Origin: a virus
Length of the DNA stretch: 22,202 nucleotides
Virus record (IMG/VR): IMGVR_UViG_3300021605_000014
Coordinates: 1-22,202 of that record
Direction: 5' to 3' (one strand)
In this document: positions 1 to 22,202 of the stretch, piece by piece
Layout of the letters: every line of letters starts with the position of its first letter
Numbering within the stretch: position 1 is the first letter of the stretch
The notes under the pieces: model-generated
What the model saw: the letters and a program-made list of their open reading frames with translations, nothing else
Told to the model about the DNA's origin: nothing
Databases searched by the model: none
Position numbers and translations under genes: made by a program

Positions 1-314
1 TTCGTACTGACATCAAAAGCAACGTTTTTACCTATGTGACTTTTCGCAAAAGCAACTACGTCACGGATGAATTGTTTATCCAGCAGTGGTTCACCGCCGA
101 AAAAAGCCACCAGAAAAGGTTTGTCCGCCTTAAATCCGTCACTTTTTTGATAACCTTCATAAGCGGCTTTTATGGCTTTTTTCGCAGTTTCTAACGACAT
201 GTAGTTATATTCAGACTCTTTCTTCACATAACAATAAGAGCAAGCAATATTGCAGTTTGCTGTTGTAATTAACATAACGGTTTCAGCGCGAGAAAAGCTC
301 GGAATTGAAATCAT
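1..314 (-). CDS. Radical SAM enzyme, N-terminal part (runs off left edge)
   Basis: This is a partial minus-strand gene of which the first 104 codons are visible; it is open to the window edge. The ATG at 314 follows a GAGGTG ribosome site by about 6 nt. The radical SAM iron-sulfur triad is clear: CNIACSYC gives C21, C25 and C28 (CX3CX2C). A GGEP motif at residues 73-76 is the usual SAM-contacting second strand. The spacing and the MSLETAKKAI segment look like the SPASM/anSME-type peptide-modifying group, but the C-terminal domain that would decide this lies outside the window. It starts 16 nt after the stop of a small tail-fibre-like gene and seems to belong to the same late operon. By family knowledge it should cleave S-adenosylmethionine to a 5'-deoxyadenosyl radical; the substrate is unknown. 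A protein-modifying role on a phage product is inference from position only. Confidence 0.88.
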   Translation of the reverse strand, partial: MISIPSFSRAETVMLITTANCNIACSYCYVKKESEYNYMSLETAKKAIKAAYEGYQKSDGFKADKPFLVAFFGGEPLLDKQFIRDVVAFAKSHIGKNVAFDVST

Positions 315-330
315 TGTTTTCACCTCGTTA

Positions 331-735
331 TTATTTATAAATAGCGTGTAGTTTAGCATCCATGTCATCCTGTAACTTTTTCAGCAACTGCGCGTATGTC
401 AGGTCGTAAACCCGGTCGCTGTTCACCGCGCGAGTTGCGTTCGGACATACGCAACTCGGATCGAGTTTCTCCGTTGTCACGGCGTGAGAAGCCAGCTTAT
501 CCGTCGTAACTGCAAAGTCGGCGAGATAATCAGTAATCACCCGGTCGGATTTCAGATAAAATTGATTGTAAAAGCTGATCATATTCGCAAGCGCCGCTTT
601 GAACTGTCCCTGTGTAGTCGTGGCATTCGTGAAATTGTCCGCCACCGGCTCAAACGCTGCCGCGTCCGGAGCGGCTATTTCTGCCGCGTTTACCGGTTGT
701 AACATTTGATAATTTTGTGGTTTTCGTTCTTTCAA
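331..735 (-). CDS. Small tail-fibre-like protein
   Basis: This 134-aa protein follows the J-like gene. The TTG start at 735 has a strong AAGGAGG about 5 nt upstream, whereas the next in-frame ATG (705) has no ribosome site, so TTG is preferred. The SD overlaps the TAA of the upstream gene, which suggests coupled translation. Around residues 70-92 there are two tandem copies of a short repeat (AVTTDKLA then AVTTEKLD), a pattern common in the shafts of phage tail fibres. It is followed by CVCPN and a charged, probably helical C-terminus. There is no signal peptide or membrane segment. The likely role is a small tail-tip or fibre accessory protein. Because the next gene is a radical SAM enzyme, it is also a candidate substrate, but nothing in the sequence proves that. 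Confidence 0.72.
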   Translation of the reverse strand: MKERKPQNYQMLQPVNAAEIAAPDAAAFEPVADNFTNATTTQGQFKAALANMISFYNQFYLKSDRVITDYLADFAVTTDKLASHAVTTEKLDPSCVCPNATRAVNSDRVYDLTYAQLLKKLQDDMDAKLHAIYK

Positions 736-744
736 TTTTCCTCC

Positions 745-3700
745 TTAATAACCCTGCACGAAAATATCAACACTACCGCGTGTTATTTTGCCAGCAATAT
801 CATACGTTGTGATGGTTGGGTATGGTTGGGCTTCCTTTTCGACTGTTGCATATACTGCGGTATAGCCACTGCGCTGCTCGAGGGTGTAGCTGATTGCTTT
901 GATTTTCCGATACTCCCGCGCAAGTGGGATCTGTGTGAAAGTTGTATTGCTGGTAATCAGATCGTTGAAATGTTCGGTTATATCAGGCACGTCATTGATT
1001 GCAATGAATACCCGCAGTACGCAATAAGCGTCCGGCAAAACCGCTTTTACCCGCATTTCCTCCGGTTGAGTTAGCATAATTTTCGACCGGTAAGGTATCC
1101 AAAAATCTTTAGTGTCTTTCCACATCAGAACAGCCGGGTCAACATCCCACATCAGCTTTGTTTCATCGGTTTTCCACATCGGCTCGCTGTTATAGTAAGC
1201 ATAAAAGAATTCAACATTACCGGTGTTTTGCATTGACGTTTTCGGGTTTATCCCATGCAGTGAGAACGTGCCGCCGGTTTCCGGCTGGAAATTGTCGAGA
1301 TACTCATACGGCGCGGCGTTCGGAACGTTTGCGACCAAATCAGACAATCCGTCTATTGGGTTGAGTTGCAGTTTCAGATTAATCTTTTCACCTGACCAAT
1401 GCCTGTCAATCCGATAATCAACTTCGACTACAATGTTGTCGATAGGATCATCACCCATATTGATATAGCAACATGCCGGATTTACCGAGTAGTTCCCGGC
1501 GTTATCTACTGCCTTAATCATTGCCGTATATTTGCCGTTCATCATGGCTTTGGTCTCGAATGGCGGATTAGCCACAACCCCGTCGTGCAGTCTTGTGCCG
1601 CTATCCCAGTTGTAGTTAACTCCGTTGTTACAGCGCAGTTCAAAACCCATAACGTCGTTGGGGTCGGGATAAAGATATGTCCACCAAAAGCGTTTGGAGA
1701 GGTCTGCCAGCTGCTCAACAAAGAAATCTTTTACATCCGGCGGCGGATCGTCGCTGCCGGTGAAAATCTCTACCGAATATGCCGCGTCTGATTTTTGAAA
1801 ACCGAATACTGATACTACTTTGAAACGATACCGCTTGTATGTTGTCGCATCCATGGCGCAGTCGTTGTTGGAGGTTGTGGTTATCGATTGCCACGGCGCT
1901 GTCTCGATCAACCGCCCCGCGTACAGGTCAGGTTCGCTGTACATCACATAGTAGACTTCAAACAGCGTTTGCGCCGCATTTACCGGACGTTTTCCGTTCG
2001 TATCATAAACGCCGGTGCGCCACGAACAGTAAACCAGTGTTTTAATCTCGCCCATCGGTGTTTTCCACGTCTTTTGATTGCAAGTATCGATTTTTGGCGT
2101 TTCCGGTTTCTTAGGTTTATCGGCATACTCAATAACAACCGGAATGTCTTTCGTGTCGTTGTACACGTCAGCGATATACTCAATGCCGGTAATTTTAGCC
2201 ATTAAATCTTCAGTTCGCGCAATTCCAGTTACTCTGAATGGTTTGCAATTCGTTCCGTTTTTTACACCCAGAGCAAACGTCGCAAACATGCCGTAATCCG
2301 GTCGCGCATAGTTGTATAGCTGAATAACATTCGTTGTTTCAGTCTTTGCCGCCGTCCATTCTTCCAGATGCAGGTTGCCGCCGCTTTTAAGGCGAATCTG
2401 ATATGTTTTACCGACACCGAAAGCAACCGTCCTGTCCAAAGTAATACTATTAACGTCGGAGCTGACAATCCTGCCGCCCTCACCCCATTGGGTAACATCG
2501 TGTTGCACCAGCACCACGTCGCCTACCGAACAGGCGATGCACTCAGCGGAAATCACAAACTCCGCTGTCCGGCGAATGTATCTGTTCGCTTTGATGTAGT
2601 AAGCGGCGTGCTTGTAGGCTTGCTCATAGTCTGTGCAACCCATCAACGTTACCTGCTCGTGTTTCGGCTGTTGTAAATCATAGTCCTTGTCGTAACAAAT
2701 CAACGTCGCCCGGTCATAGTTCCGATCTTTGGGATAATAGGTAACTTCAACAGCGTTCGCCCGGTTGTGGGTTGGCGTGAACTGTTCTTTGAAGCTGTCC
2801 AAAACAATGTTGCCAACGCTGAATAATTGTGTCGGTTGCAAGTCCGGCGAATCAAACATGCAGGTATAATTAGAGCCTTTCAGAAACACTTTGCCGCGCC
2901 CGATTGTTTCCGGATATTGCAAGGCTTGCATCATTCCGCAAGCTGTATCGAGAATGAAATTGAAGTCATACCGGTTTGTTTCGCAAAAGTCCGCCCACGC
3001 TTGAAACGCGTCGAAATCAATACGCTCTTTAGAGACACCATACACTTCAAACGTTCCGTCATATTCCCGGGCATAGTGCAGCATATCGTATGCCGCCCAC
3101 GCGGGGTTGGTTGCCAATGGTCGTACATATTTAACGCCGTTCCAGACAAGCACCGTTTTGCGTTCCTGCGCCCACGTTATCCTTGGCGTGCCGCCAGATA
3201 GTTGCGACGTTGCCAGTGCCTTAATGCCGATTAAACCAACGTTGTTATATTGGAAATCGTCAGCGTAAACACTGGTGATATAACTCCAAGCAGCTTTTGA
3301 AAAGTGCTTGTTGTCATCACCGCCGCCGGTTTTAACGATTGTTATCGTGTAGGACTTGCCGCGTTCCAGAGGATATTGCCACTCGCGGAAAATCGGACTG
3401 CGACTGGCGCTGGAAACGCTCACGTTCGCTAGCAACGTTTCCAAGCCACCATCCGGTCGGGCGTATATCGAAAACGACGCGCCATTCTCTACCAATCCGC
3501 TACCGTCATCTTTTACGCCGTACAGTCCTTCAGGAAAAGCAATCGTCACCCGCACTCCGTCCTGTGCGGAATCCTTCATCTTCATTAACACCCGGTCATT
3601 CAGTTTCAATTCCCGACCAACAGAAACGTCTGAATATGTGTCGCCAAAATCCGTAATAATCGGTTGGTTGTTAGTACCCAATCGTTTTGAAACGTTAATC

Positions 3701-4317
3701 TCATAAAAATAATCGACCGGCTGGTCGTTTAACTTGATCTCGCCAATATCGTCAAGAACACCCTCGCCGCAGCACAGTAGCATGTGAAGATATTGTTTAT
3801 CACCGTCAGAGATAACGTACTGCCCGATAACTTGTCCGCAGGTGCGCATCCGCCCGAAAGTAACCGGAATCGGAAACCCTTGGACGTTGCTATTGTTTTT
3901 CCGATCCCAACTGTAAGTTTGTGATTCGGAAGCTCCGCTACCGCCCCCGCCGCCCGGTTGCTCTACCCAGTACGCGCTGATGAGATAATTGGCGGCGGCA
4001 ACTCCTGCCATAATTGCTAACGCAGAAACCCATTGGAGACCAGGAATAAGCATACAAGCCGCGCCAACGACACCTAACGCTTGTTGCGCTAGTCCCGCCC
4101 AGTCATTACCATTCCAGCCGTGTCCAACCATTGGCACGATCGCGCACCAGTCGCCTTCCTGAACGATATATTCACCGTCGACAACGGCGCCGTTGGCAAT
4201 ATAGTGAAACTCACCCTCCGGCGCATATTCACAAAGCTTTTTATCTGCCGGAATATCGATTATTTCTCTGCCGTCAGAGTTATTAAACGGATTTTTGACA
4301 AGCGTTAGTTTTGCCAT
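745..4317 (-). CDS. Tail tip/host specificity protein J-like, with gpI-like N-terminus
   Basis: This 1190-aa protein is the central tail hub and receptor-binding tip of a lambda-type siphophage tail. The ATG at 4317 has GGAAGG about 10 nt upstream and is preferred over a TTG at 4344. Residues 1-72 look like the small beta-rich start of lambda gpI-type tail assembly proteins. Residues 74-109 are strongly hydrophobic and alanine/glycine rich. A glycine-serine linker sits near residue 122, and from there the protein reads as gpJ. Typical gpJ signals include FPIPVTFGRMR followed by a long hub region with aromatic WAAYDMLHYAR and VYGVSKERIDFDAFQAWADF blocks. The C-terminal third has fibronectin-like strands. 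Position after the K, L and M homologues fits the lambda order M-L-K-I-J. A separate gpI gene is absent, so a fused I-J is inferred. Confidence 0.9.
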   Translation of the reverse strand: MAKLTLVKNPFNNSDGREIIDIPADKKLCEYAPEGEFHYIANGAVVDGEYIVQEGDWCAIVPMVGHGWNGNDWAGLAQQALGVVGAACMLIPGLQWVSALAIMAGVAAANYLISAYWVEQPGGGGGSGASESQTYSWDRKNNSNVQGFPIPVTFGRMRTCGQVIGQYVISDGDKQYLHMLLCCGEGVLDDIGEIKLNDQPVDYFYEINVSKRLGTNNQPIITDFGDTYSDVSVGRELKLNDRVLMKMKDSAQDGVRVTIAFPEGLYGVKDDGSGLVENGASFSIYARPDGGLETLLANVSVSSASRSPIFREWQYPLERGKSYTITIVKTGGGDDNKHFSKAAWSYITSVYADDFQYNNVGLIGIKALATSQLSGGTPRITWAQERKTVLVWNGVKYVRPLATNPAWAAYDMLHYAREYDGTFEVYGVSKERIDFDAFQAWADFCETNRYDFNFILDTACGMMQALQYPETIGRGKVFLKGSNYTCMFDSPDLQPTQLFSVGNIVLDSFKEQFTPTHNRANAVEVTYYPKDRNYDRATLICYDKDYDLQQPKHEQVTLMGCTDYEQAYKHAAYYIKANRYIRRTAEFVISAECIACSVGDVVLVQHDVTQWGEGGRIVSSDVNSITLDRTVAFGVGKTYQIRLKSGGNLHLEEWTAAKTETTNVIQLYNYARPDYGMFATFALGVKNGTNCKPFRVTGIARTEDLMAKITGIEYIADVYNDTKDIPVVIEYADKPKKPETPKIDTCNQKTWKTPMGEIKTLVYCSWRTGVYDTNGKRPVNAAQTLFEVYYVMYSEPDLYAGRLIETAPWQSITTTSNNDCAMDATTYKRYRFKVVSVFGFQKSDAAYSVEIFTGSDDPPPDVKDFFVEQLADLSKRFWWTYLYPDPNDVMGFELRCNNGVNYNWDSGTRLHDGVVANPPFETKAMMNGKYTAMIKAVDNAGNYSVNPACCYINMGDDPIDNIVVEVDYRIDRHWSGEKINLKLQLNPIDGLSDLVANVPNAAPYEYLDNFQPETGGTFSLHGINPKTSMQNTGNVEFFYAYYNSEPMWKTDETKLMWDVDPAVLMWKDTKDFWIPYRSKIMLTQPEEMRVKAVLPDAYCVLRVFIAINDVPDITEHFNDLITSNTTFTQIPLAREYRKIKAISYTLEQRSGYTAVYATVEKEAQPYPTITTYDIAGKITRGSVDIFVQGY

Positions 4318-4691
4318 GTATAAAACCCTTCCACTTTTCGGCAAGCAATTGACCCGCCAATGCGTTCGATCGCTACGCCGATATTCTCACGGGCGTGAAT
4401 AAACATCCCGTGACCGATATATACACCGACATGATTGCACAAATCGCCGTTTCTGAAAGTGATCAGACACGGAACAGGTTTGTCGTCGACACGCCGCCAG
4501 TTTTTTCGATTGTAGTCGATAAGTTTGTTTATATCAGTGTCCGTTGCACAGTTTTCTAAATATTCCGGCAGCTCGATGCTGTAGCGGCTGAAAACTTCCT
4601 TGACCAGTCCCCAGCAATCCAGTCCGTTTTTACTGCGTCCGTATTTCGCAAACGGCACGCCAATCAAATCGCTAAAATTAGCCGTCACCAT
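4305..4691 (-). CDS. NlpC/P60 tail peptidase (lambda gpK-like)
   Basis: This 128-aa cysteine peptidase belongs to the NlpC/P60 family, lambda gpK position. The ATG at 4691 has AGGGAGTG just upstream; it overlaps the end of the L-like gene by 14 nt. The catalytic cysteine lies in GLDCWGLV (C26), the histidine in NHVGVYIGH (H87), and a third polar residue is H99 in FIHA. The fold starts immediately at the N-terminus, so the N-terminal JAB/Mov34 domain of lambda gpK is missing and only the NlpC half is present. It probably cuts peptidoglycan peptide stems during DNA entry or assists tail-tip assembly. It overlaps the start of the J-like gene by 13 nt, consistent with coupled translation. Confidence 0.9.
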   Translation of the reverse strand: MVTANFSDLIGVPFAKYGRSKNGLDCWGLVKEVFSRYSIELPEYLENCATDTDINKLIDYNRKNWRRVDDKPVPCLITFRNGDLCNHVGVYIGHGMFIHARENIGVAIERIGGSIACRKVEGFYTWQN

Positions 4692-5289
4692 ACACACTCC
4701 CTTGCGGTATTCCCGGAAACCCGCCGAACCGAACAATGTTGCCGCGCTTGTTACATTCATCAATAGTTTTGCCGCACGGGGTTTTCAGCCATGAGCCGGT
4801 AACTCCGCAAGGCTTCGAACCGTACCGCCAGCGACAGAAAGTCATTGTATAACGGTATGTTGGCAACCGTCGATAAATCGCATCGGCGCAACCTAATTTG
4901 AAATCCAGCCACATAACATCTGATGAGACACTTAAAATCGTGTATTCCTCGCGCAACATTTCGGGGTTGCTTGTACCTATGTCTTTGCTGTTAATTATGC
5001 GTAAAATAATCGTTTTGCCACAAAATCCGTCTTCGTCTTCGATATAAGGCTGCAAAGCCCGCAAGACGTTTGACACTTTCAGACTTAATTCCGGCAATTC
5101 TCTTTCTTGCGTGACGTTGTGATCACCAAGTTCCATCGGAAAGGCAAACCAAGCCTTACCGCCCCAGTTGACATTCGCAGAGTTTTTTACCAGACAAATA
5201 TCGTTTGCCGGAACTTCAACCAACAAGAGAAACGCCAAATTAGAATATAGCTTTTCGGTATCGAGTAACGAAGATAATTCAAGGTTCAT
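4678..5289 (-). CDS. Minor tail protein L-like, four-cysteine Fe-S type
   Basis: This 203-aa protein resembles phage minor tail protein L. The ATG at 5289 is preceded by GGAGGAAGT. Four cysteines in the C-terminal third, C152, C161, C172 and C179 (FCRWRYGSKPCG and PCGKTIDEC), match the cysteine cluster that binds an iron-sulfur centre in lambda gpL. They are followed by the typical glycine/proline run RFGGFPGIP. A further cysteine is at 134. It would sit at the distal end of the tail tube, linking the tape measure complex to the J hub. It overlaps the M-like gene upstream by 4 nt and the NlpC gene downstream by 14 nt. The family assignment rests on motif and synteny. Confidence 0.87.
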   Translation of the reverse strand: MNLELSSLLDTEKLYSNLAFLLLVEVPANDICLVKNSANVNWGGKAWFAFPMELGDHNVTQERELPELSLKVSNVLRALQPYIEDEDGFCGKTIILRIINSKDIGTSNPEMLREEYTILSVSSDVMWLDFKLGCADAIYRRLPTYRYTMTFCRWRYGSKPCGVTGSWLKTPCGKTIDECNKRGNIVRFGGFPGIPQGSVYGDG

Positions 5290-5624
5290 ACTTCCTCCAG
5301 ACTAATCGATACCGAACATGATCTGTGCGACACTCCGGTCCGATTTAAGGGTTTTGCAAATCGCACGATTAACTTTGCTTTTGTTTGCGGATGCGTCCAG
5401 TCGAAGGAATCCGCGCCGCCGCCAGTCTCACGGTAAAAAGCATCAAGCGTAGCGTAATCAGTCAACGGTAATGCCGCCCACTGCACTTCGAAAGTACGCA
5501 GTAAACGTGTGAACCGCGCCCGAGTCTGGACATATCCCGCCTCAAACGATGAGCGGATAACATTGTCGTGGTAGTTCTCTGAAACCGTAATTGAAGGTTG
5601 CTGGATATTCGGAAAATTCGCCAT
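5286..5624 (-). CDS. Minor tail protein M-like
   Basis: This 112-aa protein sits in the lambda gpM position directly after the tape measure gene. The start ATG at 5624 overlaps the tape measure stop region, so translation is probably coupled. The segments FEAGYVQTRARF, a central VQWAALPLTDYATLDAFY and FDWTHPQTKAKLIVRF match the general pattern of gpM/DUF2460-type proteins: a short beta-sandwich with a conserved aromatic 'DWTHP' turn. It likely caps the tail tube under the tip. It is followed by the L-like gene with a 4-nt overlap. There are no unusual features. Confidence 0.85.
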   Translation of the reverse strand: MANFPNIQQPSITVSENYHDNVIRSSFEAGYVQTRARFTRLLRTFEVQWAALPLTDYATLDAFYRETGGGADSFDWTHPQTKAKLIVRFAKPLNRTGVSHRSCSVSISLEEV

Positions 5625-5625
5625 A

Positions 5626-8600
5626 TTACCTAGCCCCTTTCAACAGCCCCTGAACGTTGCCGGTGTTTTTTGCGTATTCGGAGATAAAGAACGACATGAT
5701 CGTCCTGCCCAGGCTATCCGTTGACGTTTTCGTTTCAACTTTCGAATCTGTTTGGTTGTAGATGTTGACTATTACTGAGGTAGTTTCTTTATCGCCACCC
5801 GAATCCGGCTGCTTGATGTCTTTCGCCAAACTTGTCGGCAGGTTAGCCGAGCGGTACTCCTCTGCATCGGTCTCAGTCAATACCATTTCGCCCTTATGCA
5901 GGTTAGCTACAAAGTTGTCACGCGGTACGTAGTCTAATCCTTTCGCAAAACTGCCGTCGGCTCGCACTGGTCCGGTTTGCCCGGTATAAGCCGCACCGCC
6001 GCCAGCTGCGCCACTTAATCCGCCCAATAACCCGCCAAACGCTTTCGCAATCGCTGACTTTGTTATGTACTCCACGAGCATTTTGGAGATCATATCAGTA
6101 AACGCCCGCATAATACTTTTGCAAAACGAACCAAAGTAGTCACCGAAACTTTTCAAATCGCCTTGCATACCGTCGAATAATATATCGCTAAATCCGCTTT
6201 GCATTGATGTGGCTGTAGTTTTGCCAATGTCAACCCATTGCTGCGCCGCGTTGCCCCACTCCGATGTAGTTTGCCGTATGCCGTCAGTAAACGCCTGCCA
6301 GAGTGTCTGTTCTTCTGGCACGTGTTCAATTATCGCTTTACGCGCCGCGCCGACTTGATTAATCAGATCAATCAACATCGGGTACTGCTTAATCATCTCC
6401 AGCTGCCACTTATCAACGTCCATGAGTTTGAGCTGCGTGTCAAGATTGGTCTTGTTGACATCGTTCAGCTCACCGCCAAGTTCGACTTCCTGCCGCTTAA
6501 CATCCAACGCTTTAACTTCCTTGTCATGCGCCGCGTCTTTGGCTTCCTGAATTTTGTTGATTGTGTCTTGTGCGGTTTTGATATTGTAGTCCGATTCGTC
6601 ATCGGTGATGCGTTTGCCTTCTGACTTTTCGTACTCAGCCAGAGCGGTCTTGTCATACCCGGCTTTACGGCACTCGTCAACCTCTTGAATCAGTAAATAA
6701 CGTTGGTAGTCAAATTCATCCATCGATAATTTGATTAGTTTATTCGCCAGAGTTTCACGAATCCGCGCTTTCTCGTCGGCTGCCGCTTTTTCGGAATCGA
6801 CTCCGGATGAACTGGCGCGGCTTGTATCTGATCCGCCATAACTGCCGCCGCCGCCGCTAGTTACGTTTGAGGCTGTTGTTTTCTTACCACCACCGCCCAG
6901 CCCTTTGATGGTATTGTTCAAAGCCGCAACACTGGCAATATACGAACCGATAGCTCCGGTATTGCCGCCCGCTGTTAGAGAAGCCTTCAAACTAGCTTTG
7001 GCACTTTCCAATTGCGCTTCTGCCGCTGCTATAGCGCTACTGGCAACTTTATCGTAACCGTCGGCTTGTAGCTCTTGCGCCCGGGTGTTCTCACGCGCGG
7101 CTTGCGTGGCGTTGTTCATCGCCTCGGCATTTGTGTCTATAGCCGCTGTAGCATTATTCGCACCGGCGCTGATGCCTCCAAATAACCCGTTTACCCACTC
7201 AATAACCTTGCCCCAGCCTACGAACGCCGCTACTACCGCACCAATCGCCGCTATAACGCCAACAATCGCCGCAACGAGCCACGTTAACGGACAAGCATAC
7301 AATGCGGCATTCAAGAACCATTGCGCGGCAGTTGCAGCTATCGTTGCGATCGAAGCTCCGCTGGTTGCAAAAGTGTAGGCAGCTATTGCCGCGGCAGCTA
7401 GCCATGAACCGGCAGACATAACGGCTTGAGCCGCCGCCATTGCATACGTCGTTATTGCTGAAGCTGTTAAGCCGCCGCGCAGGATGAACAAAACGCTGTT
7501 GTATGCCGCGACTGCTGCACTCGCAACCCATGTTTTAGCGGCGGCTATTATCTGCGCCGCGTTCATCGCAAGAGTTGCCAGCGTTGCCGCTCCAAACGCT
7601 GATGTTGATGCCCATAACGCTATTTTCTCTGCCATTACCGCCGCGTTAAACAACCACGCCGAGATTGCCGCACCGCTGTTGGCGATGGCTAATATTCCCA
7701 ATGCTGCGTTGTAGGCAATGACCACGTTGATTATGCCGCGTATGGCGCTGCCAAAATTATTGAACACTCCGGTCAACGTTCGTACTGCCGTTAATAATGC
7801 GCCGCCGATAACCTCAGCCGCTAAAGTCAGATACGGAATTAATGTTGCGCCAAAGGACGCGGCGGATTGTCCAAGCGCGGAAAACGCTTTTATTATTTGA
7901 TAAATCGTCGCCGCTGTATCAACGCTAAAGACAGCCGACAAAGCTCCGGCTAATCCATTGGTTTTAATGCTATTGCCTACTGCCTCTATATACCCGGTCA
8001 GGGTCTGCAACCCGGCTTTAACATTGTTAAACAAACCTTCGCCCATTTCGCGGGCGATGATAATCATGTTGTCTTTGGCAGTTGACCAGATACCTAGCGC
8101 CGTCGTAGCTTGCGCCGCCATCATGCCGACAAATTTCTTGTCGTTGGCGATCCCCTGAATGATGGCGTTCATGCCCTGCACGCCGCTAATTCCAGTTTTG
8201 CTAAGATCATCGAAAGCGTCAGCCGTTAAACCAAACGCCTCGGTTAGATACTTTTGCGCTCCGATTCCGGCTTCGTTAAGCTGCCTGACCTCCTCGCCGC
8301 TTAAACGCGCTTTTATGGACATTTGCCCTAATGCCAGGGTTATCCGGTCTATACCCTCGCCGCCTAGCCCTAAAGCCGCCGCCGCGTCACCAACACTGGT
8401 TAAAATCGGGATGACCCGGTCAGCTTCAATTCCGAAGGCTAAAAATCTTTTGGCGGCTTTGTCAACATCCTCAAAAGCAAACGGCGTAACAGCGGCAAAT
8501 TGTTCCATGCTATTAATAAAAGCATTTGCCGCCCCACTCGAGCCGAGCAAGGTAGTATAGGCGATTCGTGTCTGCTCCATCGAGGCATTGAGCGTTACAA

Positions 8601-8793
8601 AGGATTTCGCTATTCCAATTATCGCGTCGGAAACTGCCGCCCCCGCCTGGGCCATGCCCATACCGATAGCTGTGCTGAAAGCGTTTGCAATGAAATTGCC
8701 ACTACTTTGCGCAGTTTTCTCAGCGCCGGCCATTCCCTTTCGGAATTGCGCATCATCGACACCCATCCGGATTAACAAATCGCCGATTTTCAT
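5626..8793 (-). CDS. Tail tape measure protein
   Basis: This 1055-aa protein sets tail length and fills the tail tube. The ATG at 8793 overlaps the stop of the GT extension (ATGA) and has GGTGGG just upstream; a GTG three codons earlier is less likely. Residues about 10-290 hold the conserved tape measure N-terminus (KIGDLLIRMGVDDAQF, then a VDKAAKRFLAFGIEADRVIP region). Residues about 328-530 are alanine-rich and hydrophobic, the usual candidate for a membrane-inserting channel. A glycine-serine linker lies near 630-655, followed by a charged coiled-coil region up to about 800. The C-terminus contains YTGQTGPVRADGSFAKGLDYVPRD, a glycine-rich motif typical of the family. Tail length would scale with its helical content. 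Confidence 0.95.
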   Translation of the reverse strand: MKIGDLLIRMGVDDAQFRKGMAGAEKTAQSSGNFIANAFSTAIGMGMAQAGAAVSDAIIGIAKSFVTLNASMEQTRIAYTTLLGSSGAANAFINSMEQFAAVTPFAFEDVDKAAKRFLAFGIEADRVIPILTSVGDAAAALGLGGEGIDRITLALGQMSIKARLSGEEVRQLNEAGIGAQKYLTEAFGLTADAFDDLSKTGISGVQGMNAIIQGIANDKKFVGMMAAQATTALGIWSTAKDNMIIIAREMGEGLFNNVKAGLQTLTGYIEAVGNSIKTNGLAGALSAVFSVDTAATIYQIIKAFSALGQSAASFGATLIPYLTLAAEVIGGALLTAVRTLTGVFNNFGSAIRGIINVVIAYNAALGILAIANSGAAISAWLFNAAVMAEKIALWASTSAFGAATLATLAMNAAQIIAAAKTWVASAAVAAYNSVLFILRGGLTASAITTYAMAAAQAVMSAGSWLAAAAIAAYTFATSGASIATIAATAAQWFLNAALYACPLTWLVAAIVGVIAAIGAVVAAFVGWGKVIEWVNGLFGGISAGANNATAAIDTNAEAMNNATQAARENTRAQELQADGYDKVASSAIAAAEAQLESAKASLKASLTAGGNTGAIGSYIASVAALNNTIKGLGGGGKKTTASNVTSGGGGSYGGSDTSRASSSGVDSEKAAADEKARIRETLANKLIKLSMDEFDYQRYLLIQEVDECRKAGYDKTALAEYEKSEGKRITDDESDYNIKTAQDTINKIQEAKDAAHDKEVKALDVKRQEVELGGELNDVNKTNLDTQLKLMDVDKWQLEMIKQYPMLIDLINQVGAARKAIIEHVPEEQTLWQAFTDGIRQTTSEWGNAAQQWVDIGKTTATSMQSGFSDILFDGMQGDLKSFGDYFGSFCKSIMRAFTDMISKMLVEYITKSAIAKAFGGLLGGLSGAAGGGAAYTGQTGPVRADGSFAKGLDYVPRDNFVANLHKGEMVLTETDAEEYRSANLPTSLAKDIKQPDSGGDKETTSVIVNIYNQTDSKVETKTSTDSLGRTIMSFFISEYAKNTGNVQGLLKGAR

Positions 8794-9170
8794 TTTTCCC
8801 ACCCCACAATACCTGTTTTAGCAATGTTCGCTTTTAATTCAGCGTCGGTCTGCACCGGCTTCTTTTTCATCCTGGCTAACGCCGGATGTTCGCCGATTAT
8901 CGAAGTTATTTTCGGCGGTTGTTTGCCCTTTGCGATATGCGGCAATAAGAACCCTTGGATGCTCAAACCGACAAGATACTTTTGCTGATACCGGTCATCT
9001 TCTTTGGACAGCCGCGCACATTCGGAATAGTAATAAGCGTCACCGACAAACATGTTGTCAATTTCGGATAGCTGCCAATGGTAATAGCTGCCTATTTCGT
9101 GTTTGATGCGGCGAAACGCGTTAAGCTGGTCGACGAGAGAAGACGTGCGCCCAACTTGCGCACTCCTTGA
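8790..9170 (-). CDS. Tail assembly chaperone GT extension (made by -1 frameshift)
   Basis: This is the T part of a lambda G/GT-type chaperone pair. It has no convincing start of its own: the reading frame extends upstream inside the G gene, but only the part after the slippery site looks like protein (SLVDQLNAFRRIKHE, then GDAYYYSECARLSKEDDRYQ). Ribosomes that slip at 9176-9170 leave the G frame after 91 codons and continue here for 126 codons, giving a fusion of about 217 aa. The stop at 8790-8792 overlaps the tape measure ATG. In lambda the GT form binds the tape measure protein and the tail tube protein during assembly; the same role is expected here. The order G/GT then tape measure supports the assignment independently of the slippery site. 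Confidence 0.88.
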   Translation of the reverse strand, partial: SRSAQVGRTSSLVDQLNAFRRIKHEIGSYYHWQLSEIDNMFVGDAYYYSECARLSKEDDRYQQKYLVGLSIQGFLLPHIAKGKQPPKITSIIGEHPALARMKKKPVQTDAELKANIAKTGIVGWEK

Positions 9171-9442
9171 AAATTTACTTCGATGAACGCCTCCACCAAG
9201 TCCTCGAGTTCCGAGGGGTAAGCGTCTTCCATGTCTTTTTTGGTCAATCCGAAAAACTTCGGCACGCACTTGTAAAGCAAATCAAACGCTTTATCCTTGA
9301 TCGTTCCATCGAGCGCTGTATTCGCCGACAGACCGTCCGCCGAGGCAATTATCTCGTTGACCAGTTGCTCTAGTTCCTTTACTTTGCGTTCGGCTACGAT
9401 AACTTCTTTGCCTGCCACTGTGATTTTTTGTTGTCTTGGCAT
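9092..9442 (-). CDS. Tail assembly chaperone G-like
   Basis: This 116-aa protein lies in the G position upstream of the tape measure gene. The ATG at 9442 has AAGGAGGG about 10 nt upstream. The N-terminal KITVAGKEVIVAERKVKELEQLVNEI region is a short strand pair followed by helix, as in tail chaperones of Firmicute siphophages. The last 25 codons, downstream of the slippery site, are probably not under strong protein selection since GT uses the other frame there. It probably coats the tape measure protein before tube polymerisation. The unshifted product ends at 9092 (AAA TAG). Confidence 0.88.
   Translation of the reverse strand: MPRQQKITVAGKEVIVAERKVKELEQLVNEIIASADGLSANTALDGTIKDKAFDLLYKCVPKFFGLTKKDMEDAYPSELEDLVEAFIEVNFQGVRKLGARLLSSTSLTRFAASNTK
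9145..9176 (-). promoter_or_regulatory. Programmed -1 ribosomal frameshift signal
   Basis: The slippery heptamer A AAT TTT sits at 9176-9170 in the G reading frame (GTA AAT TTT CAA), a canonical X XXY YYZ. Six nucleotides later (CAAGGA) a perfect 6-bp GC-rich hairpin begins: GTGCGC (9163-9158), a 7-nt loop, then GCGCAC (9150-9145). The downstream frame is -1 relative to G. Spacing and stem strength are those of stimulated frameshift sites in lambda-type G/GT pairs. The frameshift efficiency cannot be read from sequence. Confidence 0.9.
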
Positions 9443-9562
9443 TGATGATTCCCTCCTTTTTTTATCTGGTGCTTTTCCATTGGTTTGTTTTGGAGTGCTC
9501 GTTCAACGGGCACGCCTTTGTTTAGCCGCTTTGAAATCGTTTCTCGGCGTATTTTTGTTTCG

Positions 9563-10066
9563 TCAGCGCGTCAAGCCAACACCACCCATAGAAACTCCGC
9601 TGAACGTTCCGTCCTTGACACACTGCCAAACCCTGTCGCTGGCGATAATGCCGATAAGCCATGTGCCTTTTCTGATGATCTGTTCATTGACAATCACATC
9701 AACCGGCATAATGTAGTTCTCCACAATATCGCCGAGTGTTTTGTCCCAGACGGCGTGCTGTATGCCCAAACCGATAGCGTTACCGGCTTCTAATTGCCGC
9801 TTGTATTCAGAGACATCCACAGCCGACAGCAAATCGGTAACGTCAACCTCGACATCGCCGCCAGTCTGAATGGTTTTGTACAGTTTGGCAATTATTCTCA
9901 GCGCCATGTCGCCGACGACAACCTGTTTTTGCAAACTCCTGGTGAACTCATGGCAGGATTTTTCAATTTCCTCGGCAGTCATCCAGTCATCATGCGCATC
10001 CCTGACGTTCGGCTCGTAGACGACGCACAGCACATATTGCTTATCGGCGTTTTTTTGAATAATCAT
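9563..10066 (-). CDS. XkdF-type phage serine protease, displaced from the head genes
   Basis: This 167-aa protein matches the XkdF family (putative head maturation serine protease, Peptidase_S78_2 type). The start ATG at 10066 has AGGAG about 9 nt upstream. The family signature opens with VVYEPNVRDAHDDWMTAEEI (residues 15-34) and closes with KGTWLIGI then FSGVSMGG (133-162). H104 in IQHAVWD and S159 are the likely catalytic pair. About 40 extra residues (near 50-95) separate the two halves compared with the short linker I expect in the family. XkdF normally lies between portal and major capsid; here it lies between tail tube and chaperone genes, more than 6 kb from the capsid gene. It would cleave scaffold and head proteins during maturation. 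Alternatively it has been reused as a tail component. Confidence 0.8.
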   Translation of the reverse strand: MIIQKNADKQYVLCVVYEPNVRDAHDDWMTAEEIEKSCHEFTRSLQKQVVVGDMALRIIAKLYKTIQTGGDVEVDVTDLLSAVDVSEYKRQLEAGNAIGLGIQHAVWDKTLGDIVENYIMPVDVIVNEQIIRKGTWLIGIIASDRVWQCVKDGTFSGVSMGGVGLTR

Positions 10067-10134
10067 TTGTTGATGCTCCTAATTCTTCATTCGGGCAACA
10101 AAAAAAGCAGCAGGATTGCTCCGGCTACTCAATA

Positions 10135-10152
10135 GTTGCTACGTGGTATACT
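10135..10152 (+). promoter_or_regulatory. Extended -10 promoter, copy 1
   Basis: The 18-bp segment GTTGCTACGTGGTATACT is identical to the one at 10678-10695. It contains TGGTATACT, an extended -10 element (TGn followed by TATACT at 10147-10152); no good -35 is seen at 17 bp. A plus-strand gene starts 22 bp downstream with an AGGTGG ribosome site. The exact repeat in front of two unrelated plus-strand genes suggests a shared promoter or operator. Confidence 0.6.
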
Positions 10153-10173
10153 GTTCTAAAAGGTGGTGAAGTC

Positions 10174-10518
10174 ATGACTAATTCTGAAAAGATATTGCGT
10201 TTTCTAAACAGCGACCCCGATAAATACTGGTCAAACGACGAACTTAACACAAAATTCCCAAAATTATCTCCGGAAGAAATAGAAGTGTGTGTCAAGCGGC
10301 TCCAGCACAAAGAACTGATAGCCTTTCACGCCTTCTTTGGTGGATTTACTGTAAGAACGAACAATAGCGGGCTGTTCTATTTCGAGGATGATGCCTCTGA
10401 AAAATCCAAAAAGTGGGCGGAACGTCGTTGGGGATTAACACAACTGCTACTTTCAAATTTTGCTTCCGGCTTAATCGGTTTAGGCGCAGGATACTTGTTG
10501 TTTTACCTTACTCATTGA
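10174..10518 (+). CDS. Winged-helix-like protein with C-terminal membrane anchor (moron candidate)
   Basis: This 114-aa protein is on the strand opposite to the late genes. The ATG at 10174 follows AGGTGG. Residues 1-60 (SEKILRFLNSDPDKYWSNDE, then LSPEEIEVCVKRLQHKELI) read as a small winged-helix domain with a recognition-type helix and wing. A charged linker follows, and residues about 90-112 form one transmembrane helix ending at the C-terminus. It has its own extended -10 promoter. Proteins of this architecture occur in prophages, but I do not recognise a named family. It could be a lysogenically expressed moron, for example a membrane-tethered exclusion or regulatory factor; that role is inference. 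It converges with a 34-codon minus-strand gene, overlapping it by 7 nt. Confidence 0.75.
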   Translation: MTNSEKILRFLNSDPDKYWSNDELNTKFPKLSPEEIEVCVKRLQHKELIAFHAFFGGFTVRTNNSGLFYFEDDASEKSKKWAERRWGLTQLLLSNFASGLIGLGAGYLLFYLTH

Positions 10519-10616
10519 GCTGCGCAACAAAAACCGAGGTATATCCCTCCAAATAACGTCATCAAAGAACTGTAAGTGATCGCTAAATCCCATACCTTGC
10601 GTTCATACAAACTCAT
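10512..10616 (-). CDS. 34-aa putative membrane peptide
   Basis: A short minus-strand reading frame starts with ATG at 10616, preceded by GAGGTAG at a good distance. The product begins MSLYERKVWDL and continues as a single hydrophobic helix with glycine, ending FCCAAQ. Size and composition fit a small phage membrane peptide, and no family is recognised. It lies between two plus-strand genes, converging with the gene at 10174-10518. Support is the ribosome site and hydrophobic character only. Confidence 0.45.
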   Translation of the reverse strand: MSLYERKVWDLAITYSSLMTLFGGIYLGFCCAAQ

Positions 10617-10647
10617 TTTGCTACCTCTTTCGTCGTTTTCTCATTGA

Positions 10648-10680
10648 ACACACCGCCTATCTTTCGATAAGCGGTGTGTT
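10648..10680. repeat. Perfect 10-bp inverted repeat (hairpin)
   Basis: AACACACCGC and GCGGTGTGTT form a perfect 10-bp stem whose inner part can extend by TATC/GATA around one mismatch. Read on the minus strand the loop is GAAA, a stable tetraloop. Neither side has a proper T-run, so it is not a standard terminator. It abuts the 18-bp promoter copy at 10678, so it may be an operator or an RNA stability element. Confidence 0.6.
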
Positions 10681-10695
10681 GCTACGTGGTATACT
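10678..10695 (+). promoter_or_regulatory. Extended -10 promoter, copy 2
   Basis: This second exact copy of GTTGCTACGTGGTATACT carries TATACT at 10690-10695 with a TG one base upstream. It directly follows the 10-bp inverted repeat and lies 34 bp before the ATG of a 51-aa plus-strand gene. The downstream bases differ from copy 1, so the identity is confined to the promoter-like core. Confidence 0.6.
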
Positions 10696-10728
10696 TTACT
10701 TGACGCTCAAGCCCGAAAGGATAAATTG

Positions 10729-10884
10729 ATGGAAGATAAACATCTAGAAATCAAAGCCGCAGAACTCTCAACCGCTCTGCTCTTAGCTTTGATGGCTAAA
10801 AAAAGTCAAGACTTCGAAATGACACATCTAAACAACTGTTTCAATGCAATATTTGACACGGTAATCGCTAAGATAAAAGGCTAA
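10729..10884 (+). CDS. 51-aa hypothetical protein (moron candidate)
   Basis: This small plus-strand gene starts with ATG at 10729, with AAAGGA about 9 nt upstream, and ends TAA at 10882-10884. The product begins MEDKHLEIKAAELSTALLLA and is predicted mostly helical and amphipathic, ending with a basic KIKG; there is no clear membrane segment. It is served by promoter copy 2 and converges head-on with a 36-aa minus-strand gene whose stop begins at the next base. No family is recognised. The good ribosome site, dedicated promoter and clean convergent boundary support it as real. Confidence 0.62.
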   Translation: MEDKHLEIKAAELSTALLLALMAKKSQDFEMTHLNNCFNAIFDTVIAKIKG

Positions 10885-10995
10885 TCAACCAAACAGGCTC
10901 GAGCGTCCACCCATTTCGTCAAGTTCATGGCGCATATTGAAATATATCGCCGCCAATATGCCGACAGCTATTCCTACTATCCAACTTCGTTTCAT
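10885..10995 (-). CDS. 36-aa putative membrane peptide
   Basis: This short minus-strand gene has its ATG at 10995 preceded by GGAAAGGAT. The product starts MKRSWIVGIAVGILAAIYF, a basic N-terminus plus one transmembrane helix, followed by a charged tail. It looks like a single-pass small membrane protein of phage operons. It lies just downstream of the intrinsic terminator at 11017-11047, with no room for a promoter in between, so it would need read-through or antitermination. No family is recognised. Confidence 0.5.
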   Translation of the reverse strand: MKRSWIVGIAVGILAAIYFNMRHELDEMGGRSSLFG

Positions 10996-11016
10996 TATTT
11001 TCACATCCTTTCCCCA

Positions 11017-11047
11017 CGAAAAAACCGCCGGTCTTTCGACGGCGGTT
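11017..11047 (-). terminator. Intrinsic terminator inside the late operon
   Basis: Read on the minus strand, an 8-bp GC-rich stem AACCGCCG/CGGCGGTT (11047-11040 with 11030-11023) is capped by a GAAA-type loop and followed by six T (11024-11019). It begins 7 nt after the stop of the 69-aa gene. It should stop most unmodified transcripts before the small-gene patch. Confidence 0.85.
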
Positions 11048-11054
11048 AGTGTTG

Positions 11055-11264
11055 TTACGCGGCGTGTTTTGGATTTATTTCGTCGACATCACCGACAGGG
11101 ATAACCAAAGTGTTCCCTTCTGGCAGAATAAACGACGCGCAAATTGGGTCATCGTCCAAAATACCGTCGGACACAAACTCTTCCGTTGTGCCGTCCTTTA
11201 GCTTAACTATTACCTTCTCGCCGTAATACTGATCTAATGCCTTTAATTTTTCTCTTGTTGTCAT
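11055..11264 (-). CDS. 69-aa acidic protein, possible immunity partner
   Basis: This gene follows the minor head/nuclease-like gene with a 4-nt gap. The ATG at 11264 has AAGGTGAT close upstream; longer starts run into the previous gene. The product has about 14 acidic and 7 basic residues. It begins MTTREKLKALDQYYGEKVIV, then alternates strands (VIVKLKDGTTEEF, ASFILPEGNTLVIPV) and ends in an acidic DVDEINPKHAA, suggesting a small beta-barrel. The family is not recognised. Immunity proteins for nucleases are often small, acidic and encoded directly downstream of the toxin, so an antitoxin/immunity role is plausible, but this is inferred from position and charge only. An intrinsic terminator follows immediately. 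Confidence 0.75.
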   Translation of the reverse strand: MTTREKLKALDQYYGEKVIVKLKDGTTEEFVSDGILDDDPICASFILPEGNTLVIPVGDVDEINPKHAA

Positions 11265-11268
11265 CGCA

Positions 11269-12708
11269 TCACCTTTTTTCACGTCTCGGGAATACATGCG
11301 TGCCGGTTTTCGAGTAAACAATTATGGCACATCTTGTATCTTCATATTCTTGAGTGTACTGATTCCAAAACTTCCCAACGATTGCGCCGGATTCGATCTT
11401 TTCTCTAATCCCGCCGTCTTTTGACATTGTTAAAACGCCTGTTCCGGATTTGGAGGTCACAAACGCTTGAATGTTATCGATAGTCATGTAACTCGGTTTG
11501 AATCCCGTATCATTAAGGCGTTCGTTGTTCAAGGCCAACTTGTATTTTTCAGTTCCTAATACATGTTTGTCCTGTTTTTGTTGGCGCAGTTTAAGTGGCA
11601 GTTCTCCGCTGTCTATTTTCCGCTTTATGTCATCTGTAGCAGCGGAAAATTGTTGTAAATTTATCTCGCTTACGATTATACCACTACCAACCGCGTCTGT
11701 CGAATTAGTTTCGCCGGTACTCTCTACCAACGAACAACAGCAGCGGCACCTTGGATGGAGCGGCGGGTATTCTATCTTGCCGCCTAGCGGGTCGTCGAAT
11801 TTTCCTTTAACATCCGCCAGCTTGCCGCTCATCGATGCGCATACCGGACATAACCGGTCATCAGGGGTTAGTATCCATTTTTTCCGGAAACTGTTATTTA
11901 TTAATCCTTTGTCGAACGCGGCGTTCCACGCGAACTGCTGTCCGGCATTTGCCGCCCGCATCGTTTCTGTCCGGGCAATGTTCTTGGCACGGTCGCGGAT
12001 TATGCCGTCAGAATATTTCGCTGTCAGCTTGTCGATTTTATCAGCCGTTAATTTTCCGGTCTTGACCAGCTCATCCCTGAACTTCTCCACCCGCTTGGCT
12101 TGAAGCTCAGTCAGCCCGACAACGTTCCGTATCATCCGCGCCTGTTCGTAGGGATGGCCGCCGTGTTTGAAAGCATCGTTCAAGGTGTTGCGGATGTTCT
12201 GGCGGGTCTGGTCAGATATTTGTTTGACCAAATCCGCCCCGAAATTACTGATTGCCTGATTGGCCAGCGGATTGCGCATGTTGAACCCCAAATCTATTCG
12301 GAATTCTTTACCGGCAAGCTTCCCGCTAACCAATCCGTTTTTATCCGCCGCAAGACGCATAGCGCTTCGACCACGCGCCGCTGCGGCATTAATAGTGGCA
12401 ACTACACCTGCGGCAGCGATAACAGCCGCCTGCGGCATAATCCCAGCAGCTGTATCCGTAAGTATACTGCCGATTTTTGCCGCAAGCTGTGCCGCGTCTT
12501 CTTGGATCAACGATTCTACGCTTTTGCCTTTTAGCAAGGCGGTAATCAGCTCCCGGGCGCGGGCGTTGTTCTGCGCCTGCTTAAATGCCTGATACAGCAA
12601 CGCGGATAATTTTATTTCACGCTTGTCCGCAAGTTGCAGGATCAGATTCCAGTCGGGCTGCATCTTCTCGATTTTCAGCTTGATCAGCTTCAATAAGTTC
12701 TTTTCCAC
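11269..12708 (-). CDS. Minor head protein (SPP1 gp7/Mu gpF type) with C-terminal BECR-like nuclease domain
   Basis: This protein is about 479 aa. The start is uncertain: GTG 12708 is chosen because of an upstream AGCAGGG; TTG 12738 and ATG 12663 are alternatives. The central region (about residues 150-340) is a head morphogenesis domain of the SPP1 gp7/Mu gpF type, shown by IARTETMRAANAGQQ, WILTPDDRLCPVC and the closing PPLHPRCRC with its cysteine/histidine cluster. After about residue 368 comes a separate C-terminal unit: KQDKHVLGTEKY, then PSYMTIDNI and finally KTGTHVFP, in the order typical of phage Barnase/EndoU/colicin E5/RelE (BECR) nuclease-like domains fused to head proteins. Such a protein could ride in the capsid and act in the infected cell. 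It lies after the tail tube genes, not after the portal. Nuclease activity is not demonstrated. Confidence 0.82.
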   Translation of the reverse strand: MEKNLLKLIKLKIEKMQPDWNLILQLADKREIKLSALLYQAFKQAQNNARARELITALLKGKSVESLIQEDAAQLAAKIGSILTDTAAGIMPQAAVIAAAGVVATINAAAARGRSAMRLAADKNGLVSGKLAGKEFRIDLGFNMRNPLANQAISNFGADLVKQISDQTRQNIRNTLNDAFKHGGHPYEQARMIRNVVGLTELQAKRVEKFRDELVKTGKLTADKIDKLTAKYSDGIIRDRAKNIARTETMRAANAGQQFAWNAAFDKGLINNSFRKKWILTPDDRLCPVCASMSGKLADVKGKFDDPLGGKIEYPPLHPRCRCCCSLVESTGETNSTDAVGSGIIVSEINLQQFSAATDDIKRKIDSGELPLKLRQQKQDKHVLGTEKYKLALNNERLNDTGFKPSYMTIDNIQAFVTSKSGTGVLTMSKDGGIREKIESGAIVGKFWNQYTQEYEDTRCAIIVYSKTGTHVFPRREKR

Positions 12709-13387
12709 AGTCACCCTGCTCTTTTTTCGTTTCGTCAACCGGCTCTATTTCTACTTTGTCGACCCGTAAATAGATCCCGCCGCTACCCTGTATTTCCAGC
12801 GGAGCTTCAATCAATCCGTCTACCGGCGACGATATTGTTTGACTGCTGCATAAGCCATAGCCTTCGAGACTTACCTGATTAGCAACGTCCATATACAACA
12901 CGCACAGCACCGATTTATCAAACCAGTTCGCGCGGTATGTTTTGCCGCCGTCGTCAGTAACCAAATCTTCAAGCGTCCAGAACTTGTCCGCAGATGCTGT
13001 CCAGCCTTTTAGCGTGTACTGGAACTCGCGCCAGCCTGCACTTTCAAAAGTGGTGCAGTCGGCTGTTTCGCCGTCAAGGCTCGCTTCCCAGTTCGAACAA
13101 CCGCCAACTTGTTTTAGCGTCCAGTAGTTGCCGGCAACGGTTATCGCTCCGACTACATCAGCGTCAAACACTACATAGCCTCGGGCATGCTGCACGACGT
13201 AATTTATCACCGGCTTTACTCCGGCAACCAGCACAACCACCGGTACACTGTCATCAAAATGCCGGTACAGCTCGTTATTCACCCTGAACATTCTTTTGCT
13301 TCCAGCAACAGCGACCATCGGTGTCGCCGGAAATACTACTGTTTTATCCTGCGCGTAAAATGCGCCAACTTTTCCTGCAAGTGCCAT
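12617..13387 (-). CDS. Large tail tube-like protein
   Basis: This 256-aa protein starts with ATG at 13387 after AGGAGGAAAAC. The first seven residues (MALAGKV) repeat the start of the preceding 129-aa tube protein (MALAGKT). Around residues 97-136 it matches that protein again: SNWEASLDGETADCTTFESAGWREF against SWELPMDADMIDITSFDSNGWREF, both followed by LKxWT. It therefore looks like a second tail tube-type fold with an insertion of about 80 residues after the N-terminus. The last about 40 codons form an acidic, low-complexity tail that overlaps the next gene in another frame. It may be a decorated tube subunit or a tube initiator/terminator. Its role relative to the smaller protein is unknown. 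Confidence 0.78.
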   Translation of the reverse strand: MALAGKVGAFYAQDKTVVFPATPMVAVAGSKRMFRVNNELYRHFDDSVPVVVLVAGVKPVINYVVQHARGYVVFDADVVGAITVAGNYWTLKQVGGCSNWEASLDGETADCTTFESAGWREFQYTLKGWTASADKFWTLEDLVTDDGGKTYRANWFDKSVLCVLYMDVANQVSLEGYGLCSSQTISSPVDGLIEAPLEIQGSGGIYLRVDKVEIEPVDETKKEQGDCGKELIEADQAENREDAARLESDPATCGQA

Positions 13388-13396
13388 GTTTTCCTC

Positions 13397-13786
13397 CTAG
13401 GTTATCGTCGGAGTAAGAGCGCCGGTGCCTTGGAATTCGATAGACAAACCAACTTTGTCGTCAACCGGAGCAGTCGGTGAAATACTGGTAATCAATAAAT
13501 TGCCGGAAAACTTAACTGTTGCTGATACGACGAAATTCCCGACAATTACAGTTCCGGCTGTCCAGGCATCAAACAATGCTTTTTGCTGATTTCCGGCAGC
13601 GGCGGCAAAATTGCCCTCAACGCTTCCTGTCCAGCTTTTCAAACCCTGTAAAAATTCCCGCCAGCCGTTGCTGTCGAAACTCGTTATGTCGATCATGTCG
13701 GCATCCATTGGCAATTCCCAGCTTGATAATTCATTAACCTTTGTCTCGCCTATGTCAAAATGCGCTGTTTTTCCTGCTAAAGCCAT
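13397..13786 (-). CDS. Major tail tube protein
   Basis: This 129-aa protein has the size and pattern of a siphophage tail tube subunit. The ATG at 13786 is preceded by AGGAG. It is beta-rich, with DMIDITSFDSNGWREF and LKSWTGSVEGNF near residues 30-60, the tube-family signature, followed by alternating strands up to the C-terminal GLSIEFQGTG. It would polymerise into the tail tube around the tape measure protein. The next gene is a longer relative starting 9 nt after its stop. The gene before it is a tail-completion protein whose end overlaps the ribosome site region, so one transcript is likely. Confidence 0.85.
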   Translation of the reverse strand: MALAGKTAHFDIGETKVNELSSWELPMDADMIDITSFDSNGWREFLQGLKSWTGSVEGNFAAAAGNQQKALFDAWTAGTVIVGNFVVSATVKFSGNLLITSISPTAPVDDKVGLSIEFQGTGALTPTIT

Positions 13787-13799
13787 GTTTTCACACTCC

Positions 13800-14180
13800 T
13801 TATATTGTTTCGCGAATAATTCGCAGATTAAAGATGAAATGGTTGATGTTTCGCTCGTCACGGCGCAGGAAGAAAGGTGTTTGCAATGCCTGCAATAACA
13901 AATACCGGTTTGCGCCGATGAAGAACTCCGCCTTGCCGTGCAGCAGTCTGTATATTTTCTGGATGTTTTCCTGTGCAGTAACGTACTTTCCCGACCGAGT
14001 CATTATCTGCACGCGCGGATATTCGCCGTTCCAGTACAAATCCGAAGCCTCGCCGCCGTATCCGGATACGACAACGTCATTGCATTGCATCGCAGTTACT
14101 TCTGGCTCAAAATCCGTGTAGACTTCGAGCCAGCCGTTTTCTTTGAGGTATTGGGTTAAGTCCATTGCGGCATTCGTCAT
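13800..14180 (-). CDS. Tail completion/terminator-like protein
   Basis: This 126-aa protein starts with ATG at 14180, overlapping the stop of the gp10-like gene by 4 nt (ATGA). It is predicted alpha/beta, with LYWNGEYPRVQIMTR and TAQENIQKIYRLL near the middle and NINHFIFNLRIIRET at the end. This is the pattern of the 'minor capsid protein 3'/DUF3168-type tail terminators that cap the tube before joining the head. Position between gp10-like protein and tail tube fits that role. The family assignment is by general pattern and synteny. Confidence 0.72.
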   Translation of the reverse strand: MTNAAMDLTQYLKENGWLEVYTDFEPEVTAMQCNDVVVSGYGGEASDLYWNGEYPRVQIMTRSGKYVTAQENIQKIYRLLHGKAEFFIGANRYLLLQALQTPFFLRRDERNINHFIFNLRIIRETI

Positions 14181-14581
14181 GGTTTTTTCAATTCCTTCTC
14201 TATTCTGGCAGCCACTCGTGACCCCATACCCTTCGCGCTGTCAATAGCTGCCTGCTCTAGAAACTTCGCCTGACCGACCGGATGATGCGAGTGCAGGTTC
14301 TCGTGAACAGCAATCGCATACGACGAGGTTAGCACGCCGGTTTTCGGGTTCGTCTTGGTTGCCGTGCCGCCGAATCCCAGCTCGACGTACACACCAGCCG
14401 AATCGCTTTTCGGCTCATCGACAAACGCGCTACTACGCAACGCGCCAGTATCAACCGGGGTTAAGTCTTGCGCTTTTGTTTTGACCAGTTGCGCTTCCTG
14501 GTACAACGCGGCGGCAACGGCTTTTTGAATACCGCTTACCTTTCCCCAGTCAATCTTGCAGGTGACTTTTCCTTTTCCCAT
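14177..14581 (-). CDS. HK97 gp10-like head-tail joining protein
   Basis: This 134-aa protein has its ATG at 14581, one base after the upstream stop at 14583. A TTG at 14635 would add 18 residues inside the previous gene and is not favoured. The hallmark is VKTKAQDLTPVDTGALRSSA in the first half, followed by YVELGFGG and a YAIAVHENLHSHHPVGQAKF segment: the TPVDTGxLR motif and the histidine-containing edge are characteristic of the HK97 gp10 family. It works at the neck or tail completion. The C-terminal helix is basic (RIEKELKKP). Confidence 0.88.
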   Translation of the reverse strand: MGKGKVTCKIDWGKVSGIQKAVAAALYQEAQLVKTKAQDLTPVDTGALRSSAFVDEPKSDSAGVYVELGFGGTATKTNPKTGVLTSSYAIAVHENLHSHHPVGQAKFLEQAAIDSAKGMGSRVAARIEKELKKP

Positions 14582-14582
14582 A

Positions 14583-14882
14583 CTACATGTACACGGTTGT
14601 ATGAAACTTTTTGCCAGTGTCGTCATAATGTTCAATGATGGTTATAACGTCGTAGCCGTCAATCTGGTCTTGTACGCCAATTTCACAAATACCGTCCACT
14701 ATAACCTGCATTTTCGAAACTACGATCGCGCCTTTGTCGTTCGTGATGTTCTGCGTCTTGTTGGTCTTGTAACAGTCAAGCAAGACAACCGGAAAATACT
14801 GATGTTCGCCATAGACGTTAACCATTTCGAACTTTGACCAGGCACACCGGCAGTTAAGCAGCTTCAAAAAGTCTTTATCCAT
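14583..14882 (-). CDS. Head closure/stopper-like protein
   Basis: This 99-aa beta-rich protein lies between the adaptor and the gp10-like gene. Its ATG shares bases with the previous stop (14882). WSKFEMVNVYGEHQYFP, then a long strand region, and VITIIEHYDDTGKKFHTTVYM at the end fit the small beta-barrel stoppers that close the head after packaging. The family is not recognised from motif, only from size, strand pattern and position. Its only distinctive feature is the two cysteines near the N-terminus (LLNCRCAW). Confidence 0.65.
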   Translation of the reverse strand: MDKDFLKLLNCRCAWSKFEMVNVYGEHQYFPVVLLDCYKTNKTQNITNDKGAIVVSKMQVIVDGICEIGVQDQIDGYDVITIIEHYDDTGKKFHTTVYM

Positions 14883-15247
14883 CAGAAGCCACCAATGGTG
14901 TTCATGCCGCGCCTGAACGCCGGAGCTTTGGTTGTCCCGGTGCTGATAATATCAGCCTCGTCGTCGGAACGTTTACGCAACCTGACGGCTAGATCAAGGT
15001 AAGCCTTTGCTTTTTGCGAATATTGGCCTTTTAGTTCACCAATCGCTTTGTCTTCAAGTCTTGAGAACTTGGCGGCAATTGCTTCGCAAACCTGCGCGGC
15101 AATCTCTTCAACGTGATACTGTGTCTTTTTAAGCACGAACAGTATCTCTTCGTCGGTTATAAGCGGATCGTTCTCGTCGGTATCACCGCAATAAAAGCGA
15201 ACCGCATCTTTGGGCGATAAACCCGGGTCATCGTAACTCCAGCTCAT
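14882..15247 (-). CDS. Head-tail connector (adaptor) protein
   Basis: This 121-aa helical protein carries the adaptor signature: YDDPGLSPKDAVRFYCGDTD, DPLITDEEILFVL, then helices rich in alanine (EEIAAQVCEAIAAKFSRL), ending QKAKAYLDLAVRLRKR. This is the gp6/gp15-type ring that sits below the portal. The ATG at 15247 has AAGGA upstream but at a long spacing of about 12 nt. Its stop overlaps the next start. It is a normal member of the head gene order. Confidence 0.82.
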   Translation of the reverse strand: MSWSYDDPGLSPKDAVRFYCGDTDENDPLITDEEILFVLKKTQYHVEEIAAQVCEAIAAKFSRLEDKAIGELKGQYSQKAKAYLDLAVRLRKRSDDEADIISTGTTKAPAFRRGMNTIGGF

Positions 15248-15268
15248 AAGCGCCGCGCCATCCTTTCG

Positions 15269-16237
15269 TTAGATTATATCGGTGAAAAACACTCCGACAT
15301 CCGGACATACCAGTTTATGTTGGACTGCCATTTCGCCTTCAATCCGCACAGTGCCTTTACCGAGTTGCGGCATCGGATAGGAGTATATCAACATTCCGTT
15401 TGCCCCGATCCCTTCATACTCGTTCCATGCAACCGTGTACCCGCCGGAAAGCTGTTTGAGCGACGGCGCGGTCGGCGCATATACAAGCAGCGCGTTTTTA
15501 CCAAACACGAATTTGGTGTCGGCTTTAACGCCTTTACCGGCTTTATTGACTACTGCACGCCCAACAAGCACCCGGTCAACGTTGAACAGTCTTGCCAACA
15601 GCGACTCGGTAACTGCTTGTGCTTCGGTGTGCGGAGTACGCGGGTAGATAGCGGCATGATCGCACAGCACGCGGAATGCGGAATGCGACAACAGCAAGGT
15701 GTTCGGGATTTCTCCGCTCGCCTCTAAAATCGCATCGTAGGCTAATCCGATATCACTGGCAGGATTCGAGTTAGGGTCAGTCCATTTCACCGTAGCTTTG
15801 GCATCTGTTCCCCAAACGCCAGGCTTGAAATAAGAGTTCGCAAAATCAACTTCTTTGCCAATTCGAATTTTGTTAGTGACAAACTGAACGGCATCAAGAT
15901 CAGCCGCCAGCGGACTCATGCTGTTAGCGCGGTCGCGGTCATCAACGTGCGTGTGAATGGCGGTAATATCGCAATCGTATTTATCCGTCATTTCAATGCT
16001 GTAACCAGTTCCGGCGGATTCCGTGTATTGTCCGCGTTTGCGAGCCTCGGCGCGTAAAAAGTCGCCTTTGTTATACTTGACGATAATGCCGGTCTGTTTC
16101 TTCACTTGCACAAGCGGAAAAACCTTGTCAGCTACGAACTTGTCTTCATCCTGCATGTAGCTGATTGATGCGTCGGTCAACGGAACGTCAACATACCGCT
16201 CACCTTCAGTGGGATTGTATTTAATTATTCTGCTCAT
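15269..16237 (-). CDS. Major capsid protein
   Basis: This 322-aa protein, predicted to have the HK97 fold, builds the shell. The ATG at 16237 has GGAGGT close upstream. Capsid features include DEDKFVADKVFPLVQVKKQTG near the N-terminus, a long helix region DAVQFVTNKIRIGKEVDFANSY, PNTLLLSHSAFRVLCDH (spine helix) and the C-terminal SYPMPQLGKGTVRIEGE domain. It follows a decoration protein and a scaffold-like protein. The N-terminal arm is short, so there is no large delta domain, in keeping with a separate scaffold gene upstream. Confidence 0.92.
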   Translation of the reverse strand: MSRIIKYNPTEGERYVDVPLTDASISYMQDEDKFVADKVFPLVQVKKQTGIIVKYNKGDFLRAEARKRGQYTESAGTGYSIEMTDKYDCDITAIHTHVDDRDRANSMSPLAADLDAVQFVTNKIRIGKEVDFANSYFKPGVWGTDAKATVKWTDPNSNPASDIGLAYDAILEASGEIPNTLLLSHSAFRVLCDHAAIYPRTPHTEAQAVTESLLARLFNVDRVLVGRAVVNKAGKGVKADTKFVFGKNALLVYAPTAPSLKQLSGGYTVAWNEYEGIGANGMLIYSYPMPQLGKGTVRIEGEMAVQHKLVCPDVGVFFTDII

Positions 16238-16246
16238 TCTTACCTC

Positions 16247-16615
16247 CTACAACGTGATCGGCGGAACGCCGAACGGAATAACACTGAAAATTTCTCCAGC
16301 CACACTAGATGCGCTTACCGCAAGGGCGATAGCTGCCATGCCGGGAATAGCGGTAATAAACTCGCCGTTTTTATCGTTAGCAACGAGAGCGCCGACCGCA
16401 ATCGGCGCAGCGGACTTCGCAAACGTCACGCCGTATAATCTGATCACCGCTTGCTGTCCGGCTTGCGGAGCGTTTTGCAAGATGAATTGCCCTTGGTTTT
16501 CCTTTGCCAATACCAGCGTGTCACCGGCAAGCGCCACGGCATGATATTGTTTACCGCTCAAATCCTCGCCGGCGGTAAAGTTAATGTCCAATATTCTGTT
16601 TTCAAAAGCCGCCAT
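16247..16615 (-). CDS. Capsid decoration/cement protein (DUF2190-like)
   Basis: This 122-aa beta-rich protein sits between scaffold and capsid. The ATG at 16615 has GGGAGGG upstream and starts 2 nt after the upstream stop. Repeated strand-turn patterns such as GKQYHAVALAGDTLVLA, VIRLYGVTFAKSAAPIAVGALV and NGEFITAIPGMAAIALAVSAS match the all-beta decoration proteins of this gene position. It would bind the outer surface of the mature capsid and stabilise it. Identity rests on size, fold pattern and synteny. Confidence 0.75.
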   Translation of the reverse strand: MAAFENRILDINFTAGEDLSGKQYHAVALAGDTLVLAKENQGQFILQNAPQAGQQAVIRLYGVTFAKSAAPIAVGALVANDKNGEFITAIPGMAAIALAVSASSVAGEIFSVIPFGVPPITL

Positions 16616-16617
16616 GA

Positions 16618-17733
16618 TTAACGCCCTCCCTTTTGTTCTTGCTTGTACTTCTCGTACAAAGCCGGGTTGTTTTTCCAGACCTCAGTGCGTGCTGTCGCCT
16701 TGGTCAGCTTCGGGTTGGACTTAACAAGCTCCTCAGCTTTAACGTCAGCCTCAGCGAGCGCCGAACCGACCACGCCGGAACGCCCCGAACCGGACTCTTT
16801 GAAGAATTGCGAGTTTGCAGCTACTGCCGCATTTGCCACCATGGTCTTTAACAGATTTTCAAAATCCGTCTCCGGCATTACCGCTTTTGCGCTTTTGAGC
16901 ATCTTCACCATTTCAACAGGATCACCGACAAGTCCCAGCTCGGTTACTTTGTTCAGCAAAACTGCATCGGTTTGGTCGCCAACCATCTTAGCGATGTCTG
17001 CCTGTGCTTTGCTGATGGTCTCGCCTTGCGAGGTAATAGTTGCGCCTTGGGTAGCAATGGTCTCGCCTTGGGTCTTGATGATTGCGTCTTTGACCTCAAT
17101 AGCTTTAGCTACTTCAACCATCACTTCATCTTGGATTGATTTTTTCAGGGCTTGTTTTTCAATGTCAGTCATGTCTTCCTCCTTGTTAATTATGTTTTTT
17201 GATGGGTCAGTATCTTTTTCAGGTTCCGGGTCAGTGTCGGCTATTCCCAACACTTTTTTGAGTTGCTCGAACGCTGTCCTTAGTAATGACTCAGTGTCAG
17301 CGCTCAATTTCTTACCTGCCTTTTCAACAAGCACGTCCGCGCTCAGAATAGATTGCTGCAAATCGTTTATTTCATGCGCCATTTGCTGTTGCTTGAAAGG
17401 TCTGTCCGATAATGCCAGTTCAATTAAAGAATTCTTGAAAGCTGTGACAAGCTCGTTTACTTTGTCATCAACAACCTTACGCCGCTCGGGCGTAATTACC
17501 GGCGGCGCATTGCTTTCCATAGCCGCGTTTTCATTGATGGCGTTGTCCGTAGCGTTTCGCCCCATCAACCAGTCAATAAAGGAACTACGCAAGGGATTTT
17601 CATCCGGGGTTTCTCCTTTTTTCACTTTTTCACCTCCTTTCTTTGCAGATTTCATAACAATAAAGTTCCGTTTGTTTGCCGGATCGTTAACTAATGACAC
17701 CTCGTTGATTTGAACATCGTACAGTTCAGCCAT
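16618..17733 (-). CDS. Scaffold-like protein with XkdF-type N-terminus but no protease domain
   Basis: This 371-aa protein lies where XkdF and scaffold genes normally lie. Its ATG shares an A with the portal stop (TAATG). Residues 1-34 (DVQINEVSLVNDPANKRNF) are the short leader that precedes the protease domain in many XkdF/scaffold proteins, yet the catalytic VVYEPxxxDAHxD region is absent. The rest is highly charged and helical. A block near residues 218-248 has a repeated TQGETI/TQGATI/SQGETI pattern with a 42-bp near-repeat, typical of coiled coil. The C-terminus ends NNPALYEKYKQEQKGG, common in phage capsid scaffolds. The missing protease domain seems to be the separate gene at 9563-10066. 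Confidence 0.75.
   Translation of the reverse strand: MAELYDVQINEVSLVNDPANKRNFIVMKSAKKGGEKVKKGETPDENPLRSSFIDWLMGRNATDNAINENAAMESNAPPVITPERRKVVDDKVNELVTAFKNSLIELALSDRPFKQQQMAHEINDLQQSILSADVLVEKAGKKLSADTESLLRTAFEQLKKVLGIADTDPEPEKDTDPSKNIINKEEDMTDIEKQALKKSIQDEVMVEVAKAIEVKDAIIKTQGETIATQGATITSQGETISKAQADIAKMVGDQTDAVLLNKVTELGLVGDPVEMVKMLKSAKAVMPETDFENLLKTMVANAAVAANSQFFKESGSGRSGVVGSALAEADVKAEELVKSNPKLTKATARTEVWKNNPALYEKYKQEQKGGR
17012..17082. repeat. Coiled-coil repeat in scaffold gene
   Basis: GGTCTCGCCTTG occurs at 17017-17028 and again at 17059-17070, 42 bp (two heptads) apart, with a diverged copy between them. It encodes the repeated TQGETI-type units of the scaffold-like protein. Confidence 0.75.
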
Positions 17734-19114
17734 TATCCGCTACCTCCTAATCCTTTACCGAGATTGAACATTTTCGCTATCTCCTTGCGCTGTTCACCGT
17801 CAAGGTTCTCGATCGCGCCCTGAATATGCTTTTCCAAATCCGCGTCGTCTTCGGGCTGCTCACTGGCATCTGCTGCTTCTTTGGGTATTGGCGGCAGATT
17901 GCCAACGTCCCGCAAATGCGCCTCAAGCTCTCTGTCCGGTGTCAGCATCCCGGCATCGGTCAGCGTTTTGACGTATGTCGACAAATCTCTCAGGTTCGGA
18001 TTCTCAACATCGCCGTGCTTGATGCATGGGAACGGATAACCAACGCCGTTCAGGCGCATCAAAGTTGGAATCAGCTTTCTGTTCAACTCCGTTTCGATAA
18101 TGTCCAGTATTGCGCCGAGCGCATAGCTAAACATCGTCGTCTTATCGCTGGACAGCGCAAACGAACCAACGTTCGACTGTCCAAGCATTATGAAGTCCGC
18201 CAACACGCTCATGAGAATGCGTTTGTCCCAGCGTTCAATAATCAGCGTGGTATCAAACATTCTCGAACCACCGGTAGACAACAGCGACAGTTTAAACCCG
18301 GTTGGATTACCCTGTTCGTCAAGTTCTGCCGGAATAATACATCCGGCTGTTTCGTCGTTTCGTATTTGCGACAGGTACGCTTCAAGATGCTCGAACAAAG
18401 CTACCTGACCGCTAGTTAAATCGTCTGCTTCCAGCAACTTTGGCGGCACTTGAATTACCGGCAACCCTGCCAAATCGCGCTCACAGCCAATGCCCTCAAT
18501 CTCTTCGATGTTCTTCTTGAAGACGTAACTTCTATACGCGTTTCTCAAAAAACTTCTGCCTTCCGGATTATCGCGGTTTGGCTCGGTTTTGAAATGCAAG
18601 CACTTTTCATAAGGTATTTCCAGCATCTCACCCTGCGGAATTGTTAACTGACATACAGCTAATATCTTGTCGCGCTCTTCTAACTCGTCAAACACCCAGC
18701 GCCAGATTGTGTCCTGTGACCGTATACCAATCTTCCTTATCCCGATTTTGCCGTCGTTAAACTTGCTTCCTTCCGAAAACCGCCGCCGCCTGAACACCAT
18801 CTCCATGATGCTGTAACCGTATTCGATCATCGTGCAAGCCTCGGCTATCACATCGTCGAAACTGTTGACGGCATCCGAAAATAAACATTCCTCGACAAAA
18901 GAGGCATTAGCTACGTCGCCAGCATCTTCACTAGCAGGCTGCACCGACCATTTTGCATTACGGATAAGCATCTTCATGCAAAACAGCAACGCCCCAATCG
19001 TAGCGTCGTTGTCCTTCATTTCGCGATACTTGAGCATCCCCTGCCTGCCGACAAGCTCCTGCTGCCACTCGTCTCGAATAACATGTGTTATCGCCGGGGC
19101 TTTTTTATCCCCGA
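17733..19114 (-). CDS. Portal protein, exon 2 (DUF935-like)
   Basis: This is the main portal coding part. The uninterrupted reading frame with a normal ATG begins at 19037, but clear portal sequence continues upstream in the same frame: GDKKAPAITHVIRDEWQQEL to a point near 19114, beyond which a TAG (19135-19137) blocks the frame. No ribosome site precedes the 19037 ATG. Portal features: KYREMKDNDATIGALLFCMK, then EYGYSIMEMVFRRRR, PEGRSFLRNAYRSYVFKK and AGLPVIQVPP. Joined to exon 1 at 19340-19406 it gives about 482 codons, a normal portal length. The portal dodecamer is the DNA entry and exit vertex. The gene is cut by a short RNA element; precise 3' junction is uncertain (19115/19114 or 19124/19123 both keep frame). 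Confidence 0.88.
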
Positions 19115-19339
19115 CCTCTATAGCTTCTTTTCGCTATAAGTTCAGCATACATCATCAACCGTGTCCGTTACTACGGTTGCCCCACACTCTTGGCACTTCC
19201 TTTCGGTCGTACTATGCGTTACAGGACGTAAAGCCTCTCGCAATCTTTACGCTTCCCTCGGTATTAGCGTCTCAGCCTTCACCGATTTTGCAGGGTTTTC
19301 ACTCAGCGCGTTACCGCGCCTATGGGCTTATTCTACCAA
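19115..19339 (-). ncRNA. Probable group I intron in portal gene
   Basis: About 225 nt separate two portal-coding segments. At the 5' edge exon bases TGGGT pair with GCCCA (19328-19324), giving a P1-like stem with the expected terminal U-G pair and cut after 19340. Next come a GCGCG-gtaa-CGCGC hairpin, P3 candidate CCCTGC (19295-19290) with GTGGGG (19185-19180, two wobbles), J3/4-like AAAA, P4 TCGGT (19285-19281) with ACCGA (19262-19258), a CGTAAAG/CTTTACG stem, P8 candidate CAACCG/CGGTTG (19179-19174, 19161-19156) and a terminal TATAGC/GCTATA hairpin. The order is that of a compact group IA-C core, but I could not assign P7 (the guanosine site) with confidence. It has no endonuclease gene inside. 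Confidence 0.66.
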
Positions 19340-19406
19340 ACCCACCGTATTGCCTGAAACCGCCTCTGCCGGTCTGACTTAAAAACGTTTTTTTGTCACT
19401 AATCAT
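19340..19406 (-). CDS. Portal protein, exon 1
   Basis: ATG at 19406 overlaps the stop of the HNH gene and has GGAGGTG about 9 nt upstream, inside the last HNH codons. It encodes 22 codons plus one base: MISDKKTFLSQTGRGGFRQY followed by GG. Unspliced, it would end shortly after at a TAG within the intron, giving a useless peptide of about 29 aa. The phase (one base of the next codon) fits exon 2 entry at codon position two, restoring an open frame of 1449 nt. The motif GRGGFRQYG is repeated with synonymous differences at the N-terminus of the upstream HNH gene. Confidence 0.72.
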
Positions 19407-20029
19407 GCACTCGCCCACCTCCAGACGTAACCTTTGTAACTTTTTATTTTTCCGTTGCAACACTTCCTGATGGTTTTCACATTTATGCCGTTTTCTTGTG
19501 CTGCCCGTTTTGAATAATCGTAATGTTTAACGACTTCTCCAGACAAATCAAGCTGGGTTATAGGTCTTGCCCTTGAATTTCCAGCGCCTGCCATTCTTTT
19601 GGAATGTCTTTTCCTAAGCTCGAAAGTGTTGGCTGAAGCATTCATTTTTAGCATGTGTTCAATAGTTGGATTGTGACCTAGAACACGATTTCTATGTATT
19701 GCTTGTTCTTTTGAAGTAGCCCATTCTAGGTTGCTAACATCATTGTTCGCTCTGTCCCCGTCTTTGTGGTTCACTGTCGGCTTGTTCTCAGGATTAGGCA
19801 CAAAAGCGAAAGCTACAAGACGCGCAACACTCCTGTATAATTTTATCCCTTTGTTGCTTAAACCAACCACTTTATACCCATACTTACATTGGGGAATTAA
19901 TAATTTATTGCGTTTCTCGCTCCAAACTTCCCCGACACTATTGACCGAGTACCCTTCTACGCCGAATTGCCGGAAGCCCCCGCGGCCAATAGCGGTAGTC
20001 ATCAACTTACGTCTGTCTGTTTCTGCCAC
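19403..20029 (-). CDS. NUMOD4-HNH-NUMOD1 homing endonuclease with portal-like N-terminus
   Basis: This 208-aa protein starts with GTG at 20029, with GGAGG 7 nt upstream inside the end of the terminase gene. Residues about 22-70 are a NUMOD4 domain (VEGYSVNSVGEVWS). The HNH site follows with NHKDGDRANNDVSNLEWAT: H88, N95/N96 and N100. Residues about 147-206 are a NUMOD1 DNA-binding domain (TQLDLSGEVVKHYDYSKRAA ... GYVWRW). The first 23 residues are not part of the endonuclease: they include GRGGFRQFG, which recurs at the start of portal exon 1. The gene has thus captured a portal 5' end, or was inserted into one. It probably cuts intronless/insertless portal alleles to spread. Confidence 0.9.
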   Translation of the reverse strand: MAETDRRKLMTTAIGRGGFRQFGVEGYSVNSVGEVWSEKRNKLLIPQCKYGYKVVGLSNKGIKLYRSVARLVAFAFVPNPENKPTVNHKDGDRANNDVSNLEWATSKEQAIHRNRVLGHNPTIEHMLKMNASANTFELRKRHSKRMAGAGNSRARPITQLDLSGEVVKHYDYSKRAAQENGINVKTIRKCCNGKIKSYKGYVWRWASA

Positions 20030-20033
20030 TTGT

Positions 20034-21464
20034 TTACCTCCATTTGCTGTTGGAAATCGAACTTCGCAACCTAATCAATTCCGGCTTAATCTCGTTTTCT
20101 TTCCCAATCCAGTAATTAAGTACTTGAGTAGCGGCATCAATCTGATCATCGTTTTTGCCGTTTGGGAATACTGCCGCTTCTTCAATAAAATCATCAATCC
20201 ACGGCGCTAACTCTTTGTTAGGCAAATATACGTTGCCAGATTCAATGTCGGGGGTCACTGCCTGCGCTCGAACAATCTTGCCGCCTTCCGGCTCAATCGC
20301 TACTAGTCCGGGTATTTTTTTCGTGAGCAACTCAATGACCGCTGTGCCGTTAGCCTTATCCTCGACAAGCTTGCGCCGTGCCTTTGGCCATTTGGCTGTC
20401 ATGTTGACTATAGCTTGCATCGTTGCTGTTATACCCAACTTTCCGCGCGTTTGGTCAAGCAGGTATTTATCCGCGCCAATCCGCCCCCAAACCTGACCGA
20501 CTACGTAATCACTAGTTGTTAAATCCTTAAACGCACAATCCCACGACTGTATAATCTCATCAAACCGCGTCGGCATAACGCTGTAGTATTTCCACCAGTG
20601 CCGCTGAAATACCTGACCGCTGGTTGGAGATGGACGCTGTTGATATAACGCCGCCCAGAGCATACTGCCTAACGCTTTTTTAGCATCCTCGTAGAATTGT
20701 TTACTGAAACGGTTTAGCCAGAGGTATTCGCCAACCGGTCTGCCTAAAATATCGCCAGCCTCAGCGCAAGCCGGAAGCGATATAACTTCCCATTCTTCGC
20801 CGCCTTCTTTTTGTGCCTGTAACAGCCGCCCGGCGAGGTCATCCTCGTGCCAGCGCGTCATAACCAAAATAATAGCCCCGGTCGGCGACAGCCGCGTCCG
20901 GAGCGTTGATTTGTACCATTCCCATACATTGTTTCGAGTGGTTATACTGGCTGCCTCTTGCCAGTTTTTAAACGGATCGTCGATTATTGCGATGTCAGAA
21001 CCCTTTCCGGTGATTCCTCCCCCGACACCAGCCGCCACCAACCCGCCGCGCTTACCTTCAATTCCCCACTGCTCAACGCCCGAATTGTCGCGGGCTACTT
21101 GCTCACCAAACAGTTCGTTATGCTTTTTCAGGGTGTCTCTGGCAATACGGCTGAAATCCCGCGCTAAATCAACGCTGTAAGAAGATAAAATAATCTCTTT
21201 GTCAGGGTTGTTGCCCAAATACCACGCCGGAAACTTCTTTGAAACAATCTCACTCTTGCCGTTCCGGGGCGGCATGAACACCATCAGCCGTTTACATTTA
21301 CCGGCTACGACTTCATGCAGCTTATTACAGACTAATTCGAGATGCGGAGCGGTTTGCCACGCTTCCTCGCCGTCGTAGAGTAGGAATTTCAGTAACCTTC
21401 GTTTAGCTAGTACCCTCGTCGCCTCGCTCCGGTAATATCCGTTCAAGCAGCTCAAGTTCTTCAT
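20034..21464 (-). CDS. terL: Terminase large subunit
   Basis: This 476-aa protein is the DNA packaging motor. Walker A is MPPRNGKSE (64-72), Walker B DIAIIDDP (157-164), and the coupling region is VMTRWHEDD (201-209). The nuclease domain has D309 in SWDCAFKD, ED at 368-369 and the DDQIDA cluster (439-444), all present. This is the family of large terminases in PBSX-type and related Firmicute phages. The ATG at 21464 lies 62 nt inside the small subunit gene without a strong ribosome site, so translation is probably coupled. The gene ends at the GGAGGTAA that also serves as the ribosome site for the HNH gene. Confidence 0.95.
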   Translation of the reverse strand: MKNLSCLNGYYRSEATRVLAKRRLLKFLLYDGEEAWQTAPHLELVCNKLHEVVAGKCKRLMVFMPPRNGKSEIVSKKFPAWYLGNNPDKEIILSSYSVDLARDFSRIARDTLKKHNELFGEQVARDNSGVEQWGIEGKRGGLVAAGVGGGITGKGSDIAIIDDPFKNWQEAASITTRNNVWEWYKSTLRTRLSPTGAIILVMTRWHEDDLAGRLLQAQKEGGEEWEVISLPACAEAGDILGRPVGEYLWLNRFSKQFYEDAKKALGSMLWAALYQQRPSPTSGQVFQRHWWKYYSVMPTRFDEIIQSWDCAFKDLTTSDYVVGQVWGRIGADKYLLDQTRGKLGITATMQAIVNMTAKWPKARRKLVEDKANGTAVIELLTKKIPGLVAIEPEGGKIVRAQAVTPDIESGNVYLPNKELAPWIDDFIEEAAVFPNGKNDDQIDAATQVLNYWIGKENEIKPELIRLRSSISNSKWR

Positions 21465-22014
21465 CGGTTAAACTCTCAAAATCAATCCCTTTTTCAATCT
21501 TTAACGGACCGCCGTCTTTGCCGGTCAGCTCTACTTTTGATTTTTCAACAAACATCCCCAGATGTTTGCCAACTTGCAATAATGCGTTATCGCGGCAATA
21601 AAGTTTAAATCTGACTTTGCCTTCTTTGTCGCAAGAAAACTCTGAAACATTTTTAGTATCAACTTCGTCGCTGTCTTTCATGTCCACGATGGTTTTATAA
21701 CCAAATATCGGCTTGCCGTCTTCGTAGTCGATTAGCGTTTTTTCCGTGCGATACGCAAGATGGTTTTTGATATCGTCTTTAGCTATGCTCCAAAACTCCT
21801 GCAGCACCATATCTGCCGTTATCTCGGTGCGTTCGGAACGTTTTTGCATAGCTTTCTCAATCGCAGTTCTGATGCTAACATTTGCTAACAACCTCGTAGC
21901 TTGCTCATTGGCTGTCTTTGGCGAGTATCCAGCTCTAATAGCCGCTTGCGTTGCGTTCAGATCAACAAGGTATTCTTTAACGAATTGACGTTGTTTTTCC
22001 GTTAGTTTTGCCAT
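21403..22014 (-). CDS. terS: Terminase small subunit
   Basis: This 203-aa protein recognises the packaging site. The ATG at 22014 has GGGAGGTGGG upstream; a GTG three codons before is less likely. Residues 1-70 are the terminase_2 DNA-binding domain: LTEKQRQFVKEYLVDLNATQ, then IRAGYSPKTANEQATRLL, a helix-turn-helix. The middle has DDIKNHLAYRTE and the end an acidic ESLTDEELELLERILPERG oligomerisation-type tail. It is the first gene of the visible late operon. Confidence 0.93.
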   Translation of the reverse strand: MAKLTEKQRQFVKEYLVDLNATQAAIRAGYSPKTANEQATRLLANVSIRTAIEKAMQKRSERTEITADMVLQEFWSIAKDDIKNHLAYRTEKTLIDYEDGKPIFGYKTIVDMKDSDEVDTKNVSEFSCDKEGKVRFKLYCRDNALLQVGKHLGMFVEKSKVELTGKDGGPLKIEKGIDFESLTDEELELLERILPERGDEGTS

Positions 22015-22202
22015 GATACCCACCTCCCTTTAAAAAATCCGCCTGTTTCTCAACAAACGGGAAAATTGTATCTCCCACATTCCAAAAAAAAAGAGGGGAG
22101 ACCGGAATGAACTGTCCGGCACAGTTTCGGCTTTCGCCGATCTCGTTTTTGTATTTTATCCGTGCAGTGAGCGAATGGCATTTCAGCCCGCAGAATAAGG
22201 AT
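22015..22202 (-). other. Non-coding leader upstream of terminase genes
   Basis: No gene is seen here. Read on the minus strand it holds a short GGC-GAAA-GCC type hairpin (22139-22128), a 6-bp inverted repeat AACTGT/ACAGTT (22110-22115 with 22121-22126), a nine-T run (22092-22084) and a second weaker hairpin (GTTT/AAAC) followed by six T just before the terS ribosome site. Possible roles are an upstream terminator and a late-operon leader or packaging (cos/pac) site. Nothing decides between them. Confidence 0.4.

Follow-up and report, generated by a model that had tools for sequence, protein, structure and literature searches.

The locus analysed here raises the question of what a radical SAM enzyme does at the end of a phage late operon, directly behind the gene of a small tail-fibre-like protein, and whether that protein or another part of the tail is its target. 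The window, that is, the whole stretch of DNA examined, comprises all 22,202 bases of an IMG/VR record, so that the sequence goes no further to the left, and carries a tailed-phage late operon, encoded on the minus strand and read leftwards. The operon includes the genes of the terminase small and large subunits, an HNH protein, a Mu-type portal, the capsid and the major tail proteins, as well as those of the tape measure, minor tail proteins, an NlpC/P60 protein and J. The HNH endonuclease gene lies at 19403–20029, between the terminase large subunit and the portal. Two separate genes (9563–10066 and 16618–17733) match pieces of a single prohead-protease profile (phrog_3017), and one of these genes immediately precedes those of the tail chaperone and the tape measure. 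The minus-strand operon is broken by a plus-strand ORF of 114 aa with a C-terminal hydrophobic stretch (10174–10518), a possible moron.

Gene order and motifs at the left end of the window

The central tail protein J (host specificity) is encoded at 745–4344 on the minus strand (phrog_31, E 2.5e-107; FNIII-A_GpJ, 2.2e-11), and past its end the operon continues on the same strand with the gene of a 134-aa protein (331–735, stop codon included, TTG start) and a radical SAM gene, which starts at 314 and is cut by the contig end, leaving its first 104 codons (3–314). A Shine-Dalgarno-like site could be read directly upstream of both genes: AAGGAGG at 740–746, overlapping the stop codon of J, and GAGGTG at 321–326, within the 16-nt gap (330–315) and beginning 12 nt ahead of the enzyme's ATG (314–312). 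The translated enzyme contains CX3CX2C (C21, C25 and C28; 231–254), the [4Fe-4S]/SAM site, and a GGEP motif at residues 73–76 (87–98), and it belongs to the superfamily according to Pfam Radical_SAM (PF04055; 34.5 bits against a cut-off of 29.5, E 2.9e-8). The radical SAM identity and the 16-nt distance from a small gene with a CVCPN site, both claimed in an earlier note on this DNA, were thus borne out.

The 134-aa protein has exactly two cysteines, 95 and 97, in the sequence SCVCPN (CVCPN, residues 95–99, 439–453). As the earlier note had proposed, it can be called tail-fibre-like, because it weakly matches PHROG profiles (phrog_892, tail fibre, with E 3.4e-4, and phrog_2952 with E 9.7e-4), its AVTTDKLASHAVTTEKLD repeats resemble those of a fibre-like protein in another viral locus (L002), and its gene follows J. 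When IMG/VR was scanned with this protein alone, only L002, fibre-like and with similar shaft repeats, was matched. Single-protein scans of IMG/VR with the window enzyme or J returned no close relatives, and scanning for exact peptides of the window proteins yielded next to nothing.

The top NCBIfam matches of the enzyme were the PapB ranthipeptide maturase (6.5e-16), a nif11-type maturase, QhpD and CcpM, and the best solved-structure match of its sequence was PDB 5wgg (4.2e-6), which we take to be CteB, in agreement with the entry title. Its match to the QueE-like phrog_2076 was far weaker (E 4.2e-5, compared with 7.7e-12 for phrog_1802 and 6.5e-16 for PapB). On these profile matches, the enzyme is likened to thioether-forming peptide maturases (PapB, CteB) and not to QueE. 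The phrog_1802 match is not specific because this profile matches all 14 control genomes, and, as it also matches 376 of the 380 Negativicutes genomes, it was rejected as a marker. The ubiquity of phrog_1802-like enzymes could nevertheless favour the view that the gene is a moron or a metabolic gene, a host-derived radical SAM of the QueE/nucleotide-enzyme kind that follows the tail genes by chance, and in one locus (L038) an unrelated radical SAM gene on the opposite strand does come after J, for which reason it was left out as a case. Co-orientation and the 16-nt gap argue against this view, as does the strength of the PapB match relative to the QueE-like one. The earlier note had allowed for a host gene beside an attachment site or a queuosine/nucleotide enzyme; the gene was found inside the late operon, co-oriented with it and 16 nt after a tail gene, and its phrog_2076 match falls far behind that to PapB.

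Radical SAM genes and cysteine-run tail tips in other phages

Negativicutes prophages supplied the best relatives of J (36 genome loci altogether; 45 of the 380 genomes of the class), so the host of the window phage is probably a Negativicute. Among 48 genomic regions examined, six prophages carry the enzyme after J, and the nearest Negativicutes kin share the layout of the window, a tip gene followed after 16–22 nt by the enzyme. In L417 the tip ends in SCFSCECNCACDC (CECNCACDC) and the enzyme follows after 16 nt, while in L412, L413 and L416 the tip ends in DPCSCSCCNG and the enzyme starts about 22 nt further on. The order in L320 (= L438) is a fibre ending in NCNCNCDCDCTCDCSGGE, a partner protein and the enzyme; past this enzyme, at 16993–18516, there is an array of ORFs of about 50–97 aa in alternating orientation, which end mostly in CGY or AYGY, resemble an invertible tip-switching cassette and are followed by an integrase-like gene. 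Closely spaced Cys-repeat tails were also seen in the phage kin L439–L444 and L446, and L007 has tail genes together with a GSCxGSC tail protein. Three fecal 'phage' records (L003–L005) were left out of the counts, since their gene content looks bacterial.

The association between enzyme and tail was counted in loci sampled through J only, a procedure blind to both features. It gave 171 loci, of which 76 with less than 4 kb after J and 18 duplicates were dropped. The 77 distinct loci kept comprised nine with the enzyme and a CXCXC tail, one with the enzyme only, none with the tail only and 67 with neither (Fisher 6e-11; 4e-9 when three near-identical prophages were merged). This association speaks further against a moron or metabolic gene placed after the tail genes by chance, a reading that we regard as very improbable. 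The single exception is L310 (= L437), also one of the six prophages, whose radical SAM gene (17393–18583) comes after a Gly-rich fibre end without Cys, GSSGEGSGGEGSGGE.

A scan of viral contigs for DNA patterns possibly coding for CNCNCNC gave at least 120 loci. Among the matches listed, a radical SAM gene was present in 44 of the 59 loci where the pattern was C-terminal in an ORF, in one of the eight where it was internal and in none of the 53 where it lay outside an ORF. Among these matches, 13 of the 15 enzyme-less C-terminal loci had less than 2.5 kb of DNA downstream, and the remaining two, with more room, were ORFs of 50–61 aa, probably matched by chance. In a search made through enzymes (A5), a CXCXC tail lay on the same strand within 5 kb in 50 of 66 loci, and 50 of the 648 near ORFs had a Cys tail, compared with three of the 253 far ORFs; these counts are illustrative and not independent, because the search started from three enzymes that the Cys-pattern scan had yielded, and because the set includes near-identical phages. 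A scan with the clade of the window enzyme (A6) gave a Cys-rich (31–86 Cys) or ...DPCSCSCCNG tail protein upstream in all eight loci, the seed being enzymes with known Cys neighbours, two of the loci (L440 and L441) being near-identical and L445 being near kin of L413.

Enzyme–tip pairs also occur outside the Negativicutes relatives. Alignment of J with that of nickie-type phages led to 80 loci, and in two of them a radical SAM/SPASM gene follows J on the same strand beside fibre genes with Cys runs: the fibre of L087 ends in ...YNCNCNCNCNCTS about 10 nt ahead of the enzyme, and that of L086 contains NCNCVCQCPCCC and then a Hint-like domain. In the cultured Achromobacter phages JWF and 2-1 the order is a fibre (NCNCDC...SC and Hint), a partner and the enzyme. 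Thus, the statement of the earlier note that such enzymes are rare in phage late operons was too strong, as the arrangement recurs in other phages. Radical SAM genes annotated in phages without a function comprise phrog_1802, those of JWF (gp30) and 2-1, and that of Campylobacter phage CP220, in which no Cys run was found in the enzyme neighbours examined. The enzymes of JWF and 2-1 resemble that of the window in their position, two genes past a fibre with a Cys run before a Hint domain, but they belong to another fork of the tree. A CFPAG sequence and a Hint (intein-like) domain directly after the fibre Cys run were noted in L098 (5003–6454), L099 (5135–6577) and L086 (16199–17374 and 18067–19254), the assignment being a Pfam match in L098 and made by eye in L099 and L086; if a domain so placed cleaved itself off, the mature protein would end in the Cys run.

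The Cys runs might instead be metal-binding or disulfide-bonded fibre tips, the enzyme altering the tail in some other way, for example by epimerising or cross-linking non-Cys residues. In the loci found through the enzyme only, the X of the CXC repeats varied (N 46, Q 45, A 27, E 19 and D 12), therefore Cys alternation or spacing alone is kept; Asn was rejected as an obligatory partner of Cys on this ground. Such variation would suit metal or disulfide tips, and so would the Cys-free, Gly-rich fibre end adjoining the enzyme in L310. On the other hand, Cys-run tails were found in none of the 67 enzyme-less J-sampled loci, and the closest solved fold and the closest models are thioether-forming maturases. 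We therefore hold metal or disulfide tips to be an improbable explanation.

Likeness of the phage enzymes to known maturases

In a tree of 48 enzymes (96 columns), the window enzyme grouped with those of L412/L413/L417 and L007, with the A-type enzymes and with bacterial enzymes sharing the same fork (support 85/92, not starred), and the rows nearest to it were L007, L412 and L413 and not the JWF type. Seven cysteines after the core, in SPASM-like order, were invariant among 16 phage enzymes (A7), as were the three radical SAM cysteines and GGE, and the L417 score for SPASM (PF13186) itself came near the cut-off (19.2 of 21.5 bits). L445, one of the kin enzymes, gave an AlphaFold model (mean pLDDT 69, pTM 0.76) that matched CteB best (5why, E 4.7e-17; 5why/5wgg, E 5e-17 to 3e-16, TM 0.70–0.74), followed by TigE, ChlB and anSME. 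About 20 residues precede its first barrel strand and form no N-terminal domain, which leaves no room for an N-terminal RRE of the CteB type. The model of the larger partner family was beta-rich (pLDDT 84.7, pTM 0.81) with weak PDB matches, the best being intimin Ig-like domains (4e-4). A single partner protein common to all modules was rejected, as the partners fall into at least two unrelated families.

CteB (5wgg/5why) and PapB (NF047865) are the systems most like that of the phages: they are the best sequence and fold matches, they have CX3CX2C and a Cys-containing substrate encoded alongside, as the putative one of the phage enzymes would be, and the SPASM region of the phage kin contains seven Cys. 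Their substrates, however, are secreted peptides, while that of the phage enzyme would be a tail protein; L445 differs from CteB in lacking room for the RRE, and the NCBIfam scores stayed below the cut-offs (for PapB, 340 bits, with 58.5 for the 104 residues of the window enzyme, 158.9 for full-length L413 and 124.0 for L417). TIGR04115, the CXXX-repeat maturase, is the named family closest in sequence to the Negativicutes kin, being the best NCBIfam match of L413 (3.7e-56) and L417 (6.5e-37), and the tails of L439–L444 and L446 carry Cys repeats as well, but its cut-off of 350 bits was missed by L413 (191.2), L417 (127.8) and the window enzyme (48.4).

QhpD, a radical SAM enzyme outside the RiPPs, cross-links Cys to Asp or Glu in its target enzyme QHNDH, and the thioethers of ranthipeptide-type relatives join Cys to Thr in CteA, to Asp in freyrasin and to Asn in NxxcA, as reported in PMC8326336. 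The window enzyme matches the profile of this quinohemoprotein amine dehydrogenase maturase (TIGR03906) with 2.3e-14; the target of QhpD differs in being a metabolic enzyme. QhpD is not known to be phage-borne.

A putative maturation step of the tail tip

The recurrent pairing of such enzymes with Cys-repeat tail tips in related phages suggests that phages probably modify the host-contacting part of the virion by this chemistry. By analogy with the ranthipeptide maturases CteB and PapB, the enzyme, with SAM and its [4Fe-4S] cluster, would remove a hydrogen from a residue close to a Cys, whose sulfur would then close a thioether ring, and a stiff, protease- and oxidation-resistant tail-fibre tip would result before virion assembly, which may in turn affect adsorption. 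In general terms, we consider it somewhat better than an even bet that many tailed phages of varied lineages (among them phages of Negativicutes, other gut bacteria and Achromobacter) possess a dedicated radical SAM tail-tip module, composed of a fibre or tip ending in (CX)n or close Cys repeats, often a beta-rich partner and one to four enzymes, which installs thioether or related cross-links where the virion meets the cell, and that the window, with its single CVC, would be a minimal member.

For the window itself, the reading that we prefer, held with even confidence, is that the phage encodes a radical SAM maturase, probably of the SPASM type, which acts on a small Cys-bearing protein of the tail tip, encoded immediately ahead of it in the same late operon. 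The chances that this substrate is the 134-aa protein, with its CVC as the putative site, appear evenly balanced, given that the C-terminal half of the enzyme falls outside the contig and the single CVC of its neighbour is internal. This CVC lies 37 residues from the C-terminus, while the Cys runs of the kin are C-terminal; with CXCXC strictly required, the window itself would count as an enzyme without a tail, like the exception L310. Any CXC occurred by chance in 18 of 438 (4%) small proteins encoded after J where the enzyme was absent, therefore the CVC alone is weak evidence. Accordingly, the proposal of the earlier note stands in part: modification of a tail protein by an enzyme like the RiPP maturases gained strong comparative support as a class, while the 134-aa protein as its substrate did not.

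Since the only CVC of the neighbour is not terminal, the true substrate could lie past the contig edge: an enzyme of the same class would act on another Cys-rich tail tip left of the contig end, and the 134-aa protein would be no more than a neck or adaptor of the fibre. The Cys tip of L272 does lie downstream of the enzymes, modules often contain one to four further genes, and the end of the 134-aa protein, LTYAQLLKKLQDDMDAKLHAIYK, looks by eye like the helix preceding the Cys run in L087, L192 and L320. The nearest kin (L412, L413, L416, L417 and L439–L446), however, carry the Cys tip upstream of the enzyme, and a substrate beyond the contig end seems to us a possible but rather doubtful solution.

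If a small tip protein made from the same operon is indeed matured in this way, radical SAM cross-linking of the receptor-binding tip of a virion would be a kind of virus maturation undescribed in the literature searched; no description of phage tail proteins being matured by a radical SAM enzyme was found there, preprints and most subscription journals lying outside its coverage. It would also explain radical SAM genes that phage annotation leaves without a function, connect phage adsorption with anaerobic, SAM-dependent chemistry in a way open to testing, and add a large new set of maturases with protein-sized substrates.

Some phage loci have a more complex composition. In many phages (L222–L287, L192 and L114), a tip of 63–71 aa with an HxHxFxDDY..CxCxC end is followed by a run of three or four radical SAM genes, whose products have about 585, 370, 424 (a degenerate one) and 440 aa. 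In the Erwinia jumbo phage ChrisDB (gp187–gp183; L101, 3493–7299), two adjoining radical SAM genes occur with two small Cys-rich proteins in an arrangement like a RiPP cluster. Members of a related protein family separate the Cys tip from the radical SAM gene in L206 (5965–6597), L103 (4609–5304), L111 (4836–5552), L143 (10841–11482) and L175 (4754–5392); one of them showed a weak match to a 2OG-Fe(II) oxygenase (PF13759, E 0.0027, below the cut-off), and a second modification by hydroxylation is conceivable in these phages.

Follow-up and report, generated by a model that had tools for sequence, protein, structure and literature searches.

In the complete viral record IMGVR_UViG_3300021605_000014 (22,202 bases, in the following called the window), we analyzed two small plus-strand genes, orfA and orfB, which run against the surrounding late genes. 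Both are probably morons and would be fresh protein examples of a kind of gene that has already been described. In its full form, the reading preferred here is that orfA and orfB are morons with extended -10 promoters in a switch of the noncontiguous operon type, probably in a temperate phage. To this full reading we assign about an even chance. The locus is broader than described in an earlier note on this DNA, as it also includes two convergent mini-ORFs (s1 and s2), several hairpins, a gene pair consisting of a MuF-Ntox50 gene and g11055, and a third promoter-like site.

Features of the orfA/orfB locus, ordered by position in the 22,202-base window
Feature	Position	Strand	Description
hairpin	10105..10130	-	terminator-like, late strand, T run; directly upstream of P1; z -3.1
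18-mer copy 1 (P1)	10135..10152	+	extended -10 TGGTATACT at 10144-10152, without -35
orfA	10174..10518	+	114 aa orphan; AAAAGGTGGTGAAGTCATG; predicted winged-helix-like domain and long C-terminal hydrophobic helix
s1	10512..10616	-	34 aa hydrophobic mini-ORF, late strand; 7-bp overlap with the 3' end of orfA
hairpin	10647..10680	.	15-nt arms, very stable, without T tract; z -6.4 (minus strand)
18-mer copy 2 (P2)	10678..10695	+	extended -10 TGGTATACT at 10687-10695, without -35
orfB	10729..10884	+	51 aa orphan; GAAAGGATAAATTGATG; alternative TTG start 10726
s2	10885..10995	-	36 aa hydrophobic mini-ORF, late strand; adjoins orfB directly, tail to tail
hairpin	11024..11043	-	terminator-like, T tract, late strand, after g11055; weak, z -1.7
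g11055	11055..11264	-	69 aa; probable MuF-toxin immunity protein; Sm-like predicted fold
MuF head protein with C-terminal Ntox50	11269..12738	-	YxiD-like RNase domain; Pfam, PDB
TCGACA-17-TGGTATAAT	11675..11703	-	promoter-like, inside MuF gene, upstream of g11055

The earlier note had started from an 18-bp sequence, GTTGCTACGTGGTATACT, which was said to occur exactly twice, each time with an extended -10 and followed by a gene with a ribosome site, in an orientation opposite to the late genes. The analysis bears this out. Exactly two copies, both on the plus strand, are present in the whole record, each of them ends in TGGTATACT, orfA and orfB follow with good ribosome sites, and the neighbouring genes are located on the minus strand. 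No further match with up to three mismatches was found in the record (shuffle expectation 0.01), and apart from GTTGCTACGTGGTATACT the window contains no exact direct repeat of at least 17 nt. Of 300 dinucleotide-shuffled sequences, one had a longest direct repeat of 18 nt and three had one of 17 nt; in the others it was shorter. The search for the 18-mer elsewhere, which had also been proposed, revealed no exact match in IMG/VR. Among 299 genomes sampled from one phylum, it was detected with up to two mismatches in 8 genomes compared with 14 for the reversed control; this is no excess, and the 18-mer is not a common motif across this sample.

Extended -10 sites are clustered at this locus. 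The pattern TGGTATA[AC]T was identified at three sites in the window, namely in both 18-mer copies and at a minus-strand site at 11683, all inside 1.56 kb. Shuffled sequences contained on average 0.21 such sites; at least three sites were reached in 1 of 300 shuffles and three sites within 1,560 bp in none of the 300. Of the promoter core postulated in the earlier note, the extended -10 is present at both copies, whereas a -35 is missing at both: at the usual distance from P1 and P2, the best candidates agree in 3 of 6 positions (spacing 15) and 2 of 6 positions (spacing 17). A strict sigma-70 scan did not include P1 and P2 among its listed sites. Since no -35 is present, the name promoter is owed entirely to the extended -10. 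If transcription starts 6-7 nt past the -10, the leaders would measure about 15 nt for P1 and about 27 nt for P2, with good ribosome sites in both. The flanks of P1 and P2 are unlike apart from the 18-mer, in which the identity continues for 9 bp ahead of the extended -10. A common binding factor is therefore possible.

Convincing relatives of orfA were found neither in the IMG/VR viral contigs nor in a genome collection of 84,980 species or in 50,697 phage records, and profile and sequence searches in PHROGs, Pfam, PADLOC, NCBIfam and the PDB sequences gave nothing convincing (with no match in the PADLOC defence library), whereby the pattern-based scans used for orfA and orfB are sensitive to close relatives only. 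The same holds for orfB in PHROGs, Pfam, PADLOC, NCBIfam, the 50,697 phage records and the IMG/VR viral contigs. Two PHROG matches of orfB (E 0.054 and 0.13) were attributed to chance, as was a PADLOC match (E 0.0047) that aligns 26 residues to a profile with 917 positions. When codon statistics derived from the late genes are applied, the own frame ranks as the best of six for both genes, barely for orfA (-0.01 vs -0.05) and at 0.19 vs 0.01 for orfB. The G+C content amounts to 0.42 for orfA and 0.38 for orfB compared with 0.48 for the window.

For OrfA, a winged-helix domain combined with a membrane anchor had been suggested. The AlphaFold2 model, calculated from the single sequence, is of low confidence (mean pLDDT 63) and contains the elements H3-13, H21-27, H33-45, E53-55, E58-62, E68-70 and H76-113. 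The predicted order of these elements is in line with the first part of the suggestion. Foldseek added weak matches, none of them below E 0.27, and many of these are winged-helix proteins (DsrD, MepR, Fur, HxlR and Zalpha, which we take to belong to this class). The second part fared less well, as the C-terminal helix reaches a best 19-residue hydropathy of 1.55, which is borderline for a membrane segment; a membrane anchor is therefore plausible, not established. In the preferred reading, OrfA is most likely membrane-associated with a winged-helix-like cytoplasmic domain and would target the host or incoming phages; for the exclusion or signalling role considered in the earlier note, PADLOC gave no match.

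Both plus-strand genes converge with a mini-ORF of the late strand. s1 and s2 each possess a ribosome site (a good one in the case of s1) and one hydrophobic stretch with a best 19-residue hydropathy of 1.41 and 1.50, respectively, which is borderline for a membrane segment. The codon statistics place the own frame first among six for s2 and not for s1. On the minus strand, neither s1 nor s2 has a recognisable promoter, and a family search with s1 gave no match. The most stable of the hairpins is located directly upstream of P2 and shares 3 nt with the second 18-mer. The analysis with Rfam at gathering thresholds revealed nothing in addition. The order hairpin, P1, orfA/s1, hairpin, P2, orfB/s2, hairpin shows that one type of unit is present twice in tandem.

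The late genes of the window include a Mu-like portal and a capsid protein of phrog_1005, and the orfA/orfB cassette is bordered by minus-strand terminator-like hairpins. Capsid-based scans revealed distant relatives only, with at most 45% identity. Matches to orfA or orfB at E 1e-3 were not detected in any of 112 loci, mostly from related phages with such distant capsid proteins (at most 45% identical). For a comparison of the tail-tube junction, three loci were usable (L040, L013 and L063), while L068 was inspected and not resolved. In these three loci the next gene begins 24-32 bp past the second tail-tube gene, without an orfA/orfB block. Judged from these junctions, the block is missing from the equivalent place in related phages, as is expected for morons. 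No plus-strand terminator was recognised behind orfA or orfB, as the hairpins either serve the minus strand or lack a T tract. An own terminator is a common but not universal feature of morons. The earlier classification of the two genes as morons agrees with the promoter-like elements, the orientation, the lower G+C content and the missing relatives in related phages, but not with the missing plus-strand terminator, and it is therefore given here as probable only.

The MuF gene is located upstream of the capsid gene in 30 of the 30 loci with both genes (REARRANGEMENT), and the same was observed for the head protease (31 of 31). In the window, both follow the tail-tube genes, with orfA and orfB between them. 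MuF and head protease are displaced from the portal-scaffold region to this place (segments 9563-12738 and 16618-19037). The protease and scaffold parts, both of which match phrog_3017, are encoded by two genes separated by about 6.5 kb. In the Aeribacillus phage AP45 the MuF-Ntox50 gene is likewise located after the capsid gene. The displacement of MuF is thus not unique to the window, and the assignment of the MuF toxin by its domains holds despite the location away from the portal. Directly behind the MuF gene of another locus (L057:6996-7322, minus strand) we observed an antisense ORF that encodes 108 aa, is hydrophobic in an N-terminal stretch and has TATACT upstream, which is a possible parallel to the layout of orfA and orfB; it came from one of the 16 loci that contain both MuF and protease, by a crude filter and judged by eye. 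A scripted search for antisense genes in 75 relatives gave 61 noisy candidates in 30 loci, which entered no count.

The cassette adjoins the MuF-Ntox50 gene and g11055. The MuF gene matches the Pfam families Phage_Mu_F (2.8e-10) and Ntox50 (6e-13), both above the cut-off, and the PDB match of its Ntox50 domain is the YxiD toxin domain (E 1.2e-5). Its start is uncertain, as the ORF overlaps the preceding gene. A small gene directly downstream of the Ntox50 toxin was present in all of 11 other fetched phage loci, which were picked from 37 matching records to span the domain variants. g11055 was aligned with 4 of these small proteins and shows 20-23% identity and five invariant columns. Its model (pLDDT 78) consists of one helix and five strands, and Sm/Lsm/Hfq proteins dominate the Foldseek list, with a best E of 1.9e-3; phmmer against the PDB detected no relative. 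In the YxiD-YxxD system, the available part of the report describes an Sm-like fold for the immunity protein YxxD (PMC12700104). The same fold is predicted for g11055, and the likeness to YxxD is one of predicted fold. Because of the Sm-like model, the Sm-like fold of YxxD and the small gene behind the toxin in 11 of 11 loci, we read g11055 as the protein that probably confers immunity to the MuF toxin. The MuF-Ntox50 gene and its small downstream gene fit the family of MuF polymorphic toxins as presented in the part of the report available (PMC5576092). The position far from the portal gene, a usual but not defining neighbour, is different.

The site TCGACA-17-TGGTATAAT is located about 416 nt before the start of g11055. 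Within it, positions 11675-11691 on the minus strand form the best further match to the 18-mer, with one base missing and two others different. This score was equalled in 14 of 300 shuffles, and kinship as a third copy is not claimed. For the extended -10 itself, none of 500 synonymous shuffles of the MuF gene of the window matched the score. Among the other MuF-Ntox50 genes (L125-L134, several of them close relatives; PhiSepi-HH1 was left out), a single extended -10 was found at -342 to -458 in 9 of 10, Javan210 being without any; here the observed score was reached by 41-176 of 500 synonymous shuffles per gene. In most MuF-Ntox50 genes the extended -10 sites encode one shared peptide position. 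Together with the frequent matches in shuffles, this means that a conserved protein motif may account for much of the signal, and the conservation of an internal promoter in MuF-Ntox50 genes is at most suggestive. In PhiSepi-HH1, where the toxin is a separate ORF, TGGTAAAAT is present at -341 and -170.

According to the preferred reading, two accessory genes would have come into the late region, each bringing its extended -10 promoter. By their orientation and neighbours, orfA and orfB run antisense inside an operon that belongs to the opposite phase, which is the arrangement of a noncontiguous operon. In a lysogen the late operon would be silent, and P1 and P2 would therefore drive the production of OrfA and OrfB. 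Upon induction, antiterminated late transcription would read through the hairpins and run antisense over orfA and orfB, thereby lowering their expression. The same transcription would yield s1 and s2 as candidate late-expressed partners or inhibitors. From the site inside the MuF gene, the g11055 immunity protein could be made in the lysogen without the toxin. Lysogeny is assumed here, because the genes inspected on this 22-kb fragment included neither a recognisable integrase nor a recognisable repressor. MuF genes have been associated with temperate phages, with p = 0.055 for the toxin-bearing ones in the available part of the study (PMC5576092), which favours lysogeny here only indirectly. 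The pairs orfA/s1 and orfB/s2 are no more than candidates for defence and counter-defence and are not filed as such pairs. A farther-reaching version, in which two tandem switches of unseen families, each with a defence gene and a late neutraliser, are joined with the MuF immunity gene in one lysogeny regulon by the common extended -10 core, is unlikely in our view.

Similar layouts have been described for several phages, here compared on the basis of the available parts of the respective reports. In the Pseudomonas phage JBD26, the defence gene of the Tab/anti-Tab pair is, like orfA and orfB, a small orphan on the opposite strand inside the late operon. Its own promoter is on in the prophage, and the neighbouring small late-strand gene acts as counter-defence (PMC10884400). 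Tab/anti-Tab sits between the terminase genes, and the inhibition of Tab by anti-Tab was demonstrated there. In contrast, orfA and orfB are unrelated orphans in two tandem units with a common promoter core and are known from sequence alone. In phage phi80, the defence gene of the Tai/Ati pair is reversed within the Q-driven late operon, which makes the inhibitor, and its authors predict further pairs of this kind (PMC11364771). Neither orfA nor orfB hit a family in the searched libraries, and the likeness to Tai/Ati concerns the layout. Tha and Ith of the S. aureus phage 80alpha are overlapping antisense genes which toggle between lysogeny and lysis, as proposed here; there, the defence gene belongs to the cI operon, and it is the inhibitor that is transcribed from a promoter of its own, which is the reverse of the situation in the window (PMC11087260). 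The pid moron of P22, an 86-aa ORFan, resembles orfA and orfB as a small orphan in the late region which is directed against its neighbours and has its own promoter (PMC3573128). It differs by a Rho-independent terminator behind the gene and by its expression in the carrier state, and a shared promoter repeat is not mentioned in the available text.

The same pid gene and STMMW_20121, a moron antisense to lytic genes with its own promoter (PMC7067206, available in part), show that antisense morons with own promoters are described, and orfA and orfB might thus be ordinary constitutive lysogenic-conversion genes with no partners at all. s1 and s2 would then be accidental ORFs or late peptides with no connection to these genes, for which the weak codon support and the missing family match of s1 also speak. 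However, each mini-ORF has a ribosome site and lies tail to tail with a plus-strand gene, one overlapping and one abutting it, and the own frame of s2 is the best of six. We consider this explanation somewhat unlikely. The roles might also be exchanged, with s1 and s2 as small membrane toxins of a type I toxin-antitoxin-like system and the plus-strand transcripts as antisense antitoxin RNAs which bear ORFs incidentally. For clostridial prophages, type I toxins 34-35 aa long have been described together with antisense RNAs that converge and overlap with them, in the parts of the literature available, and s1 (34 aa) and s2 (36 aa) contain a single hydrophobic stretch each. On the other hand, the lysine-rich C-termini described in these parts for toxins of C. 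difficile phages are missing in s1 and s2, while orfA and orfB possess ribosome sites and open frames. As no toxin promoter was found, s1 and s2 were not filed as type I toxin-antitoxin genes, and such a system appears very unlikely.

The 18-mer could be an operator instead of, or besides, a promoter, if a phage or host protein binds the partly symmetric GTTGCTACGTGGTA (TAC-GTG-GTA) and co-regulates both genes. The identity of the GTTGCTAC part, 9 bp on the upstream side of the extended -10, exceeds what a promoter needs, and the other flanks differ. The symmetry is short, however, and the similar site in the MuF gene, with its missing and changed bases and a score also reached by shuffled sequences, does not favour this explanation, to which we give a small chance. 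It is extremely unlikely that two unexpressed ORFs and an accidental repeat came together by chance. Although neither protein gave a homologue and an 18-nt direct repeat in 1 of 300 shuffles is rare, not impossible, both copies end in an identical extended -10, and each is immediately followed by an ORF with its ribosome site.

It was discovered only recently that prophages place defence genes antisense in their late operons. The locus offers two adjacent orphan candidates, with a recognisable common promoter core and candidate partners for both. If the switch reading is true, the layout of reverse gene, extended -10 and convergent mini-ORF could be used for a homology-free search for such pairs. 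The internal site of the MuF-Ntox50 gene would provide a testable answer to the question of how a lysogen could have immunity at a time when the late toxin gene is not expressed.

In addition, some observations were made outside the cassette. The start of a gene for a radical SAM/SPASM peptide maturase (3-314, minus strand; best match the PapB family, below cut-off) is located directly behind a tail-fibre-like gene and is cut by the contig end. An HNH endonuclease gene (19403-20029, minus strand) was identified between the large terminase and the portal. Among the Ntox50 loci, a phage labelled Campylobacter (L130, CJLB-5) carries a toxin domain which shares 78% identity with its counterpart in a Streptococcus phage; its host label may be wrong.

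Follow-up and report, generated by a model that had tools for sequence, protein, structure and literature searches.

Two features of this viral locus call for an explanation: a short N-terminal piece of a Mu-like portal gene is separated from the rest of the gene by an insert, and a similar piece forms the beginning of the homing endonuclease gene that lies upstream. The portal protein is the gateway for DNA in the phage head. The window, which is the whole stretch of DNA analyzed, comprises the 22,202 nucleotides of IMG/VR record IMGVR_UViG_3300021605_000014. Read along the minus strand, the terminase gene is followed by the HNH ORF, portal exon 1, an insert of 258 nt, and the remainder of the portal gene. 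The insert lies 22 codons into the portal product, and the portal ATG (19406) shares the sequence ATGA with the endonuclease stop codon. The features considered here, with the evidence for each, are as follows.

20034..21464, minus strand: terminase large subunit, the upstream neighbor (Pfam Terminase_6N/6C; phrog_38, 1.1e-120).
19403..20029, minus strand: HNH homing-endonuclease ORF, 208 aa, GTG start (HNH_3, phrog_59, and I-HmuI matches).
19961..20029, minus strand: second portal N-terminus, VAETDRRKLMTTAIGRGGFRQFG, in frame with the endonuclease and read as a probable relic of the resident 5' end (PSSM; identity to exon 1).
19340..19406, minus strand: portal exon 1, 67 nt, encoding MISDKKTFLSQTGRGGFRQYGG plus the first base of the junction codon (top PSSM score; direct reading).
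19082..19339, minus strand: predicted group I intron (IA type), 258 nt, ORF-less, with the omega G at 19082 (covariance model, RF00028, covariation).
19322..19331, minus strand: internal guide sequence, 5'-AATAAGCCCA (direct reading).
19213..19295, minus strand: P3 5' strand (CCCUGC, 19295-19290), P4, P5, P6/P6a, and P7 5' strand (GCAUA, 19217-19213) (pair counts).
19145..19185, minus strand: P3 3' strand (GUGGGG, 19185-19180), P8, and P7 3' strand (UAUGC, 19149-19145) (pair counts, fold).
17733..19081, minus strand: portal exon 2, Mu-like, starting TT ATT CGA GAC GAG TGG (Pfam Portal_Mu, 2.8e-30; phrog_113, 1.2e-76).

Elsewhere in the window, a radical SAM protein gene (3-368, minus strand; Pfam Radical_SAM, 5e-8) runs off the window end. 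It directly follows the tail-fibre genes, and such cargo is unusual beside a phage tail module. A lone opposite-strand ORF (10174-10518, plus strand) is found within the structural module; its 114-aa product has a hydrophobic C-terminus and gave no match in a Pfam search.

The initial annotation had proposed that a compact group I intron interrupts the portal gene. Sequence, structure, covariation, and homologous introns all agree with this proposal, and both the intron and its ends are well supported at the sequence level. The Rfam group I model RF00028 does match the locus (21.8 bits, E 0.0059), but the score is under the gathering score of 50, which is a database threshold and not a biological definition. 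At six loci with related introns, RF00028 gave no match even at E 0.1, which suggests that the weak score reflects a limit of the model for this lineage. Rfam's group I model is known to under-represent some intron groups (PMC11878797). Matches to SAM_alpha and GlsR5 (E 8 to 10) were rejected as chance.

Related phage introns were gathered by blastn and pattern scans, and ten were aligned with the window. A covariance model built from these ten only, with the window left out, matches positions 19300-19139 with 105.1 bits (E 1e-18) and found nothing comparable in ten other loci. All helices of the conserved P3-P8 core, including the pseudoknotted P3/P7, are present. Over the P3-P8 pairs, 85.9% of the cells are paired and 21/35 pairs have changed on both sides; the cells with two-sided changes number 50 versus 17.8 in shuffles, none of which (0/500) was as high, and the signal becomes weaker or disappears when the partner columns are slid. 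Compensatory changes occur in P3 (5/6 pairs altered on both sides, 100% paired), P5 (2/3 pairs), P6 (2/3 basal pairs), P7 (1/5 pairs, 100% paired), and P8. For example, P3 is CCCUGC/GUGGGG in the window and UCGGGC/GCCCGA or similar in most relatives, and P7 is GCAUA/UAUGC in the window and GCGUA/UACGC in most relatives.

Folding of the single strand gave a stable structure (z -3.9, with 0/200 shuffles equally good) that contains P2, P3-P6, P7.1/P7.2, P8, P9, and P9.1. In this predicted fold, P7.1/P7.2 (GUAC..GUGC with CC-GAAA-GG) lies between the 5' strand of P7 and the 3' strand of P3, which places the intron in group IA, without subdivision into IA1 or IA2. The 3' end GATAACA..TG, with the splice site directly after the G, is common to the window and to those relatives with a clear end. 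A lineage of IA-type phage introns, seen at 11 loci, has a near-invariant P4-P6 core (ATCGGTGAAGGCT..GCTAATACCGAG), scores below the RF00028 gathering score, and varies among its members in ORF position.

The exact ends of the intron were set by comparison with approximately 100 uninterrupted portal relatives (from IMG/VR, one phage record, and one genome). Their commonest form is G..GL.R(F/W/Y)GG-(Y/F/W)-(I/V)-x-EEW, and the spacing from GG to EE is exactly three residues in all of the 84 relatives with a recognizable motif. Joining 19340 to 19081 yields GGT GGG T|TT ATT and a single 471-aa frame, with the protein GGFIRDEW across the junction, in which an aromatic residue comes first and three residues precede DEW. 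The predicted ligated exon sequence is GGTGGGT|TTATTCGA. Among the ten candidate 3' sites that preserve the frame and end in G (19140 to 19046), only 19082 gives three residues between GG and E/D-E-W, and only there does the sequence continue with TTATT, to which the guide segment AATAA is exactly complementary. This pentamer is found at a single place in 300 nt, where exon 2 is predicted to start. Within the guide AATAAGCCCA, GCCCA pairs with TGGGT of exon 1 (P1) and AATAA pairs with TTATT of exon 2 (P10), so that the pairing with the ligated exons (TGGGT|TTATT) contains one U.G, located at the splice site. The last base of the intron is G (19082), and the introns of relatives end alike.

These results bear on most of what had been read from the sequence initially. 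The proposed continuation of the portal frame upstream of the ATG at 19037 agrees with the relatives, which carry the upstream EEW block and the GG motif; a portal start at 19037 was accordingly rejected. The short piece with its own ATG ahead of a structured insert is exon 1, with the ATG at 19406, and the P1 of TGGGT/GCCCA with a terminal U.G and a cut after 19340 matches the guide pairing. As to the suggested check for GG-(F/S) at the junction, GG followed by an aromatic residue (Y/F/W) is the commonest form in relatives, and the junction here reads GGF. However, the insert measures 258 nt (19339-19082) and not 225, and the suggested junctions at 19114 and 19123 were rejected, as they would insert 11 and 14 residues, respectively, that are absent from all relatives and would leave no P10. 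The initial annotation also overlooked that the upstream endonuclease is fused to a second copy of exon 1, as described below.

The endonuclease ORF encodes a protein that matches Pfam HNH_3 (8.9e-8), phrog_59 (5.4e-39, from residue 25), and I-HmuI (1u3e; 1.7e-11, from residue 23), and by sequence it has an I-HmuI-like NUMOD/HNH domain. The best HNH matches begin only at residue 22-25. Relatives of the endonuclease either start right at the HNH domain or begin with unrelated residues, and none has a portal-like extension. The motifs NHKDG and NLEW are retained in the window's protein. However, the His of VHRLVA is replaced by Ala and the Asn of EN by Gln, and both H and N are kept in 20/20 relatives. 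The Asn of EN may correspond to a metal ligand of I-HmuI. Because these residues are invariant in the relatives, the activity of the protein is in doubt, and this I-HmuI-like relative may be weak or dead.

The first 23 residues of the HNH ORF, ending in TTAIGRGGFRQFG, constitute a second portal N-terminus in an in-frame fusion. A PSSM derived from 72 portal N-termini was scored on the ~26,000 14-mers of the window, and the top two were exon 1 (12.8 bits) and the endonuclease N-terminus (8.2 bits); only 1/352,383 background 14-mers scored as high as the latter. At the nucleotide level, the portal-like start of the endonuclease is identical to exon 1 at 20/26 bases, and five of the six differences in these aligned bases are synonymous. 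The homology extends over only a short stretch (26 bases, about 17 residues), and the two copies are ~600 nt apart. The upstream copy sits right behind the terminase gene, where a portal can begin, and stops ~4 nt short of the point that corresponds to the intron insertion site. A search of 2.9 million IMG/VR viral contigs with the pattern GRGGFRQ[FY]G(G) returned a single match in another contig, which is antisense to a long ORF and was rejected as chance. The two exon 1 copies therefore very probably share ancestry.

The endonuclease lies outside the ORF-less intron and adjoins it, which is the layout of collaborative homing. We consider it likely that the HNH gene, a donor exon 1, and the intron entered the portal gene together, that the spliced portal has 471 aa, and that the resident exon 1 is a relic. 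A donor locus made up of the HNH gene, an exon 1 of the portal, and the intron would have invaded an uninterrupted portal gene at, or close to, the point of intron insertion. Downstream, recombination would have been resolved within the homologous exon 2; upstream, the joint would have formed inside the resident exon 1, ~4 nt short of the insertion site. As a recombination scar, the resident exon 1 would have been left fused to the endonuclease, which would now take the old portal start signal, and the donor exon 1 and intron would keep the portal functional. In the transcript, the guide would hold UGGGU of exon 1 in P1 and UUAUU of exon 2 in P10; cleavage after 19340 and ligation at 19081 would release the 258-nt intron and restore the frame of the 471-aa portal. 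To judge from its sequence, the portal intron should self-splice after transcription. Splicing in vivo, the target of the endonuclease, the invasion route, and the order of events are all matters that we infer. Whether the locus is the frozen product of one collaborative-homing event, in which the unit repaired an essential gene with its own exon 1, is in our estimate an even call.

The search for relatives did not recover a close relative of the phage, the best portal having about 50% identity, and thus neither an empty site nor a donor was seen. GTDB genomes contained as near relative only Tumebacillus (47%), and the terminase as the query retrieved three distant contigs only. A degenerate pattern covering the intron end and exon 2, used to find portal introns at the same site, matched 51 contigs, none of which had a portal.

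Under a different order of events, which we think rather unlikely, a free-standing HNH gene carrying a replacement exon 1 would have been the first invader, and the intron, though real, would have come alone later. This order would draw on processes described elsewhere: PMC10448857 proposes endonuclease turnover around intact introns, and there are known cases, such as fungal mitochondrial atp6 (PMC3630166), in which an inserted HEG supplies a substitute for the end of a gene. However, the end of the resident copy only ~4 nt from the intron insertion site links the endonuclease to the intron, and the intermediate was not found in our searches. The repeat of exon 1 might also have originated by tandem duplication in place (replication slippage), with the endonuclease then inserted between the copies, and the fact that both copies share a peptide absent from every other portal found speaks for this origin. 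We regard it as improbable, since nearly every difference within the shared block is synonymous (5/6), whereas a free relic would vary at all codon positions, and the first 12 residues differ between the copies. The synonymous bias suggests that the copies diverged while each served as a functional portal start in a different phage, and not through the decay of a tandem duplicate. Finally, translation of the portal from the in-frame ATG at 19037, with the insert persisting as a dead remnant or acting as a regulatory RNA, is very improbable: a splicing-dead state is conceivable, but the core is intact, as are the guide and the two splice sites, the portals of relatives include the GG motif and EEW block upstream of this ATG, and the conserved exon 1 peptide would serve no purpose.

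The locus can be compared with several known systems. Phage group IA introns such as those of Bacillus phage PJN02 (in a RecD-like helicase gene), crAss-like cr6_1, and Clostridioides phage LIBA6276 have the same P3-P8 core sequence, a like position of P7.1/P7.2, and, where visible, the same GATAACA..TG end. However, several of them contain an ORF, whereas the window's intron is ORF-less and the endonuclease is encoded upstream of exon 1. In ICP1 terL, likewise, the N-terminal exon is short, an intron is present, and an endonuclease gene adjoins that exon outside the intron (PMC10448857), but the gene and the nuclease family (T5orf172) are different, and the available text of that paper mentions no copy of an exon joined to the endonuclease. 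In cyanophage S-PM2, a case of collaborative homing, a free-standing endonuclease, F-CphI, is similarly encoded beside the intron-bearing psbA gene (PMC6083498). Target cleavage is shown there, whereas for the window's endonuclease it is a prediction, and the available text mentions no duplicated exon. In the mitochondrial atp6 hybrids of Allomyces and Glomus (PMC3630166), an endonuclease likewise brings a replacement gene end and the native end persists as a diverged copy. There the end is C-terminal and mostly without splicing, whereas here it is N-terminal and accompanied by an intron. In layout the locus matches ICP1 terL and S-PM2 psbA, and in the replaced gene end it recalls atp6.

Pseudomonas phage vB_PsyM_KIL1 carries group I introns in its terminase gene (476-698 of the locus compared, RF00028 68.9 bits) and in its Portal_Mu-type portal gene (2157-2472 of that locus, 59.9 bits). 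Existing annotation of the KIL1 portal already joins two pieces. The initial claim of rarity therefore holds only in part; the KIL1 site is a different one. That intron is in the middle of the gene, is longer, and is not matched by the covariance model of the window's lineage. Group I introns in phage structural genes, including the KIL1 portal, are already known. Among the papers searched, none was found that describes a portal intron. This analysis found no other case of an insertion site near the portal N-terminus, or of an endonuclease joined to a second exon 1.

Portal genes are common phage markers, and the portal in the window would be annotated 37 residues short. For the wider family, the results indicate that IA-type introns of one phage lineage are reported too rarely by Rfam's group I model. 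How an endonuclease comes to adjoin an intron whose site it cuts is described as not clear in PMC10448857. If the proposed origin is correct, this locus would represent one such route and would parallel, in a phage, the mitochondrial atp6 elements, with the double exon 1 as a sequence trace of a free-standing endonuclease and an ORF-less intron entering an essential gene together.

Follow-up and report, generated by a model that had tools for sequence, protein, structure and literature searches.

An HNH endonuclease gene with a portal-like start beside an intron-split portal gene: apparent scar of aberrant homing in a viral packaging locus

Results

Layout of the packaging locus. A viral packaging locus was found to carry two portal N termini, one serving as the start of an HNH endonuclease open reading frame (ORF) and the other, located immediately downstream, separated from the remainder of the portal gene by a group I-type intron. 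This arrangement probably arose through an aberrant homing event in which the portal exon 1 of the recipient was fused to an HNH gene truncated at its 5' end, and a donor's exon 1 arrived together with the intron. The window, i.e., the whole stretch of DNA analyzed, is a 22,202-base viral fragment consisting of one metagenomic contig (IMG/VR record IMGVR_UViG_3300021605_000014), and its packaging genes lie on the minus strand in the order terS, terL, HNH ORF, and Portal_Mu-type portal gene. The terminase large-subunit gene terL (20034..21464, minus strand; Pfam Terminase_6N/6C; PHROG 38, E 1e-120) is directly upstream of the HNH ORF (20029-19403, minus strand; 208 amino acids), which consists of a 22-codon leader with a GTG start (19964..20029, minus strand) in frame with the HNH body (19403..19963, minus strand). 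The HNH start lies 4 nt past the terL stop and is preceded by GGAGGT, and the portal gene directly follows terL in several relatives (loci L002, L031, L043, and L095); the endonuclease therefore does begin where the portal should, as proposed in the initial annotation of the locus. The second portal exon 1 (MISDKKTFLSQTGRGGFRQYGG + T; 19340..19406, minus strand), delimited from the sequence, is followed by a 258-nt intron (19082..19339, minus strand) and by portal exon 2 (FIRDEWQQELVGRQGMLKYREM...; 17733..19081, minus strand; Pfam Portal_Mu, E 2e-30; PHROG 113, E 2.5e-76).

A chimeric assembly could produce such a contig if an HNH-fused allele from one strain had been joined to an intron-bearing allele from another, and the locus is represented by a single metagenomic contig with no second record seen. 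This origin is nevertheless highly unlikely, since the joins are tidy: the ATG of the second exon 1 overlaps the HNH stop codon (ATGA) and has its own ribosome-binding site (GGAGGT at 19422-19417), the frames are intact on both sides, and the HNH C terminus is complete. Elsewhere in the window, the start of a radical SAM protein (3-368, minus strand) that resembles peptide-maturation enzymes (PapB-type and others, E 7e-16; PHROG 1802) was located downstream of the tail genes; this ORF ends at the contig edge and is an unusual cargo beside a TipJ-like tail protein.

Two diverged copies of one portal motif. Residues 15-23 of the HNH protein read GRGGFRQFG and portal exon 1 encodes GRGGFRQYG(G), just as had been noted initially, with identity at 8 of 9 amino acids and 20 of 27 nucleotides. 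The degenerate codon pattern for GRGGFRQ[FY]G had exactly two matches in the window (19962-19987 and 19345-19370), where shuffles expect 0, and the local BLOSUM62 score of 52 was reached by 0/5000 shuffles of either side. Immediately ahead of the shared core, HNH homologues do carry W-(K/R)-x-I-x-G, which loosely resembles F-R-Q-F-G, so that a WRxIxG-type HNH start might by coincidence look like the portal motif; given the seven identical residues GRGGFRQ, the shuffling result, and the lack of GRGG at this position in any HNH homologue, such a coincidence is exceedingly improbable, and a chance origin of the motif was rejected as essentially refuted.

The codons of the two copies differ largely in silent positions. 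Five codon pairs (CGC/AGA, GGG/GGC, GGC/GGT, CGG/AGG, and GGC/GGT) are synonymous and the sixth (TTC/TAC) changes F to Y, in line with the initial description. The seven base changes over the nine motif codons thus leave five of six changed codons synonymous and correspond to five synonymous versus two nonsynonymous steps (pS 0.73, pN 0.10), with synonymous sites near saturation; this excess is in part to be expected, since the motif was picked out by amino acid identity, which biases the measure. Outside the nine-residue motif, the two N termini, MAETDRRKLMTTAI and MISDKKTFLSQT, have only a weak likeness, and one copy is therefore not a simple recoding of the other. Near-saturated synonymous divergence with kept amino acids is better explained by two portal alleles that were maintained by selection while diverging in different phage lineages than by on-the-spot rewriting of one copy. 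The proposal that an endonuclease gene had inserted into a portal gene stands in part: the HNH ORF has captured a portal N terminus and a second, complete N terminus lies downstream. Recoding as a protection of the repaired site against cleavage is not supported and is unnecessary as an explanation, because the site is interrupted by the intron in the downstream copy and by the HNH fusion in the upstream copy.

The HNH leader as a portal N terminus. Among 110 distinct portal relatives, the same position is occupied by G-x-x-G-(L/Q)-(R/K)-(R/Q)-(Y/F)-G-G, with (Y/I/F)(I/V) next and E or D two positions farther on, which identifies the position as a conserved N-terminal motif of Portal_Mu-type portals. 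The comparison with relatives suggested in the initial annotation thus placed the motif where it was expected, but not with the same residues: typical relatives have GSTGLTRFGG or GRIGQRRYGG, and the exact GRGGFRQ was present in 0 of the 110. The two window copies agree at 9/10 motif positions, and each agrees with any one of the 110 relatives at 7/10 at most; being closer to each other than to the relatives is as expected of homing between related phages. Against the portal N-terminal profile the leader alone scored 3.3 bits and exon 1 itself 4.9 bits, and since the leader score is weak, the argument for the leader is carried by copy-to-copy identity and position.

The other possibility raised at the outset, that the motif belongs to the endonuclease family generally, was rejected. 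HNH homologues and the HNH family match the window protein from residue 23 on (PHROG 59, 25-205), the bit scores of the best HNH matches were unchanged after leader removal, and none of the homologues has GRGG at the leader motif position. Homologues often begin with Mx(E)xWKxIxGYEG; that start is missing here, and the leader stands in its place. An AlphaFold2 model gave high confidence for residues 27-111 and pLDDT <50 for residues 14-20, leaving the leader unfolded. The position of the portal motif, the onset of family similarity at residue 23, and the unfolded leader in the model together identify the leader, as judged from sequence and predicted structure, as a portal N terminus foreign to HNH proteins.

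The intron and the predicted spliced portal. The element between the portal exons is, by its sequence, a group I-type intron without an ORF. A full-length match to Rfam RF00028 at 19350-19118 (E 8.1e-5 in a 451-base search) scored 26.4 bits, below the gathering threshold of 50, and no Rfam match for the intron reached that threshold. The assignment is backed by two independent checks, one on guide pairing and one on the predicted spliced product. An internal guide, GAAUAAGCCCA (19323..19333, minus strand), would pair with exon 1 UGGGU (P1) and exon 2 UUAUUC (P10), giving 11 bp across both exon ends (UGGGU/UUAUUC), with a U.G pair at the 5' splice site and a G at the intron end. Among 13 candidate sites ending in G, the chosen one alone had P10 pairing of >1 bp, and a random six-base exon 2 start would achieve the full pairing about once in 1000. 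The predicted spliced DNA junction reads ...GGTGGGT/TTATTCGAG. The predicted spliced product gained 15.6 bits against an N-terminal portal profile built from 36 relatives (61.3 to 76.9 bits), and the corresponding protein, GRGGFRQYGGFIRDEWQQELVGRQG, aligns gap-free to relatives such as GSTGLTRFGGWIDEEWLRDLKGQRG. Splicing in vivo would thus restore the portal.

No interruption was present at the intron point in any portal relative whose sequence covers it; three relatives start later than this point, for the sole reason that their contigs end there. Related introns were observed in other settings. A human gut phage (MT835539; L094:2990-3210) has a related group I intron core (88% identity over 48 nt) that is preceded by a LAGLIDADG-like ORF and surrounded by a terminase-like gene, i.e., a similar intron with a different endonuclease type. 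The same intron core pattern was present in nine IMG/VR contigs (L098-L106), in none of which was there a match to the window portal, terL, or HNH gene.

Position of the fusion junction. The leader DNA reads CAATTCGGCG and then TAGAAGGG, the latter belonging to the HNH gene, and exon 1 reads CAATACGGTGGGT and then enters the intron. The junction (19958..19961, minus strand), CAATTCGGCG/TAGAAG compared with CAATACGGTGGGT/intron, shows that the portal-like leader sequence ends 3 nt upstream of the position that corresponds to the site of intron insertion, and the initial remark that the intron lies at nearly the same point as the endonuclease insertion is borne out. With random HNH insertion in a portal gene of ~1.4 kb, we estimate that a junction would fall ≤3 nt from the intron site in ~0.5% of cases. 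Cleavage by intron-encoded endonucleases falls no more than 25 bp from the point at which the intron is inserted (PMC2988022).

The same final layout could also have been reached stepwise, much as the initial annotation proposed, by HNH insertion into portal exon 1, later recovery of the N terminus through recombination with another phage or through local duplication plus selection for different codons, and separate acquisition of the intron. The absence of an ORF from the intron, and the occurrence of related introns elsewhere without this HNH gene, are in keeping with such a course. It would, however, require a non-viable or rescued intermediate, the portal being essential, as well as a coincidence that placed the HNH junction and the intron within 3 nt of each other, and its local-duplication variant is disfavored by the near-saturated synonymous divergence and the unlike upstream residues. 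A stepwise history is therefore unlikely, although far from negligible.

Just past the junction, a GGGT (19954-19951, minus strand) could pair with the guide and be spliced in frame to exon 2; this cryptic upstream 5' splice site was judged likely to be due to chance. If it were genuine, the HNH gene might once have resided in a larger intron starting at the leader, with its ORF in the P1 loop, and the second copy of exon 1 might have been inserted later from an allele with an ORF-less intron. The GGGU ~10 nt past the junction and the in-frame join of GAAGGGT/AC with exon 2 would suit this history, but the pairing is of 4 bp only and spans a >600-nt loop, the GGGU bases encode the conserved HNH residues G-Y, and a second GGGT occurs in the ORF, making it very unlikely.

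The HNH body and its catalytic residues. The HNH body has a NUMOD4-like start, an HNH_3 domain (Pfam, 32.1 bits; cut-off, 24.8), and a C-terminal I-HmuI NUMOD-like region that scored below its cut-off, and it matches PHROG 59 (E 5e-39 over 25-205) and I-HmuI (1U3E, E 2e-11). Its GC3 was 39%, versus 58% for portal exon 2 (p=1.8e-5). The second exon 1 had a GC3 of 11/22, which did not differ from that of exon 2 or the leader (p about 0.5-0.8), so composition marks the HNH body alone as foreign.

The catalytic residues of I-HmuI are D74, H75, and N96 (PMC12724721). The equivalents in the window protein are N87, which is usual in the family, H88, which is kept, and Q109 in place of Asn. Position 109 (19705-19703, minus strand) is Asn in 42 of 43 homologues and Gln here, and position 69 (19825-19823, minus strand) is His in 42 of 43 and Ala here; many of the homologues were collected by exact FVPNPENK-type patterns, and both columns lie outside such patterns. 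These substitutions suggest that the endonuclease may be decaying and may now be weak or inactive, and continuing homing is for that reason not claimed. An HNH homologue in Staphylococcus phage Quidividi (L093:2134-4334), whose DNA is 76% identical to that of the window HNH gene over 97 nt, is annotated inside an intron-containing Mre11 gene, so the same HNH type is intron-borne elsewhere.

Searches for relatives. No close relative, whether an empty site, the donor layout, or a second isolate, was found in IMG/VR, GTDB genome contigs, or phage records by searches that may have missed near-identical records, and codon-level searches of all IMG/VR for GRGGFRQ[FY]GG and for the HNH start GYSVNSVGEVW gave no matches. 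A terL-based search, phage blastn, and one GTDB genome scan returned distant relatives only (best portals, 46-49%), and the window HNH gene was present in 0 of 129 portal loci. Because no close relative was found, we infer the history of the locus from this one metagenomic contig.

Discussion

Repair of one break is the simplest single event that would generate the locus. In the course that we favor, this HNH homing endonuclease would have cleaved a portal gene that was still uninterrupted, either at the present intron site or next to it, after the codons for GGFRQ(F/Y)GG. The template for repair would have been a related phage carrying the HNH gene together with portal exon 1, a group I intron lacking an ORF, and exon 2. 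On the right, the join would have been made by homology in exon 2; on the left, an aberrant end-to-end join would have attached the broken exon 1 of the recipient to the HNH gene in its 5' part. The HNH gene would thereby have lost its own start and about its first 8-14 codons, and the recipient's portal start would have become the start of the HNH ORF. A working portal would be supplied by the donor's exon 1 and intron, with translation from the ATG that overlaps the HNH stop and splicing of this exon to exon 2. If so, the HNH start should be truncated, the junction should lie at the cut, the recipient start should have been captured in frame, and the second exon 1 should come from an allele that is related to the first but distinct from it; all four are seen. 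More generally, though tentatively, one-sided aberrant homing at an intron site may be able to trap the recipient's 5' exon as an endonuclease start, leaving the endonuclease outside, beside an ORF-less intron.

With both exon 1 alleles, a truncated endonuclease start, an intron, and junctions 3 nt apart, the locus appears to be the scar of a botched homing event, in which an endonuclease acquired the expression signals that had served an essential packaging gene and the gene survived through a second N terminus. If this is true, it provides a concrete route for forming or keeping collaborative-homing loci and a phage, N-terminal version of the fungal terminal-replacement mobile ORFs. The scar suggests how endonuclease-plus-intron loci may arise and makes that question testable.

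Several known systems share parts of this arrangement. Mobile ORFs (mORFs) of fungal mitochondria supply a gene with a new C terminus while the native one persists, the divergence being largely synonymous (PMC3630166). As in the mORFs of Glomus atp6, atp9, cox2, and nad3 and of Allomyces atp6 (PMC3630166), the window endonuclease ORF lies between native and replacement host-gene termini, the replacement diverges largely synonymously, and the hybrid gene uses the new terminus. The mORFs, in contrast, replace the C terminus and encode LAGLIDADG or GIY-YIG enzymes, whereas here it is the N terminus that is replaced, the enzyme is of the HNH type, and the host is a phage; in addition, unlike in mORFs, the enzyme itself now starts with the native terminus, and the same site holds a group I intron. 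By analogy, the locus is similar to these elements but would not be counted among them, since C-terminal replacement is lacking.

I-HmuI-type HNH proteins (1U3E; Skunavirus set, PMC12724721) share with the window protein full-body homology, the HNH_3 core, and a weak C-terminal DNA-binding-like match, but a portal-derived leader here replaces the family start and the N96 equivalent is Gln. In Skunavirus, an HNH gene between terL and portal is thought to serve packaging (PMC12724721); that gene is GVE2-like, and the window HNH is HmuI-like. Aeh1 mobE in nrdA (PMC2988022) is likewise an HNH endonuclease gene inserted into an essential phage gene; Aeh1 nrdA remains in two pieces, whereas the window portal has been re-completed by a second N terminus and predicted splicing.

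In collaborative homing, an ORF-less intron and an endonuclease encoded outside it are paired at one and the same site (PMC3984707; PMC2988022); the origin of this kind of homing has been called unclear (PMC10448857). The layout of such systems, a host gene with an ORF-less intron and an adjacent endonuclease gene, is present in the window, and the junction 3 nt from the intron site is an indirect sign that this endonuclease may cut there. As in the collaborative and trans homing described for T7-like phages, cyanophage psbA, and T4 mobE (PMC2988022, PMC3984707), an ORF-less group I intron interrupts an essential gene with the endonuclease beside exon 1, and the endonuclease also adjoins exon 1 in the ICP1 terL intron, where a T5orf172 gene lies beside the N-terminal exon (PMC10448857). 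Unlike in all of these, the window endonuclease begins with a fused second exon 1 copy that ends 3 nt from the intron site, and its active site is altered.
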